A stretch of 64,000 bases of DNA from Saccharomonospora glauca K62 (GTDB lineage Bacteria; Actinomycetota; Actinomycetes; Mycobacteriales; Pseudonocardiaceae), in contig NZ_CM001484.1 in the NCBI RefSeq assembly GCF_000243395.2, positions 3,404,524 to 3,468,523 of the forward strand, in the 5' to 3' direction. Shown here in pieces: positions 1 to 64,000 of the stretch (its first letter is position 1; each line of letters opens with the position of its first letter). The translations under genes and the position numbers were made by a program. The notes beneath the pieces are model-generated. The model ran no database searches. It was given only the letters and a program-made list of their open reading frames with translations, and was not told the DNA's origin.

Positions 1-1734
1 AACCGATCGCCGGGAGACGAACCGCGTCGCCCTCGCACCCCGCGCCGCGGGCCGGAGCGAGCCGTCGACGACTCTCCGGGGGGATCGCGACGGGGTGGTG
101 CGGACCGCGATCGTCGACAGGCACGCAGACAACCGCCGCCGGGTCGCGATCCTCGGCGTGCCTCGGCATCGCGTGAGCGCGCCAAGTCCCCCGTCGGATC
201 GGGCGGTGCCAGCGGTCGACGTCCTCCCGCACGGCAGCCGAGCGCACGCACCGCGACCTCGGTGCGCGGTGCCCCGCCACGTCGCCGCGGGAAGAACGTC
301 GGTGCCAAGGTGGCCCTGACCCTGGTGTCCGTGTTGGTACTCACCGTCACCGGCTACGCCTGGGCCGCCATGCAGGGGCTCGTTAACGGTCTGACGACGG
401 CCGACGTCATCGAGGGAGACGAAGGCGAGCTCCCCGCCGACGGGGCCCGCGACATCCTGCTGGTCGGCATGGACAGCCGGGTCGACGCGCAGGGCAATCC
501 GCTGCCGGAGGAGATGCTCGCCAAACTCAACGCCGGGGTGGCCGACGGCGAGCTGAACACCGACACGTTGATCCTCGTCCACATTCCCAACGACGGGAAG
601 AGCGCCGTGGCGCTGTCCCTGCCCAGGGACTCCTACGTGACGATCCCCGGCTTCGGCCAACACAAGATCAACTCCGCGTACGCGCGCGGGAAGATGGCCG
701 CGAAGCGGGAGCTGGAAGCACAGGGCGTCACCGACGAGAAGGAACTGGAGCTGCGCAGCAACCAGGAGGGCGCCAAGACGCTCATCGCCACCGTCGAGGC
801 GTTGACGGGCCAGACCATCGACAACTTCGCCTCGGTGAACCTGCTCGGCTTCTACGAGATCACCAATGCCATCGGCGGCGTGGAGGTGTGTCTGAACCAG
901 GCCACGAAGGACCCGTACTCGGGGGCGAACTTCAAGGCGGGCAAGCAGACCATCTCCGGTACGAAGGCCCTCGCGTTCGTGCGGCAGCGACACGGCCTGC
1001 TGCGGGGTGACCTGGACCGGGTCGTGCGGCAGCAGGTGTTCCTCGCCGGGTTGGCGAACAAGGTGCTCTCGGCGGGCACGCTGACGGACCCGGCCAAGCT
1101 AAGCGACCTCGTCGACGCGATTCAGAAGTCCGTCGTCGTGAACAGCGGCTGGGACATCCTCTCCTTCGCCCAGCAGATGAAGGGTCTCACCGGCGGGCAG
1201 ATCAAGTTCCACACCATCCCCGTGAAGAACCCGGAGTACGACACCCCCGACGGGCTGGCCATCCAGATCGACCCGGTGGAGGTCCGTAACTTCGTCGCCA
1301 AGCTCTCGGGCAAGAAGCCGAGCGAGCAGTCCGCGCCGGCTCCGGGGGAGATCACCGTCGACGTCTATAACACCTCCAACATCGAAGGGCTCGCGGGCAC
1401 GGTGTCCGAGACGCTCACGGCCCAGGGATACGTGGCGGGCGAGGTGGCCAACGACACGCCCAGGCAGGCGAGCGTGGTCCAGGCGGCACAGGGAGAACTC
1501 GCCTCCGCGCAGGCCGTCGCCGACGCGCTGGGCGGCGGGATCGCCGTGGAGGAGAACGCGGAGGTGACGTCGGGGCACGTGCGCGTGCTGCTGGCCCCGG
1601 ACTACCAGCAGAACGGCAGTTCGGCGGCGGGTGCGCCGGCCGGCGGTGGGAACGCGCCCGGAACGGCCCCACGGCAGGGCGGCGACGCGGACGAGCAGCC
1701 GATCACCGCGGACGGTGTCACCTGCGTCAACTAG
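1..1734 (+). CDS. LytR-CpsA-Psr (LCP) family protein with C-terminal LytR_C domain, 5' end cut by window edge
   Basis: LCP proteins are membrane-anchored enzymes that transfer undecaprenyl-linked glycopolymers (in actinobacteria mainly arabinogalactan) to peptidoglycan. The frame is open from base 1, so the true start lies upstream; a GTG at 262 would give a 490-residue protein but is probably internal. The upstream in-frame part is a cytoplasmic Pro/Arg/Ser-rich region. One membrane segment follows (about bases 310-360). The LCP core contains DILLVGMDSR, the basic/acidic segment LSLPRDSYV and HKINSAYARG. A LytR_C domain (VDVYNTSNIEGLA) and a Gly/Pro-rich tail end the protein. The family call is firm; the exact glycopolymer is not shown by the sequence. 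Confidence 0.9.
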   Translation, partial: NRSPGDEPRRPRTPRRGPERAVDDSPGGSRRGGADRDRRQARRQPPPGRDPRRASASRERAKSPVGSGGASGRRPPARQPSARTATSVRGAPPRRRGKNVGAKVALTLVSVLVLTVTGYAWAAMQGLVNGLTTADVIEGDEGELPADGARDILLVGMDSRVDAQGNPLPEEMLAKLNAGVADGELNTDTLILVHIPNDGKSAVALSLPRDSYVTIPGFGQHKINSAYARGKMAAKRELEAQGVTDEKELELRSNQEGAKTLIATVEALTGQTIDNFASVNLLGFYEITNAIGGVEVCLNQATKDPYSGANFKAGKQTISGTKALAFVRQRHGLLRGDLDRVVRQQVFLAGLANKVLSAGTLTDPAKLSDLVDAIQKSVVVNSGWDILSFAQQMKGLTGGQIKFHTIPVKNPEYDTPDGLAIQIDPVEVRNFVAKLSGKKPSEQSAPAPGEITVDVYNTSNIEGLAGTVSETLTAQGYVAGEVANDTPRQASVVQAAQGELASAQAVADALGGGIAVEENAEVTSGHVRVLLAPDYQQNGSSAAGAPAGGGNAPGTAPRQGGDADEQPITADGVTCVN

Positions 1735-1959
1735 GCGTGTCGGGCCCTCGCGTAACGGTCTGCGGCCGGGGCACGGGGGCCACCACGAGGTCTTCACCCT
1801 CGGCAAAAACCGCTGACCCGAACAGCGCAGTGGACTCCTCCATTCGAGGGAACCACATCGGATCGGTTGGTTTTCTTCCTGTCGCCGCGTAAGCGAGGAG
1901 CCCTTCGCCCATTCACATGGGTAGAACAACCGGCCACATGGCACGAGCAGGGGGCCCCA

Positions 1960-2427
1960 GTGTTGATCGACACCGACGCTTACCAGCGAGTCCTGGGCGA
2001 GGAACTACGCAAGCTACGGACCAAGCTCGGGTGGACCCGCAAGGAACTGGGCGAGCGCCTGCAGAGCGGTATCTCGCTGCAGACGCTCGCCACCTACGAG
2101 CTGGGCACGCGGCAGTGTTCCGTGGTGCGGCTCGCCGAACTGTGCATGGCGATGGGCGAACTACCGCAGAACCTGCTCGCGCGCGTCCACGACAGGCTGT
2201 TCGCCCACGAAGCCGACCAGATGCGGGTGGATCTGGCCGACGTCATCGCCGACGAACAGCCCGAGCTGCTCCCCTTGCGCCGCTGGGCCCGCGGCAGGCT
2301 CGCCTCGGGCGGGTCCACCGACGTGCGCTTCGACCGGGCCACGCTCGAACAGCTCGCGGCGCTGTGCGACCTGCGGGTCGAGGAACTGATCACGCGGCTG
2401 AGGAAACTGTCCGCGGCGACGCTGTAG
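1960..2427 (+). CDS. XRE-type helix-turn-helix regulator, 155 aa
   Basis: Small DNA-binding protein with an N-terminal HTH (residues about 8-65, containing RKLRTKLGWTRKELGERL and the recognition-helix stretch LQTLATYELGTR) and a C-terminal helical region ending LRVEELITRLRKL. I place the start at GTG 1960, which follows a G-rich ribosome-binding site (AGGGGG) and begins just ahead of the HTH; the longer frame from 1867 adds residues unlike this family. The 3' end overlaps the 3' end of the convergent monooxygenase gene by 38 bp. Related proteins are widespread in Pseudonocardiaceae; the target genes are unknown. Confidence 0.8.
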   Translation: MLIDTDAYQRVLGEELRKLRTKLGWTRKELGERLQSGISLQTLATYELGTRQCSVVRLAELCMAMGELPQNLLARVHDRLFAHEADQMRVDLADVIADEQPELLPLRRWARGRLASGGSTDVRFDRATLEQLAALCDLRVEELITRLRKLSAATL

Positions 2428-3898
2428 CCCGGCGGGAAAGCCGGAAGTCGGACGGGTCCAGCTTGCGGGTGCGCAGCCAGTACCGCCAGGTGAATCCCGG
2501 CCAGATGGTGCGGTTGACCCCCTGCGAGTCCAGGTACCAACTCTTGCACCCGCCACGGGTCCAGATGCCGTTGGCGAGCTTGCGCTGGATGTCGGCGTTG
2601 AACTGCGCCTGGGCGTCGGCACGCACCTCGATGGCGTCGGCGCCGTGAGCCTCGACGTAGTTCATGGCCTCGGCGATGTACCGGATCTGCTGCTCGATCA
2701 TGAACACCACCGAGTTGTGCCCCAACCCGGTGTTGGGCCCGAGCAGGAGGAACAGATTCGGATACCCGTTGGCGGTGATGCCGAGGTGGGTCTGCATGCC
2801 GTGTTCGGACCACTGCCTGCCGAGGTTGGTGCCGTTGGCGCCCACGATGTCGAGGTGGTCGTAGCCGTCGGTGACGTGGAAGCCGGTGCCGTAGATGATC
2901 GCGTCGACCTCGCGCTCGACCCCCGCCTTGTCGATGACGCTCGTCTCGGTGACCTCGGCGATGCCGTCGGTGACGACCTCAACGTTGTCGCGGGTCAGGG
3001 CGGGGTAGTAGTCGTTGGAGATCAGCACGCGCTTACATCCGAGCACGTAGTCCGGGGTGAGCTTCTCCCGCAGCACGGGGTCGGCGACCTGCCTGTCGAG
3101 GTGCCGCTTCGCGATCTTCTGCGCGAGTCGCATGATGCGGGGATCGCCGTTGAAGCCGATGGCCCGCAGCTCCAGCGTCCAGTAGAGGAAGTCACGGTAG
3201 GCGCGCTGGGCCAGCGGGACGCGGGCGAACAGCCGCTTGACCCACTCCGGCATCGTGTGGTCGGCCTTCGGCATCACCCACGGCGGGGTGCGCTGGAAGA
3301 GGTGCAGTTGCCGCACCTGCTCGGCGATCTTCGGCACGAACTGGATGGCGCTGGCCCCCGTACCGACCACGGCCACCCGCTTGCCCCGGAGATCGAAATC
3401 GTGGTCCCACCGCGCCGAGTGGAACGCCGCGCCCCGGAACCGCTCGGCGCCGGGAAGGTCGGGAATCTGCGGCAGATGCAGCGCGCCCACCCCGCAGACC
3501 AGGTACTGGGCCACGTACTCGTCGCCCGAGGCCGTCGTGACGTGCCAGCGGTGTTCGTCGGCGTCCCACCGGGCCCCGGTCATCTCCCGGCCGAAGTGGA
3601 TGAACCGGTAGAGTCCGTACTTCCTCGCGACGCCACGCAGGTACTCGTAGATCTCCGGCTGTGGCGAGAAGGCACGGGACCAGTTCGGATTCTGCTCGAA
3701 TGAGAACGAATACATGTGGGACTGGATGTCGCATGCACAGCCGGGATAGGTGTTGTCGCGCCAGGTGCCGCCGACCTCGTCGGCCTTCTCCAGCACGACG
3801 AAGTCGTCTCGACCGTCCTTACGCAGCTGGATCGCCATGCCGAGCCCGGAGAACCCGGCTCCCACCACGACTACCCCGGTCTCCGTGCGATTTCCCAT
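2390..3898 (-). CDS. flavin-containing, Baeyer-Villiger-type monooxygenase, 502 aa
   Basis: FAD/NADPH-dependent monooxygenase expected to insert oxygen next to a ketone or oxidise a heteroatom. An N-terminal FAD-binding Rossmann motif (VVVVGAGFSGLG) is followed by the Baeyer-Villiger fingerprint FxGxxxHxxxWD, seen as FRGAAFHSARWD. A second Rossmann motif for NADPH (VAVVGTGASAIQ) comes next. The length is usual for type I enzymes. ATG 3898 is preceded by GGAGG with a 7-base gap, better than an ATG 18 bases upstream. The gene is divergent from a TetR regulator across about 80 bp carrying repeated operator-like boxes, so TetR control is likely. The substrate cannot be read from the sequence. Confidence 0.88.
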   Translation of the reverse strand: MGNRTETGVVVVGAGFSGLGMAIQLRKDGRDDFVVLEKADEVGGTWRDNTYPGCACDIQSHMYSFSFEQNPNWSRAFSPQPEIYEYLRGVARKYGLYRFIHFGREMTGARWDADEHRWHVTTASGDEYVAQYLVCGVGALHLPQIPDLPGAERFRGAAFHSARWDHDFDLRGKRVAVVGTGASAIQFVPKIAEQVRQLHLFQRTPPWVMPKADHTMPEWVKRLFARVPLAQRAYRDFLYWTLELRAIGFNGDPRIMRLAQKIAKRHLDRQVADPVLREKLTPDYVLGCKRVLISNDYYPALTRDNVEVVTDGIAEVTETSVIDKAGVEREVDAIIYGTGFHVTDGYDHLDIVGANGTNLGRQWSEHGMQTHLGITANGYPNLFLLLGPNTGLGHNSVVFMIEQQIRYIAEAMNYVEAHGADAIEVRADAQAQFNADIQRKLANGIWTRGGCKSWYLDSQGVNRTIWPGFTWRYWLRTRKLDPSDFRLSRRATASPRTVSSAA

Positions 3899-3924
3899 GT
3901 CCGCGCCTCCATGCACCGGTTCCT

Positions 3925-3967
3925 GTTACCCCGAGTTCACCTTACCCAGAGTAAGTTACTGCGAGTA
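3925..3967. promoter_or_regulatory. Triple operator-like repeat between monooxygenase and tetR
   Basis: Three near-identical boxes of the form TTACNNNGAGT lie in a row: TTACCCCGAGT (3926), TTACCCAGAGT (3942) and TTACTGCGAGT (3956). The middle one extends to TTACCCAGAGTAA, an inverted repeat with TTAC/GTAA arms. The boxes sit between the divergent starts at 3898 and 3979, where a TetR dimer would block both promoters. Binding by the adjacent TetR protein is inference. Confidence 0.6.
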
Positions 3968-3978
3968 GGATAGCGATT

Positions 3979-4593
3979 GTGAGCGCGACCGCAAAGCCCC
4001 CAGCCCAGCGGCGTAGACGAATGCCGCGAGCCGAACGTGAACGCCAGATGATCGAGGTCGCCGAAAGCGTGTTCGCCGAACGCGGCTACGCCGCCGCGTC
4101 GATGGACGAGATCGCCGAACGCGTCGGCGTCTCCAAACCCATGCTCTACGAGTACTTCCAGTCGAAGGAAGGACTGCTCCTCGCCTGCATCCAAGCCGCC
4201 CGCTCCTCGCTCCGCGAGGCCACCGAGCAAGCCGTGCTCGGCGCAACGACCGCCGAGGAGGCTCTGCGCAAGGGGCTGCTGGCATTCTTCGAGTTCGTGC
4301 GGGACCACAGGCAGGCGTGGTCGCTGCTGCGACACGAGACGAGCTTGGTCGGCACCTCGGCCGCCGACGAGATCGAGGTCACCCGCAGGCAGCAGACCGA
4401 CCTCATCGCCTCCCTCATGAGCGGCTACCTGAACGTGTCCGACCCCACGCTCACGCACGCGATGGCCGAGTTCGTCGTGGGCGGCTGCGAGCGGCTGGCG
4501 ATCTGGTGCGAGCAAGACGAGAAGATCACGCCACAGGCGGCCACGGACTACACGATGAACTTGCTCTGGGGAGGACTACGTCACTTAGCGTAA
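3979..4593 (+). CDS. TetR/AcrR family transcriptional regulator, 204 aa
   Basis: The N-terminal TetR HTH (residues about 20-66) shows the classic AAASMDEIAERVGVSKPMLYEYFQSKEGLL pattern in its parts SMDEIAERVGVSKPMLYEYF and FQSKEGLL. A helical ligand-binding domain follows. The gene is divergent from the flavin monooxygenase, which is the most likely regulated partner. Operator-like boxes lie both in the shared promoter and again downstream of this gene (4624-4665), so it may also control what follows. The ligand is unknown. Confidence 0.9.
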   Translation: MSATAKPPAQRRRRMPRAERERQMIEVAESVFAERGYAAASMDEIAERVGVSKPMLYEYFQSKEGLLLACIQAARSSLREATEQAVLGATTAEEALRKGLLAFFEFVRDHRQAWSLLRHETSLVGTSAADEIEVTRRQQTDLIASLMSGYLNVSDPTLTHAMAEFVVGGCERLAIWCEQDEKITPQAATDYTMNLLWGGLRHLA

Positions 4594-4622
4594 CAATGAT
4601 TGACAATACGAGACGTTAACTT

Positions 4623-4665
4623 AACTCTGAGTATCGACAAACTGAGAGTGTTATCACTCTGGGTA
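4623..4665. promoter_or_regulatory. Second cluster of the TetR-type operator boxes
   Basis: On the minus strand two boxes match those upstream of tetR: TACCCAGAGT (complement of 4656-4665) and TACTCAGAGTT (complement of 4624-4634). They lie in the 187-bp gap between tetR and the next rightward gene. The identical 10-mer TACCCAGAGT also occurs at 3943. This suggests the same regulator acts on the downstream gene; not tested. Confidence 0.5.
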
Positions 4666-4780
4666 GCCTTTTCGGTCGTCTCCTGTTGCTGCTACGCCTC
4701 TCGCGTTACAGACTTGAATCATCGTCATAAAGACAGGGGAACTTCCCACGGAAGCTCTCGCGCCCTGTCGCGAAGAGGGG

Positions 4781-5197
4781 ATGAACAAGGCGATGCAGAC
4801 GATCACGGCGAAGTATGTGCAACGAGACGAGGACTGGACCGTCACCGTGTCCGGCCTCGGCAAGACGCTGAAGGGGGAAGCGTCGGGCATCATCGCCGCG
4901 AGGGACCGTGCCGACCAGCTCGTGGAGGAACTCGCCGGAGAGGGGGCCAACCCCACGGTGGTTCACCTGCTCAACGGCAGCGCGTACGAGTTCACCTCCA
5001 CCTACATGACCGCTCGACTCGCGCGGGGCCCCGAGGCTCCCGAGAGCTCGAAGGACGAGGAGGCCTCGGACGAGGCACGGGATGCCTCGGACAAGAGCGA
5101 GGAGGAAAGCGGCAAGCCCGTGACCGCGACGGTCCCCCGCAAGGAACTGAGCCGCGAACCGCAGGAAGCGGAACGCCGCTACGCCCACGCGGGCTGA
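4781..5197 (+). CDS. conserved hypothetical protein, 138 aa, charged C-terminal tail
   Basis: I do not recognise a named family. The N-terminal 75 residues look like a compact alpha/beta domain (ITAKYVQRDEDWTVTVSGLG, then a helix with repeated Asp/Glu and Ala); the remainder is an acidic, Ser/Glu/Asp-rich low-complexity tail ending in Arg/Glu-rich sequence. No signal peptide or membrane segment is present. Two starts are possible: ATG 4781, directly against AGAGGGG, or ATG 4793, twelve bases further on; the second has a more usual spacing. TetR-type boxes lie upstream and a strong hairpin overlaps the stop codon. Confidence 0.65.
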   Translation: MNKAMQTITAKYVQRDEDWTVTVSGLGKTLKGEASGIIAARDRADQLVEELAGEGANPTVVHLLNGSAYEFTSTYMTARLARGPEAPESSKDEEASDEARDASDKSEEESGKPVTATVPRKELSREPQEAERRYAHAG

Positions 5198-5223
5198 GAC
5201 GTCGCGGGGACCCGCGACGTCTC
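5196..5223. terminator. Bidirectional hairpin terminator
   Basis: A perfect 13-bp inverted repeat (GAGACGTCGCGGG with CCCGCGACGTCTC, 2-base centre) begins inside the stop codon of the rightward gene and lies 17 bp before the stop of the convergent DUF3618 gene. There is no U-run, as is usual in high-GC actinobacteria. Confidence 0.7.
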
Positions 5224-5240
5224 CCGGCTCGGCACCCGCT

Positions 5241-5462
5241 TCAGCGCCACAACTTGCGCAGCAGCAGGAAGCCGACCAACAAGCCCGCGCCGATCAGCGG
5301 GTACTTCACCTTCGGCTCGTCGAACTTGGCCTGGACAGTGCTCCGCGCCGAGTCGGCGAGCTGTTTCGGATTCACCTTCTCACCGATGCGGTCCAGGGTG
5401 ACGGCGAGTGCCTCCCTGGCCTTCTCGATGTCGCGTTCGATCGTCTCGGGGTCGCGCGCCAC
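5241..5462 (-). CDS. DUF3618 domain protein, 73 aa, single C-terminal membrane helix
   Basis: Small actinobacterial membrane protein of unknown function. Residues 1-35 hold the DUF3618 pattern (ARDPETIERDIEKAREAL ... TLDRIGEKVNP), a predicted amphipathic helical hairpin. Residues about 52-71 form a membrane segment (YPLIGAGLLVGFLLLRKLW). GTG 5462 is preceded by GGGAGG four bases upstream, so I use it rather than an upstream start 75 bases away. DUF3618 proteins often sit beside phage-holin-like and DUF3180-type membrane proteins; no such partner is adjacent here. Confidence 0.8.
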   Translation of the reverse strand: MARDPETIERDIEKAREALAVTLDRIGEKVNPKQLADSARSTVQAKFDEPKVKYPLIGAGLLVGFLLLRKLWR

Positions 5463-5584
5463 GTGTCCTCCCTGAAAAGCACTGTTCGCAGTGCTGCCAC
5501 GGTAGATCACAGCCGAGACCTCCGCCTCATCGGCCACACCGCGTGTCCCTCGGCGCCGAGCCAGGAGTTAGGCTGCTCGGTGTC

Positions 5585-5658
5585 GGGCCCGTAGCCCAAT
5601 TGGCAGAGGCACACGGTTTAGGTCCGTGCCAGTGTGGGTTCGAGTCCCACCGGGCCCA
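5585..5658 (+). tRNA. tRNA-Leu (anticodon UAG) by anticodon, but with class I short variable loop
   Basis: A full cloverleaf folds. The acceptor is GGGCCCG/CGGGCCC, the D-arm GCC/GGC (plus one mismatch), the anticodon stem CACGG/CCGTG with loop TTTAGGT, and the T-arm GTGGG-TTCGAGT-CCCAC. The discriminator is A and no full CCA is encoded. Anticodon bases 5619-5621 read UAG, decoding CUA (Leu). The variable region is only 5 nt, whereas bacterial leucine tRNAs normally have a long variable arm. It may be an unusual or horizontally acquired tRNA. Its 3' half is repeated at 16439-16470, suggesting use as an integration site. Confidence 0.85.
5621..5652 (+). repeat. Left copy of tRNA-derived direct repeat (candidate att site)
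   Basis: Thirty-two bases running from the last anticodon base through the T-arm to the second acceptor base recur at 16439-16470 with one mismatch (G5628 versus A16446). Tyrosine recombinases of actinobacterial islands commonly use tRNA 3' halves as attachment cores. Confidence 0.65.
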
Positions 5659-5916
5659 CCGACACGGATCGACCGGCGGGACACTGCTCCGCTCACCGCC
5701 TCGACGGGCAGGCGCAGTAGAAAGACGCGCCCATGCCGAAGCCTTCGCCCCGTTCCGTCTTCGGTGTGACCACCGGTGGCCCCTCTGGCCTGCCGCATAT
5801 CCCCGCCCTCGCCGCTCCGAGAAGGCAGGCACCGGCCCGCCCTACAGACATCGGGCACGCTAGAAACACACCGCCAGCAACTCTCGAACCATGACAGAGA
5901 CTGCCCCTCCCGGAAG
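5659..5916. other. Non-coding stretch between tRNA and CRISPR leader 1
   Basis: About 260 bases with no ORF having both a plausible start and a ribosome-binding site, and no convincing hairpin. It belongs to the left end of the putative island and could hold remnants of deleted genes. I see nothing else that I can support here. Confidence 0.5.
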
Positions 5917-5998
5917 ACAGATGACCAATCCCCACCCACTCTGTGCCAGACTGAATGAAAACCACTCGTTGGCCGAGTAAAAGCCCAGGTCAACAAGT
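5917..5998 (+). promoter_or_regulatory. CRISPR leader 1
   Basis: The 52 bases directly before array 1 (from CAGACTGAATGAAAA at 5947 to CAAGT) align without gaps to the 52 bases before arrays 2 and 3. Similarity to leader 2 extends 30 bases further upstream (ACAGATGACCA at 5917). It is locally A-rich compared with its surroundings. The position defines the + strand as the likely transcription direction and the left end as the spacer-acquisition end. Confidence 0.75.
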
Positions 5999-6393
5999 GT
6001 CGGCCCCGCGCACGCGGGGATAGTCCGGTCCGGTCCTCTCGCCTAGGCTCCGGCCAGGGGTCGGCCCCGCGCACGCGGGGATAGTCCGCCACCGTTCAGC
6101 GGCGCGCGCGTCGCCGTCCACGTCGGCCCCGCGCACGCGGGGATAGTCCGTTTTCTGTAATTACCGTGAAGTAGTCTTTCATGTCGGCCCCGCGCACGCG
6201 GGGATAGTCCCAGCTTGTCGATGTTGCCGGTGGGGTTGTCGTCGTCGGCCCCGCGCACGCGGGGATAGTCCCTCCACCGTGCTCACCTCCACTCTGGGCG
6301 TCAGGTCGGCCCCGCGCACGCGGGGATAGTCCTGGCACTTCCTTACCGCGGTTGTTCCACAGGTAGTCGGCCCCGCGCACGCGGGGATGGTCC
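5999..6393 (+). CRISPR. CRISPR array 1, type I-E-like repeats, 7 repeats and 6 spacers
   Basis: The 28-base repeats start at 5999, 6060, 6122, 6183, 6244, 6305 and 6366. Each begins GTCGGCCCCGCG and contains the palindromic stem CCCCGCG-CA-CGCGGGG. Repeats 1-6 end GATAGTCC; the last ends GATGGTCC, the form found throughout array 2. Spacers are 33 bases, except spacer 2, which is 34. The repeat resembles actinobacterial type I-E repeats. No cas genes are in the window, so interference would depend on Cas proteins encoded elsewhere. Confidence 0.97.
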
Positions 6394-6429
6394 GGACCTC
6401 CGACAACGGAAAAGGCCTCGGAAGCTCTG

Positions 6430-6592
6430 CGGTGGCTGCTGGTGCGACAGTGATCTCCTACTGCCACATCCGGAACGTTCACCGGTGGCTCCGGCACCGC
6501 AGGCACTCACGGCGGCCCGCTCATGGTCGACGGTCATGGTCGTGGGCGGATTCGCACTGCTGACGCTCAGCCACAACGCGAAACGCCGGTAA
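6430..6592 (+). pseudogene. 3' remnant of a DUF2637-type gene
   Basis: Reading across a one-base frameshift near 6530 gives VISYCHIR, then GGPLMVDG and VMVVGGFALLTLSHNAKRR followed by TAA at 6590. The same protein pattern appears, also broken, at 11340-11751 after array 2. DUF2637 proteins are small multi-pass membrane proteins common on actinobacterial conjugative plasmids and islands. Only the last third survives, and it begins a few tens of bases beyond the last repeat of array 1. Confidence 0.6.
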
Positions 6593-6678
6593 CCACCGCT
6601 GTGCCGTCGTGGTGGCTACGCTCTGCGGCAGAACCTGGTCGCAAACCGGGGTCCGACCACGCCGAGCGGAGGGTTCCC

Positions 6679-7890
6679 ATGGGCGAGAACGACATAGGTC
6701 GTCGTATCCGTGAGGTGAGGGCCTGGCGGGGGCTGAGCTTGCGCGCGACCGCCGAACTGACCGGCATCACCCACGGCTATCTCGGGCAGATCGAGCGCGG
6801 CGAGAAACCCGTGAAGAATCGACAGTTGCTCGAGGCATTGGCTCGGACGCTACGGGTCTCTCCCGTGGAGTTCCTAGCCGACGCCTACGGCCCTTCGGTC
6901 GAACCCGCCACGGAGGCGTCCACCGCCATGGCCGAGCTTGCCGATCTGCTCGGCGGTTGGTGGGTGGGCGAGGTGCCCGACGCACCGCCCCGGCCGCTCG
7001 CCGAGGTACTGGCCGACCTACGACGCTTCTACCGCGCACGAAACAGCCCCGGTCCGACGATGGCGGGCGACTACTCCACACAACTCGGCACGCTGTCGCG
7101 GCTGATCCGCGATCTGCTCGCCGCCGCAGCGAACCCGGCACACGAGCGTCGAGTGCTCGCGCCGTTGCTGACGGCGTATCACGTCGCGGGCAGCATCGCC
7201 ATGCGCCTGCGTATCCCCGGCATGCCCTCTCTGGCCGTCGACCGCATGCAGCAAGTCGCCGACCGGCTCGACGATCCGGTGTGGCAGGCCGTCGCGGCGT
7301 GGGCTCGTGCTCAATTCCTTTCCGGCGTCAACCGGGCTCGTCAGTACGAGCTCGCTGTCGCCGCCGCGGACATGGCACCGGCCGACCGACCCGAGACCCG
7401 AGGCATGGCCCACTTGACCGCGGCGATGGCCGCAGCGGCGCAGGGGAACGCCGATCTCGCGGAAACACACCTCGCGGAAGCAAGCGCGATCGCCGAGCTC
7501 GTGGAACCGGACGTGAGTCCGTGGCCGGCCGGGGTGATGCAGTTCGGGCGGACCAATGTGGGCATCTTCCGCGTCGCGGTGGGTGTCGAGCTCGGTCACG
7601 GTGCTCGTGTCGCCGAGGTCGCCAAGGACGTTCGGCTCGAAACGATCTCGCGCGGTCGCCAAGCAGCCTTCTGGCTCGACTACGGGCGCGGATTGCTGAC
7701 TGAGCGCGCCACACGTGACGAGGGGCTGTCCGCGCTGCTGCGGGCCGAACAACTCGCGCCCCAGCAGGTCCACACCAATGCGTTCGCCCGTGAAGCAGTC
7801 GCGGAGCTGCTGCGGTCCTCACGGCGTGATGCCAGCGGGCGAGAGGTTCGCGGCCTGGCATGGCGCATGGGATTGGCCCCGACCGGGTGA
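6679..7890 (+). CDS. HTH-TPR transcriptional regulator, cassette 1 (403 aa)
   Basis: The N-terminal XRE-type HTH (residues about 5-65: IGRRIREVRAWRGLSLRATA, then THGYLGQIERGEK) is joined to a roughly 300-residue Ala-rich helical region of tetratricopeptide type. This is the architecture of actinobacterial regulators that sense a ligand or protein through the TPR part. ATG 6679 follows GGAGGG with a 5-base gap. It is the first gene of the cassette with the peptide gene at 7952 and the helical protein at 8083. An inverted repeat lies 10 bases past the stop, so it may regulate the pair. The ligand is unknown. Confidence 0.85.
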   Translation: MGENDIGRRIREVRAWRGLSLRATAELTGITHGYLGQIERGEKPVKNRQLLEALARTLRVSPVEFLADAYGPSVEPATEASTAMAELADLLGGWWVGEVPDAPPRPLAEVLADLRRFYRARNSPGPTMAGDYSTQLGTLSRLIRDLLAAAANPAHERRVLAPLLTAYHVAGSIAMRLRIPGMPSLAVDRMQQVADRLDDPVWQAVAAWARAQFLSGVNRARQYELAVAAADMAPADRPETRGMAHLTAAMAAAAQGNADLAETHLAEASAIAELVEPDVSPWPAGVMQFGRTNVGIFRVAVGVELGHGARVAEVAKDVRLETISRGRQAAFWLDYGRGLLTERATRDEGLSALLRAEQLAPQQVHTNAFAREAVAELLRSSRRDASGREVRGLAWRMGLAPTG

Positions 7891-7900
7891 AGCCGTCCCG

Positions 7901-7919
7901 TGTGAACTCGCGGTACACA
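7901..7919. promoter_or_regulatory. Inverted-repeat operator, cassette 1
   Basis: TGTGAAC-N5-GTACACA is an imperfect 7-5-7 inverted repeat whose inner bases are AC...GT. It ends 32 bases before the ATG of the peptide gene, exactly the distance seen in cassette 3. TACCGT ends 7 bases before that ATG and looks like a -10 element (TANNNT) for a leaderless transcript. Confidence 0.5.
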
Positions 7920-7951
7920 AACTCCCCGATCAGCTTCCTACCGTTCCGCGC

Positions 7952-8086
7952 ATGAGCTGGAACAGCGGATCATGCCGTGGCGGGGGCCGTGCGACGTGGA
8001 CGGGGCAGGAACCGACACCGGCCACGACCGAGGACGAGCAGGAGACCACGGCCGCATCGTCGAGCGACGAGGGCGGTGACCGGTGA
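7952..8086 (+). CDS. small conserved peptide, cassette 1 (44 aa)
   Basis: It starts MSWNSGSCRGGGRATWTGQE and continues as a Thr/Ser/Glu-rich tail ending DEGGDR. Near-identical copies lie at 9878 and 13406, always directly downstream of an HTH-TPR regulator and always overlapping the next gene by GTGA. There is no Shine-Dalgarno sequence; a TACCGT box 7 bases before ATG suggests leaderless translation. No signal peptide is evident. I do not know the function. A regulatory ligand of the upstream TPR protein, a RiPP-like precursor, or a partner of the coupled helical protein are all possible. Confidence 0.65.
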   Translation: MSWNSGSCRGGGRATWTGQEPTPATTEDEQETTAASSSDEGGDR

Positions 8087-8358
8087 TCGCCCGCGACCGC
8101 GAACTACTGACGCGACTGGGACAAGTGAACGCCAGCATCGGTGAGGTCGTGCTCGCGCTCACGGCCGCCCAGGACGGCGGCGAACTGCCCGCCAACGGGC
8201 TTCGCGAAGTCGGCCACACCCTGCGCACTCTCGCCGAGGACATGATCGCCCGCGCCGACGAACTCGACACCACCCCACCCGAACTCCCCGGCAGATGCAC
8301 CCTGTGCGGCACCGAACCCATCGCTGAAAGCCACGTCGCGGCTGTGCCGCTGGGGTGA
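8083..8358 (+). CDS. small helical protein with partial zinc ribbon, cassette 1 (91 aa)
   Basis: GTG 8083 overlaps the stop of the peptide gene (GTGA), so translation is probably coupled. Residues 1-62 are predicted to form long helices (MIARDRELLTRLGQVNASIG ... LRTLAEDMIARADELD) and are almost identical in the copies at 10009 and 13546. A CTLCGTEP knuckle follows, but the second half of the ribbon seen in copy 3 is absent. Function unknown; the fold suggests a dimeric or partner-binding protein. Confidence 0.7.
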   Translation: MIARDRELLTRLGQVNASIGEVVLALTAAQDGGELPANGLREVGHTLRTLAEDMIARADELDTTPPELPGRCTLCGTEPIAESHVAAVPLG

Positions 8359-8564
8359 GACACCGGCCAGCACGAGGTCCGCACCCGCCGGTCCGAACCT
8401 TGAGCACGACGCCCTCGGACGCCCGCACGGCTGGGCCGCTTTGTGCTTTCGATCACGCACTTTCCGCTACTCTCGTGAGTGATTCTCTTCGTGGAAGAGC
8501 GTGTCTCGGCTTAACCACCGGGTTTCCGTGAAGAGGACATCACTCCGCAAACGAGGTGATCCGC
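8359..8564. promoter_or_regulatory. Promoter region of cassette 2 regulator
   Basis: About 200 bases separate cassette 1 from the next regulator. They contain a locally AT-richer stretch (8440-8490) with TCAC/GTGA half-sites around 8453 and 8476. Just before the regulator, GAGGTGATCC (8553-8562) matches the 3' end of 16S rRNA over ten bases, an unusually strong ribosome-binding site that favours GTG 8565 as start. No gene is apparent in this gap. Confidence 0.4.
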
Positions 8565-9791
8565 GTGCACGTCGACGAACTCGCCGGGAAACCCGTAGGA
8601 GAGCGCATCCAGGCGTACCGCGAACGACGCGGCATGTCCCGCCCCGTCCTCGCTGGTCTGGTTGGCCGTTCTCCCGACTGGCTCAAGAAGGTCGAGCGAG
8701 GTCACCTGCTACCGCCGCGGCTGGAGATGTTGGTGAAGTTGGCCGACGCGCTCGGCCTGCACGATGTCACCGCGCTCACCGGAGATCAGGCGGTCACGGT
8801 CAGCGCCGTCCGTCGGGAAGGCCACGAGGCTGTGCCCGCGATCCGGGAAGCAATCGAAGAGACCATCTTGGTGGTTGACCGGGAGATGCACCACGACGTG
8901 ACGGATCTGGTCGACCGGGCCGCCTATGCCTGGCGGGTGTGGCACACCTCGGCCACGCCGCGCGCCGATGTCGGCCGCGTACTGCCGTCGCTGTTGCGGG
9001 ATGCGCGCCGAGCCGCCCGTGTACTTACCGGCCCCGACCGTCGCACGGCGAATACCGCGCTCGTCGCCGCATACGCGCTGGCGGAGCAGGCGTTGGCGTG
9101 GGTGTCGGACTCGGCATTGCTGTGGATGTCCGCTGACCGGTGCATGACGGCCGCCGAGCAGGCCGACGACCCAGTGAGCCTCGCTGCCGCGGCATGGGTC
9201 GTGGGCAATGTGTGGAGAGCGACGGGCCGTGAGGAAGACGCGCTGCGGCTCGCGGTCGACGCGGCCGCCGTGCTCGCGCCGTATCTCGACGGCGATGACG
9301 ACACCATCCGTGCCCTGTGGGGCGCGTGTCGGCTGCACGCGGCGATCACGGCCGCGCGACTCGGCCGGGAGGGGGACGCGTTCCGTTACCTCGACGACGC
9401 CGACACGATCGTGACACGACTCCCCGGCAGCTATGCGCACCCGTGGACGTTGTTCGGCCGAGCCAACACCGATCTGACCGGGGTGTCGGTCGCCGTCGAC
9501 CTCCGCAAGAGCGGAACCGCGCTCGACAAGGCCGACGCCGTCGACCCGGACGTGATCCCGTCTCGGGATCGCCGGGCCCGGCTATGGCTGGAAACCGCCC
9601 GCGCGTACGCCCAGCGACGCGACTACACAGGCGCGCTGCACACCCTGCAACGCGCCACGGCGGCGAGCACGGAATCAATGCGCTGCCATCCACTGTCCCG
9701 TGGCCTGGCCGCCGAACTGGTCACCTCGGGCGGTCGGCTGATCCAGAAAGAAGCACAAAGCCTCGCGTCACAGCTCGGCGTCCTCACCTGA
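8565..9791 (+). CDS. HTH-TPR transcriptional regulator, cassette 2 (408 aa)
   Basis: N-terminal HTH (residues about 12-68: GERIQAYRERRGMSRPVLAG, then SPDWLKKVERGHLLPP) and a long Ala-rich helical TPR-type region (for example AAYALAEQAL, AAWVVGNVWRATGREEDALR). It shares architecture but little sequence with the cassette 1 and 3 regulators. Downstream lie an inverted repeat, the peptide gene 9878 and the helical gene 10009. I chose GTG 8565, eight bases after GAGG, over GTG 8556, which lies inside the Shine-Dalgarno sequence. Confidence 0.83.
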   Translation: MHVDELAGKPVGERIQAYRERRGMSRPVLAGLVGRSPDWLKKVERGHLLPPRLEMLVKLADALGLHDVTALTGDQAVTVSAVRREGHEAVPAIREAIEETILVVDREMHHDVTDLVDRAAYAWRVWHTSATPRADVGRVLPSLLRDARRAARVLTGPDRRTANTALVAAYALAEQALAWVSDSALLWMSADRCMTAAEQADDPVSLAAAAWVVGNVWRATGREEDALRLAVDAAAVLAPYLDGDDDTIRALWGACRLHAAITAARLGREGDAFRYLDDADTIVTRLPGSYAHPWTLFGRANTDLTGVSVAVDLRKSGTALDKADAVDPDVIPSRDRRARLWLETARAYAQRRDYTGALHTLQRATAASTESMRCHPLSRGLAAELVTSGGRLIQKEAQSLASQLGVLT

Positions 9792-9799
9792 CCGGGCAA

Positions 9800-9816
9800 G
9801 GGGACAAACCGTCCCC
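9800..9816. promoter_or_regulatory. Inverted-repeat operator, cassette 2
   Basis: GGGGAC-AAACC-GTCCCC is a perfect 6-5-6 inverted repeat just after the regulator stop and 61 bases before the peptide ATG. Its core GGACAAACCGTCC matches the cassette 3 repeat core GGACATTCCGTCC at 11 of 13 positions. A further palindrome GACATGTC lies at 9833-9840, and the -10-like TACCGT again ends 7 bases before ATG 9878. Confidence 0.6.
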
Positions 9817-9877
9817 CTCAGGGCGGGGTACCGACATGTCCCTCCCGCAACCGCCTGCCCCGCCTACCGTTCCGCGC

Positions 9878-10012
9878 ATGAGCTGGAACAGCGGATCATG
9901 CCGTGGCGGGGGCCGTGCGACGTGGACGGGGCAGGAACCGACACCGGCCACGACCGAGGACGAGCAGGAGACCACGGCCGCATCGTCGACTAACGAGGGC
10001 GGTGACCGGTGA
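9878..10012 (+). CDS. small conserved peptide, cassette 2 (44 aa)
   Basis: It differs from the cassette 1 peptide only near the end (SSTNEGGDR versus SSSDEGGDR). The same leaderless-type start and the same GTGA overlap with the following gene are present. The near identity of this block beside strongly diverged regulators points to recent duplication, gene conversion or strong selection on the peptide. Confidence 0.65.
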   Translation: MSWNSGSCRGGGRATWTGQEPTPATTEDEQETTAASSTNEGGDR

Positions 10013-10221
10013 TCGCCCGCGACCGTGAACTACTGACGCGACTGGGACAAGTGAACGCCAGCATCGGTGAGGTCGTGCTCGCGCTCACGGCCGCCCAGGA
10101 CGGCGGCGAACTGCCCGCCAACGGGCTCCGCGAAGTCGGCCAGGCATTGCGAACTCTCGCCGAGGACATGATCGCTCGCGCCGACGAACTCGACACCACG
10201 GCAGTGGTCGGTGCCCAGTGA
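10009..10221 (+). CDS. small helical protein lacking zinc ribbon, cassette 2 (70 aa)
   Basis: GTG start overlapping the peptide stop. Residues 1-62 match the cassette 1 protein except for GQA in place of GHT; the sequence then diverges to AVVGAQ and stops, so the Cys-containing C-terminal part seen in the other copies is missing. It may be a truncated but still functional helical core. Function unknown. Confidence 0.65.
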   Translation: MIARDRELLTRLGQVNASIGEVVLALTAAQDGGELPANGLREVGQALRTLAEDMIARADELDTTAVVGAQ

Positions 10222-10550
10222 TGCCCCGACCGCTCCGAGGCCGCCGTGGTCGACGACCGTCCGACGCGGCTTCTCGGTGGCCTGTTGCATACGCCAATAT
10301 CTCGGCCTGCACAACTCGGACTCCCAGTTGGCGGTCTGACTCCGGATGAGGTTGAGACATTGCCTCAGGGCGTCGCTCACTCCGGTACTACGCGCGCTGA
10401 GGTTCGCGATACCGTCGGTTGCGTGCGAGTCAGGGAAGAGCTACGGAACGTGTCAGTCCCACGTGGTAGTGATGTCGCTGCACCAAGCCCTTGCCCAGAC
10501 GTTCGCCCCACCCACATGTCCCGCCATCCAACGACTACCTCCACCGGAGA
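10222..10550. other. Gene-free stretch before CRISPR leader 2
   Basis: About 330 bases after cassette 2. Rightward frames exist here but lack ribosome-binding sites and any recognisable protein pattern. It is less GC-rich than the flanking genes. I see no repeats or hairpins that I can support; it may be remnant sequence. Confidence 0.4.
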
Positions 10551-10632
10551 ACAGATGACCAGCCTCTACCCGTCCCGTGACAGACTGAATGAAAATCGCT
10601 CCTTGACCGAGTAAACGCCCAGGTCAACAAGT
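10551..10632 (+). promoter_or_regulatory. CRISPR leader 2
   Basis: It is collinear with leader 1 from ACAGATGACCA through CAGACTGAATGAAAA (10581) to CAACAAGT, 82 bases in both cases with no length difference. It directly abuts the first repeat of array 2. Confidence 0.75.
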
Positions 10633-11270
10633 GTCGGCCCCGCGCACGCGGGGATGGTCCCCATCCACGAGATCAGCGGGTGGCCGGGGAAGAGTCGGCC
10701 CCGCGCACGCGGGGATGGTCCGCGGTTGCTCGGGTTCGACCACTACATCAGGGCGTCGGCCCCGCGCACGCGGGGATGGTCCGCCCATTCCGTACTGTTC
10801 GACCAGGCGCCGCTGGTCGGCCCCGCGCACGCGGGGATGGTCCTCCCGCTGGGTTTTCCCCTCCCCTAGCGGGCTTGTCGGCCCCGCGCACGCGGGGATG
10901 GTCCTCGATGGGTAGGCCACAGAGAACGGGTAAGCACGTCGGCCCCGCGCACGCGGGGATGGTCCTCGGACCGTTGGGGTCGGAGTGTTCTCGCTGAGGT
11001 CGGCCCCGCGCACGCGGGGATGGTCCGCGTTGAGCTGATGGAGAAGCCGCCGGGAAGCAGTCGGCCCCGCGCACGCGGGGATGGTCCGAACCACAGCCCG
11101 TCACGGCCCTGGTGCGGCTCGTCGGCCCCGCGCACGCGGGGATGGTCCGCGCGAGTGTGGGTACGCGCTTCCTCGGGCCTGGTCGGCCCCGCGCACGCGG
11201 GGATGGTCCGCACCGGATCAGCACTCCGGTGTGGGTATGGGCGTCGGCCCCGCGCACGCGGGGATGGTCC
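10633..11270 (+). CRISPR. CRISPR array 2, type I-E-like, 11 repeats and 10 spacers
   Basis: The 28-base repeats recur at an exact 61-base period from 10633 to 11243, each beginning GTCGGCCCCGCGCACGCGGG and ending GATGGTCC, with ten 33-base spacers. The repeats appear uniform. The repeat matches the final repeat of array 1, not its first six. The array is followed at once by a decayed DUF2637 gene, as array 1 is. No cas genes are adjacent. Confidence 0.98.
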
Positions 11271-11339
11271 CGCAGTGCGCTTCGCTCCAAGGGCCAGGCG
11301 GTGCCACCGCATGTGGCCGGTCATCCGGGTGCGCGGCTG

Positions 11340-11751
11340 ATGGCCTGGGCCGGGTTCGGCACCGTGATCTCGGTGGCGGCGAACGTACTGCACACGTGGA
11401 TTCCGCAGCAAGGCGTAGCAGTCCGGCCTAGCTCCGCAGCTCGGCGCGGCGGTGTGGCCGCTGGCGCTACTGCTGTCGGTCGAGGTGCTGTCGCGGGTAG
11501 CGTGACTCCGGGTAACAGTGGACGGCAGCGAGATTCGGCGCCGTCACCGTGGTGGCCGAGGCGGCAGTGATCTCTACGGCCATATCCGGGACGTGCTCGT
11601 TCACTGAGGCTATGGCACCGCAGGCGCGCACGTCGGCCCGCTGGTGGTCGACGGGTTGGTGATCGTGTGCGGGTTCGCGCTGTTGGCGCTCAGCCGTGAT
11701 GAGAAACGCCGAGGAGTCGAAGAACGACATGTCAGCGACATCCACCGCTGA
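11340..11751 (+). pseudogene. Decayed DUF2637-type membrane protein gene
   Basis: Fragments in different frames spell the family. MAWAGFGTVISVAANVLHTW starts at 11340; a shifted frame gives APQLGAAVWPLALLLSVEVL then RVA and a stop. A third segment reads LYGHIRDVLVH, stop, GYGTAGAHVGPLVVDGLVIV then CGFALLALSRDEKRR, ending at TGA 11749-11751. At least one frameshift and an internal stop are present. It is better preserved than the remnant at 6430-6592, showing that both follow a CRISPR array and precede an HTH-TPR cassette. Confidence 0.7.
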
Positions 11752-11764
11752 GAGGACACCCCAC

Positions 11765-11980
11765 ATGGTCACGCCGGAAGAGAAACGTAAGGCGCTATTC
11801 AGCATCATCGGAAACGGGCTGTACCTGCTCGTGATCGCCGCTGCCGTCGTGTTCCTGGTTGTCATCGCGATCAACAGCGATGGCGGCTACTCGCTCGGTC
11901 TGCTGCTCGGGCGTGTTGCGCTCGTGCTCGCCGTGATCTACCTGCTCGTGCGGTTCGTCAAGTGGGCGGCACGAAGATAG
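11765..11980 (+). CDS. small two-helix membrane protein, 71 aa
   Basis: It begins MVTPEEKRKALFSIIG and has two predicted membrane segments (residues about 17-36, LYLLVIAAAVVFLVVIAI, and about 45-64, LLLGRVALVLAVIYLLVRF), then a KWAARR tail that should face the cytoplasm. ATG 11765 follows AGGA at a workable distance; upstream in-frame starts lie within the DUF2637 pseudogene. Function unknown. A hairpin terminator follows 17 bases after the stop. Confidence 0.65.
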   Translation: MVTPEEKRKALFSIIGNGLYLLVIAAAVVFLVVIAINSDGGYSLGLLLGRVALVLAVIYLLVRFVKWAARR

Positions 11981-11997
11981 CAACCGCGCTCGCCGAA

Positions 11998-12030
11998 GCG
12001 GCCCCGGCACCGTGTGGTGTCCGGGGCCGC
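11998..12030. terminator. Hairpin terminator after small membrane gene
   Basis: GCGGCCCCGG ... CCGGGGCCGC arms enclose a 13-base loop in which CACC/GGTG can also pair. It separates the small membrane gene from the cassette 3 regulator. Confidence 0.7.
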
Positions 12031-12163
12031 TTGCTGTTCGGGGTGACGTACCGATCGGCTCCTGGCTACGCTGTGCGGCGGACCCTTCGCGTGCTTCGCC
12101 CCGCATGAGGAACCCTGGGGCGACGCGGAGGAATCCCGGCCACGCGACGAAGGGGGTACCCCC

Positions 12164-13342
12164 ATGCAGGAGATCGGCGCACGCATCAAGGCCCTACGCG
12201 GCAAGCTACTCACCCAAAAGCAACTCGCGGACGCTGCGGGCGTGTCGGTGGACGTGATTCGCAAGCTGGAACAGGGCACCCGTAAGACCGCCGCGATCGG
12301 CACGCTCACGAAGATCGCCCGCGCTCTCGACGTGTCCCTGCCCGAGCTTCTCGGACAGCGCACCTCCGTGCCCACCGGTGAAGCGGACGGCGGCGTGGTC
12401 GCACTTCGACAGGCCCTCTCTCCCATCGACGACCTCATCGGCGACATCACAGGTGAGCCCATCACGCTCGACGACGCGCGCCGCGCCGTCGACTACGCCT
12501 GGTCGGCGTACTGGGGTGGCCAGTACGACCACCTCGCCACCATCCTGCCGTCCACGTTGCCGCAGTTGCGAGCCACCATGCACGCTGCCAGTGCAGACCA
12601 GCGATCCGCCGCGGCTGAGTTGCTTGCTCGTGCCTACTGGGTCACCGGCTGCACCCTCGTCCATCTCGGCCAGACCGACATCGCCTGGCAGTCCATCCGT
12701 CTCGCCCACGACACCAGCGGTCACGGCTCCGACGAGCTTCTTACCGCTACCATCCGCGGGTCGATCGCGTGGCAGCTCCTCGTACAGGGCCGTTACGACG
12801 AGTCCCACCGCGTCGCTGTCCGCACTGCGGAGACGATCGAGCCCCGCGGGGATGTGCCGTTGCCGCACCTGTCCGCGTACGGCAGCCTCATCCTCACCGC
12901 GGCCACAGCGTCCGGCCGCGCGCGGCGGGTCGGCGAAGCTCAGCACCTTGTTGGCCAGGCCGCCGCCGTAGCAGGCCGCATGGGTGTGGACCGCCACGAC
13001 TACGAAACCTACTTCGGCCCGTCTCAGGTTGTGATGCAGACCGTCGATGTCTGCGTGGTCACTGAGGACTACGCGGGCGCACTCGACGCCGCGAAACGGA
13101 TGCCGCGTGGTACCGCACTGCCGTTGGCGTCCCGGTGTCGACACCTCGCCGACCAGGCATTCGCGCACGCCCGTCTTGGCCATGCCCAACGGGCCGTTGA
13201 CGCGCTGCTCATCGCAGAATCGATGGGGCCCGACTGGATTCGACACCAGACACTGCCGCGCCGCATTGTTGGCGAGCTGCTGGAGCGTGACCGGCAGTCG
13301 CGTCTTCGGAGCCTCGCCCGCCGCCTCTCCGTCACCGGATAG
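12164..13342 (+). CDS. HTH-TPR transcriptional regulator, cassette 3 (392 aa)
   Basis: N-terminal XRE HTH (residues about 4-62: IGARIKALRGKLLTQKQLAD, SVDVIRKLEQGTRK) followed by a helical TPR-type domain (AAELLARAYWVTGCTLVHLG, AHARLGHAQRAVDALLIAES). ATG 12164 follows AAGGGGG. A 7-5-7 inverted repeat lies 12 bases after the stop, ahead of the peptide gene. It is diverged from the other two regulators, so the three sensors probably recognise different signals. Confidence 0.85.
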   Translation: MQEIGARIKALRGKLLTQKQLADAAGVSVDVIRKLEQGTRKTAAIGTLTKIARALDVSLPELLGQRTSVPTGEADGGVVALRQALSPIDDLIGDITGEPITLDDARRAVDYAWSAYWGGQYDHLATILPSTLPQLRATMHAASADQRSAAAELLARAYWVTGCTLVHLGQTDIAWQSIRLAHDTSGHGSDELLTATIRGSIAWQLLVQGRYDESHRVAVRTAETIEPRGDVPLPHLSAYGSLILTAATASGRARRVGEAQHLVGQAAAVAGRMGVDRHDYETYFGPSQVVMQTVDVCVVTEDYAGALDAAKRMPRGTALPLASRCRHLADQAFAHARLGHAQRAVDALLIAESMGPDWIRHQTLPRRIVGELLERDRQSRLRSLARRLSVTG

Positions 13343-13354
13343 CCCGGTCGGGTA

Positions 13355-13373
13355 GTAGGACATTCCGTCCTAC
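13355..13373. promoter_or_regulatory. Inverted-repeat operator, cassette 3
   Basis: GTAGGAC-ATTCC-GTCCTAC is a perfect 7-5-7 inverted repeat ending 32 bases before the peptide ATG 13406. Its core resembles the cassette 2 repeat. The -10-like TACGGT ends 7 bases before that ATG. The position suits autoregulated control of the peptide gene by the upstream HTH protein (inference). Confidence 0.65.
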
Positions 13374-13405
13374 CTGGACATGCCGAAGCGGCCTACGGTC
13401 CGCGC

Positions 13406-13549
13406 ATGAGCTGGAACAGCGGATCATGCCGTGGCGGGGGCCGTGCGACGTGGACGGGGCAGGAACCGACACCGGCGACAACCACGCCTGAGAACGATCG
13501 GGAGAACGCGGACGCGACGAAGTCGAGCGACGAGGGCGGTGACCGGTGA
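13406..13549 (+). CDS. small conserved peptide, cassette 3 (47 aa)
   Basis: The first 25 or so residues (MSWNSGSCRGGGRATWTGQE then PTPATT) equal those of cassettes 1 and 2. The middle differs (TPENDRENADATK) and the end SSDEGGDR is conserved again. Conserved ends with a variable linker suggest that both termini matter. The GTGA overlap with the next gene and leaderless-type spacing are preserved. Confidence 0.65.
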   Translation: MSWNSGSCRGGGRATWTGQEPTPATTTPENDRENADATKSSDEGGDR

Positions 13550-13947
13550 TCGCCCGCGACCGTGAACTACTGACGCGACTGGGACAAGTGAACGCCAGCA
13601 TCGGTGAGGTCGTGCTCGCGCTCATGGCCGCCCAGGACGGCGGCGAACTGCCCGCCAACGGGCTTCGCGAAGTCGGCCAGGCATTGCGAACTCTCGCCGA
13701 GGACATGATCGCCCGCGCCGCCGAACTCGACACCACCCCACCTCCACGTCCCGGCAGATGCGCCCTGTGCGGCACCGAGCCCGTCGCTTGTCCCCATGCT
13801 GAGGCGTGGATGGTCGAAAGCCGCTTCTGTGTCGACTGCATCGACCACTGCCTCAGCGATGCCCGCCACGGCCACTGGTGCCCCGTTGATGCCTTCGCCC
13901 ACGCTCAGGAGACCTCTTTTCGAGGTAAGGCCCGTCTCGATGCATGA
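13546..13947 (+). CDS. small helical protein with full zinc ribbon, cassette 3 (133 aa)
   Basis: GTG start coupled to the peptide gene. Residues 1-62 are the conserved helical core. The C-terminal part has Cys/His pairs CALCGTEPVACPH and FCVDCIDHC plus HGHWC, enough for one or two zinc sites, followed by a basic tail. This is the longest of the three paralogues; copies 1 and 2 look like shortened versions. Its stop overlaps the start of the gene at 13940. Confidence 0.7.
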   Translation: MIARDRELLTRLGQVNASIGEVVLALMAAQDGGELPANGLREVGQALRTLAEDMIARAAELDTTPPPRPGRCALCGTEPVACPHAEAWMVESRFCVDCIDHCLSDARHGHWCPVDAFAHAQETSFRGKARLDA

Positions 13948-14224
13948 CTCACCCGTCGTCGTGGTCACCCCACCACCCGAGACCGAGGCCGAGCGGACCG
14001 CACGGCTCTGTCTGCCGGACGTCTGGCAGTGGCCCGACCGTGACCCCGATCCCCCACCCGAGAACGTGATCGCCGAAGCCCACACGGCACTACACCGGTG
14101 TGAGGAGCCAACCCTGCCGATCCTGCACGCCGTCCTCGACGGACTCCGGCGACAACTCCCCCACACGGCCCCGGAGACACCGGGGAGTGGAAGGGATTCC
14201 CTCCTCCGGTGGCAGACTGAATGA
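13940..14224 (+). CDS. hypothetical Pro/Glu-rich protein, 94 aa, overlapping CRISPR leader 3
   Basis: ATG 13940 overlaps the preceding stop (8 bases shared), suggesting coupling. The sequence starts MHDSPVVVVTPPPETEAERT, has an acidic Pro-rich middle (WPDRDPDPPPENV) and a helical C-terminal half (IAEAHTALHRCEEPTLPILH). Its stop codon falls inside the conserved CRISPR leader. It is found only with the third cassette. Function unknown. Confidence 0.5.
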   Translation: MHDSPVVVVTPPPETEAERTARLCLPDVWQWPDRDPDPPPENVIAEAHTALHRCEEPTLPILHAVLDGLRRQLPHTAPETPGSGRDSLLRWQTE

Positions 14225-14264
14225 AAACCGCTTGCTGCTCGGGTAAACTCCCAGGTCAGCAAGT
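14213..14264 (+). promoter_or_regulatory. CRISPR leader 3
   Basis: A 52-base segment from CAGACTGAATGAAAA to CAGCAAGT, equal in length to and collinear with leaders 1 and 2 but more diverged in its middle. The first 12 bases overlap the end of the upstream reading frame. Confidence 0.7.
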
Positions 14265-14536
14265 GTCGGCCCCGCACACGCGGGGATAGACCGCGGACGT
14301 TTGGGCGGCTATCGCGGACGCCGCGGTCGGCCCCGCACACGCGGGGATAGACCGTTCCGCAGGATCGCCCACAGCCACGAGCCCTTGTCGGCCCCGCACA
14401 CGCGGGGATAGACCCGGCGGCCGCCTCGGCCGCCTCGGCCGACGCTCGTCGGCCCCGCACACGCGGGGATAGACCGTAGCCGTCCTCCTCGTCGAGGTCC
14501 CAGCCACCGTCGGCCCCGCACACGCGGGGGTACCCC
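14265..14536 (+). CRISPR. CRISPR array 3, type I-E-like, 5 repeats (last degenerate) and 4 spacers
   Basis: Repeats start at 14265, 14326, 14387, 14448 and 14509 with 33-base spacers. The repeat differs from arrays 1 and 2 at the loop (CCCCGCACACGCGGGG) and the end (GATAGACC). The fifth repeat keeps the stem but then turns into GGTACCCCC, where it meets the truncated leftward reading frame at 14531-14625. No cas genes are adjacent. Confidence 0.95.
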
Positions 14537-14625
14537 CAGTGGACGTGTCTGGTCCAGACCAAGACGAACGCTCCGCTCACCCAACGCTTTGCGAGTGCCC
14601 CGAGGAAGTCGGACACGTCGCTCAC
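14531..14625 (-). pseudogene. Truncated small reading frame abutting CRISPR array 3
   Basis: GTG 14625, with a perfect GAGGAGG six bases upstream, starts VSDVSDFLGALAKRWVSGAF then VLVWTRHVHWG before the frame runs into the array. It begins 24 bases after the stop of the sialidase-fold gene in the same direction, so the two were probably one operon. The well-formed start with a missing remainder indicates that the rest was lost at the array junction. Function unknown; a phage structural or lysis gene is possible from context. Confidence 0.5.
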
Positions 14626-14648
14626 GCCCGCCTCCTCGGGGCCGTGTT

Positions 14649-16175
14649 CTATGCGTGGATGGTGATGCGTCGGCAGGTGTGCGTGCCGCCCTCGGGGCCG
14701 TTGAGGACCACGCCGTGCAGGTGCGCCCGACCGAAGGTGGTCTGGTCGGCGTCGGTGAGGGTGTGGTCGATGACCAGTTCGTCGTCGAGGAAGCAGCGCA
14801 CCAGCGGGCCCCGGATGTCGACGCGGTAGCGGTGCCACACGTTCGCGGCGGTGTCGCCGTAGACGCCGGCGAGTTTGGTGGCGGTGCCCTTCTGCCGCTT
14901 GTACAGGCGCAACACGGTGCCGCCCGACTCCGCGGTGAACCACAGGTAGTTGTCGGGGTCGACGGCCCGCACCACCACGCCGGTTCCGGACATCCCCGTC
15001 CACCGCATATCGGCGGTGACGGTAACGTTCGCGGAGCCGGTGGGCAGCACCGCCACGTCCGGAACGCCGTCGGCGGCGGTGGAGGCCAGCAGCCCGTCTC
15101 GCACGGTCACGGAGCCCCGCAACGTCCGCCAGCCCGGTGGCGGGCCGTCGGGCCGGTCGAACACCTCGGCGGCCAGGACGTTGTCGTAGTCGGTGAGCAC
15201 CGCGAGCGCGCCGGTGGGAACCCAGCCCAGCGGGGTGAGGCCACCGGTGGACAGACAAGTCATCCGTAGTTCCGACTCCACGCCGCGCGCGTCCTCGGTA
15301 GCCAGTGGGCAGAGCAGCCAACCGTCCACCCACAGCGGGTGGGCGTAGGTCATCATGCCGCCCGGCGCGGCGCGGTGGACGATCCTCGGCGCCGAGATCA
15401 CGTCGCCGCGTAGCCAGCGCATCGTGGCGTGCCCGTCCTCGCCGCGGTAGACCACGACGAGCCGGTCGTCGTCCCAGCACGCCGATGGTCGGCCGGTGCC
15501 GTCGAACATCCGGCTCGGCTGCTCCCACGTGGCACCACCGTCCGGGGACCGGACCATGCCGATGCCGTCGGACTGCCCCCATCGAAACAGCACGGTCACC
15601 GTGTTGTCGCGGACCACCGCCCACGGTTCGGGGTAGGCGCGGGTGTCCCCCGCCACCAGCCGAGTCGACGTCCACTGCCGGCCGTCGTCGCTGACGGCGG
15701 CCCACGTCGAGTTGACTGTCTCCCCCTGCTGTCGGCCGTAGTAGACGGCCAGCAACCGCCCGTCCGGCAAGGCCACCAGCGGCGCGCAGATCGCGGCCTG
15801 GTGCATGTCCGGGTCGATGCGCACCTCGGGGCCCCACGTGGCGCCCCGGTCGTCGCTGCGCCGCACGAACGCCCCATCGGCCGCCGAGGCTGTGGTGCCC
15901 TTGAAGTACGTCAACCACACGGTGCCGCCGATGGTCGCGACGCACGGGTCCCGCAGGTCCGCGGTGTCGGTCAGCACGGTGACCGGTGTTGACCATGTGA
16001 CACCGAGGTCGGTGGACGTGGCGGCCTCGATCACTCCGTCGCGGGCGAGATAGTGGTCGCTGCCACGGCGCCACACCAGCAACAGGCGACCGTCATCCAA
16101 TCGGCAGATGGACGGAAACGCCAGATGCCCGGCGGGGAAGTCGAAGGGCAAGGTGGGCAGCACGGGTCGGTACAT
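14649..16175 (-). CDS. sialidase-fold (BNR/Asp-box) protein with C-terminal LamG-like domain, 508 aa
   Basis: Six-bladed-propeller-type repeats carry Asp-box-like motifs STDLGVTW, SDDRGATW and SPDGGATW, spread over residues about 45-220. Residues about 335-508 resemble a concanavalin/LamG-like carbohydrate-binding fold (VTVTADMRWTGMSGTGVVVR, YLWFTAESGGTVLRLY). No signal peptide follows ATG 16175, which has GAGAGG four bases upstream. Intracellular sialidase-fold proteins with a LamG end are typical of phage tail or baseplate modules, fitting a phage remnant. Catalytic activity is uncertain. Confidence 0.7.
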   Translation of the reverse strand: MYRPVLPTLPFDFPAGHLAFPSICRLDDGRLLLVWRRGSDHYLARDGVIEAATSTDLGVTWSTPVTVLTDTADLRDPCVATIGGTVWLTYFKGTTASAADGAFVRRSDDRGATWGPEVRIDPDMHQAAICAPLVALPDGRLLAVYYGRQQGETVNSTWAAVSDDGRQWTSTRLVAGDTRAYPEPWAVVRDNTVTVLFRWGQSDGIGMVRSPDGGATWEQPSRMFDGTGRPSACWDDDRLVVVYRGEDGHATMRWLRGDVISAPRIVHRAAPGGMMTYAHPLWVDGWLLCPLATEDARGVESELRMTCLSTGGLTPLGWVPTGALAVLTDYDNVLAAEVFDRPDGPPPGWRTLRGSVTVRDGLLASTAADGVPDVAVLPTGSANVTVTADMRWTGMSGTGVVVRAVDPDNYLWFTAESGGTVLRLYKRQKGTATKLAGVYGDTAANVWHRYRVDIRGPLVRCFLDDELVIDHTLTDADQTTFGRAHLHGVVLNGPEGGTHTCRRITIHA

Positions 16176-16531
16176 GGGGCCTCTCAGCTGTCGGCACGGA
16201 CGTTCACGGTGAACATCGGTATGTCGCGGGCGTGTGTTCCCCGTTACCCGCACCTCGCCGGGTCGGAGTGGACACGGAAGCCGAGGTCGCTCGTGCCGGC
16301 CGGGTTACGGGCGCGGACCCCGGCCGAATCCCGTCGAGCGAGATCGACTTCGGCACCGCCTCCCATTTGCGGGATGACCTGCGAAAACACCACCGGAGGC
16401 CACTCACGGCAACCGCCGCCGGGGACCGCGTATGCTCGGGTCCGTACCAGTGTGGGTTCGAGTCCCACCGTGGGTGTGAGGACCGCGTCGGGCCGCCGCG
16501 CGGCACGAACGGTCGAACGGAGAGAAACGGC
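16176..16531. other. Right boundary region of the island
   Basis: About 355 bases without a supported gene. It contains the tRNA-derived repeat at 16439-16470 and otherwise nothing recognisable. A rightward frame starting at 16232 runs in phase into the small zinc-finger gene but has no ribosome-binding site and reads through the tRNA fragment, so I do not extend the gene. Confidence 0.5.
16439..16470 (+). repeat. Right copy of tRNA-derived repeat (candidate att site)
   Basis: Thirty-one of 32 bases match 5621-5652, covering the 3' anticodon stem, variable loop and complete T-arm. The acceptor 3' strand is not present; the sequence continues TGGGTGTG. No 5' half of a tRNA precedes it, so this is a fragment and not a functional tRNA. 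Confidence 0.65.
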
Positions 16532-16705
16532 ATGGACGACAACGACTTCGAGCTGAACGCGCTGTGCGGCTCCTGTGAGGGCGAGGGACACGTGTCCGTC
16601 TCGAAGGTCGCGGTCATCGCCGGGGTGCCGCAGAGCATGGTCATCTCACGTCCGTGCCAGTGGTGTGGGGACAACGGCCGCCGCAGGCTCCGGCCACCGG
16701 TCTGA
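16532..16705 (+). CDS. small zinc-finger protein with DnaJ-type CxxCxGxG motifs, 57 aa
   Basis: Two Cys pairs, CGSCEGEGHV and CQWCGDNGRR, match the CxxCxGxG knuckles of DnaJ-like zinc domains, separated by about 25 residues. ATG 16532 follows GGAGAG. It has no J domain. Such stand-alone mini-proteins are common in actinobacteria; a role in thiol or zinc handling is possible but unproven. Confidence 0.7.
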   Translation: MDDNDFELNALCGSCEGEGHVSVSKVAVIAGVPQSMVISRPCQWCGDNGRRRLRPPV

Positions 16706-16717
16706 ACCGACCAGCCG

Positions 16718-18322
16718 TCACCCGCCGAGAGCCGGTTCGCGACCGTCCAACACCCGGTAGGCGTGGTGGGAGACGGTGAGCAGCTCCTCGGTCGGCAGCC
16801 GCTCGGCCGGGACCTCTCCCGCCGCGATGTCGTAGGCCTCGTGCAGCTCCAGCAACGCCGCCCGTAATCTTGCCGGGTCGGGCCGTTCGGCCGCGGCGAG
16901 TCGGCGGACCTCGGACAGGGCCAGCTCCACCCGTGACAGCCACGCTCGCTTCGGCGCCAGCCGCGCCACGAGCACGGCGACGGCCGCGCCCACCAGCGTC
17001 GCCCCCGTCCTGTCGGCCACCAGCTCGTGCGGTGGCGCGCTCGATCCGAGTGCGCTGACCAGCAGGGCCACGGGGGTGGCGAAGAACAGCCCGAACGCGT
17101 AGTTGACCGTCACCGTCATCTCGGCGCCCCACTGCAACAGCGCGATCAGGAGCACCACGGCCCAGGCGGCGGGATGCGCGCCGAGCAGGGCAAGTCCCAG
17201 CAGTGCCCCGAACACTGTGCCCGCAACCCGCTGCACCATGCGCGGCACGGACGTGGACGTGCTGGTGGCCTGGAGCACCGAGACCGCGGAGACCGCCGCC
17301 CAGTAGGCGTGTCCGATGCCCACCAGGTGGGTCAGGACCCCGGCGGCGAAGGCCGCGACACCGACCCTGGCGGCGTAGGGAAGCAACCAGGCGCTCGGGT
17401 GACGGCCGGGGCGCAGAGCGGCGACGCCCAGCTCCCGGAGCGTCCGCCCGCGCGACTCGGGAAGCGCTCGCGGAAACGGCTCCGTCGGCTCCCCCTCAGC
17501 CGTGGGATGCGGCGGCACGCCACGGCGGACAGCGTGTGCGAAGCGCCGCAGGGAAGCGGGGTCCGGTTCGTGGGGTTCGCCCTCGACGAGCACCGACTCG
17601 CACGTGGCCACGGCACGCGTCAGAGCGACCAGTTCGGCACTTGCTCGATGCCGTGTGCCCGCTTCGGCCACGCAATTCATGGCCCGGTCCACGGCCACGG
17701 CGGCTCGGTGTCGGGTCTCCAGGCCGGCGGGAGAGTCCAGGTGCGCGGCGGTGGCCTCCAACGCCCGCGCCACGGCCTCCCGCTGGGGCTTCAGTCCTCG
17801 GACCCGCGCTCCCGCGTAGGAGACCGTCCACGCCAAGGCCGCGCTGGCCACGGCGATGCCGAGGTGGGCGGGAAGGTCCCCCGCCGACAGCGGCAGGTGG
17901 GCGCAGGCGCCGGTGGCGAACGCGAACATGAGCCCACCCGGCGCTCCCGCCCCGACCGCCGTGCAGGCCATGGTCGCCAGGGCTCCCACCAACGCGGTGG
18001 CCAGGAGCGCGACGACGACGTGCGCGGCCGAACCGCCCACGGTCACGGCCACGAGGTCCCCGACCGTCACGGCCAGCACCATCCCGACCCCCACCGCCGC
18101 GAGCGTGCGCAGCTGCCGCCGATAGGGGTCGTTGCGGGAGTAGACGCTGGTGAGAGCGCCGAACACGGCGGCGGCCACGAGGTCGAGTCGATCGAGTACG
18201 AGCAGGACGCCGAGCGGGACGATCATCGCGAGTAGCGCCCGGCAGGCGGGCCACAACAACGGGCCGGTCCGGCGGATACGGAAGGTATGCGGGAGATCGC
18301 GGAGCAGCACGCTTCGTGGCAC
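16718..18322 (-). CDS. FUSC family membrane protein (aromatic-compound exporter type), 534 aa
   Basis: Two hydrophobic blocks of several membrane helices each (residues about 25-170 and 330-465) flank a soluble helical region, the layout of fusaric-acid-resistance/AaeB-type exporters. The motif-like VFGALTSVYSRNDPYRRQL follows the first helices, and [20 protein letters not shown] repeats the theme in the second half. The gene is divergent from a MarR regulator across an operator with two ACTAGT palindromes, so ligand-induced expression is likely. The exported compound is unknown. Confidence 0.85.
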   Translation of the reverse strand: MPRSVLLRDLPHTFRIRRTGPLLWPACRALLAMIVPLGVLLVLDRLDLVAAAVFGALTSVYSRNDPYRRQLRTLAAVGVGMVLAVTVGDLVAVTVGGSAAHVVVALLATALVGALATMACTAVGAGAPGGLMFAFATGACAHLPLSAGDLPAHLGIAVASAALAWTVSYAGARVRGLKPQREAVARALEATAAHLDSPAGLETRHRAAVAVDRAMNCVAEAGTRHRASAELVALTRAVATCESVLVEGEPHEPDPASLRRFAHAVRRGVPPHPTAEGEPTEPFPRALPESRGRTLRELGVAALRPGRHPSAWLLPYAARVGVAAFAAGVLTHLVGIGHAYWAAVSAVSVLQATSTSTSVPRMVQRVAGTVFGALLGLALLGAHPAAWAVVLLIALLQWGAEMTVTVNYAFGLFFATPVALLVSALGSSAPPHELVADRTGATLVGAAVAVLVARLAPKRAWLSRVELALSEVRRLAAAERPDPARLRAALLELHEAYDIAAGEVPAERLPTEELLTVSHHAYRVLDGREPALGG

Positions 18323-18348
18323 GTCACCCCACGATACAGATTTTGTTT

Positions 18349-18365
18349 ACTAGTGAAATACTAGT
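18349..18365. promoter_or_regulatory. MarR-type operator
   Basis: Direct repeat TACTAGTGA occurs twice, each containing the palindrome ACTAGT (18349-18354 and 18360-18365), one helical turn apart (11 bp). It lies between the FUSC start (18322) and the marR start (18369), immediately against the marR ATG. Confidence 0.6.
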
Positions 18366-18368
18366 GAG

Positions 18369-18875
18369 ATGAACCGAACACCTGACCTCATCGCCGCGGC
18401 CAGGCAACAGTGGCGGGACGTCCACCCCGACACGGACACGAGCAGCATGGACATCATCGGCCGCATACTGCGAGCGGCGGCCGTCCTGCGCCGCAGGCTG
18501 GACACGGTGCTGGCCGAGGAGGGACTCAACCGGGCCGAGTTCGACCTGTTGTGCGCCCTCCGCCGCAGCGGTGGACCGGTGACGGTGGGCAGGCTGGGCG
18601 AGCAGACCGTGTCCTCCGGCGCGGCCACCACCAAGCGCCTGCACAGCCTCTCCGAGCGCGGCCTGCTGCGGCGCACGACTCACGAGCGGGACAAGCGCGT
18701 CGCCTACGTCCACCTCACCGACCGGGGGCGCGAAGTGATCGACCGGGCGTTTCACCGCAACCTCGCCGCCGAACGGCGACTGCTGGAGCTCCTGGCCGAC
18801 GAGCACCGCGAGGAACTCACCCGGGGCCTCGCCGCGCTGTTGGGCACACTCGAAGGCCCACTCCCCGTGGACTGA
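18369..18875 (+). CDS. MarR family transcriptional regulator, 168 aa
   Basis: Winged-helix regulator: recognition region VTVGRLGEQTVSSGAATTKR, wing HERDKRVAYVHLTDRGREVI, and dimerising terminal helices. Divergent from the FUSC exporter with an operator in between, which suggests repression of exporter and self relieved by an aromatic ligand (family knowledge plus inference). Confidence 0.9.
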   Translation: MNRTPDLIAAARQQWRDVHPDTDTSSMDIIGRILRAAAVLRRRLDTVLAEEGLNRAEFDLLCALRRSGGPVTVGRLGEQTVSSGAATTKRLHSLSERGLLRRTTHERDKRVAYVHLTDRGREVIDRAFHRNLAAERRLLELLADEHREELTRGLAALLGTLEGPLPVD

Positions 18876-19070
18876 TCCCACGCGTTTTCCGGAAACCGAT
18901 TTCCCATTTCGCCGCAAGCCGAGAAAAGGAAAGCCCCGGCGAGCGGGAGCCGCAATTCTTGACACGCGACAAATTTCCGCCACCGACCATGCCGAAGCTC
19001 GGCGCTCGGAACGGGTTCGCGACGCGCGAGAGAATATCGAACGGAACGGAAACCCGAATCGGGAAGGGCG

Positions 19071-19115
19071 CCGACGGGGCGGGACGGGCGGGGGCATCCC
19101 GTCCCGCCCCGTCGG
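19071..19115. terminator. Strong hairpin terminator of the GH25 gene
   Basis: A perfect 18-bp inverted repeat (CCGACGGGGCGGGACGGG with its complement, 9-base loop) starts 4 bases beyond the stop codon of the leftward GH25 gene. Confidence 0.8.
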
Positions 19116-19118
19116 AGG

Positions 19119-20105
19119 TCAGAACACGAAGTCCAAGGAACCGGAGTACTCGTAGCGATTGTCGGGTTTGGGGTACTCGTAGTACAGCGCGCCGTTGGTG
19201 GCACCCTCCGGAATGTCCACTCGCCACGGACGCAGCCGGTGCACGGTCTTGCCGCCCTCCGGCACGGGATTGCCCCGGAAGTCGAACTTCGGCAGCCCGT
19301 CCTCCTCCTTGCCGCTCGGATACCGGTTGCCCACGAAGAACAACGCCCTCACCTTGAGTTCGCCGTGCGGGCAGTTGATGGCGAGTTTTTCGGCTCCCTC
19401 GGGGATCTGGAAGCTCTGGGCATGGGTGCCCACGCTCAACTTCACAGGCATGGTGTCCTCCTGTTGCGGGGTCGCCGGGGCTCCCGACGAGCGGAAGAGC
19501 GCACGCAGTTGGGCGAGCGTGCCCCGGTAGGCGTTGCCGTCGATGGGCGCACGTCCGGCCACTCTGGCCGAACTGGTGAACTGGAGCACGGCGACCCGCA
19601 GACCGCCGTAGCCGTCCCAGAAGTGAGGGGGCACGTCGGCGTACTCGTCGCGGATGTCTCCGATGACGTTGTCGGGATAGCGCGACGACCACAACGGCGG
19701 TAGCCCGGCCAGCGACGGCGAGCCGATCTGCTGCCAGTACCACCTCGGCAGGTACAGCAGGGGCACCGAGTACCCCGCGGCACGTAGCCGCGCCACGATG
19801 TCGCGCGTGAGCGAGATACTCCCGCTGTTCGCCTCGACGTCGGGGATCACGGGGATCGTCGGCGACACCACCTTGCGGACGTGCGCCACCTGAGCCGCCG
19901 CGCTCGCCCCCGACCGCTGGTAGTGGTAGGCGGCGAAGGGTTTTCCGGTCCTGCGCGCCTTCGCCACGTTCTCCGCGAATCGGGGATCGACGAAGCTGCT
20001 CCCCTCTGTGGCTTTGAAGATGAAGAAATCGATGCCCTCACGAGCCGCGCGCTCCACATCGAAGCTGCCCTGGTGATGTGAGATATCGATCCCGAATATG
20101 GGCAC
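19119..20105 (-). CDS. GH25-type lysozyme (N-acetylmuramidase-like) protein, 328 aa
   Basis: The N-terminal GH25 domain (residues 1-205) begins FGIDISHHQG with catalytic-type Asp7; PDVEANSG supplies Asp89 and Glu91, the acid pair typical of the family. Residues about 225-328 form a second, beta-rich domain I cannot name. No signal peptide is visible, so export would need another route or the enzyme is phage-derived or released by lysis. GTG 20105 follows GGGAGTGA. Expected activity is cleavage of peptidoglycan glycan strands. Confidence 0.8.
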   Translation of the reverse strand: MPIFGIDISHHQGSFDVERAAREGIDFFIFKATEGSSFVDPRFAENVAKARRTGKPFAAYHYQRSGASAAAQVAHVRKVVSPTIPVIPDVEANSGSISLTRDIVARLRAAGYSVPLLYLPRWYWQQIGSPSLAGLPPLWSSRYPDNVIGDIRDEYADVPPHFWDGYGGLRVAVLQFTSSARVAGRAPIDGNAYRGTLAQLRALFRSSGAPATPQQEDTMPVKLSVGTHAQSFQIPEGAEKLAINCPHGELKVRALFFVGNRYPSGKEEDGLPKFDFRGNPVPEGGKTVHRLRPWRVDIPEGATNGALYYEYPKPDNRYEYSGSLDFVF

Positions 20106-20324
20106 TGGTCACTCCCCACGTTCCCTGGACTTGCCCTGCCGTGCCGCGCACCTCCCCCCGTTTCCCGATCGCTCGTTTCCCTTCTGTGATGTAACCCGCA
20201 CGCAGAGTACGACCGCAAGACGGCTGTCCGGGTGAAAACCGGAAAATCCGAGAAAAAATATGAATAGTTTTCGACGTCGCGTGACGAACGCGGTCGTTTC
20301 GACCGCCCCGATCGCTTCCGGCTT

Positions 20325-21563
20325 TCAGCAATCGCAGCTGCAGCAGTCACAGCAGTCGCAGCAGTCGCAGCAGGCCGAACCGGGTTCACCGCTCCACGGG
20401 CCGGGCCACGGGTCCCGGCAGCAGAACTGGCAGGTGCAGCACATGTAGGACGCGACCAAGCATCCGACGAACCAGTTGCGCCTTCTGGGCGGGACCCGGA
20501 ACTTCGGTACCCAGCAGCATCCGCCGTCGCCGTCCCGGACGCCCTCCGGAGACTCATTGGGCGGCTGCCCTCCCGGCGGCACCGGCGGCTGCCCTCCGGG
20601 AGGCATGGGCGGTTGCCCTCCCGGCGGCACCGGCGGCTGCCCTCCGGGTGGCATCGGCTGCCACCCCGGCGGTTGGTGGGAGTGGGGTGTGTTCGCCTCC
20701 GGCGGATGTTCCGCGTGTCCGAACGTCCGGCTCACGGCGTGGTGGAGTTCGTGTACCAACAACGCGTGCACCAGCGCCGGACGCGAGAACTCCACCTCGC
20801 GCAGAGCCAACCGCACCCCGCGCACGGCGTCGTCGCACAGGCGGCGCGCCTCCGTCAACGACGTGCCGGTGGCGAGAAGCGGGTTCCAGGCTCCCGACGC
20901 CCGGTCGGCGGCGAGGTCCTCCACCGCGTCGAGCAGATGCGCCACGCGACCGAAGAAGCGGCCCGCCTCGCTCAACGGCTCCGCGTTGGCCGGACGCCCC
21001 GCGAGCACGGCGGTGTGGGCGAAGGCGGCCGCCGTCGCGATCTCGGTGGGTTCCGTGGCCATCAGCACGGAGCTCCCCGGCCCCAGCGAACGCTCCACCT
21101 CGGACTGACCCGCCACCGCGTCCGTCAGGACGGAGGTGTCGAACTCCACGAGGGCGGCCGTCGCGCCGCCCCGCCTCTCCCACCGTTCGGCCGCCGAACG
21201 CGCGAGGGACGCGAGCACGGAATGACGTAACGCGCCATCGCCGTCCTCGGCGTGATCACGCAGTTTCGCCGAGGCCAGCACAAGCGACACCGAGGCAGCG
21301 AGCCTGCTGCCCGCCCCCTCGGCCACGGACGCGCGCCGCATGCCGCGGAGCGGACACGGCCCCGCCGAACGGCGTGCGGCGGCGTGTTCCGTCTGCGCTT
21401 CCACGAGTGCCGAGATGACGATGCCGTCGTAGTTCGTGGCCGCGCGGGCGAGCTGGCCGTGCTGGTCTCGCAGAGTCAGGCACAGCCCGCAGAGATGGGC
21501 GACCCAATCGGCGTGCAACTCGGCGGACAACCGATGCCGGCATGGGCGAATGATGCCAAACAC
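20325..21563 (-). CDS. DUF5685 family protein with Pro-rich linker and Cys-rich tail, 412 aa
   Basis: The N-terminal region (FGIIRPCRHRL ... HLCGLCLTLRDQHG ... NYDGIVISALVEAQ) has the DUF5685 pattern with conserved Cys residues that could bind metal. Residues about 300-350 repeat GGQPPVPP/GGQPPMPP four times. The tail ends in alternating Cys/Asp (CCDCCDCCDCC then SCDC), an extreme cysteine density. GTG 21563 begins the family motif. The relatives I know are linked to regulation or secretion-like peptides, but the function is not established. Confidence 0.75.
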   Translation of the reverse strand: MFGIIRPCRHRLSAELHADWVAHLCGLCLTLRDQHGQLARAATNYDGIVISALVEAQTEHAAARRSAGPCPLRGMRRASVAEGAGSRLAASVSLVLASAKLRDHAEDGDGALRHSVLASLARSAAERWERRGGATAALVEFDTSVLTDAVAGQSEVERSLGPGSSVLMATEPTEIATAAAFAHTAVLAGRPANAEPLSEAGRFFGRVAHLLDAVEDLAADRASGAWNPLLATGTSLTEARRLCDDAVRGVRLALREVEFSRPALVHALLVHELHHAVSRTFGHAEHPPEANTPHSHQPPGWQPMPPGGQPPVPPGGQPPMPPGGQPPVPPGGQPPNESPEGVRDGDGGCCWVPKFRVPPRRRNWFVGCLVASYMCCTCQFCCRDPWPGPWSGEPGSACCDCCDCCDCCSCDC

Positions 21564-21604
21564 GATGTGGAAACCCCCAGCGTCGATCTTGCTGGGGGCG
21601 CAGC

Positions 21605-22456
21605 CTACAACGCGCGGGGTTCGGTACGACGTGCGCTCCCGCGAACGACCAACACATCGGAAGGCGCGTACCGGAGCACGCTCTGCGCGACGCTGCCCAA
21701 CAGGACCCGTTCGAAGCGTGTGCTCGATCCGCTGCCGGTGACCGCGAGATCGGCGCGGTAGTGCGACACCAACTCCGGCAGAGCTCGCTGCGGTGTTCCC
21801 GAGCCGACCACCACGGCGTCGGGTCGCGGGTGCAGTTCGGCGGCGAGAGCCTCGACCCGAGGACGGATCTCCGCGGTACTGGCCTCCCGCAGCCGTTCGA
21901 GGTCGCTGTCGCCGAGCCCGCTCAACCGTAGCAGTTGTTCCCCGATCACCACGCTCACGTGCGCCAGCACGTGGACGGCCGACGGGGTCAGATCGATTCC
22001 CCACTGCGCCGCACGGCGAGCCGAAGTGGTGTCGTCGACGGCCAGCAGGACAGTTCGGTAGTCGGGGACCGGGGTCCGCACGACCAGTACGGGGCAGTGA
22101 CTCGCGTGGGCGACGTTCTCCGTCGTGGCGCCGGTGAGACTGCCCGTGAAACCACGCTCACCGTGGGCACCGAGCACAATCAGGTCGACCTCCCGGTCGA
22201 GGGCCTCGATGAGAATGGTGTCGGACACCGTCCCGGTGCGAAGCACGACGTCGACCTCGGGCATGGCATGAGCGGCGACATGGTCGGCGAGCGTCTCGGC
22301 GGCGAAGGCAGAGACCTCGTCCTCCAACGACGGAGGCACGACCGACAACACCGTCAGCTGGGCGTCGTGCGCGGAAGCGAGCCGGGCCGCCCGGCCCAAC
22401 GCCAACCTGGCCCCGGCAGACAAGTCGGTCGCCGCCAGCACTCGACGCAGACGCAC
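21605..22456 (-). CDS. universal stress protein, two tandem Usp domains, 283 aa
   Basis: Two copies of the Usp alpha/beta fold lie at residues 1-128 and 132-275. Both end with the nucleotide-binding stretch GxxGxxxG(9x)S: the first is GAHGERGFTGSLTGATTENV and the second GSGSSTRFERVLLGSVAQSV, with CPVLVV and SDVLVV strands after them. The first domain starts RVLAATDLSAGARLAL. ATP-binding, dormancy- or stress-associated function is expected from the family. Confidence 0.9.
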   Translation of the reverse strand: MRLRRVLAATDLSAGARLALGRAARLASAHDAQLTVLSVVPPSLEDEVSAFAAETLADHVAAHAMPEVDVVLRTGTVSDTILIEALDREVDLIVLGAHGERGFTGSLTGATTENVAHASHCPVLVVRTPVPDYRTVLLAVDDTTSARRAAQWGIDLTPSAVHVLAHVSVVIGEQLLRLSGLGDSDLERLREASTAEIRPRVEALAAELHPRPDAVVVGSGTPQRALPELVSHYRADLAVTGSGSSTRFERVLLGSVAQSVLRYAPSDVLVVRGSARRTEPRAL

Positions 22457-22563
22457 TCGGGCACCTCTTCCGACTCACGGTGACGTCTCGAAGAAGCCAG
22501 GCTAGCCCGAGCGGCGAGGGTGGGGCGAACTTCTCCGTGGCAAGGGTCACCCGACCCGGCGGG

Positions 22564-22869
22564 TCAGTGGCGACGGGACCTGGAGCGACGGGAACGCGAA
22601 GAGCGACGCCGGTTGTTCTTGTGATTCCCCGGCCCCTGCGAGGACGATCGGGAACCCGAACCGGGCGCCGTGGAGGCGAAGGGAGGATTCACCGCGGGAA
22701 TGGGAGGGGCCTGGAAGAGCGAGGGGCCCCCGACGCCGGTCTCCTGCGGAGCTTCGAGCTCCCGGTAGTCGACCGGCTCCTCGTGGACGGTGTGGCTGAA
22801 GTGGATCGTGCCCGCGTCGCCGTGAACGTCGTCGGGCCTGTCCGGTACGGGGTTGGATGACGAGTGCAA
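22564..22869 (-). CDS. hypothetical basic protein with Arg/Ser tail, 101 aa
   Basis: The start would be TTG 22869 with GGAGAAG four bases upstream. The body is acidic and Pro-rich; the end is strongly basic (NNRRRSSRSRRSRSRRH), as in nucleic-acid-binding tails. It lies 83 bases downstream of the cold-shock gene in the same direction, so a joint RNA-related role is possible. The unusual start codon and low complexity keep confidence moderate. Confidence 0.5.
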   Translation of the reverse strand: MHSSSNPVPDRPDDVHGDAGTIHFSHTVHEEPVDYRELEAPQETGVGGPSLFQAPPIPAVNPPFASTAPGSGSRSSSQGPGNHKNNRRRSSRSRRSRSRRH

Positions 22870-22952
22870 GTACTTCTCCCTCTGCGACGCGGTGAGGTGG
22901 TCGCGAGCACGGGACGCCGCGACGTGATCCCCGCGACGTCCCGTGGGTGCAC

Positions 22953-23156
22953 TCAGAGTCCACGCACTCCCGTGGCCTGCGGGCCCTTGTTGCCCTGGCC
23001 GACGGTGAAGGACACGCGCTGGCCGTCCTCCAGGCTGCGGAATCCTCGGCCGTCGATCTCGCTGTAGTGCACGAAGACGTCGGCGCTCCCGTCATCGGGG
23101 GCGATGAAGCCGAAGCCCTTCTCGCTGTTGAACCACTTCACGGTTCCCTCGGTCAT
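22953..23156 (-). CDS. cold-shock domain protein, 67 aa
   Basis: Complete single OB-fold cold-shock protein: [20 protein letters not shown] carries RNP1-type aromatic residues and DVFVHYSEI the RNP2 motif. It acts as an RNA chaperone. ATG 23156 follows GGAGA. About 245 bases without a gene lie upstream, leaving room for a long regulated 5' leader as in many csp genes. Confidence 0.95.
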
Positions 23157-23402
23157 GTCGTCTCCTTCGTGAGAGATGCCGGCGGCCACACCGTGCGACC
23201 GCCACTGGAGCCGCGGGGTCGAGCCGGCCAGCGTTCCCACGTGTCGTGAGGAGACGTGACACGCCCGCACCGATCTTTCGCGGACGTGCGAAACACGAAC
23301 ACGCAAAACCTGCGACTACTCGGGACAACGTCCCGGCGTGCCGGTTCATTCCCGGCACACGAACCACCCTACCCGACCGGATCACCGCCTCGGGGGACGG
23401 CT

Positions 23403-24656
23403 TCAGTTCGGTGCCGCGCTCTTCTCGGTCCGAACGGTCCGAAGCGCGCCCGACTCGTCGTAGGCGTAGACGTCGAAGAGCGCTTCGCGGGGCTCGCCTC
23501 GCTCCTCGAAGTCGAGCGGGCCGCTGACTCCCTCGTAGTCGATGTCGACACCTCGGTCGAGCAAGTCCTTGCAGGCGGCAAACGACGTGCACTTCTCGCC
23601 GTTCGTCGTGACCCTGACCATCTCGGGAGCGAACACGGTGGGGTCGTCGGACTGCGCGGCCTCGACGGCCAACGCGATGATCGTCACGCAGTCGAACACC
23701 TGCGCCGCGTACTGCAGGTCCTTCACCTCGGGCGCGAAGGCCGTGAGTTGCTTGCCGTACTCCTCGTCCCCGAGGGTCGGGGCCGTGCCCTTCATCCCGG
23801 CGAGCGCACCGGGGTCGTCCGGCGACACCGCCGACGCCAGCTCCGTGCGGCGCAGCCCGTCGGCGCCGTAGACGGCGAGGTCCCGAGGCCCGACGCCGGC
23901 CTCGATCAGCGCTCGGAGCAGCCGAGTGCCCTCCTCGAAGGAAACCACCACGACGGCGTCGGGGTTCGCTTCGGCGACCTTCCGAGCGATCCCGTCGAAG
24001 TTCGTCGTCCCCGTCTCGTAGGTCTCGCCCAGCACCACGGTGACCCCCGCGGCCTCGAGCGCCTTCGTGGTCAGCTCCAGCAGCCCCCGGCCGTAGTCGT
24101 CCCCGCGCGCGACGAGGGCGACACGCTCGTTGCCGTCCTCGGCGATCACCTTGCCGAGCACCATCGCCTGCAGGTCGTCGCTGGGCGCGGTGCGGAAGTA
24201 GAGCCCGTTGTCGGAATAGTCGCCGAACGTCGCCGCGGTGTTGGACCCCGAGCACTGCACGACGCCCGACCCGGTCACGCTGTCGACGATGGCCGAGGAC
24301 GCCTCCGACGAGGCCGCGCCCACGATCGCGTCGGCCCCCGTCGACAACACCCGGTCCGCCGAACGCGCGGCCGCGTCGGCTCGCCCGGCCTCGTCGGACG
24401 CCACCACCTCGGGGACCGGCAGGCCGAGCACGCCTCCGGCCTCGTTGATCTCCTCGACCGCCAGTTTCACCGACGCGATCTGGGCAGGCCCGAGGTAGGA
24501 GAGCGGTCCCGTCTCCGGCAGTACGTAGCCGAGGTTGAGCACACCGTCACCGCCGGCATCGACGTCTCTTCGCTCAGCGGCTCCACCGCACCCGGCGACG
24601 ACCAGGGCGGCCGCACTCGCCAGGACCGCCGTCCGCCACGCTGCCGACGCTCGCAT
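23403..24656 (-). CDS. branched-chain-amino-acid-type ABC substrate-binding lipoprotein, 417 aa
   Basis: Signal peptide with lipobox (ALVVAGCGG) followed by a periplasmic-binding fold of the LivJ/Leu-Ile-Val class (LNLGYVLPETGPLSYLGPAQ, then residues typical of receptor-family ligand-binding regions such as GAASSEASSAIVDSVTGSGV). ATG 24656 follows AGGAG. No permease or ATPase gene is adjacent, so it is an orphan receptor that must share a transporter or act in sensing. Confidence 0.85.
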   Translation of the reverse strand: MRASAAWRTAVLASAAALVVAGCGGAAERRDVDAGGDGVLNLGYVLPETGPLSYLGPAQIASVKLAVEEINEAGGVLGLPVPEVVASDEAGRADAAARSADRVLSTGADAIVGAASSEASSAIVDSVTGSGVVQCSGSNTAATFGDYSDNGLYFRTAPSDDLQAMVLGKVIAEDGNERVALVARGDDYGRGLLELTTKALEAAGVTVVLGETYETGTTNFDGIARKVAEANPDAVVVVSFEEGTRLLRALIEAGVGPRDLAVYGADGLRRTELASAVSPDDPGALAGMKGTAPTLGDEEYGKQLTAFAPEVKDLQYAAQVFDCVTIIALAVEAAQSDDPTVFAPEMVRVTTNGEKCTSFAACKDLLDRGVDIDYEGVSGPLDFEERGEPREALFDVYAYDESGALRTVRTEKSAAPN

Positions 24657-24886
24657 CACGGGAGCTCCTTCGTCTGGGTTGGCACTTCCGGCTCGATGAC
24701 GTCGATACCGGTGAGTAGTCACCGAGCGACCACGCTCGACCCCACGGTAAATCGTGCTTCCGGGGTGGTGGCCACCGCCAGCGGGATCGCCGTGACGACT
24801 CCTCGTGGGCCCTGTCGAGGGCTTGCCTTCGGCGTCGTCGGCTTGAAATATGTGTTCGACATGCCGCGGGACAGAAGAGGTGACGC

Positions 24887-25069
24887 ATGGGCGGACGGCG
24901 CCTGTTGCGCTGGCCGGACGAATGGGCCGACTGGTTCGAGAAACGAGGCGTCTACGTACCCGGTGAGGACAATCGCGTCGTCGACCCGTGGCGCGACTGG
25001 GGTTGGTTGATCGTCCTGTGGCTCGCCGGGCTCGCCACCTTCATTCTCGTCTTCGCCATCGCCGTATGA
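24887..25069 (+). CDS. small single-helix membrane protein, 60 aa
   Basis: A Trp-rich N-terminal part (RRLLRWPDEWADWFEKRGVY) and one C-terminal membrane helix (GWLIVLWLAGLATFILVFAI). ATG 24887 follows AGAGGTGA. No family recognised. It stands alone between the binding protein and the lipoprotein gene. Confidence 0.65.
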   Translation: MGGRRLLRWPDEWADWFEKRGVYVPGEDNRVVDPWRDWGWLIVLWLAGLATFILVFAIAV

Positions 25070-25256
25070 GCCGCCGGTAACCGCCGTCACGTCCGAAAGC
25101 GGCCGCATCACGGCCAGGACACGAGCGGGCTCCGACTCTGCCTCAACCACCCGTTCCGACTGGCTTGCCCGTGTGCGCCTCGCCAGAGTGGACACGGGTG
25201 CCGCCGGGCCCCCGGACGGAGTAACTCCGCCCTGCGATCGGACCAAGGAGCAGGCT

Positions 25257-25793
25257 GTGTCTACGGCGAGGGTAGTCGCTGCGGTGTGCGCGGCATTCAC
25301 ACTGGCCGCGTGCGGCACGTCGGCGGGCGACAGTTCCGAAGCGGTCCCGCAGGTGGGAACCTCCGCCGAGCAGTCCCCGCCCCCGGCCACGTCCTCGGGC
25401 AGGCTGCTGCAGTTCGGCTCCGAGCACCGTTTCCCCTCCGGCCTGGTGGTCACCGTCTCGTCGCCGAACGTCTTCGTGCCCAGCGAGAGTGCCTACCCGC
25501 GCTCGAAGCGGGCCGCGGCCTTCGGCATCGAGCTGTACAACGAGGGGCAGAAGCCGTACCGGATCTCCGACCTCTCGGCGCAGGCCACGATCGACGGCAA
25601 GGAGATCAAGCAGGTCCAGGATCTTCCGCGCGGCTACAACGGCATAGTCGACGCCGACCGCGACCTCGCGGCGGGCGACTCGACGAAAGTGACGCTCGCG
25701 TTCGCGCTTCCCCCCGAACCGGCGACGATCGAACTCACGCTCCGGCCGGACGCCACCAAGTCGACCAAGGTGGTGTTCGTCGGGTCGGCCTGA
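25257..25793 (+). CDS. DUF4352-like lipoprotein, 178 aa
   Basis: Lipoprotein signal (AFTLAACGTS) then a Ser/Pro linker and an Ig-like beta domain (VVTVSSPNVFVPSE ... AAAFGIELYNEGQKPYRISD ... VTLAFALPPE), the pattern of DUF4352/TRF2-like immunoglobulin proteins. GTG 25257 follows AAGGAG with a 6-base gap. Located on the outer face of the membrane; function unknown. Confidence 0.75.
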   Translation: MSTARVVAAVCAAFTLAACGTSAGDSSEAVPQVGTSAEQSPPPATSSGRLLQFGSEHRFPSGLVVTVSSPNVFVPSESAYPRSKRAAAFGIELYNEGQKPYRISDLSAQATIDGKEIKQVQDLPRGYNGIVDADRDLAAGDSTKVTLAFALPPEPATIELTLRPDATKSTKVVFVGSA

Positions 25794-25817
25794 GACCTCG
25801 CGCGTTACGCTTCGGCC

Positions 25818-26297
25818 ATGACCGACCGCAACCGCCTCTCCCCCGGCGACCCGGCACCCGACTTCACGCTGCCCGACAGCGAGGGCAACCCCGTGTCGCT
25901 GTCCGACTTCCGCGGCCAGTCCGTGGTGGTGTACTTCTACCCGGCCGCGGGCACGCCCGGCTGCACCAAGCAGGCGTGCGACTTCCGCGACAACCTCGCC
26001 CAGCTCAACGACGCGGGCTACCAGGTACTGGGGATCTCCCCGGACAAACCCGAAAAGCTCGCCAAGTTCGTCGAGAACGAAAAGCTCACCTTCCCGCTGC
26101 TGTCCGACCCCGAGAAGAAGGTCCTCACCGAGTGGGGCGCCTTCGGTGAGAAGAAGAACTACGGGCGCATCGTGCAGGGCGTGATCCGCTCGACCTTCGT
26201 GGTGGACGCGGACGGCACGATCGCGGTGGCGCAGTACAACGTCCGCGCCACGGGCCACGTCGCCAAGCTGATGCGAGACCTGAAGCTGGCTGCCTGA
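25818..26297 (+). CDS. bcp: thioredoxin-dependent peroxiredoxin, BCP/PrxQ type, 159 aa
   Basis: Reduces peroxides using a peroxidatic Cys49 in AGTPGCTKQACDF; Cys54, five residues on, is the resolving Cys characteristic of the atypical two-Cys BCP group. The N-terminal DPAPDFTLPDSEGNPVSLSD and Arg-containing RSTFVVDADG complete the active site. Cytoplasmic. The gene ends before a bidirectional terminator. Confidence 0.93.
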   Translation: MTDRNRLSPGDPAPDFTLPDSEGNPVSLSDFRGQSVVVYFYPAAGTPGCTKQACDFRDNLAQLNDAGYQVLGISPDKPEKLAKFVENEKLTFPLLSDPEKKVLTEWGAFGEKKNYGRIVQGVIRSTFVVDADGTIAVAQYNVRATGHVAKLMRDLKLAA

Positions 26298-26313
26298 CGC
26301 ACGACAGCGAACG

Positions 26314-26365
26314 ACCGAGGGTCCCGACCACGACCCCACGAGAGAACGTGGCCGGGACCCTCGGT
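26314..26365. terminator. Bidirectional terminator between bcp and rdgB
   Basis: Long inverted repeat ACCGAGGGTCCCG(A)CCAC / GTGG(C)CGGGACCCTCGGT with one internal mismatch and a 16-base loop, followed on the + strand by TTCTTC. It serves the convergent ends at 26297 and 26382. Confidence 0.85.
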
Positions 26366-26381
26366 TCTTCGTGAAGATCCG

Positions 26382-26993
26382 CTACTTCTGACCCAGCTCC
26401 CGCAGGTACGGCACCAGGGCGCGCAGGGCCTGACCCCGGTGGGAGGCGGCGTCCTTCTCCCCCGGCGCCAGCTCCGCCGAGGTTCGCGTCTCACCGTCCG
26501 GCACGAAGATCGGGTCGTAGCCGAAGCCGTTGCTGCCCCGTGGTTCCCGCACGAGCGTGCCGCGCCACTCCCGGCGCAGCACCACCGGCTCCGCGCCCGG
26601 CACCACGAGGGCCACCGTGCACACGAACGCCGCTCCCCTGCGCTCGTCGGGCACGTCGGCGAGTTGCCCCAGCAGCAGCTTCAGGTTGGCCTCGTCGTCC
26701 CCGTGCGAGCCCGCCCAACGCGCCGACAACACGCCGGGCATCCCGTTCAACGCGTCCACGGTCAGCCCCGAGTCGTCGGCCACCACGGCGAGACCGGTGG
26801 CTTCGACGGCATCCCGCGCCTTGGCCAGCGCGTTCTCCTCGAACGTGGCCCCCGTCTCGGGAGCCTCGTCGAACGGCTCGACGTCGGCCATCCCGACGAT
26901 CTCGATGTCGGTCACGCCCGCGTCGGCGAGGATGCGGCGCAGTTCGCCGAGCTTCTTCGCGTTGCGCGTCGCCAGCAGCACCCGCCTGGTCAC
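26382..26993 (-). CDS. rdgB: RdgB/HAM1 family XTP/dITP diphosphatase, 203 aa
   Basis: Hydrolyses non-canonical purine triphosphates such as dITP and XTP, preventing their incorporation. Substrate loops [17 protein letters not shown] and [20 protein letters not shown], and the C-terminal [19 protein letters not shown] and [10 protein letters not shown] segments are all present. The GTG start overlaps the rph stop (GTGA). It is the last gene of the leftward operon-like run, as in mycobacteria. Confidence 0.94.
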
Positions 26994-27766
26994 TTGGAGC
27001 CCTTCTTCTTCGCGGGAGGCGGTTCGGGCAGTTCACCGGGATACGGGGCCGCGAGCGCCTCGGCCTGGATACGCGACAGTTCCGCGCACCCCGCCAACGC
27101 GAGGTCGAGCATCTTGTCCAGTGTGGACCTCGTGAACGTGGCGCCCTCGCCGGTGCCCTGCACCTCGATCAGGGTGCCCGTGTCGGTGGCGACAACGTTC
27201 ATGTCCACCTCGGCGCGGGAGTCCTCCTCGTACGGCAGGTCGAGCCGCACCCGACCGTCCACGACTCCCACGCTGACCGCCGACACGGCCGCCGACAGCG
27301 GCTGCGGGTCGACCAGTCGTCCGGCCGCGCCGAGCCACGTGATGGCGTCGGCCAGGGCCACGTACCCGCCCGTGATCGCGGCCGTGCGCGTGCCGCCGTC
27401 GGCCTGGATCACGTCGCAGTCGATGACGATGGTGTTCTCCCCCAGCGCGGCGAGGTCGATGCACGACCGCAGGGAACGACCGATCAACCTGCTGATCTCG
27501 TGGGTCCGGCCCCCGATGCGTCCCTTGACCGACTCGCGGTCCCCACGCGTGTGCGTGGCCGACGGCAACATCGCGTACTCGGCGGTCACCCACCCGAGGC
27601 CCGAACCGGCCCGCCATCGGGGCACTCCCTCGGTGACACTCGCGGCGCACAGCACCCTCGTGTTGCCGAATTCGACGAGCACCGAGCCCGCCGGCCACTG
27701 CTGATAACCGCGGGTGATCCGAACCTCGCGGAGCTGGTCGTCGTTCCTGCCGTCTTGTCGCACCAC
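26990..27766 (-). CDS. rph: ribonuclease PH, 258 aa
   Basis: Phosphorolytic 3'-5' exoribonuclease that trims tRNA 3' ends. Shows [40 protein letters not shown] and the N-terminal Arg-rich start [20 protein letters not shown]. Starts with tandem GTG codons at 27766. Coupled to rdgB downstream. Confidence 0.95.
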
Positions 27767-27833
27767 GTCTGGCAGCCTAGTGAAGTCGCCCCGACATCGG
27801 ACGGGAAGGGCGGAACCGGCCGGAAAGATCCGA

Positions 27834-28616
27834 TCAGATCTCGTAGACCGCTCCCTGCCGCACGCGTTCCGTGGGGCCGGAGAACGCCGCCTCGGCCTCG
27901 GCCAGGATCGCCTCGCCGTCCGACCACGGCGGCACGTGCGTCAACAGCAACTTGCCGACCTTCGCCCGCTCGGCGAGTTCACCCGCCTGCGTGCCCGACA
28001 GGTGCAGATCGGCGGGACGGTCGGGGCCGTGGGTCCAGCTCGCCTCGCACAGCAGGGCGTCGGCACCGTCGGCGAGTTCGTCGAGCGCGGCACACGGCCC
28101 GGTGTCACCGGTGTAGGCGAGCGTGGTGCCGCCCCGGGTGAGGCGAATGCCGAACGCCTCGGTGGGATGCACCACGGGCACCGGCGTCACCGTGAACGGA
28201 CCGATGGTCCTCACCTCGCGGCTCAGCGGGTGGAATTCGAACACGTCCGACAGGTCCGTGTCGCGGCGCTCGGCCTCGTGCGGCGCGTAGGCGTTGGCGA
28301 GCCGCGTCGGAGCCTCGTGCGGCGCGTAGACGGGCAGCCTGTTGCGCCTCGGGTCGTAGGGCGGGTTCGGGTGGTAGCGGCGAAACACCGTGAGGGCGCT
28401 GAAGTCCGCGCAATGGTCGGGGTGCAGGTGCGACAGCACGAGCGCGTCCAGCTCGAAGGGGTCGCACACCGTCTGGAGGCGCGCCAGGGTGCCGTTGCCG
28501 AGGTCCACCCCCAGCCGAAACCCCTCGGCCTCCACGAGATAACCGGAGGCAGCCGCGTCGGGACCGGGAAAACTGCCGCAACAGCCGAGGATCGTCAGTC
28601 GCACGATCAACACCAT
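27834..28616 (-). CDS. MBL-fold metallo-hydrolase (phosphodiesterase/RNase Z-like), 260 aa
   Basis: The metal-binding signature [11 protein letters not shown] (HxHxDH), later [15 protein letters not shown] and LLLTHVPPW fit the RNase Z/cyclic-nucleotide phosphodiesterase branch of the beta-lactamase fold. By position it matches M. tuberculosis Rv1339, reported as a cyclic-AMP phosphodiesterase. An alternative start GTG 28604 ([11 protein letters not shown]) would shorten it by four residues; neither has a clear Shine-Dalgarno. Confidence 0.85.
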
Positions 28617-28643
28617 GCCACGGCGACGGGCTTCGCGCCCTCC

Positions 28644-29441
28644 TCACGTGGCGGCGAGCACTGTGCCGAAACCCAGAAAACGGCGCGCCAGTTTGGCGAA
28701 CTGCTCGGGCGATCCGGTGGCGATGAACTCGTGTTCCGGCGGCTCGGAGCGCTCGGCCAGCAGGTCGAGCTCGGTGAGCTGCTTCACCACGTCCTTGGCC
28801 GTCTCCTCGGCGCTCGACACGAGCGTGACGTCGGGGCCCATCACGGCCTGGAGCACGCCCGTGAGAAGCGGGTAGTGCGTGCAGCCGAGGATCAGGGTGT
28901 CGACGTCGGCGCGCGCGAGCGGTTCGAGGTACCCCTGCGCGAGCCCCAGCACCTGCCTGCCGGAGGTGATCCCGCGTTCGACGAACTCGACGAACCGAGG
29001 ACACGCCACACTGGTGAGCGTGACGTCCGTGGCGGCCAACGCGTCGTCGTAGGCGCGCGACCGCACCGTGCCTTCGGTGCCGATGAGCCCGACGCGGCCG
29101 TTGCGGGTCGTCGCCACCGCGCGACGGGCGGCGGGCAGCACCACCTCGAAGACCGGGATGTCGTAGCGTTCCCTCGCGTCCCGCAGGCAGGCGGCCGACG
29201 CGGTGTTGCACGCGATCACGAGGGCCTTCACCCCGTCGGCGACGAGTCCGTCGAGCGCCGCCAACGCCAGTTCGCGCACGCGGGCGATGGGCAGCGGACC
29301 GTACGGGGCGTTGCGGGTGTCCCCCACGTAGCGGAGACGTTCGGCGGGCAGTTGATCGGCCACGGCACGCGCGACCGTCAACCCACCGACTCCGGAGTCG
29401 AAGATGCCGATCGGGGCGGAGGCGGAGCGGGTCGTGGTCAC
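28644..29441 (-). CDS. murI: glutamate racemase, 265 aa
   Basis: Makes D-glutamate for peptidoglycan. [16 protein letters not shown] at the N-terminus, catalytic Cys in [10 protein letters not shown] and second Cys in [10 protein letters not shown] are intact. Overlaps the rhomboid gene by GTGA. Confidence 0.95.
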
Positions 29442-30097
29442 CCGCCGAGACTACCCGGCAGTTCCGGACGCGGCGTCGGCCTCTTCCTCCGATCGGCCCT
29501 CGCCACCAACCAGGCCGCTAGCACGCCGCCCACCGCGCCGAACAGGTGTCCTTGCCAGGAGACTCCGGGCGTTCCGGGGAACACGCCCCACAACATCCCG
29601 CCCCACAGTGCGAGCAACACCACGGCCACCGCGAGCTGCGCGAGGCTGCGGGAGAACACGCCCCGCACGAGCAGGAAGGCGAGCCAGCCGAACGCCAGCC
29701 CGGAGGCGCCGATCGTCACGGTGTGATCGGCCGAGGTCAGCCACACGCCGAGCCCACCGACGATCCAGATCACAGCCGTCACCAGCAGCCACTGCCCCGG
29801 GCCGCCCGCCATCGCGAGGAAGGCGAACACGGCGACCGGCCACGTGTTGGCGAACAGGTGCGACCACCCGTCGTGCAGCAGCGGCGCCCACAGCACGCCG
29901 TCAAGCCCGTCCAGCGACCGCGCCACGATGCCGTACTGGTCGAGCTCCAGGGGCAGGACGACGTCGACGAGCTCCACCAGGTAGAGCAGGACGACGAACG
30001 ACACCGACACGACGGCCGCGGTGAGCGGCCGGGGCGGGATCACCCGCTTGGCCGCATCGCGCCGTGGGGTCACTGGAGAAGCGCCGGGAATGTCCAC
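29438..30097 (-). CDS. rhomboid family intramembrane serine protease, 219 aa
   Basis: Six or so membrane helices. The catalytic Ser is in GASGLAFGW and the His in GHLFGAVGG, with the conserved HLFANTWP segment (helix 2). Position equals Rv1337 in the mycobacterial cysM-murI cluster. Substrates are unknown. Confidence 0.9.
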
Positions 30098-30153
30098 GCC
30101 CGCAGGCTAACCCGATGTCGGGCGGGCGTACCTCAGGTGAAAACCCTGAAAAC

Positions 30154-31393
<1,240 letters not shown>

Positions 31394-31462
31394 GGGTTAC
31401 CTCCACTCGGGGTTGACGACAGAACTGACGCTCCGGGGAGCGGGGCTATTCCCGCGAGTGAC

Positions 31463-31957
31463 CTAGCGCGCGTCGGCCGCGTCGCGACCACCGGTGTCGG
31501 CGGTCGGATAGGCGTCGACGATTTCCACTTCCTCCTCGGTGACCTCACCGTCGACGATGCGGTACGACCGGAACTCGTAGGTGTCCGGCTCCCGAGTCGA
31601 CACCAGCACGTAGTGCGCGAAGGGTTCCTGCGCCAGCTTGATGTCCGTGCGCGAGGGATACGCCTCGGTCGCGGTGTGCGAGTGGTAGATCACCACGGGT
31701 TTCTCGTCTCGGGCGTCCATCTCCCGGTACAGCTTGAGCAGGTCGCCCGAGTCGAACTCGTAGAAGGTCGGCGAGCGCGCCGCGTTCACCATAGGAATGA
31801 ACCGCTCGGGGCGGTCCGTGCCGTCGTCCGGGCCGGCGATCACCCCGCACGCCTCGTCCGGGTGATCCCGGCGGGCATGCTCGACGATCGCGTCCACGAG
31901 GTCACGGCGAATCTGGAGCACGAGGCCCATTCTACGGTTCCGCAACCGGGTGTTCAC
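31463..31957 (-). CDS. mec: JAMM/MPN+ metalloprotease, Mec type, 164 aa
   Basis: Zinc peptidase that in mycobacteria releases cysteine from the CysO-cysteine adduct. The JAMM motif is complete: Glu in DEACGVI, then HSHTATEAYPSRTD (HxH, Ser, Asp). GTG 31957 overlaps the upstream stop (GTGA), favouring it over ATG 31930. It may also trim the Ala-Arg extension of the neighbouring CysO (inference). Confidence 0.92.
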   Translation of the reverse strand: MNTRLRNRRMGLVLQIRRDLVDAIVEHARRDHPDEACGVIAGPDDGTDRPERFIPMVNAARSPTFYEFDSGDLLKLYREMDARDEKPVVIYHSHTATEAYPSRTDIKLAQEPFAHYVLVSTREPDTYEFRSYRIVDGEVTEEEVEIVDAYPTADTGGRDAADAR

Positions 31958-32550
31958 AGCGTGGGAAACTCCAGCTCAGTGGGCTCTTCGAGCGCCTCAT
32001 CCGAGCCCGGTGCCGCCAGGGCCGCCTCGGCCAGCGCGGTCTGGCACGTCACCAGCCAGGTCAGTTCCCTCCCGCCCTTGCGGAGGGTGACCGTGGGCCA
32101 GTCCACGAGCACGTTCCAACGGGGACGCGAGACGAACAGCGACTGCGCGTGTGCCAGCGCACAGAAGACATCCGGCACGGCGACCTCGGGCACCGCCACC
32201 ACGGCCGGGTCGTGTCCGGCGTCGTGGGCGTGCACGAAGAGCACGGCGGTGCGACGCACCGCGTCGAGCACCCGGCGTCGCATGTCCTCCCCGTGCCGGG
32301 CCCGAAAGGCGTCGCTCGCGTCGCGGTCGAAGTAGGCGTCGGGGAACAGTCGGCGATCGGGCAGCGGGCGCGGGCGTCGACCGAAACGCCTGCGCTGTCC
32401 GGTGAGGGAGCACTCCAGGTCGTCGAACACCCTCAGCAAACCTTCCACCACCGTCCGCGACACGGCCAGGCGCACCCCCTGGCCGGCACGCCACGCCCGG
32501 ACGAACTCCCCCGTCACTCGTCTCCTCGTCTGCTCACCCGGTCCGGTCAC
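31954..32550 (-). CDS. conserved hypothetical protein, 198 aa
   Basis: No family that I can name. Helical N-terminal half rich in Arg (RRFGRRPRPLPDRRLFPDAY) and an alpha/beta C-terminal half (AVPEVAVPDVFCALAHAQSL, VTLRKGGRELTWLVTCQTAL). It sits between the ClpS-like gene and mec, overlapping mec by GTGA, so it is part of the operon; it is not present in the equivalent mycobacterial order as I know it. Confidence 0.7.
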   Translation of the reverse strand: MTGPGEQTRRRVTGEFVRAWRAGQGVRLAVSRTVVEGLLRVFDDLECSLTGQRRRFGRRPRPLPDRRLFPDAYFDRDASDAFRARHGEDMRRRVLDAVRRTAVLFVHAHDAGHDPAVVAVPEVAVPDVFCALAHAQSLFVSRPRWNVLVDWPTVTLRKGGRELTWLVTCQTALAEAALAAPGSDEALEEPTELEFPTL

Positions 32551-32553
32551 ACC

Positions 32554-32820
32554 TCACGAGACCACCAGGCGGGGCTCGGTGCCCTCACTCACGGTGGCCC
32601 GCACGCCGAGCAGTTGGATCTCGGCCACCACCCGCTCGGCCTCCTCCCGAGTGGGGTAGGACGCCACGCGCGCGATGCCGTGCCGCTGCGCCTCGTCGGC
32701 CAGCGCCACCCCGGTCTGCTTGTCGAGCCCACAGACATGCCGCAGCACGAACGCCACCCCCGGAAAGCGATTCACGTCGTCGTCGTGCAGGTCGACGTGC
32801 CAACGAGCGCGCTCAGGCAC
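32554..32820 (-). CDS. ClpS-like adaptor paralogue, 88 aa
   Basis: The ClpS core is recognisable (RWHVDLHDDDVNRFPGVAFV, then a helix and VASYPTREEAERVVAEIQLL then GVRATVSEG). The DDDVN signature for N-degron binding is kept; the ClpP/ClpA-binding N-terminal extension is short. GTG 32820 has GGAGG nine bases upstream and overlaps the end of the P1 peptidase gene by 8 bases. A second, canonical clpS lies 1.6 kb upstream in the same run. Confidence 0.75.
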   Translation of the reverse strand: MPERARWHVDLHDDDVNRFPGVAFVLRHVCGLDKQTGVALADEAQRHGIARVASYPTREEAERVVAEIQLLGVRATVSEGTEPRLVVS

Positions 32821-33835
32821 CGACGAAGACCTCCGGCCACACGTCGGCGTAGGCGGGCAGCCCCGGAACGCCCTTCGCGGACAACAGGCCGTGCACCATC
32901 GCGCGGGCGAACACCCGCGCCGCCGCGGTACACAGGCGGTCGAGCGCCGCCGCGCTTCCCGCGTCCCCGAGCGGCCCTTCCACCCGCGGCAGCTCCTTCT
33001 CCCCCGTGGCCAACGCGAACACGGTGTCACCGTCGAACATCGTGTGTGCCGGACGGACCGCCCGAGCGATACCGTCCTGCGCCGCGACGGCCAATCGCCG
33101 GCACTGCGCCTTCGACAACGCCGCGTCGACGGCCACCACGCCGATCGTGGTGTTCAACCGGGCCCCCGCCGCGGCGGGGAGGTCGCCCGCGCGCCCCGGC
33201 CAGCGGGAGACGCCGAACTCCTCCTCCCGCCCACGCTCGGCGGCGTACGGCACCCCGGTTTCGAGGTCCACCGCCTCGCCGGCGGCGTTCACAACTGCCA
33301 GCGCACCCACCACGAAGCCGTCGACGTCCTCACTGGCCGTGCCGACCCCGCCCTTCAGGGAACCGACCCGCGCTCCGGCCCCGGCCCCCACCGAGCCCTG
33401 CGCGACGGGGCCTTCGGTCGCCGCCTCGCAGGCGGCCCAACCGAATGTCGCATCGGGACGGTTGCCCCACTCACTGCGGGGCAGATCGAAGATCACGGCC
33501 GCCGGGACTATGGGTACGACCTGGTTCGGCTCCGGACCGACCGGGAAGCCCCGGTGGCGTTCGGCCAACCAGTTCATCACCCCGTCGGCCGCGGCGAGTC
33601 CGAACGCGCTACCGCCCGACAGGCACACGGCGTCCACCGTCCGCACGAGATTCTCCGGCGCGAGCAGATCCGTCTCTCGCGTGCCCGGCGCACCGCCGCG
33701 TTGGTCGACCGCGCCGACGGTGCCCTCCGGCGGCAACACGACCGTGGTGCCGCACAACCAGCCCTCGTCGGTGCGCTCGTGATGGCCGACCCGGATCCCG
33801 CGCACGTCCGTGATCGCGTCGTGGTGCCCCCTCAC
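32813..33835 (-). CDS. P1 family (DmpA-type) aminopeptidase/hydrolase, 340 aa
   Basis: Self-processing N-terminal-nucleophile hydrolase. N-terminal TDVRGIRVGHH and DAVCLSGGSAFGLAAADGV are typical; the central GALAVVNAAGE and TTIGVVAVDAALSKAQ regions contain the expected processing Thr. Position equals Rv1333. It cleaves small peptides or amides; physiological substrate unknown. Confidence 0.9.
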   Translation of the reverse strand: MRGHHDAITDVRGIRVGHHERTDEGWLCGTTVVLPPEGTVGAVDQRGGAPGTRETDLLAPENLVRTVDAVCLSGGSAFGLAAADGVMNWLAERHRGFPVGPEPNQVVPIVPAAVIFDLPRSEWGNRPDATFGWAACEAATEGPVAQGSVGAGAGARVGSLKGGVGTASEDVDGFVVGALAVVNAAGEAVDLETGVPYAAERGREEEFGVSRWPGRAGDLPAAAGARLNTTIGVVAVDAALSKAQCRRLAVAAQDGIARAVRPAHTMFDGDTVFALATGEKELPRVEGPLGDAGSAAALDRLCTAAARVFARAMVHGLLSAKGVPGLPAYADVWPEVFVGA

Positions 33836-33844
33836 CGCATCACC

Positions 33845-34402
33845 TCAGTCGGTGAGAACCTGCACGAGTGTGTCCTGCACCCATGTCAACCAGTGGTAGA
33901 CGCCGAGGTGCGGAGCCCGTGGATCGTCCTCTGGCAACTGGTCGGGCATGTCCTCGGTGACGTCGAGCGCCGTGCCCAGCGCGAGCCTGACGTCGTTGAG
34001 CGCCGACAGCCAGGCCTCCGCCTGTTCGAACGTCAGGCGTACCTCACCACCACCGGGCGGCAGCGTCTGCAACACCACCCCGGCCACGCCGAGCTTCGCG
34101 TCCAACAACGCGGGCTCGTGCAACGACCGCAACGCCGCCGCCGAATCCAGCGCCTCCTTGGACGGGTTGTCGGGATCGAGCCTGTGGAAGTCGGGCAACA
34201 GTCGCCCCAGGACGGGGTCCTCGGGGCCCTCCGACGGGCCGATGCGGATACCGGTCAGCTCGGCGAGCTCGTCCCGCGGCGCCTCGTCCGCGCGCGTTCT
34301 GAGCATGTCCTCGATCTGGCTGACCAGTCCGCGGACCACGGCCGCTTCCTGCTGCTCGAAACCACCGACCACCTTGCCGCCCTTGCGGCGCCATTCCCTC
34401 AC
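33845..34402 (-). CDS. DUF2017 family protein, 185 aa
   Basis: Conserved actinobacterial protein always next to clpS (Rv1332 position). Features [32 protein letters not shown] and a C-terminal [21 protein letters not shown] 34402 overlaps the clpS stop by four bases, implying coupled translation. A role with ClpS/Clp proteolysis is suggested only by the fixed neighbourhood. Confidence 0.85.
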
Positions 34403-34683
34403 GACTGTTCCATCGTTGCCCACAGGCCCGCCGCGTGGAGTTTCGCGACGTCGCCTTCCACCTTCTCCTTCGTTCCCGACGACACGACGGCCCTGCCCTT
34501 GTGGTGGACGTCGAGCATGAGTTTCGTGGCGTGGTCCTTGCTGTACCCGAAGATCCTCTGGAATACGTAGGTCACGTAGGACATGAGGTTGACCGGGTCG
34601 TTCCACACGATCGTCTGCCACGGTCGGTCCTCGGCGCCGAGATCCGCACCGAGTGTCTCTTCGGCCTCGACGGGCGTGGTCAT
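34399..34683 (-). CDS. clpS: ATP-dependent Clp protease adaptor ClpS, 94 aa
   Basis: Delivers N-degron substrates to the ClpC/ClpA unfoldase. Contains [31 protein letters not shown] and [13 protein letters not shown], all standard. Starts the leftward run, divergent from pncB. Confidence 0.93.
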
Positions 34684-34816
34684 ACCTCCATGGTGTCACG
34701 GGGCGCAATACCGGCGTGCCCGAGGTAGGCCACGCGGGTGAGAGCGTGCTCGTTCCCGGCGTGCCGGGCGGCCCACCCCGGCCACGAGGTTCCTCGGTGG
34801 CGAATAATCTTGCGGC

Positions 34817-36112
34817 ATGTCCTCCCCGGCGAGCGGGAGCAGCACCGCGCTGTTCACCGACCACTACGAGCTGACCATGCTGGCGAGCGCGCTCCGCGAC
34901 GGGACCGGCGAACGGAACTGCGTGTTCGAGGTGTTCGCCCGCAGGCTGCCCGCCGGACGTCGCTACGGCGTCGTCGCCGGCACCCAGCGAGTTCTCGACG
35001 CGATCGCCGACTTCCGGTTCACCGACGCCGAACTCGCCCAACTGCGGCGGACCGGCGTGGTCGACTCGACCACGCTCGACTGGCTCGCGAACTACCGGTT
35101 CACCGGTGACATCGACGGCTACCCCGAGGGGGAGCTGTACTTCCCCGGCTCGCCGATCCTCACCGTGCGCGGCACCTTCGCCGAGAGCGTGCTGCTCGAA
35201 ACCGTGGTGCTGTCGATCCTCAACCACGACAGCGCGGTCGCCTCCGCCGCGGCACGCATGTCCGCCGCCGCCAACGGCCGTCCCATCATCGAGATGGGTG
35301 GCCGTCGCACGCACGAACACGCCGCCGTCGCCGCCGCCCGCGCCGCCTACCTCGCGGGCTTCGCCACCACCTCGAACCTCGAAGCGGGCCGCCGCTACGG
35401 CATCCCCACCCGTGGCACCGTCGCCCACGCGTTCATGCTGCTGCACGACACCGAGGAGGCCGCCTTCCGGGCCCAGATCGAGAAGATGGGCACCGACACG
35501 ACCCTGCTGGTGGACACCTACGACATCACCAAGGGAATCGAGACTGCCGTTCGGGTGGCGGGTCCCGAACTCGGCGCGATCCGCATCGACTCCGGCGACG
35601 TCGGCGTGCTCGCGCGCCAGGCCCGTGAACAACTCGACGCGCTGGGGGCCAAGGACACCCGCATCGTCGTCTCCGGGGACCTCGACGAACACGCCATCGC
35701 CGCGCTCCGCGCCGAGCCCGTGGACGCCTACGGCGTGGGCACGTCCGTCGTCACCGGCTCCGGCGCCCCCACCGCGGGCATGGTGTACAAACTGGTCGAG
35801 GTAGACGGTCGGCCCGTGGCGAAACGCAGTGAGCACAAGGCATCCCGCGGCGGCCGCAAGGCCGCGCTGCGGCGGCACAAGCCCACGGGCACCGCGCTGG
35901 AGGAGGTCGTCTACCCCACCGCCAACCCGCCCGAGCTCGGCGAGCACGACAAGGAACTGCACATCCCCCTGCTCCGGGGTGGACAACCCGTGGACGACCT
36001 GCCCACCCTTGAAGACGCCAGGGATCGCCTGCGCCGGGCCCTGGTGTCCCTGCCGTGGGAAGGGTTGAAGTTGTCCAGCGGCGACCCCGCCATTCCCACG
36101 ACCTTCCTGTAG
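34817..36112 (+). CDS. pncB: nicotinate phosphoribosyltransferase, 431 aa
   Basis: Preiss-Handler NAD salvage: nicotinate + PRPP to nicotinate mononucleotide. FTDHYELTMLASALRDGTGE at the N-terminus, EMGGRRTHEHAAVAAARAAY, DTYDITKG, and IRIDSGDVGVLARQAREQLD are hallmark segments. The next gene, pncA, supplies nicotinate, so the pair forms a salvage unit. Confidence 0.95.
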   Translation: MSSPASGSSTALFTDHYELTMLASALRDGTGERNCVFEVFARRLPAGRRYGVVAGTQRVLDAIADFRFTDAELAQLRRTGVVDSTTLDWLANYRFTGDIDGYPEGELYFPGSPILTVRGTFAESVLLETVVLSILNHDSAVASAAARMSAAANGRPIIEMGGRRTHEHAAVAAARAAYLAGFATTSNLEAGRRYGIPTRGTVAHAFMLLHDTEEAAFRAQIEKMGTDTTLLVDTYDITKGIETAVRVAGPELGAIRIDSGDVGVLARQAREQLDALGAKDTRIVVSGDLDEHAIAALRAEPVDAYGVGTSVVTGSGAPTAGMVYKLVEVDGRPVAKRSEHKASRGGRKAALRRHKPTGTALEEVVYPTANPPELGEHDKELHIPLLRGGQPVDDLPTLEDARDRLRRALVSLPWEGLKLSSGDPAIPTTFL

Positions 36113-36146
36113 TCGGCACGTGGCCGCGTCGATCCCGGAGGTGAAC

Positions 36147-36725
36147 ATGGCTACCGCATTGATCGTGGTGGACGTGCAGAACGACTTCTGCGAGGGAGGT
36201 TCGCTCGCGGTCGCCGGAGGAGCCGCCGTGGCCGAGGCCATCTCGGCGTATCTGCGCGGTGACGGCTCCGCGTACGACCACGTCGTCGCCACCCGCGACT
36301 ACCACATCGACCCCGGCGACCACTTCAGCGACAACCCCGACTTCGTTCGGTCGTGGCCCCGGCACTGCGTGGCGGACACGGCGGGCGCGAGCTTCCACCC
36401 TCGGCTCGACATCGCGCCGATCACGGCGGTGTTCTCGAAGGGCCATTACAGCCACGGCTACTCGGGTTTCGAGGGCCGGACCGACACCGACGACGCCCTC
36501 GTCGACTGGCTCCGGAGCCGTGAGGTGCGGGCCGTCGACGTGGTCGGCATCGCCACCGACCACTGTGTTCGCGCCACCGCGCTCGACGCCGCCCGGCACG
36601 GCTTCGACGTCAGTGTTCTGGCCGAACTCACGGCGGGTGTCTCCAAGTCCACCGTGGACGCGGCACTCACGGAACTACGGGAGGCCGGTGTGACCGTCGT
36701 CGGGCAACCGAAGGTCGCTTCGTGA
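36147..36725 (+). CDS. pncA: nicotinamidase (isochorismatase-like hydrolase), 192 aa
   Basis: Deamidates nicotinamide to nicotinate. Catalytic triad Asp9 (VVDVQNDF), Lys98 (SKGHYSHGYSGF) and Cys140 (GIATDHCVRATALDA), with metal ligands Asp51, His53, His59. ATG 36147 follows GGAGGTGAAC; an upstream in-frame start is less likely. Would also activate pyrazinamide-type prodrugs, as known for the family. Confidence 0.95.
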   Translation: MATALIVVDVQNDFCEGGSLAVAGGAAVAEAISAYLRGDGSAYDHVVATRDYHIDPGDHFSDNPDFVRSWPRHCVADTAGASFHPRLDIAPITAVFSKGHYSHGYSGFEGRTDTDDALVDWLRSREVRAVDVVGIATDHCVRATALDAARHGFDVSVLAELTAGVSKSTVDAALTELREAGVTVVGQPKVAS

Positions 36726-37657
36726 CGGGTACGGGGCTGCTGGCATTCGGCGAGGCCCTCGCAATGTTCAGCACGCGGTCGGGAAAACTCCGGCACGCCA
36801 CGTCGGTGGAGGTGGGTATCGCCGGGTCCGAGGCGATGGTCGCCATCGGCGTGGCCCGGTTGGGTGTCTCCTCCTCGTGGGCGGGTCGGCTCGGGGCCGA
36901 CGAACCCGGTGCGCTCGTCCTGGCCCGGCTACGCGAGGAGGGGGTGGACACCTCCGCCGTGCGCACCGACCGCCGGGCGCCCACCGGGTTGATGATCAAG
37001 GACTTCCGCAACACGGACGCCATGCGCGCCGCGTTCTACCGCAACGGCAGCGCCGGGACCCGGCTGTGTCCCGAGGACGTCCCGGAGGACCACATCCGCG
37101 AGGCGGGCGTACTGCACCTCAGCGGCCTCACCCCCGGGCTGTCGGACTCGGCCGCCAAGGCGGTGTTCGCCGCGGCCGAGACCGCCCGTGAGGAAGGGGT
37201 CCCCGTCTCCCTCGACGTCGACTACGCCCACGCGCTCTGGTACCCCGAGGACGCGGCCGACGTCCTGTACGACCTCGTGGGGCTGTGCGACATCGTGTTC
37301 ATCGGGGACGACGCGGCACGGCTGCTCGGCCTGGACGGCGACCCGCAGGAGCTGGCGGCCGCGTTGGCCGAGCTCGGACCCGATCAGGTGATCGTCGAGC
37401 TCGGACCTCGCGGGGCGGTGGCGGAACTGCACGGGTCCCGTTACGACGTGCCGAACTACCCCGTGCGGTCGGTGGACACCGAGGGGGCCGACGACGCCTT
37501 CGTCGCGGGCTACCTGGCGGAGTTCCTGACGGGCGCCTCGCCGGACAGGCGGCTGCGGACGGCCGCCGCGTGCCGGGCGTTCTCCCTCACCGTCCCCGGT
37601 GAGACGACAAGCCTCCCCGACCGCGAAGAACTGAAAGTGCTCACCCGCCCCCGCTGA
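36722..37657 (+). CDS. PfkB family sugar-kinase-like protein with altered active-site motif, 311 aa
   Basis: Overall ribokinase fold similar to 2-keto-3-deoxygluconate kinases (LLAFGEALAMFS, AIGVARLGVSSSWAGRLGAD, RAAFYRNGSAG). The anion-hole signature DTxGAGDAF is DTEGADDAF here (residues 252-260), and the substrate Asn of the usual NVAIGLARLG motif is Met. The catalytic Asp position is kept. It may be a kinase with changed substrate or a non-catalytic relative. Start overlaps pncA by four bases. Confidence 0.8.
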   Translation: MTGTGLLAFGEALAMFSTRSGKLRHATSVEVGIAGSEAMVAIGVARLGVSSSWAGRLGADEPGALVLARLREEGVDTSAVRTDRRAPTGLMIKDFRNTDAMRAAFYRNGSAGTRLCPEDVPEDHIREAGVLHLSGLTPGLSDSAAKAVFAAAETAREEGVPVSLDVDYAHALWYPEDAADVLYDLVGLCDIVFIGDDAARLLGLDGDPQELAAALAELGPDQVIVELGPRGAVAELHGSRYDVPNYPVRSVDTEGADDAFVAGYLAEFLTGASPDRRLRTAAACRAFSLTVPGETTSLPDREELKVLTRPR

Positions 37658-37661
37658 CCGG

Positions 37662-37857
37662 CGTGTCCGCAGGCTGTGCACCCGTGTCCGCACCTCCTGC
37701 ACGCGTGTCCGCAGGCTGTGCACCCGTGTCCGCACCTCCTGCACTCGTGTTCGCACCCTGTGGCGCGGACACGGGTACGCAAACTGCAAACACCCGTCCC
37801 TAACCTGCGGACACGGGTACGAGAAGTGCGGACACGCGTACCTAGCCTGCGGACACG
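37662..37857. repeat. 21-bp-period repeats in two mirrored blocks
   Basis: CGTGTCCGCA recurs at 37662, 37683, 37704 and 37725, and as CGTGTTCGCA at 37746: an exact 21-base period with alternating AGGCTGTGCACC and CCTCCTGCAC linkers. The complement TGCGGACACG then appears at 37806, 37826 and 37848. The two blocks can pair into a long hairpin. It fills most of the 250-bp gap between the sugar-kinase gene and dinG. The same word occurs in the hairpin at 52451-52531. Confidence 0.85.
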
Positions 37858-37907
37858 GGGTTGGGTGGGCGAGGAGGGCGGCGGTCCCGGCGGTAACGTT
37901 TCGGGGC

Positions 37908-39962
37908 GTGACCGGTGCCCGTTCGGACCTCCCCAGCGTCCGCGAACTCCTCAGCCACGCCGTCGAGGCGGTGGGCGGTACCGAACGCGAGGGCCAGGTT
38001 CGCATGGCCGAGGCCGTGGACCGCGCCATCCGCACCGGCGAGCACCTCGCCGTGCAGGCGGGGACCGGCACCGGCAAGTCGCTCGCCTACCTCGTGCCCG
38101 CCATCCGCCACGCCGTCGCCTCCGACACCACCGTCGTGGTGTCCACGGCCACGATCGCTCTGCAACGCCAGTTGGTCGACCGGGACCTGCCGCGCCTGGC
38201 GAAGGCGCTGAAGAAACCCCTCGGCGAGGAACCCACGTTCGCGATCCTCAAGGGTCGGCGCAATTACCTGTGCCTGCACCGCGTCCACGGCGGCGTGGAG
38301 GAGGAGCCCGAGGACGCCGCACTGTTCGACCAGTTCGCCGTCTCCCGCCTCGGGCGGGAGGTGAAGCGGCTTCACGAGTGGTCGTCGGACACCGAGACCG
38401 GCGACCGCGACGAACTGGTGCCCGGCGTGTCCGACCGGGCGTGGCGGCAGGTGTCGGTGACGGCGAAGGAATGCCTCGGCGCGGGCCGCTGCCCGGTGGG
38501 CGACGACTGCTTCGCCGAACTGGCACGGGCCGAGGCGGCGAGAGCGCACGTCGTGGTCACCAACCACGCGCTCCTGGCCATCGACGCCCTCCAGGAACAC
38601 CAGATCCTGCCCGACCACGACGTCACGATCATCGACGAGGCCCACGAGCTGGTCGACCGCGTCACGTCGGCGGCCACCGCGGACCTGTCCCCCTCCGCGG
38701 TGACGACGGCGACCCGGCGCTGCGGCAGGCTCATCGACGCCGCCATCGCGGACCGGCTGCTGGAGGCGGGTGAGGGCCTGGCGCTGATGCTGGAGGACGT
38801 GCCACCGGGCCGGCTGGACACGCTCCCCGAAGCGCTGGGCGGCGCGCTCGCCGCCGTACGTGACGCTGCGCATGCCTGCCTCACCGCACTGGGCTCCGAC
38901 CGCCGCGAGGACCCGGACGAAGCCGCCAAACGCAAACTCGCCCGCTCCGCCCTGGACGAGGTCCACGACACGGCCGTCCGACTGCTCGACGTGTTCGACG
39001 ACGACCTCGCCGACCGCAAGGACGTGGTGTGGTGCACGGGAGACAGGGCCTCGGCGAACCCGCGCCCACCCGCACTGCACGTCGCACCGCTGGGGGTCGG
39101 CGGGCTCCTGCGAGAACGGGTGTTCGGCACGAGCACCACGGTGCTCACGTCCGCGACGCTGGCCCTCGGCGGCTCCTTCGACACCCTCGCCCGCCAGTGG
39201 GGCCTGCCCCCGGCTCCGCGCCCCGCGAAGAAGGCGGAAGGCACGGCCACCGAGAAACCCCCGCCGTCGGACGCCGACGACGGTCCCCGGTGGAGCGGGC
39301 TCGACGTCGGCTCGCCCTTCGACTACCGCCGCAACGGCATCCTCTACGTCGCCAAGCACCTGCCCCCACCGGGACGCGACGGCCTCGGCAAGGCGACGCT
39401 CGACGAGATCGCCGAGCTGATCGACGCGGCGGGCGGCCGCACGCTCGGGCTGTTCTCCTCCATGCGCGCCGCGAGGCAGGCCGCCGACGAACTCGGCGAC
39501 CGCCTCGACCACCCCATCCTGTGCCAGGGCGACGATTCCACGTCACTGCTGGTCAACAAGTTCGCCGAGGACGCGCGCACGTGCCTGTTCGGCACGCTGT
39601 CGCTGTGGCAGGGCGTGGACGTGCCGGGCCCGTCGCTGTCGCTCGTCATCGTGGCCCGGCTGCCGTTTCCCCGCCCCGACGACCCGGTGGCGTCCGCCCG
39701 GCAGCGCGCGGTGGAGGCTCGCGGCGGCAACGGCTTCCTCACCGTGGCCGCCACGCACGCGGCCCTGCTGCTCGCCCAGGGCGTCGGCAGACTGCACCGC
39801 TCGGTGAACGACCGTGGCGTGGTCGCGGTGCTGGACCCTCGGCTGGCCACCGCCCGTTACGGCGGCTTCCTCCGCGCGTCCCTGCCCCCGCTGTGGCCCA
39901 CCCACCGGCCCGACGTCGTCCGCGACGCCCTGCGTCGGCTCGACGCCTCCTCCCCCGACTGA
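37908..39962 (+). CDS. dinG: DinG-type ATP-dependent DNA helicase, 684 aa
   Basis: Superfamily 2, XPD-like helicase: Walker A QAGTGTGKSLAYLVP, DEAH box TIIDEAHELVDR, and C-terminal motifs LFGTLSLWQGVDVPGPSLSL and GVGRLHRSVNDRGVVAVLDP. The four Fe-S Cys region is represented by NYLCLHR, KECLGAGRCPVGDDCF. Position equals Rv1329c. GTG 37908 lacks a strong Shine-Dalgarno. A role in resolving R-loops and unusual DNA structures is known for the family. Confidence 0.92.
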   Translation: MTGARSDLPSVRELLSHAVEAVGGTEREGQVRMAEAVDRAIRTGEHLAVQAGTGTGKSLAYLVPAIRHAVASDTTVVVSTATIALQRQLVDRDLPRLAKALKKPLGEEPTFAILKGRRNYLCLHRVHGGVEEEPEDAALFDQFAVSRLGREVKRLHEWSSDTETGDRDELVPGVSDRAWRQVSVTAKECLGAGRCPVGDDCFAELARAEAARAHVVVTNHALLAIDALQEHQILPDHDVTIIDEAHELVDRVTSAATADLSPSAVTTATRRCGRLIDAAIADRLLEAGEGLALMLEDVPPGRLDTLPEALGGALAAVRDAAHACLTALGSDRREDPDEAAKRKLARSALDEVHDTAVRLLDVFDDDLADRKDVVWCTGDRASANPRPPALHVAPLGVGGLLRERVFGTSTTVLTSATLALGGSFDTLARQWGLPPAPRPAKKAEGTATEKPPPSDADDGPRWSGLDVGSPFDYRRNGILYVAKHLPPPGRDGLGKATLDEIAELIDAAGGRTLGLFSSMRAARQAADELGDRLDHPILCQGDDSTSLLVNKFAEDARTCLFGTLSLWQGVDVPGPSLSLVIVARLPFPRPDDPVASARQRAVEARGGNGFLTVAATHAALLLAQGVGRLHRSVNDRGVVAVLDPRLATARYGGFLRASLPPLWPTHRPDVVRDALRRLDASSPD

Positions 39963-39985
39963 GTACGCCACGACGGAGGACTACG

Positions 39986-40353
39986 GTGGACGCCAACCCG
40001 ACACCGAGGGAGATGTCGTTGTCGTCCGATTCGTCCAGCGCCCGTTCCCGCTCCGTCAGCGTCGACGACACCGGTGTCCGTCGCTTGCTGGCCGACGGCA
40101 CGGAGGAGTCGATCTCGTGGGAAGACCTGGCCGCCGTCGTCGTGAGGGTGATCCCCGAGGGGCCGTGGAAGGAGGACGTCTTCCTCATGCTGGCGGCCTC
40201 CGACGGCACGGGCACGGCGATCCCCAGCGGTGACCCGGCCGCCGACGCGCTGATCGAACGGCTGCAGACGCTTCCCGGCTTCGACCACGACACGTTCATC
40301 GAGGCGATGACCACTGACGCCGACAAGGCGTACGTCGTGTGGAAAAAGGCGAG

Positions 40354-40357
<4 letters not shown>
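39986..40357 (+). CDS. conserved hypothetical protein, 123 aa
   Basis: GTG 39986 follows GGAGG and is preferred over ATG 40013, whose GAGGGAG is directly adjacent. After a Ser-rich start comes a compact alpha/beta region (VRRLLADGTEESISWEDLAA, VFLMLAASDGTGTAIPSGDP, LPGFDHDTFIEAM). It is 23 bases after dinG and overlaps the convergent hydrolase gene by four bases. Function unknown. Confidence 0.75.
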
Positions 40358-44181
<3,824 letters not shown>

Positions 44182-44436
44182 TGAAGCCTCCTGCACTCGA
44201 AACCCCGCGAACCTTGCTCGCCACGGGCGGGGACCCACGTTGGCTACGAGGGATCGTAGCCCTCCACCTCTCCGGGTTCGCGCACCGGGAGCACAGATCA
44301 CTTTCCCGACCGTCCCGGCTCTGACGAGCGGCAACGCCGAGCTCTTCCCAATCATCGCTAAACCGCAGGTGAAGCCGCGTGTTACGACTCACACGACGGG
44401 TTCGGGCGGAGATGTTGGCTACGTCACCACCACTTT

Positions 44437-45201
44437 TCAGCCGAGTACGCGCGCAACGGCGTCGACCACGGCCTCGGAGGCCTCCAACGGGCTCAGGTGG
44501 CCGGCCTCCGGGATCAACACGAGTTCGGCGTTCGGCACCGCGGCCGCGAGTTCGCGCGCGGTCTCCGGCGGGGTCGTGACGTCCTCCTCCCCCGTGATCA
44601 CGACGGTGGGCACGGCCACGGAACGGAGCAGCTCGGTCGCGTCACCACGCGCCGCCATCGCGCGCTGCGCCCACGCCACACCGGAAGGCGGTTGTTGCTC
44701 GATGAGTTCGCGTACCCGCTCGACCAGCCCGGGACGGCGCGCTCGCGTGGTCTCGCCCAGCAACTTCGGCACCATCTGGTCGGCGAGCCAGCCCGCGGTG
44801 CCCTCGGTCTCGGCCCGCCGCGCCACCTCCAGACGGTTCGCCCTGGCCTCCTCGGCGTCCGCGCCGGCCTTGGTGTCGATCAGGACGAGCCCGGCGATCC
44901 GTTCGGGGGCGAGCCTCAGCATCGCGAACGTGACGTATCCACCCATCGAACAGCCGCCGAGCACGACCTTGTCGAGACCGAGCCGGTCGAGCAGCGCCAG
45001 GACGTCACGGGCCGCGTGGTCGAGGTTCGGCTCCACACCCGCGTCCTCGCCGTCGGGCATCGGGGAACGACCGAGTCCGCGCTGATCAGGAGTGATCAAC
45101 CGCGTACGTTCGGCAAGCGGGGCACGCACGGAGTCCCACATGCGCGCGTCCAGCGGGTAGGCGTGCAACAACACCAGTGGCGGAGACGACATGTCCACCA
45201 T
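44437..45201 (-). CDS. alpha/beta-fold hydrolase, 254 aa
   Basis: Nucleophile elbow GGCSMGGYV, oxyanion region LLHAYPLDARMWD, acid in VITGEEDVTTP, and catalytic His in EAGHLSPLE. General esterase/hydrolase of the 3-oxoadipate enol-lactonase-like type; substrate unknown. Start GTG 45201 or ATG 45192. Confidence 0.85.
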   Translation of the reverse strand: MVDMSSPPLVLLHAYPLDARMWDSVRAPLAERTRLITPDQRGLGRSPMPDGEDAGVEPNLDHAARDVLALLDRLGLDKVVLGGCSMGGYVTFAMLRLAPERIAGLVLIDTKAGADAEEARANRLEVARRAETEGTAGWLADQMVPKLLGETTRARRPGLVERVRELIEQQPPSGVAWAQRAMAARGDATELLRSVAVPTVVITGEEDVTTPPETARELAAAVPNAELVLIPEAGHLSPLEASEAVVDAVARVLG

Positions 45202-45230
45202 TGTCGACGGAAGCCACTAGATTCGCGGAC

Positions 45231-45752
45231 ATGACACGGCTGGGGTCCTTGCGCACGCCACGGCTGCTGCTGCGCCCGTTCACCGACGACGACCTGCCGG
45301 TCGTGATCGGACTCCAGTCGGCGCGGGAGACGCATCCGCACGAGAGCACGCCTCCGACGCCGGAGGAGGCGCGAGCCCAGTTCGACTCCTGGCGACGGCA
45401 CTGGGCCGACCACGGTTTCGGGTACGTGGCGGTGGAACTCGCCGAGGCTCGCACCGTGATCGGGGTCGGCGGGCTCCAGAGCACCGAACTCGACGGGGAA
45501 TCAGTGCTCAACCTGTACTACCGGTTCCGCCCCGAGGTCTGGGGTCACGGCTACGCGCCGGAGATGGCGACGGCGTTGCTCGACTGGGCGGCGCGGGAAC
45601 TGCCCGAGAAGCCGGTGGTGATCGTCACGAACGTCCGCAACACCGCGGCGCGCCGGGTGGCGGAAAAACTCGCGTTCTCGGAGTACCGGAGGGACCTCTA
45701 CCGGGGCGCTCCCGCGGTGTACTACCGCAAGGACCCTCGCGAGGCCGGCTGA
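45231..45752 (+). CDS. GNAT family N-acetyltransferase (RimJ/RimL-like), 173 aa
   Basis: LRTPRLLLRPFTDDDLP begins the fold; acetyl-CoA binding is shown by YRFRPEVWGHGYAPEMATAL; NTAARRVAEKLAFSEYRRD forms the final helices. Divergent from the hydrolase with overlapping promoter space. Target unknown. Confidence 0.88.
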   Translation: MTRLGSLRTPRLLLRPFTDDDLPVVIGLQSARETHPHESTPPTPEEARAQFDSWRRHWADHGFGYVAVELAEARTVIGVGGLQSTELDGESVLNLYYRFRPEVWGHGYAPEMATALLDWAARELPEKPVVIVTNVRNTAARRVAEKLAFSEYRRDLYRGAPAVYYRKDPREAG

Positions 45753-45753
45753 C

Positions 45754-46044
45754 TCACCAGCGACGGCGGGTCGGCCCCCGCCGGGTGCGTGCCCGCCAGC
45801 AGCCCTGATGCCAGTGCCGCCGGTCGGCGACGGAGCCGTACTCCCCGGCGGGCCAGGCCACAACATGCGCGACCCCGACCCGGATCTCGTGGTCGCAGCC
45901 GGGACAACGGTAGGTCTTGGTGGCCTGTGCCCCCGGCACCGAGCGCACCACCCAGTCGCCGTCGGGCCCCGACTCCGGCCGTGCCCAGCCGGCGGACGAG
46001 CCCACCCTGGGCTCGACACGGCGTGCGCGATTACGACGGGGCAT
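45754..46044 (-). CDS. small Cys/His-containing conserved protein, 96 aa
   Basis: Arg-rich start and end around a YRCPGCDHEI knuckle and RRHWHQGCW. Conserved actinobacterial proteins of this shape are often labelled ATP/GTP-binding without clear evidence; the Cys/His set suggests zinc binding. Convergent with the acetyltransferase, one base between stop codons. Confidence 0.7.
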   Translation of the reverse strand: MPRRNRARRVEPRVGSSAGWARPESGPDGDWVVRSVPGAQATKTYRCPGCDHEIRVGVAHVVAWPAGEYGSVADRRHWHQGCWRARTRRGPTRRRW

Positions 46045-46099
46045 GACTCAACGGTAACCGCCGCGCCCCGACGGTTCTCACCCCGTGGGCGACGACCCG

Positions 46100-47236
46100 T
46101 CAGTCGGCCTCCGCCAGCACGAACGGCACGAGCTGTTCGGCCGACGACAGCGACCCGTGCTGTCCCACGAGCGCCGACTCGCGGGGTTCGTGGGTCCTCC
46201 GCACCACCCCCGCCCCACCGCGGGCGGCCACCACGACGTCACCGATACGGGGCGCCACATGGGGAGCCACCACCGGCCCGAACCACCCCGCTTCCACGGC
46301 GTCGTCCCGGTGCAGCACCCACGCCCGGTCCCCGAGCACCTCCCGCCACGTCGCCAGCACGTCGTCGACCGCTCCCCGCTCGGCGTAGACGTGTCGGGCC
46401 CTGACCTCACCCGCCACCGCCCGGACCCCGTCCGTCAGCGCGGGTTCGGCGTCCACGTCCACGACGTCCTCGTCGAGGACGACCATGCCGTGGTCGGCCA
46501 CGACGGCCAGGGCCGTGCCCGCAGGAAGGTTCTCGACCAGCGACTCGACCAGCCGGTCCACCTGCCGTAGCTGCATCCGCCACGGCAACGAGCCGGGGCC
46601 GTGGAGATGCCCCATGAAATCCAGGTCGCCGTGGTAGGCGTAGCAGAAACTGCCCGGAGCGCTCAGTGCCTCGGACACGGCCGCCACGAGGTCGCCGAGC
46701 GCGTGCACCCCGACGTACGCCCCTCCCGAGAGCACGGCTCGGGTCAACGGGGTGTCGGTGAACCGGACGGAGGACACCACGGTGGCGTTCACACCCGCGG
46801 CGGCGGCACGGGCGAAGACCGTGGGCAGCCGCTGCACCTGGGCCGGGGACACGTGGTCGTGCAGGTCCTCCCCGTCGGGGTGCCTGCGCCAGCGCAACGC
46901 GTTCAACACCCCCACGCCCGGCAGCTCGAACGAATAGCCCACCAGGCCGTGTTCGCCCGAGGTGACGCCCGTGCCGATCGCGGCGAGTCCGGCAGCGGTG
47001 GTGGCCGGGTACCCCACCCGCAGTGGCCGGCGCGCCAGTTCGGTTAGTACCGGAGCGTCGGCGGCGTGAGCGGACAACAGCTCCCAACCGAGGCCGTCGA
47101 CCAGCAGCACTCCCACGCGCGTACGGGAATCGAAGCCGAGCGTGTCGACGAAACCGGGGACCCCCAGCGCGGCGAGCGCCGACGGGGTCACCTCGGCCAG
47201 GAGGGGGGTTTCGGCGTCGAGTACGGGCAGGTCCAT
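46100..47236 (-). CDS. alkaline-phosphatase-superfamily nucleotide pyrophosphatase/phosphodiesterase-like protein, 378 aa
   Basis: Superfamily metal motifs: VGVLLVDGLGWELL, nucleophile Thr in YPATTAAGLAAIGTG, HGDLDFMGHLHGPGS and VVADHGMV. ATG 47236 follows GGGAGG. No signal peptide, so a cytoplasmic phosphodiesterase. Physiological substrate unknown. Confidence 0.85.
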   Translation of the reverse strand: MDLPVLDAETPLLAEVTPSALAALGVPGFVDTLGFDSRTRVGVLLVDGLGWELLSAHAADAPVLTELARRPLRVGYPATTAAGLAAIGTGVTSGEHGLVGYSFELPGVGVLNALRWRRHPDGEDLHDHVSPAQVQRLPTVFARAAAAGVNATVVSSVRFTDTPLTRAVLSGGAYVGVHALGDLVAAVSEALSAPGSFCYAYHGDLDFMGHLHGPGSLPWRMQLRQVDRLVESLVENLPAGTALAVVADHGMVVLDEDVVDVDAEPALTDGVRAVAGEVRARHVYAERGAVDDVLATWREVLGDRAWVLHRDDAVEAGWFGPVVAPHVAPRIGDVVVAARGGAGVVRRTHEPRESALVGQHGSLSSAEQLVPFVLAEAD

Positions 47237-47282
47237 TCCGTCAGCCTCCCACGATGCTCCGGAAAGGGCGATAATCGAAGCC

Positions 47283-47492
47283 ATGCCGACTTACGCCTAT
47301 CGCTGCCGCGTGTGCGAGGAGTCGTTCGAGCTCAACCGCCCCATGAGCGAGTCCGGCGCACCCGCGCCCTGTCCCGAAGGACACGACGACACGGTGAAGC
47401 TGTTGACCACGGTGGCGCTGACGGGTTCGGCACAGGCGCCCGCCCCGTCGGGTGGCGGCTGCTGTGGTGGCGCCTGCGGCTGCGGAGGCTGA
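47283..47492 (+). CDS. FmdB-type zinc ribbon protein, 69 aa
   Basis: PTYAYRCRVCEESFEL then CPEGHDD form the CxxC...C zinc ribbon of the FmdB/CxxC_CXXC_SSSS family. The C-terminus is Gly/Cys-rich (GGGCCGGACGCGG). Putative regulatory role in the family; not tested. Confidence 0.88.
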   Translation: MPTYAYRCRVCEESFELNRPMSESGAPAPCPEGHDDTVKLLTTVALTGSAQAPAPSGGGCCGGACGCGG

Positions 47493-47591
47493 CAACCTTC
47501 ACCGGCGCTCGCGCCGACAGTGCTCCGGCCCACACACGGCGAGACCTCGGCGACCCGGCCGCCCACACGGCACGTTCCGGAGACTGGGGCG

Positions 47592-48278
47592 TCAGTCCTC
47601 GTCGAAACGACGACGTACCAGCGCCTCGATGCGGTCGACCGCCTCCTGCGCCTGGGGCCCGGTGGCCTCCACGCTGACCCGGTCTCCCTTGCGCGCTCCC
47701 AGCGACATGATCGCCAGCACGCTGTGACCGTCGGCCTCACCGTCGCCGAACCGGACCCGGACGTCGGCCTCCACTCCGGCGACGGCCCTGACCAACAGCG
47801 CGGCGGGCCGGGCGTGCAGCCCCGCCTCGTTGTCCAACGTGAACTCCGTCCGCACCGCGCCGGTCTCGGCGGCGGGAGCGGCCGGAGTGGTTTCGGCCTC
47901 ACCGGTGCCCCCGGCCTCGCTCGCGGCCCGCGCGACGCCCGCGCGGTCGGCGCCGCCCTGAGCGGCCACGGCCGCCGCCACCGCGCCTTCCACCAGCGGG
48001 GCGTCCACGACCACCGCCTTACCCGGATCGTCGAGCGCCTCCACGACCATCTCGGCCGTCATCTGCGCGCTGCCCAGGTCGTACAGCACCACGGCTCCGG
48101 CGCCCGTGTCGGCCCGCTCGACGGCGGCCGACACCGCGTCGTAGTCGGTGCCGATCCCGCCGTCCGCCGCGCCGCCCGCGGGCACCACCGTGACGTCGGG
48201 AGCCATCTGACCGGCCACCTCGGCGATGCCCTCGGCGAGCTTGGCGCTGTGCGACACCACCACGAGCCCGACCCTCAT
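47592..48278 (-). CDS. dhaM: dihydroxyacetone kinase phosphotransferase subunit DhaM with HPr domain, 228 aa
   Basis: The N-terminal EIIA-mannose-type domain has its phospho-His in VVSHSAKLAEGI (His10). The C-terminal HPr domain has GLHARPAALLV. Passes phosphate from PEP through enzyme I to DhaL-ADP. The linker is Ala/Glu/Thr-rich. Overlaps dhaL by four bases. DhaM fused to HPr but lacking an EI domain is a known arrangement. Confidence 0.93.
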   Translation of the reverse strand: MRVGLVVVSHSAKLAEGIAEVAGQMAPDVTVVPAGGAADGGIGTDYDAVSAAVERADTGAGAVVLYDLGSAQMTAEMVVEALDDPGKAVVVDAPLVEGAVAAAVAAQGGADRAGVARAASEAGGTGEAETTPAAPAAETGAVRTEFTLDNEAGLHARPAALLVRAVAGVEADVRVRFGDGEADGHSVLAIMSLGARKGDRVSVEATGPQAQEAVDRIEALVRRRFDED

Positions 48279-48898
48279 TGCGCCACCTCCGCGAACGCCC
48301 GCAACAGCAGGGCCGTGGACCGCGCTCCCGGATCGAGGTGCCCGATGCTGCGTTCCCCGAGGTAGGAGGCCCGGCCCTTCCTGGCCACGAGCGGCTTCGT
48401 GGAGTTCGCGCCCTCCTCGGCCGCATCCGCGGCGGCGGACAGCACCGCCGCCACCCCGTCGCCCTCGGCGCGCTCGGCGGCCTCGACGGCGGGCTTCAGC
48501 GCGTCCACCATCGTGGCGTCGCCGACCTCGGCCTTGCCCCGCACCACCACGCCGTCGAGCCCGGCCCGCAGCGCCGCCACGACCGCCGCCGCGTCCAGCT
48601 CGCTCGCCTGGCCCACGGCCGTGGCCGCGCGCAGGAACGCCGTTCCGTACAGGGGGCCGGCCGCGCCGCCCACCTTCGAGATGAGCGTGGTGGCCGCCAG
48701 TTTGAGCACGGCACCGGGGGTCTCCGGGACCGCTCCTTCGAGGCCGGCCGTCAACGCGGTGAACCCGCGGTGCAGGTTCTCGCCGTGGTCCGCGTCCCCG
48801 ATCGGCCGGTCGAGATCGGTGAGCTCCGACCGGTGTTCGGCGACGGTCTCGGCGGCGGCCCGCAGGGCGGCCGCGACGTCGTTCGCGGTACAGGCCAT
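48275..48898 (-). CDS. dhaL: dihydroxyacetone kinase ADP-binding subunit DhaL, 207 aa
   Basis: Magnesium/nucleotide site in PIGDADHGENLHRGF; GGAAGPLYGTAFL is the nucleotide loop. ATG 48898 shares a base with the dhaK stop (TGATG), so the start upstream in dhaK is rejected. Confidence 0.94.
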   Translation of the reverse strand: MACTANDVAAALRAAAETVAEHRSELTDLDRPIGDADHGENLHRGFTALTAGLEGAVPETPGAVLKLAATTLISKVGGAAGPLYGTAFLRAATAVGQASELDAAAVVAALRAGLDGVVVRGKAEVGDATMVDALKPAVEAAERAEGDGVAAVLSAAADAAEEGANSTKPLVARKGRASYLGERSIGHLDPGARSTALLLRAFAEVAQ

Positions 48899-49896
48899 CA
48901 CATCCCCCAACGCAGTGCGGGTGTCTTCACCGGAGCGTCCCACAGCTCGGTCAACCGCTCGTCCAGCCGCAGGACCGTCAGGCTGATGCCCTGCATTTCC
49001 AGGCTCGTGATGTACGGGCCGACGAGTCGGCGTACCACGTTGACCCCTCGGTCGGCGAGCAGTCGCTCTGCGATGCCGTGCGCGAGGTACACCTCTAACA
49101 GTGGCGATCCACCCATCGAGTTGGTGAACAGCAGCACGTCGTCACCACGCTGCAACGACAGGTCGTCCGCCACCGCCGCCACCATGCGCTCCACGAGCGC
49201 GGAGGCGGGCTCCACCGGAATGCGTTCCCGGCCCGGTTCCCCGTGGATGCCGATACCGAACTCCACCTCGTTCTCACCGAGCTCGAAGCTGGGCTCCCCG
49301 ACGTGGGGCACGGTCGGCGCCGTCAGCGCCACGCCGATCGAACGCACCTGCTCGACCACGTTGCGAGCCACCGACTCCACGGTGTCCAGGTCGTCGCCCC
49401 GTTCGGCCGCCGCCCCGGCGATCTTCTCCAACAGCACCGTGCCACCCACGCCCCGACGGCCCGCGGTGAACGTGGAGTCCGCCACGGCCACGTCGTCGTC
49501 GATCACCACGGTGCGCACGTCGAGCCCCTCGGCCGACGCGAGTTCGGCCGCGGTCTCGAAGTTCAGCACGTCCCCGGTGTAGTTCTTCACCACGAGCAGC
49601 GCGCCCGCGTCGCCCGTGGTGGCCGAGATCGCCGCTTGCACCGCGTCCGGGGTCGGTGAGGTGAACACCGCACCCGGAACCGCGGCGTGCAGCATCCCCG
49701 GCCCCACGAACCCCACGTGCAACGGCTCGTGACCGGAGCCACCACCGGAGATGACCGATGCCCCGCGCGCGGGCGAGTCGGCGCGCACGACGATGTTCGG
49801 TTCGTACTCCACTCGCACGAGGTCGGCATGCGCGGCGGCGAGACCCGCCAGCGAGTCCGCGACCACTGTCGCCGGATCGTCGATGATCTTCTTCAC
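48898..49896 (-). CDS. dhaK: dihydroxyacetone kinase substrate-binding subunit DhaK, 332 aa
   Basis: Binds dihydroxyacetone covalently through His: GGGSGHEPLHVGFVG region and later THSDGDxG-like VKNYTGDVLNFETA loop. First gene of dhaK-dhaL-dhaM, giving PEP-dependent glycerone phosphate production. Confidence 0.95.
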   Translation of the reverse strand: MKKIIDDPATVVADSLAGLAAAHADLVRVEYEPNIVVRADSPARGASVISGGGSGHEPLHVGFVGPGMLHAAVPGAVFTSPTPDAVQAAISATTGDAGALLVVKNYTGDVLNFETAAELASAEGLDVRTVVIDDDVAVADSTFTAGRRGVGGTVLLEKIAGAAAERGDDLDTVESVARNVVEQVRSIGVALTAPTVPHVGEPSFELGENEVEFGIGIHGEPGRERIPVEPASALVERMVAAVADDLSLQRGDDVLLFTNSMGGSPLLEVYLAHGIAERLLADRGVNVVRRLVGPYITSLEMQGISLTVLRLDERLTELWDAPVKTPALRWGM

Positions 49897-49957
49897 TGCT
49901 ACCTCCGAGCGCGGAATGCGTGGCAGGTCCGGTTCTCAACCTAACCAAATTCCGCTG

Positions 49958-50971
49958 CTACGGCAGGGTCTTCACCATCGCCTTCGCAAGCTCGGTCACC
50001 CGCTCGCACGCGGTGTCGACGTCCGCCTCCGACGCATAGTCGTAGTAGTGCAGGCTGAGGATCTCGGCCTCTTCCTCCCCCAGTTCACGGTGGTTCCACG
50101 ACACGGAGCACTCGGCCATGTCCGACGCGCCCGGTTCCTGCACGGCGGTCAGCCCGTCCACCAGCTCGATCTCGTTCGTGCCCTCGTACGGCGCCACGGG
50201 CCAGCCGACCCTCGCGTAGGCGTGTGCGGTGATGCGGCCCTGCGAGAGCATGCAGAAGTGCAGGCCGCTGGGCATCACATCGGCCTCGTCCCCGTCCTCA
50301 CCCAGCGCCGCGAGGAACTCCTCGGACTGGAAGGACTCGCAGAGGTCCACCGTCAGCAGCGAGCCCTCCTCCGGCATCAGCTGCGGTGGGTTCGCCCGAA
50401 GCTGCTCGACCACCCCTTCGAGTACCAGGTAACTGGTCTGGCACGCGTCACCGCCGCCTTGTTCGTAGTTGGCCATCAGGCTGATGCCGAGCCCCGGATT
50501 ATGGTTCGTCACCGCGGTCGAGATGCACGACGTGTCGTCGATGCTCAGCTGCACCAGCGGCAATCCGGCGACGTTGCCCGTGGCCTGGTCGGGGAACACC
50601 CCGCCCTCGCCCAGTTCGAGTGACACGCGGATGGGCTTGCCTCCCACGTCCACGAACGAGCGCGAACACTCCCCCCAGCCACCGCTACCGAAATCTTCCT
50701 GCGGGGTGAAGTTGAAGTTGCCGACGAAGTCGTCACTCAGCAGGCCACAGGCGTCCACCGTCCGCAACGTCGCCAGTTCGAGGGCGGGGTCGTCGATCGG
50801 CCCGGACGGCACCGAGCCCTGACCGCCCCCCGACTCGGCCAACTCCGTGGCGGGCACCGTGGTGCGCTCGAAGTTCTTCTTCGTCAGATCCTCGCCCGCA
50901 CAACCGGTGAGCAACCCCAGCGTGGCAACCCAACAGACGATCATCCGACGCGATACAGCACGACTCAACAC
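49958..50971 (-). CDS. DUF3558-like lipoprotein, 337 aa
   Basis: Signal peptide with lipobox (LGLLTGCAGE), then two Cys-containing repeat-like domains (VDACGLLSDDF ... and VDLCESFQSEEF), the pattern of actinobacterial DUF3558 proteins. Extracytoplasmic; function unknown. Confidence 0.75.
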   Translation of the reverse strand: MLSRAVSRRMIVCWVATLGLLTGCAGEDLTKKNFERTTVPATELAESGGGQGSVPSGPIDDPALELATLRTVDACGLLSDDFVGNFNFTPQEDFGSGGWGECSRSFVDVGGKPIRVSLELGEGGVFPDQATGNVAGLPLVQLSIDDTSCISTAVTNHNPGLGISLMANYEQGGGDACQTSYLVLEGVVEQLRANPPQLMPEEGSLLTVDLCESFQSEEFLAALGEDGDEADVMPSGLHFCMLSQGRITAHAYARVGWPVAPYEGTNEIELVDGLTAVQEPGASDMAECSVSWNHRELGEEEAEILSLHYYDYASEADVDTACERVTELAKAMVKTLP

Positions 50972-51050
50972 GGGTGCACGTTAGCCGTCGCCCGCTTCGG
51001 CGCGTGCGGGGTTCCCACGATCACGGTCCGACGAGCGTCCGAGGGAGGCT

Positions 51051-51710
51051 TCAGAAGAGAGTGAGATCGTTGCTCTCGATGCCGCGCAGCTTGTCGTAGT
51101 CCAAGGTCACGCACCGGATTCCGCGGTCCTCGGCGAGCGTGCGCGCCTGCGGTTTGATTTGCTGCGCTGCGAAGACCCCCCGGACGGGCGCCAGCAACGG
51201 GTCCCGGTTCAGCAGTTCCAGGTACCGCGTGAGTTGCTCGACGCCGTCGATCTCCCCACGCCGTTTGATCTCCACCGCCACGGTGCCGCCGTCGGCGTCG
51301 CGCGCGAGGATGTCCACCGGACCGATGGCGGTCATGTACTCGCGGCGCACGAGCGTGTAGCCCTCGCCGAGCGTGGTGATGTGCTCGGCGAGAAGTTCCT
51401 GCAGGTGCGCTTCGACCCCGTCCTTCACCAGGCCCGGTTCGGCGCCGAGGTCGTGCTTCACCTCGTCGATGATCTGCTCGATCGTGATGACGAGTTTCTC
51501 GCCCGCCTTGTTCTCGACGATCCACAGGTTGCCGTCCTCGATGAGCCAGCACGGCGGGCTCATCCAGTTCAACGGCTTGTAGGCGCGGTCGTCGGAGTGC
51601 ACCGACACCGATCCGTCGGCCTTGACGAGCAGCAGACGGGTGGCCATCGGCAGATGGGCGGTCAAGCGGCCGGCGTAGTCCACCTGGCACCGGGCGATCA
51701 CTAAGCGCAC
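51051..51710 (-). CDS. nucS: endonuclease NucS, 219 aa
   Basis: Mismatch-specific endonuclease that replaces MutS/MutL in most actinobacteria. The C-terminal RecB-like nuclease site is visible in [20 protein letters not shown] then [13 protein letters not shown]-terminal dimer/DNA-binding part begins [20 protein letters not shown]. Expected loss of function would raise transition mutation rate. Confidence 0.95.
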
Positions 51711-51877
51711 GACGAGAGGGTAGGCGACTGCGGTGAGGGAGTATCCGCCCCCCGCGATGATCCCCCGATCGAGCGGCCTCCCTCCGTATCACCGAGGCCC
51801 GGCCGACGGGCAGGGCACCGTCCCCCCGGAGCGACCGCGAGAGGACCCCGCGAGGACGTCGGGGGAGAATGTCCCGG

Positions 51878-52417
51878 ATGGAACGACTCGGCTCACGCCA
51901 GGTGTACGCCAACGACTGGATAACGGTCCGTGAGGACAAGATCCGCCGCGCCGACGGCTCGGACGGCATCTACGGGGTCGTCGACAAACCCGACTACGCG
52001 CTCGTCATCCCCCTGGCCGGGAACAAGACGATGCTCGTCGAACAGTTCCGGTATCCGCTCGGGCTCCGCCGCTGGGAGTTCCCCCAGGGCACCGCGCCCG
52101 GTCGCGCCGAGCTGGCTCCCGCCGAACTCGCGGCCCGCGAACTGCGGGAGGAGACGGGCCTGTCGGCGGGGCGGCTGGTGGAGATCGGGTTGCTCGACGT
52201 CGCGCCGGGGCTGTCGAGCCAGCGGGGCCGGGTGTTCGTGGCGACGGACCTCACGGAGGGTCCCCCGGAGCGGGAGCCCGAGGAGCAGGACATGCGAACG
52301 GCCTGGTTCGACCGCGACCGGGTGGAACGGATGATCGCCGACGACGAGATCACCGACGCCCAGTCCATCGCCGCCTACGCTCTCCTGCTCCTGTGGGAGC
52401 GCCGCAACCGCCGCTGA
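51878..52417 (+). CDS. NUDIX hydrolase, ADP-ribose pyrophosphatase-like, 179 aa
   Basis: Nudix box: the Gly of GTAPG, then AELAARELREETGLSAGRLV (REx2EE core). Sequence before it (VDKPDYALVIPLAGNKTMLV) matches ADP-ribose/GDP-mannose hydrolases. ATG 51878 has GGGGGAG ten bases upstream; ATG 51869 lies directly against that site. Confidence 0.9.
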   Translation: MERLGSRQVYANDWITVREDKIRRADGSDGIYGVVDKPDYALVIPLAGNKTMLVEQFRYPLGLRRWEFPQGTAPGRAELAPAELAARELREETGLSAGRLVEIGLLDVAPGLSSQRGRVFVATDLTEGPPEREPEEQDMRTAWFDRDRVERMIADDEITDAQSIAAYALLLLWERRNRR

Positions 52418-52450
52418 GGACGAACCTCCCCGACGGGTCTTCCGAGGAGA

Positions 52451-52531
52451 CCGACACCGTGTCCGCACGTCCCGCACCCGTGCCCGCGGGCCCACGACCG
52501 GCCCCGGACACACTCGCGGACACGGTGTCGG
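52451..52531. terminator. 16-bp perfect inverted repeat between convergent genes
   Basis: CCGACACCGTGTCCGC (52451-52466) pairs perfectly with 52516-52531. The loop contains further CCGCACCCGTG-type words, and the arms contain the GTGTCCGC word of the repeat patch at 37662-37857. It separates the NUDIX gene from the convergent crotonase gene and can terminate both. Confidence 0.65.
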
Positions 52532-52534
52532 AGG

Positions 52535-53308
52535 TCAGTCGGGCCACTCGGGGCGCCGCTTCTCCAGAAACGCCGCCATGCCCTCCTTGGCACCGGGCAG
52601 TTGCGACGCCGAGGCCATGACCTCCACGGCGAGGTCGTAGGCGTCCCGCTCCGGTCGGTCGAGCTGCGCGTACAGGGTGCGCTTGCCCAACGCCTTCGAC
52701 GCCCGGCTGCCTCGGGTGGCCCTGGCCAGCAGCTCGGCGACCGCGTCGTCGAGCTCGGTGTCCGGCACCACCCTGTTGACCAGCCCCCAGTCGAGCGCCG
52801 TCGTGGCGTCGATGGGATCGCCCGTGAGCGCAAGCTCCATCAATCGTTTCCGGCCGATCGCCCGCGCCACCGGGACGGCGGGGGTGTGACAGAACCACCC
52901 GCCCTTCCCGCCCGGCAGCGCGAACGCCGCCGACTCGGCGGCCACGGCCAAGTCGCACGAGGCCACGAGCTGGCAGCCCGCCGCCGTCGCGAGCCCGTGG
53001 ACCCGAGCGACGACCACCTGCGGCACGGCTTGGAGGGTGCCCATCAGCTCGGTGCACAACCGCAGCAACTCCCGCACCCCGGACAGGTCTCGGGCAGCGA
53101 CGTCGGCGAAGTCGTGCCCCGCCGAGAACACGGGCCCCGCACCGGCCAGGACGATGCCGGTCGCGTCCGACTCGCCCGCCTCGGTGAAGGCGGAGAGCAG
53201 TTCCCGCAGGTGTGGCTCGGACAGCGAGTTACGCCGCGCGGGCCGATTCATGGTGATCGTGACGGTGCCGTCCTCCCGTTTGACGAGGACGTGTTCGTAG
53301 TCACCCAT
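52535..53308 (-). CDS. enoyl-CoA hydratase/isomerase superfamily protein, 257 aa
   Basis: Crotonase fold with oxyanion segments FSAGHDFADV and HGLATAAGCQLVASCDLAVA. The usual catalytic Glu pair is not evident (GCQLVASCD and GGKGGWF take those places), so it may not be a classical hydratase; isomerase, decarboxylase-like or ECHDC3-like roles are possible. Confidence 0.85.
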   Translation of the reverse strand: MGDYEHVLVKREDGTVTITMNRPARRNSLSEPHLRELLSAFTEAGESDATGIVLAGAGPVFSAGHDFADVAARDLSGVRELLRLCTELMGTLQAVPQVVVARVHGLATAAGCQLVASCDLAVAAESAAFALPGGKGGWFCHTPAVPVARAIGRKRLMELALTGDPIDATTALDWGLVNRVVPDTELDDAVAELLARATRGSRASKALGKRTLYAQLDRPERDAYDLAVEVMASASQLPGAKEGMAAFLEKRRPEWPD

Positions 53309-53362
53309 GCTGCGACCGTAACCCGCCCCGGCACTCCCACCAAGACCGCGAACGGCGGTACC

Positions 53363-54172
53363 TCACGCCCGGTCGAGAACGGCGTGCAGGAACTCCCTGG
53401 TCCGCTCGTGGTCCGGGTCGGTGAACAGCTTGTCCGGTTTGGCGTCCTCGATGATCTGGCCCCGGTCGAACATCATGACGCGGTCCGACACGTCCCGCGC
53501 GAACTGCATCTCGTGCGTGACGCAGAGGAAGGTGATGTCGGTGGTCTCGGCGATCTCCCTCAGCACCGCGAGCACCCCCGCCACGAGTTCGGGGTCCAGC
53601 GCGGAGGTCACCTCGTCGAGCAGGAGGACCTCGGGCTCCATGGCCAACGCGCGTGCGATGGCCACCCGCTGCTGCTGGCCTCCCGAGAGCTGGGACGGGT
53701 GCGCGTCGATCTTGTCGCTCAGCCCCACCATCTCCAGCAGCGACCTCGCCTTCTCCTCGGCCTCGTCGCGCGACTGGCCGAGCACCCGGATCGGCGCCTC
53801 GGTGATGTTCTGCAGCACCTTCATGTTCGGGAACAGGTTGAACTGCTGGAACACCATTCCGATGCGCCGGCGCACCTTCCGTAGGTGCTTCTCGTCGGCG
53901 GGGACGAGTTTACCGTTTTTCTCCATGTGGCTGAGGTACTCCTCACCCACCTGAATAGTGCCGCCGTTGACGCGCTCCAACGTCATCAGCAACCGCAGAA
54001 TGGTGGTTTTACCCGAGCCGCTCGGCCCGATGAGGGTGACGAACTCGCCGGGCTCGACTTCGAAGCTCAGATCACGAAGCACGACATTGTCGCCGAACTT
54101 CTTCACCACCCGGTCGAAGCGAATCATCACGTCGGACACCGGGCGGGTCGACGGATTACTTTGCGAGTCCAA
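53363..54172 (-). CDS. ehuA: ectoine/hydroxyectoine ABC transporter ATP-binding protein, 269 aa
   Basis: Walker A GPSGSGKTT, Q-loop FQQFNLFPNMKV, signature LSGGQQQR, Walker B VLLLDEVTSALD. A polar-amino-acid-type ATPase at the end of ehuBCDA order. Start TTG 54172 with GGAG seven bases upstream overlaps ehuD; GTG 54136 is an alternative. Confidence 0.9.
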   Translation of the reverse strand: MDSQSNPSTRPVSDVMIRFDRVVKKFGDNVVLRDLSFEVEPGEFVTLIGPSGSGKTTILRLLMTLERVNGGTIQVGEEYLSHMEKNGKLVPADEKHLRKVRRRIGMVFQQFNLFPNMKVLQNITEAPIRVLGQSRDEAEEKARSLLEMVGLSDKIDAHPSQLSGGQQQRVAIARALAMEPEVLLLDEVTSALDPELVAGVLAVLREIAETTDITFLCVTHEMQFARDVSDRVMMFDRGQIIEDAKPDKLFTDPDHERTREFLHAVLDRA

Positions 54173-54818
54173 AACGACGCTCCAAGTATCGAACGAGCAG
54201 TGAAGCGGGGTAGCTCAGCAGGAGGAAAAGAACACCGGCGATCGTGATCGGCTCCACGTACCGGAAGGCCAGCGACGCCTCCTCCTCGGCCGCGCCCACG
54301 ATGTCGAGGACACCGATCGCGAGCAACAACGGTGTCTCCTTGAACATCGAAATGGTGTAGTTACCGAGCGCGGGCAGCACCCGTGGAATGGCCTGCGGCA
54401 GAACCACCGCGGTCCAGACGCGGCGGGTGGGCAGGCTCAACGCGGTCGCGGCCTCCCACTGACCCCGCGGAACGGCCTCGATCCCCGCACGGTAGACCTC
54501 GGCGGTGTAGGTGGCGTAGTGCAGCCCGAGGCCGAGCACACCGGTGACCATCGGCGACAGCGTGACACCCACCAGCGGCAGCACGTAGAACAGGAAGAAC
54601 AACTGCACCAACAGCGGCGTGCTGCGAACGAACTCCATGAACAGCCACACCACCGTGCTGACCAGCCGGACACGGGAGCGGCGCAGCAGCGCGAACACCA
54701 GTCCCAGCACGTAGGCGAGCAGCGAACCGAGGACGGTGGCCTGGAGGGTGACCAGCAGACCCTTGAGGATCGCGGGCAGGACCTCGAAGGTGTAGTCCCA
54801 GTCCCAGCTGAAGTTCAC
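54156..54818 (-). CDS. ehuD: ectoine/hydroxyectoine ABC transporter permease EhuD, 220 aa
   Basis: His/Glu/Gln/Arg/opine-type inner-membrane permease with about five helices; the EAA loop reads EAATALSLPTRRVWTAVVLP. Overlaps ehuC by four bases and ehuA by 17. Confidence 0.88.
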   Translation of the reverse strand: MNFSWDWDYTFEVLPAILKGLLVTLQATVLGSLLAYVLGLVFALLRRSRVRLVSTVVWLFMEFVRSTPLLVQLFFLFYVLPLVGVTLSPMVTGVLGLGLHYATYTAEVYRAGIEAVPRGQWEAATALSLPTRRVWTAVVLPQAIPRVLPALGNYTISMFKETPLLLAIGVLDIVGAAEEEASLAFRYVEPITIAGVLFLLLSYPASLLVRYLERRFGLAK

Positions 54819-55525
54819 GCGACACCACCGCCCCTCGCGATCGCCGCCTCACGCTTCGGCGGGGTCCTGCCGACCTTCCTCGCTGCCCACCGCTCCAGCA
54901 ACCGCATCAGGAATGTGATCACAATGGACAGTACAAGGTAGAACAACAGCAGGATCGTGAAGATCAGCGCGACCTGGCCCGTGAAGGCGGGCACGAGAAT
55001 GACCGTGGCCTGGTGCGTCATCTCGGGCACCGTGATGAAGGTCAACAGTGCCGTGCCCTTGAGCAACTGGATGAACAGGTTGTTGAACGGAGGCACCATC
55101 TCCACCAACGCCTGGGGGAGGATGACCCGCCTCATCCGCTGGGCCGGGCTGAAGTTGAGCGCCACACAGCCCTCGTGCTGCTCCTTGGGCACCGACTGCA
55201 CGGCCCCCCTGACGATCTCGGCCCCGTAGGCGCCGAAGTTCAGGCCGAGCACCAGCACACCGGCCCACAACGGCAGCAGCTGGAACCCCGTCAGCACGGG
55301 AAGCACGAAGTAGAGCCAGAAAAGCTGGACGACCTCCGAGGTACCGCGCCAGACCTCGACGTAGACCCGAGTGACGGCCCTGACGGCGGTGTGCCGCGAC
55401 AGCATCGCGAGACCGGCCACAAAGGACAGTATGGTTGCCAGGATGATACCGCCGACGGTCGCCTGGACCGTCACCAACAAGCCGTCGGCGATGACGGAGA
55501 CGAAGTGAGAAACGTTATCGAACAT
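54815..55525 (-). CDS. ehuC: ectoine/hydroxyectoine ABC transporter permease EhuC, 236 aa
   Basis: Second permease of the pair; EAA-like loop EGCVALNFSPAQRMRRVILP and several hydrophobic helices. Forms a heterodimer with EhuD. Follows ehuB by 22 bases. Confidence 0.88.
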   Translation of the reverse strand: MFDNVSHFVSVIADGLLVTVQATVGGIILATILSFVAGLAMLSRHTAVRAVTRVYVEVWRGTSEVVQLFWLYFVLPVLTGFQLLPLWAGVLVLGLNFGAYGAEIVRGAVQSVPKEQHEGCVALNFSPAQRMRRVILPQALVEMVPPFNNLFIQLLKGTALLTFITVPEMTHQATVILVPAFTGQVALIFTILLLFYLVLSIVITFLMRLLERWAARKVGRTPPKREAAIARGGGVA

Positions 55526-55547
55526 ACTTGGTTACCGAGTCCGGGCA

Positions 55548-56456
55548 TCACTCTCCCGAGCACAGCTGTTCGGTGGTGACGTCCGCCGGTGGCAGGTTGT
55601 CCTCCGTGAAGCCGAACGGCCGCACGATCTCCAACCACTGCCCGTTCTCGTGGATCTTCTGCAACTCCTGGTTGAAGGCGTTCACCAGGTCCGTGTCGCC
55701 CTTGCGGAACACGAAACCGCCCGCCTGGATCTGCTCCACACCGTCCACGATCGGCACGAAGCCCTCGGTCACCTCAAGTTGCGCGTCGGGGTTTTGGTCC
55801 AGCAACGCACGCAACGAGATGTCGGTGAGCGCACCCGCGTAGGCACGACCCGCCTGGATCGCCTGCAACATGTCGGCCTGAGCACCATAGGTCTGCACGT
55901 CGGCGATGTCCAGCGCCTGGGCGACCTGTTGTTCGATCGTGCCGGAGAGGACGGCGAGGGTCACGCCCTTGGCCTTGACGTCCTCGAAGTTGTTGACTCC
56001 CTCGGGATTTCCTTGCGGCACAAGGAAAGCCGTGTTGGTGACGTAGTCGACGGCGGAGAACTGCGCCTGCTTGCACCGCTGCGGGATGATGGCCATACCG
56101 GCGGCGACCATGTCGTACTGACCCGCGTTCAGACCGGGGATCAGCTGGCCGAACTCCACCTGGGTGGCCTCGACGTTGGGGACCCCGATCGCCTTGAACA
56201 CCGCCTTGGCCACCTCGGGGGACTCCCCGGTCACCTCGCCGTCACGCGTGAATCCGTAAGGAATCTCACCGGCGATACCGACCCTCACGGTGCCGGCGTC
56301 ACGAAGTCTCTGCAGCGTGTTTCCGCCACCCTGACCACCTGTTTGCGGTGCTTCCGTACACGCCGCCGCGAGCGTTGCGGTGACCCCGACCGCCAGCGCA
56401 CCTTTCATGGCAGATCGTCGGGACAGAACCCGTCGTGCCCACTCACCCTGAGCCAT
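55548..56456 (-). CDS. ehuB: ectoine/hydroxyectoine-binding lipoprotein EhuB, 302 aa
   Basis: The N-terminus has SRRSAMKGA (twin-Arg-like) and lipobox LAAACTEA, suggesting Tat-exported lipoprotein. The binding domain starts LRDAGTVRVGIAGEIPYGFT and follows the family 3 solute-binding fold. Import of compatible solutes fits osmotic or nutritional uptake; no ectoine-degradation genes are in the window, so the substrate is by similarity. Confidence 0.88.
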   Translation of the reverse strand: MAQGEWARRVLSRRSAMKGALAVGVTATLAAACTEAPQTGGQGGGNTLQRLRDAGTVRVGIAGEIPYGFTRDGEVTGESPEVAKAVFKAIGVPNVEATQVEFGQLIPGLNAGQYDMVAAGMAIIPQRCKQAQFSAVDYVTNTAFLVPQGNPEGVNNFEDVKAKGVTLAVLSGTIEQQVAQALDIADVQTYGAQADMLQAIQAGRAYAGALTDISLRALLDQNPDAQLEVTEGFVPIVDGVEQIQAGGFVFRKGDTDLVNAFNQELQKIHENGQWLEIVRPFGFTEDNLPPADVTTEQLCSGE

Positions 56457-56846
56457 GATCGCACCCCTTACCGATTGGGCCTGTTCGCCGACTCAGACGA
56501 ACGATCTTCTCCTACATGGTCACCGAACGTAGGTGTTCAACACGATCGGGTCAAAACAGAAGTGACCCTCCGTTACCAGAACGAGATCAACACCACAAAG
56601 CATCGAAACGGTGGGTCAGCTCCCGCCACCACCTACTTCGCGGACGGTGAGTAACCATTTCGACTCAACTTCCGACTGCGCATATTCCCTATACCGACCG
56701 TATGTCTGTACCCATGATTTCGCAGCTCAACGGCATGTCGGAGCGAATTCCACCCGCTTCGGCATTCGCCGTGACACGGGACTCGCGCGGAGGCCACTCT
56801 CCGCACGACGGCGAGCACGATGCGCTTCCGGCTACGCTGGGGTGAC
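56457..56846. other. 390-bp gap between ehuB and lysE-type gene
   Basis: Divergent promoter region of the ehu operon and the exporter. It is less GC-rich than its surroundings (about 56540-56720). I see no hairpin, riboswitch-like fold, or convincing small gene. Confidence 0.4.
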
Positions 56847-57470
56847 GTGACCTGGAGTACGTACGGCAGTTACCTCGTCCTGGTGGTCCTCGTGGTGCTC
56901 GCTCCGGGACCGGACACCGTCGTCACGCTCAAGAACTCCTTCGCCGGAGGCTTCCGCGGCGGTCTGCTGGCCACGGCGGGGATCGCGACGGGCAACGTGG
57001 TCCAGGGCACGGCGGTGGCATTCGGGCTCGGCACCCTCATCGTGAGCTCTCAGCCCGTGTTCCACACGCTCCGTTGGCTCGGGGTGGTCTATCTCTGCTA
57101 CCTGGGCGTGCAGGCCCTGAGATCGGCTTACAGAGGCGAGTACGCGGCCTTCGACACGGCGAGCAACCATTCTGGCGCGCTCCGTCGATTCCGGGAGGGC
57201 TTCCTTTCCAACGTGACCAACCCGAAGGTGCTGGCCCTCTACCTCTCGGTGCTGCCGCAGTTCATCGATCCCGCGCACAGCTCGATCGGCGACACACTGC
57301 TGCTCGCCTACACGGTCGCGGTGCTGGGCGCGATATGGCTGTTGCTGCTGGTGACCTTCGTCCACACGGTGCGAGGCTGGCTCCAGCGCAGGAAAGTGCG
57401 CCGGGGCCTCGACGTGGCCACCGGCACGACGCTCATCGGTTTCGGCGCCGCCCTCGCCCTGGAGGGCTGA
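56847..57470 (+). CDS. LysE/RhtB family amino-acid exporter, 207 aa
   Basis: Six predicted helices; the family start motif is APGPDTVVTLKNSFAGGFRG. GTG 56847 begins closest to the first helix; ATG 56820 is possible, but neither site has an ideal ribosome-binding sequence. Substrate unknown (Lys/Arg, homoserine or threonine type). Confidence 0.85.
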   Translation: MTWSTYGSYLVLVVLVVLAPGPDTVVTLKNSFAGGFRGGLLATAGIATGNVVQGTAVAFGLGTLIVSSQPVFHTLRWLGVVYLCYLGVQALRSAYRGEYAAFDTASNHSGALRRFREGFLSNVTNPKVLALYLSVLPQFIDPAHSSIGDTLLLAYTVAVLGAIWLLLLVTFVHTVRGWLQRRKVRRGLDVATGTTLIGFGAALALEG

Positions 57471-57483
57471 CGGCGCCGAAACC
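57438..57483. terminator. Terminator between lysE-type gene and murA
   Basis: GGTTTCGGCGCCG pairs with CGGCGCCGAAACC around a 20-base loop. The left arm lies in the last codons of the exporter and the loop holds its stop, so the hairpin is built into the coding end; it reaches to 4 bases before the murA stop. Confidence 0.7.
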
Positions 57484-57486
57484 CGA

Positions 57487-58770
57487 TCACTCCCGTGAGT
57501 CGTTCTCCGCCTCGGAGACCACTCGCTCGACCCGCGCGCCGAGCCGATTGAGGTTCTCGACGAAGGCCGGATAACCGCGATCGATGTGGAACACGTCCCA
57601 CACCTGCGTGACACCCTCCGCGCACAGGCCGGCGAGCACGAGACCCGCCCCGGCCCGGATGTCGGAGGCCCACACCGGCGCGCTCGACAGCCGCTCCACA
57701 CCACGGACGACGGCGTGGTGCCCGTCGGTGCGCGCGTCCGCCCCGAGGCGAACCATCTCCTCGATGAACCGGAACCGCGCTTCGTAGACGTTCTCCGTGA
57801 TCATCGAGGTGCCTTCGGACACCGACGACAGGGCCACCGCGAAAGGCTGGAGATCGGTGGCGAAACCCGGATACGGCAGCGTCACGAAATCCACGGCCTT
57901 CGGTCGCTCGGCCTGCACGACGCGGAAGCCCTTCCCGTCGAACGTGGTGACGTCGGCTCCGGCCAGCCGCAGCTTGTCCAGCACCAGATCGAGGTGGTGC
58001 GGATCGACGCCCGTCACCGTCACGTCCCCACGGGTCATGGCGGCGGCGAACGCCCACGTCGCGCCGACGATACGGTCACCGATGACCCGGTGTTCCGTGG
58101 GATGCAGCGAGTCGACCCCCTCGACGGTCAACGTCGACGTGCCCGCCCCCTCGATACGGGCTCCCATCTCGGTGAGCATCGTGCACAGGTCGACGATCTC
58201 GGGCTCACGGGCGGCGTTGTCGATCACCGTGGTGCCCTCGGCCAGCACCGCCGCCATCAGGATGTTCTCCGTGGCCCCCACGCTGGGGAAGTCCAGCCAG
58301 ATCTGCGCGCCGTGCAGGCCGTCCGCCTCGGCGACCACACAGCCGTGCTCGATCGAGCTCGTCGCGCCCAGCTTGCGCAGGCCGTTCTGATGCATGTCCA
58401 AAGGCCGCGAACCGATGGCGTCCCCACCGGGGAGTGCCACCACCGCTCGTTTCAACCGCCCGACCAACGGCCCGAGCACGCACACGGACGCACGCAACTT
58501 GCCCATCGCGGGCGAGTCGGCTCGGTGCGACAGTTCCGCGGGCGTGGTGATCCGTGTGACGTCGCCGGCCATCTCGACTTCGCAGCCCACGCTGCGCAGC
58601 ACGTCGGCCATCAACGGGACATCGAGGATCTGAGGGCAGTTGTGGATCGTGGTGGTCCCCTCGGCGAGCAGGGCGGCCGCCATCAACTTCAACACGCTGT
58701 TCTTGGCGCCGACAACCTCGACCTCGCCGACCAGACGCGCACCGCCGTACACGTCGAAGTGCTCGCTCAT
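57487..58770 (-). CDS. murA: UDP-N-acetylglucosamine 1-carboxyvinyltransferase with Asp at catalytic position, 427 aa
   Basis: First committed step of peptidoglycan synthesis. EPSP-synthase-like fold with [32 protein letters not shown] and [16 protein letters not shown]. The loop that normally reads GGCxIG is [16 protein letters not shown], so residue 117 is Asp, as in M. tuberculosis MurA; this is known to confer fosfomycin insensitivity. Convergent with the exporter, divergent from pduO. Confidence 0.95.
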
Positions 58771-58953
58771 AATCGCCCATCTTGCCCGGTTCGCTCACGG
58801 GCTGTGCGCTGGGGCACGTTCTCGATCAAACAGGACACAAGATCGCGCATACTGAAACGTTCGGACACCACAGGACGATAAGGCCGCCCGAAGCATGGTC
58901 ACACCTCGATGTGGTCGGTGCCTCCACGGTCCGGGTGGCCGTAGACTGCGGCC

Positions 58954-59526
58954 ATGCCCGTACGGATCAACCGCGTCTACACCCGAGCCGGTGACAACGG
59001 AACCACGGCGCTCGGCGACGGCACCCGTGTTCCCAAGACGGACCCACGGCTGGGGGCCTACGCCGACGTCGACGAGACCAACTCGGTGATCGGCGTCGCG
59101 ATCGCACTCGGCTCGCTGCCCGAGGACATCGTGCGGGTACTGCGGAGCGTGCAGAACGACCTGTTCGACGTGGGTGCCGACTTGAGCACCCCGGTGGTCG
59201 AGAACCCCGCCCATCCCCCGTTGCGTGTCACGCAGGACTACGTCGATCGTCTCGAAGGCTGGTGCGACGAGTTCAACGAGCGAGTGGGCAAGCTGACGTC
59301 GTTCATTCTTCCCGGCGGCACACCGGGCGCGGCGCTGCTGCACCAGGCTCGGACGGTGGCTCGGCGGGCGGAACGATCGGCGTGGGCGTTGGTGGAGGCC
59401 GATCGCGAAGGCACGAACCCCCTCGCGGTGACCTACCTCAACCGGCTTTCGGACCTGCTGTTCATTCTCGCCAGGGTCGCCAACCCCGACGGGGACGTGC
59501 TCTGGAAGCCCGGCGGCGACCGCTAG
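58954..59526 (+). CDS. PduO-type cob(I)yrinic acid a,c-diamide adenosyltransferase, 190 aa
   Basis: Makes adenosylcobalamin. N-terminal TRAGDNGTTALGDGTRVPKT binds ATP; VDETNSVIGVAIAL and the C-terminal RRAERSAWALVEAD and NRLSDLLFILAR motifs are intact. Position between murA and DUF2550/ATP synthase equals mycobacteria. No cobalamin riboswitch is visible upstream. Confidence 0.94.
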   Translation: MPVRINRVYTRAGDNGTTALGDGTRVPKTDPRLGAYADVDETNSVIGVAIALGSLPEDIVRVLRSVQNDLFDVGADLSTPVVENPAHPPLRVTQDYVDRLEGWCDEFNERVGKLTSFILPGGTPGAALLHQARTVARRAERSAWALVEADREGTNPLAVTYLNRLSDLLFILARVANPDGDVLWKPGGDR

Positions 59527-59594
59527 GGAACGTTCGAAGCCGGACGGTGACGGAGGACAGCGACCCCGTCACCGACGGTTCAGGAAAAGCACCG

Positions 59595-60029
59595 TCAACT
59601 GGCTCGGGGAAGCCTCCGCCCCGGAGGAGCCGATTCCAACCACGACAGGAAACCCGTCAACGCTCCGGGGCCCATGGCGATCTCGATGGGTTCGTCGTCG
59701 CCGGGACGACATCGAAGCACCCGCGATCCCGAGGGCACCGCGTACGACTCGGTGCCCACCGGGTCACGACGACCGACAATTTCCAACGTGTCTCTGTGGA
59801 AGACGCGGCTGGGGCCGATCCGCAGGCTCCACACGCGATACCAGACGAACCGCTCGCCGCGGTACTGCCCCACACCGAGATGCCAGCCGGATCGAGCATT
59901 GTCCGGCCGCCATCGCAAGGCCACGGTGACTCCGCCGCGACGGCGCATGAACACCCATCGCAGCGCGTAGCACGCCGCCACGACGAGCAGCACGAGCAGG
60001 AGCGCCGGGACCAGCATCGCGATGTCCAT
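59595..60029 (-). CDS. DUF2550 family membrane protein, 144 aa
   Basis: One N-terminal helix (ALLLVLLVVAACYALRWVFM), then a soluble PH-like beta domain (VALRWRPDNARSGWHLGVGQ ... YRVWSLRIGPSRVF). Always downstream of atpC in actinobacteria (Rv1312 position); function unknown. Confidence 0.88.
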   Translation of the reverse strand: MDIAMLVPALLLVLLVVAACYALRWVFMRRRGGVTVALRWRPDNARSGWHLGVGQYRGERFVWYRVWSLRIGPSRVFHRDTLEIVGRRDPVGTESYAVPSGSRVLRCRPGDDEPIEIAMGPGALTGFLSWLESAPPGRRLPRAS

Positions 60030-60053
60030 GGTCGGCTCCCGCTCGCTACCCGG

Positions 60054-60419
60054 TCAGACCGTGTGACCAGCCGCTCGAAGCCGGGCCGCCGCTTTCGCGC
60101 GTTCCGTCGCGTCCTCCTCGGCGAGCGCCCGACGCGCCGCCTCGACGTCGACCTCCTCAGCGAGCTCGGCCGACTCGGCGAGAACGCTGACGGCGGTGCC
60201 CGTGACCGACAGGAAACCGCCGTGCACGGCCGCGGTCACAGTCTCGTCGTCCGTGGTGATCACCTTGACGATGCCGCCCTCGACGAGCTGCCCCAGCACC
60301 GGCTCGTGGCCGGGCAGGATGCCGATCTCGCCCTCGGTGGTCTGCGCGGCGACGAACTTGGCCGTACCCGACCACAGGCGGCGTTCGACGGCCACCAGCT
60401 CGACGGACATCTCAGCCAC
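60054..60419 (-). CDS. atpC: F1Fo ATP synthase epsilon subunit, 121 aa
   Basis: The beta-sandwich N-terminal half includes [20 protein letters not shown]; the C-terminal helices are Ala/Glu-rich. GTG 60419 follows GGAGGAG with six bases and beats the longer frame. Couples and inhibits rotation of the F1 sector. Confidence 0.93.
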
Positions 60420-60504
60420 GTAGCTCTCCTCCATGCCTCACGCGCGTTCCGCCCAGTTTAGCCGGGCCCGCCGGCGTGCAAGCACACCCCGGCGATACGG
60501 AAAC

Positions 60505-60539
60505 GACGGGGTCACATCCATAGTGGACGCCACCCCGTC
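60505..60539. terminator. Weak hairpin between atpD and atpC
   Basis: GACGGGGT pairs with ACCCCGTC over a 19-base loop in the 131-bp gap between atpD and atpC. It may attenuate or stabilise the 3' end of the atp message, allowing lower expression of epsilon and DUF2550. Confidence 0.45.
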
Positions 60540-60550
60540 GCTCACGGAAC

Positions 60551-61987
<1,437 letters not shown>

Positions 61988-62923
61988 TTACACATCACTT
62001 CCTGTGGCGGCGAGCGCGTCCGCCCCACCGACGATTTCGCTGATCTCCTGGGTGATCTGGGCCTGGCGGGCCTGGTTCGCCAGTCGGGTGTACGTCTCGA
62101 CCAGCTCCTGGGCGTTGTCCGACGCCGACTTCATGGCGTTGCGCTGAGCCGCCAGTTCGGATGCCGCCGACTCCAGCAACGCCGCGTAGATCCGCGTGTT
62201 GATGTACTTCGGCAGCAACGCCCCCAACAACTGCTCGGCACTCGGCTCGAACTCGTACGCCGGAGGAATGGTCGCAGGGGCCTCCTCGGTGTACTCGACC
62301 TCGAGCGGAGCGATGCGGCGCGCGACCGGAGTCTGCGTGAGCATCGAACGGAACTCCGTGTAGACGATGTGCAGCTCGTCCACACCCAGCACGCCGTCCG
62401 CACCCGGGTCGGTGCCCGAGTCGTCCGCCCCCGCGAGGAACGCCTTCACCAGCGTCTCGCCCACCTCGGCGGCGTTCTCGTAACGCGGTTGCTGCGAGAA
62501 CCCGGTCCAGCTGCCCGCGACCTCACGGTTGCGGAACCGGTAGTAGTTCACGCCCTTACTGCCGATCACGTAGAGCTGCGGGCTCTTGCCCTGCTCACGA
62601 AGCAGCGCGAGCAGCTCCTCCGTCGCACGCAGCGCGTTGGCGTTGTAACCGCCGACCAGACCTCGGTCACTGGTGACCACCAGCACCGCGGCCCGAGAGG
62701 GGTTCGGACGCTCGACCAGCAACGGGTGGTCGAGGCTCGTGCTGGCCCCGGCCAGGGCGGAGAGCACGTTGGTGATCTCCGTGGCGTAGGGGCGCGAAGC
62801 CTCGACCCGTGCCTGCGCCTTGCTGATGCGGGAGGTGGCGATGAGCTCCATCGCCTTCGTGATCTTCCCGATCGACTTGGTTGCCCGGACCTTCTGCCGG
62901 AGCTCACGAAGCTGAGCGGCCAT
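61988..62923 (-). CDS. atpG: F1Fo ATP synthase gamma subunit, 311 aa
   Basis: Central rotor shaft: N-terminal [20 protein letters not shown] and C-terminal [20 protein letters not shown] coiled coil, with [14 protein letters not shown] between. Ten bases after atpA. Confidence 0.96.
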
Positions 62924-62933
62924 CGTTCGCGCC

Positions 62934-64000
62934 CTACTTCTTCACAGCCGCGGGACGGTGCACCTTCACGGACTCCTGGCCGACCTTGTCGGCGTCCATG
63001 GGATCCACGGGCTCGTCACCGACCAACGACTTGCCCTCGGAGGTGGTGAAGCTCTTCTTGAACTCGGCGGTGATCGAAACGACCCGCTCGGCGAGTTCAT
63101 CGCTCCACTTACCGGTCTCCCGGATCTCGGCGAGGATGTCGTCGTGCTTGTGCCGGATGTGCTCGAGCAGCTCGGCGTTGAACCGCGCGGTGTCCTCGAT
63201 CGGCACGTCGTCGTAGTGGCCCTTCGTGCCGAGGAAGATGGTGAGCACCTGCTGCTCGACCGGCACCGGCGAGTACTGCGGCTGCTTGAGCAGCTCGTAG
63301 AGGCGAGCACCACGGTCGAGCTGGGCCTTCGACGCGGCGTCGAGGTCGGAGGCGAAGGCCGCGAACGCCTTCAGTTCCTCGTACTGCGACAGGTCGATAC
63401 GCAGCGAACCGGAGACCGTCTTCATCGCCTTGATCTGCGCGTCACCACCGACTCGCGACACCGAGGTGGTCACGTCGACGGCGGGCCGCTGACCCGAGTT
63501 GAAGAGGTCCGACTGGAAGAAGCACTGCCCGTCGGTGATCGAGATGACGTTGGTGGGGATGTAGGCCGAGATGTCGTTGGCCTTCGTCTCGATGACCGGC
63601 AGACCGGTCAGCGAGCCACCACCCAGCTCGTCCGACAGCTTCGCGCAGCGCTCCAGCAGACGCGAGTGCAGGTAGAAGACGTCACCGGGGAACGCCTCGC
63701 GGCCCGGCGGACGACGCAGCAGCAGCGAGATCGCACGGTAGGCCTCGGCCTGCTTGGTGAGGTCGTCGAACACGATCAGCACGTGCTTGCCCTGGTACAT
63801 CCAGTGCTGGCCCAGAGCGGAGCCCGAGTACGGCGCGAGCCACTTGAAGCCCGCCGAGTCGGACGCCGGGGCGGCGACGATGGTCGTGTACTCCATCGCG
63901 CCCGCGTCCTCCAGCGACTTGCGCACGGACGCGATCGTGGAGCCCTTCTGGCCGACGGCGACGTAGATGCAGCGGACCTGCTTCTTCGGGTCGCCGCTCT
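62934..64000 (-). CDS. atpA: F1Fo ATP synthase alpha subunit, C-terminal 355 codons (5' end beyond window)
   Basis: The frame is open to the window edge, where it encodes [20 protein letters not shown], an internal stretch of AtpA downstream of the P-loop. [20 protein letters not shown] and [20 protein letters not shown] are hallmarks. A Met at 63926 is internal and not the start. Confidence 0.97.

Follow-up and report, generated by a model that had tools for sequence, protein, structure and literature searches.

Divergent HTH-TPR regulators with class-specific putative operators precede a shared small-peptide operon in Saccharomonospora glauca K62

Multicopy loci in which an XRE regulator neighbors small partner genes are described in Streptomyces, where WhiJ9 of the iosA-whiJ9-bldB9 locus activates the neighboring leaderless iosA, and a WhiJ9 site together with a 2-fold rise in the mutant fits autorepression (PMC10294661). 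Pairs of XRE and DUF397 genes have been predicted to be type II toxin-antitoxin systems (PMC2701414). In RRNPP quorum sensing, the mature signals are usually C-terminal (PMC10075063). Our literature search returned background on WhiJ/DUF397, CRISPR and RRNPP systems, and found no described system of the cassette kind reported here.

We analyzed a 64,000-nucleotide stretch of the Saccharomonospora glauca K62 genome (contig NZ_CM001484.1, positions 3,404,524 to 3,468,523; hereafter the window). Three cassettes lie within positions 6679-14224, each comprising an HTH-TPR regulator, a 44–47 aa peptide and a helical protein joined to the peptide gene by a GTGA overlap; a fourth cassette is found elsewhere in the genome. 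An earlier note on this DNA had proposed three such cassettes; all are present, the GTGA joins were confirmed, and its cassette coordinates stand except for the start of the second, given as 8565, where regulator s2 starts at 8556. The features are as follows.

5585..5660, + strand: tRNA-Leu, left edge of the variable region (ARAGORN, Rfam tRNA; flank orthology)
5999..6388, + strand: CRISPR array 1, 61-nt period, I-E-like repeat
6679..7890, + strand: HTH-TPR regulator class s1, 403 aa (HTH_31, 7.6e-12)
7901..7919, strandless: TGTGAAC-N5-GTACACA, putative operator of s1, with its start 51 nt 5' of the peptide ATG
7939..7944, + strand: putative -10 TACCGT of copy 1, 7 nt before the ATG, without Shine-Dalgarno
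7952..8086, + strand: MxWxxGxC peptide copy 1, 44 aa (in-frame pN/pS 0.18)
8083..8358, + strand: helical protein copy 1, 91 aa, CxxC tail incomplete
8556..9791, + strand: HTH-TPR regulator class s2, 411 aa (HTH_31, 6.3e-12)
9800..9816, strandless: putative s2 operator GGGGAC-N5-GTCCCC (palindrome kept in three relatives, -77 to -79)
9878..10012, + strand: MxWxxGxC peptide copy 2, 44 aa; TACCGT 7 nt before the ATG
10009..10221, + strand: helical protein copy 2, 70 aa
10633..11270, + strand: CRISPR array 2
11696..11980, + strand: small membrane protein gene, 5' of the s3 regulator (gene maps compared by eye)
12164..13342, + strand: HTH-TPR regulator class s3, 392 aa (HTH_3, 1.7e-11)
13355..13373, strandless: GTAGGAC-N5-GTCCTAC, putative operator of s3, with its start 51 nt 5' of the peptide ATG
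13394..13399, + strand: putative -10 TACGGT of copy 3, 6 nt before the ATG
13406..13549, + strand: MxWxxGxC peptide copy 3, 47 aa
13546..13947, + strand: helical protein copy 3, a full-length chimera (break near 13720) carrying a CxxC..CxxC tail
13940..14224, + strand: fourth gene, encoding a 94-aa small protein of the WQWP type (open frame; start set by comparison with relatives)
14265..14529, + strand: CRISPR array 3, first repeat ~40 nt past the fourth-gene stop

A simple codon-usage caller missed the peptides and helical copy 3 in the window, calling an antisense frame at the latter; their gene status rests on conservation. The fourth gene, which overlaps the helical stop and ends at the CRISPR leader, was likewise uncalled; WQWP relatives were called in L052, L054, L110 and other loci. 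By eye, the gene map of the relative L053 also places a similar small membrane protein gene 5' of s3.

The earlier note described the regulators as divergent sensors that share only their architecture. In a ten-sequence alignment, identity to s2 is 25% for s1 and 23% for s3, pairwise identities are 25–30% in a three-sequence alignment, and all three possess an N-terminal XRE HTH (HTH_31/HTH_3, Pfam). Pfam detected TPRs in s2 below cut-off only and none in s1 and s3, while a profile search matched designed TPRs. Residues 4–399 of s1 match phrog_5823 nearly end to end, although s1 has no match in the phage collection (E up to 1e-8). Orthologues of s2 are 85% identical in L043 and 95% identical in L041. 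No DUF5753 was detected by Pfam in the three window regulators; among relatives, DUF5753 regulators occur in L090, L012, L124 and L128 and DUF397 in L090, L012 and L121, with the HTH-DUF5753 regulator and DUF397 together in the cassette relatives L012 and L090. Regulators of an s4-like class were found in 36 plasmid records; in the two plasmids inspected (Streptomyces and Nocardia, with an incomplete gene table), no small gene of the cassette kind is annotated beside them.

Upstream of the peptide gene stands a palindrome that differs from one regulator class to the next. Among 18 promoters, which include several orthologues, eight (classes s1, s3 and s4) carry a 7-5-7 palindrome that starts at -50/-51 and is centered ~-41 relative to the predicted leaderless start, and four, all of class s2, carry one that starts at -77 to -79 and lies near -70. 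A second, weaker palindrome is visible by eye near -43 in the s2 promoters. The s1 site, TGTGWAC-N5-GTWCACA, has a single genomic occurrence at up to one mismatch, as do the s3 and s4 sites; a reversed control pattern also yields 1–2 palindromic sites per genome. Taken singly, the palindromes did not stand out significantly when the 130 nt around each were shuffled (0.035 to 0.8 of the shuffles scored as high); the case for operators is built on recurrence, position and conservation. The relative G128 has a decayed s3 operator together with an s3 gene broken across two frames. The sequence TANNNT, 6–8 nt before the ATG with no Shine-Dalgarno, is present in 13 of the 18 promoters (11 at 6–7 nt, two at 8 nt); the control, counted at 6–7 nt only, found it at 16 of 3242 ATGs of any kind. 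A search of the region for sigma-70 consensus promoters gave none. The shared palindrome and the -10 are both missing from the HTH-DUF5753 cassettes (L124 and L128) and the L107/L110 class; a Shine-Dalgarno is present instead in L124, L128 and L132, and L132 has its palindrome at -101.

The position ~-41 is where XRE activators touch RNA polymerase, as lambda cI does at PRM. The class-specific palindrome thus suggests a putative site of a dedicated activator; the palindrome near -41 may instead be a repressor site.

Downstream of these sites, a DNA repeat of ~300 bp that starts at the promoter -10 takes in the peptide and the helical core. Copies 1 and 2 share 97% identity across 300 nt; copy 3 is 71% identical to copy 1 ungapped and, with gaps, 72–100% in 40-nt windows, and is a mosaic. 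The near identity of peptides and cores described in the earlier note is that of a DNA repeat, and so reflects duplication or gene conversion rather than independent conservation; we read the block as a gene-conversion unit. Of the helical proteins, the first two copies are short, and copy 3 has a CxxC..CxxC tail. The helical protein has no hit above cut-off in Pfam, NCBIfam, PADLOC or PHROGs (a weak CII-like PHROG match has E 0.011–0.047), its core is absent from the phage and plasmid collections (E up to 0.001), and the PDB holds no sequence relative of it (coiled-coil designs, Rop and weak matches only) or of the CxxC tail. A ClpX-like zinc finger for the tail found no support in the searches and is not claimed. 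The WQWP protein matches nothing in Pfam, PADLOC or PHROGs. As the earlier note had held, no named family emerges for any of these proteins or, in Pfam, NCBIfam and PHROGs, for the peptide; unnamed small protein families (peptide, helical and WQWP) accompany XRE regulators in Pseudonocardiaceae.

Comparison among relatives revealed different regulators at the same chromosomal sites. The MBOAT site holds s4 in G000 and G090, s1 in G144, another HTH-TPR regulator in G111 and a truncated HTH gene in G173; the tRNA-Leu site holds s1/s2/s3, s4 or HTH-DUF5753, with two relatives (L052 and L124) carrying other cassettes there. Mapped on a helical tree restricted to classes s1–s4 (23 rows, 59 columns, one starred branch of 20), regulator class required 11 changes, a number as low in 79 of 200 shuffles; three of 88 helical genes, shorter than 55 aa, were left out of the tree analysis. 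We thus see no correlation between regulator class and the helical tree. The modular arrangement proposed in the earlier note, in which the output is conserved and the regulators vary, is supported by these observations, which present a clear natural case of a transcription factor and putative operator swapped as a unit on one conserved promoter and operon, with readable breakpoints.

Taken together, a working model for these cassettes emerges, which we consider somewhat more likely than not: swappable one-site regulators, most likely activators, and their operators sit on a fixed peptide/helical operon, making an interchangeable-input, fixed-output switch. Each HTH-TPR protein would be a local regulator with, most likely, one site in the genome, the class palindrome upstream of the peptide gene. 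Gene order, peptide coding, operator conservation, the single sites of s1, s3 and s4, different regulators at one site and the mosaic core can be read in the sequence itself; binding at this site, activation and a leaderless start are inferred. The peptide transcript most likely begins at its own ATG, which would center the site ~-41 in three of four classes, and a site there makes activation of the operon the most likely outcome; the s2 site, near -70 rather than -41, counts against the model. The activated unit would be one coupled operon of the MxWxxGxC peptide, the helical protein, sometimes the CxxC..CxxC tail, and lastly the WQWP protein. Where a cassette is divergent, this site would additionally repress the regulator's own promoter. 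Recombination in the repeated peptide/helical core probably exchanged the whole input, regulator and operator, with the output retained. By analogy with BldB-type partners, the helical protein may be expected to feed back on the regulator. The partner logic of the small protein families is testable because three regulators have a predicted single target.

Given small genes beside an XRE regulator, present in multiple copies of which several are short or broken (identical loci were merged in this survey), we considered a toxin-antitoxin-like or abortive-infection pair, in which the HTH-TPR protein would repress the operon and neutralize a toxic helical protein or peptide. The HTH of s3 weakly matches the antitoxin subfamily couple_hipB (40.9 of 71.65 bits, below cut-off), and XRE/DUF397 pairs have been predicted as such systems (PMC2701414). 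We regard this reading as unlikely: in the libraries searched, none of the three small proteins (peptide, helical and WQWP) matched a toxin family above cut-off, sites near -41 favor activation, and of 85 helical genes as many as 36, a maximum because remnants escape detection, lack a detected HTH gene in the 1.3 kb upstream, which would not be expected of an unpaired toxin. Counts from the genome search are lower bounds, drawn from at most 13 or 22–23 candidates per genome. Control stretches were placed by hand at round coordinates, non-randomly. The broader suggestion of immunity is not supported: the regulators match PADLOC in HTH stretches only (capH, RmrA, control proteins, HTH_VI, PDC-M69A and mad1), the helical and WQWP proteins have no PADLOC match to known anti-phage defence, and the CRISPR neighborhood is suggestive only.

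That neighborhood raises a further reading, in which the cassette would govern how the CRISPR array behind it is expressed, its operon transcript reading through the short leader into the array. Three arrays are interspersed among the window cassettes, and in the three genomes with this CRISPR repeat, seven of 15 helical matches end 345–1247 nt upstream of a same-strand array. A helical cluster lies no more than 20 kb from four of six array clusters, a result that 2 of 100,000 random placements matched; the clusters of related genomes are non-independent. No terminator was called between 13940 and 14265, and cassettes occur near Cas3 in another genus (L132), RT-Cas1/Cas2 (L121) and RAMP/Cmr3 genes (L090). 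Against this, nine of 12 genomes of the genus have helical genes and no exact match to the window repeat, to which the genome-wide search was confined, array 1 has no cassette upstream, the sole Cse1 gene is ~1.4 Mb from the window, and hot spots may be common to arrays and cassettes without regulation. We consider array control rather unlikely, and more doubtful still its extension to plug-in, one-site sensors (HTH-TPR or HTH-DUF5753) that license individual arrays, each read out on a different signal via the operon transcript through the leader. The occurrence of cassettes upstream of arrays in two genera, and also near cas genes, nonetheless poses a concrete question on array-specific control.

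In another reading, the peptide would be no more than a leader frame through which translation of the helical gene is coupled or attenuated. Three observations would suit a leader frame: i) the predicted leaderless start with GTGA coupling, ii) a GAGG in the peptide C-terminus that could serve the helical start, and iii) a stop at codon 3 of the peptide frame in G207. Conservation makes it very unlikely. Residues 1–20 are identical across the three window copies; W3, G6 and C8 are invariant among 13 aligned peptides from two genera, and W, G and C of the MxWxxGxC signature are kept in 20 of 24 profile matches, the other four lacking W3 or C8 or having a stop at codon 3. Pooled pN/pS is 0.18 in frame versus 2.30 and 1.02 in the other frames, by which measure the peptide frame is under purifying selection. 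An XRE regulator lies within 2.5 kb of all 24 matches, as judged in part with a sensor HMM built from loci including some tested, and the helical gene was found by HMM at 21; of these matches, 13 belong to the profile itself and were found via regulator loci, and the remaining 11 also have a regulator. A peptide homologue without a regulator, set in advance as the refuting observation, was not encountered among them. In other genera, weak single-peptide matches turned up in at least 14 of 20 genomes, with E values from 2.3e-4 to 0.01, and were set aside as chance.

RRNPP-type sensing, in which a secreted and matured peptide is bound by the TPR domain of the neighboring regulator, as the earlier note had suggested, is highly improbable despite receptors of 392–411 aa (within the 250–500 aa criterion) and an adjacent propeptide-like gene of 44–47 aa: on reading the aligned peptides we saw no SEC/PptAB-type basic-hydrophobic export region, the same peptide serves three unrelated receptors, PlcR and ComR match over the HTH only in the profile search, and the conserved residues are N-terminal, whereas mature signals are usually C-terminal (PMC10075063).

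Compared with known systems, the cassettes share with RRNPP pairs (PlcR, Rgg, ComR and AimR) a small peptide gene next to that of a receptor of fitting length, with an HTH and a putative helical-repeat part, and differ in that no export signal was seen and the peptide is not receptor-specific and is coupled translationally to the helical protein. With CRISPR-Cas loci (type I-E; RT-Cas1) they share recurrence at arrays and near cas genes, whereas the cassette contains no Cas protein and helical genes occur without this repeat in nine of 12 genus genomes. XRE/DUF397 pairs, proposed as type II toxin-antitoxin systems (PMC2701414), likewise place an XRE gene beside a small uncharacterized gene in a lineage-specific expansion; the cassettes have other small proteins, three or four genes and no toxin match. 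The resemblance to WhiJ/BldB loci, anticipated in the earlier note, is supported as a working likeness: both combine multicopy XRE regulators with small partner genes, and some cassette relatives carry DUF5753 and DUF397. The window regulators, however, have TPR-like C-termini rather than DUF5753, their peptide, helical and WQWP proteins have no DUF397 match, their putative sites are palindromes in place of direct repeats, and in the cassettes different regulators serve one output.

The three cassettes lie in tandem on the plus strand at 6679–13947, in line with the earlier note's claim of a triplicate of regulator, peptide and helical protein. The helical gene is coupled to the peptide gene by a GTGA overlap, and a fourth small gene follows copy 3.

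Cassette genes in the window
6679–7890, +, copy 1, XRE HTH-TPR regulator (class s1)
7952–8086, +, copy 1, MxWxxGxC peptide
8083–8358, +, copy 1, helical protein
8556–9791, +, copy 2, regulator (class s2)
9878–10012, +, copy 2, peptide
10009–10221, +, copy 2, helical protein
12164–13342, +, copy 3, regulator (class s3)
13406–13549, +, copy 3, peptide
13546–13947, +, copy 3, helical protein
13940–14224, WQWP protein, a 94-residue frame with WQWPxRDPD that overlaps the end of copy 3

The claim of divergent sensors with near-identical outputs was borne out: peptide residues 1–20 are identical across the copies, and the regulators, all with an XRE HTH, are 23–30% identical (to s2, s1 25% and s3 23%; another alignment gives 25–30% pairwise). 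As s2 has orthologues in other genomes at 85% and 95% identity, s1, s2 and s3 are different old classes. The genome holds a fourth cassette, divergently oriented with a class s4 regulator, and two more helical genes at 2.34 and 0.55 Mb. By eye, the s3 regulator has a small membrane protein gene ahead of it both in the window (11696–11980) and in locus L053 (8369–8584). Several cassettes (L041, L055, L107) have a split or truncated regulator with the peptide and helical genes still open.

With every pair among ten sequences pooled (the pairs are not independent), pN/pS for peptide codons 1–21 was 0.18 in frame, while shifting the frame gave 2.30 and 1.02; for the helical core it was 0.22. M1, W3, G6 and C8 are invariant in 13 peptides from two genera. 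A profile of these 13 matched at least 24 places in 15 of 297 family genomes and 5 of 46 genera, 13 of the 24 being the profile's own rows; W3, G6 and C8 are kept in seven of the other 11, including two more genera (G036, G044), while genome G062 has R instead of W3, codon 3 is a stop in G207, and both G028 places have M instead of C8. The earlier note had asked whether the peptide and helical core always accompany HTH-TPR genes. An XRE HTH or sensor gene lies within 2.5 kb of all 24 matches listed (profile rows included); of 20 control stretches, each 10 kb long, 3 contain an XRE HTH gene. Co-occurrence with the helical gene held by HMM at 21 of the 24 listed and failed at three, two of which (L168, L169) have, by eye, a diverged helical-like frame after the peptide. 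The peptide is a real family, wider than the window. No named family scored above cut-off for the peptide, helical or WQWP protein in the libraries tried for each, as had been claimed for the gene set.

Helical genes occur in 46 of 297 family genomes and all 12 genus genomes, the richest having 13 matches or more. A regulator lies within 1.3 kb upstream of 49 of 85 distinct helical genes; none was detected for 36, an upper bound, as one of them (L097) holds a regulator remnant found by another profile. The helical protein weakly matches CII-like activators in PHROG (E 0.011–0.047). Helical genes with a long C-terminal extension and no detected nearby regulator were seen at L013 (3100–4110), L089, L091, L111, L118 and L123; they are followed by a second paralogue containing ..LLRITRAIDTETE.., and the L118 locus is identical to L013. 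In an IMG/VR viral contig (L011, 2951–3193), a helical gene has an HTH-DUF5753 regulator upstream and, by eye, a lysin-like gene downstream. WQWP-like genes occupy, by eye, the equivalent place in L012, L040, L052, L054, L090, L110 and L121, and in L112 (10398–10709), again by eye, a WQWP-type domain is fused to the CxxC..CxxC tail of the helical protein, which joins parts that the window encodes apart. At the DUF5753-type loci L090 and L121, the peptide is replaced by a zf-HC3 protein.

A single DNA repeat spans the peptide and helical core and begins at 7937, with its left edge at the promoter −10; over 300 nt, copy 2 is 97% and copy 3 71% (ungapped) identical to copy 1. In 40-nt segments, copy 2 matches copy 1 at 88–100% for starts 9871–10151 and 28–52% elsewhere, and matches the orthologous s2 cassette of G128 at 68–95% along its whole length. 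Copy 3, in gapped 40-nt segments, matches copy 1 at 72–100% for starts 13411–13731 (98–100% in five of nine) and at most 58% beyond; its identity to L012, a DUF5753-type locus at 2.34 Mb, is 28–50% before 13680 and 62–100% from 13720 through the CRISPR leader. Resembling copy 1 on the left and L012 on the right, copy 3 is thus a chimera. Within-genome gene conversion accounts for the near identity of the peptide and helical core copies.

Regulators differ at the same chromosomal sites. At the MBOAT acyltransferase site, G000 and G090 carry s4, G144 s1 plus a fragment matching s4, and G111 another HTH-TPR class, while in G173 the HTH gene is truncated. The peptide and helical genes are kept in all five genomes, four of which have cysS and rlmB alongside. 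One tRNA-Leu site holds s1, s2, s3 and CRISPR arrays in the window, s4 in G111, and HTH-DUF5753 with DUF6879 in G149, of another genus. A tree built from 23 helical cores is short and weakly resolved, with one of 20 branches starred. On it regulator class changes 11 times, where random labels average 11.6 and 79 of 200 shuffles need no more than 11, and some cores group by genome, not by regulator (the window copies; L039 with L040). The cassettes make up a real and modular regulator system without a family name, in which the sensor and its operator are exchangeable as a unit and the small operon stays fixed.

The putative operators were sought in 18 promoters, several of them orthologues. Eight, of classes s1, s3 and s4, have a 7-5-7 palindrome whose first base is 50 or 51 nt upstream of the peptide's start codon: TGTG(A/T)AC..GTACACA for s1 (one mismatch in the window copy), GTAGGAC..GTCCTAC for s3 and GGTTTCC..GGAAACC for s4. 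In four s2 promoters the palindrome is of the (G/A)GGGAC type and its start falls at −77 to −79; by eye, a second, weaker palindrome lies near −43 in s2 promoters (window 9827–9842), reading GGTRC-N6-GTMCC in relatives and less perfect in the window. The palindrome lies at −101 in the s4 relative L132 and is lost from the s3 relative L053; the promoters of L107, L110, L124 and L128 share none with the s1–s4 types. Taken singly, no palindrome stands out convincingly from shuffles of the sequence it lies in (fractions 0.035–0.8); the case for operators is supported by the same geometry in three unrelated classes and by arms conserved while spacers change (L040 versus L014). The s1, s3 and s4 sites each occur once in the genome at up to one mismatch, reversed patterns giving 1, 2 and 1 palindromic sites. 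The sequence supports a local, one-target logic of the regulators. G128 shows a decayed s3 operator together with an s3 gene broken into two frames, as expected if the two work together.

Of the 18 promoters, 13 have TANNNT 6–8 nt ahead of the ATG, and none of these 13 has a Shine-Dalgarno sequence, which predicts transcripts beginning at the peptide ATG (leaderless) in classes s1–s4; three of the other five have a Shine-Dalgarno, and control ATGs (any, both strands) have TANNNT at 6–7 nt in 16 of 3242. With the ATG as +1, a palindrome starting 50 or 51 nt upstream is centred near −41, a position typical of activators contacting RNA polymerase. In the divergent s4 cassette (read from L004), the same palindrome sits at about −30 relative to the putative leaderless start of the regulator gene itself, which suggests autorepression. 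Activation and a leaderless start are likely.

Three I-E-like arrays are interleaved with the window cassettes. In the three of 12 genus genomes with the exact window repeat pattern, 7 of 15 helical matches end 345–1247 nt upstream of a same-strand array. In these genomes a helical cluster lies within 20 kb of four of six array clusters, matched by 2 of 100,000 random placements, a statistic drawing on related, non-independent genomes. Arrays occur in 8 of 83 cassette loci scanned (L041 and L053 being one place) versus none of 20 control stretches, and no terminator was called between the WQWP gene and array 3. In another genus (L132) a cassette lies upstream of an array and Cas3; others lie near RT-Cas1 and Cas2 (L121) or RAMP/Cmr3 genes (L090), and in G149 a cassette (L125) has an array some 2 kb away. 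Since helical genes also occur in the nine of 12 genus genomes where an exact-pattern search did not find the repeat, and array 1 has no upstream cassette, control of CRISPR arrays would at most be a secondary role of the cassette, or cassettes and arrays share a hot spot. In L121, from a genus relative, 776–2834 holds a reverse transcriptase-Cas1 fusion, Cas2 and two arrays of a different repeat, near a zf-HC3/helical cassette with DUF397 genes.

A toxin-antitoxin reading, proposed for XRE/DUF397 pairs (PMC2701414) and questioned for them (PMC10364602), remains a rival for the present cassettes. RRNPP peptide sensing, which the earlier note had mentioned, is not supported: read by eye, the peptides lack the export region of the RRNPP signature (PMC10075063), and one peptide is common to unrelated receptors. 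Of the WhiJ-type likeness, membership falls away, as the window cassettes have neither DUF5753 nor DUF397, and the working resemblance stands. By analogy, the system would work most like the Streptomyces WhiJ/BldB loci, where WhiJ9 turns on an adjacent leaderless gene and seems to act as its own repressor (PMC10294661).
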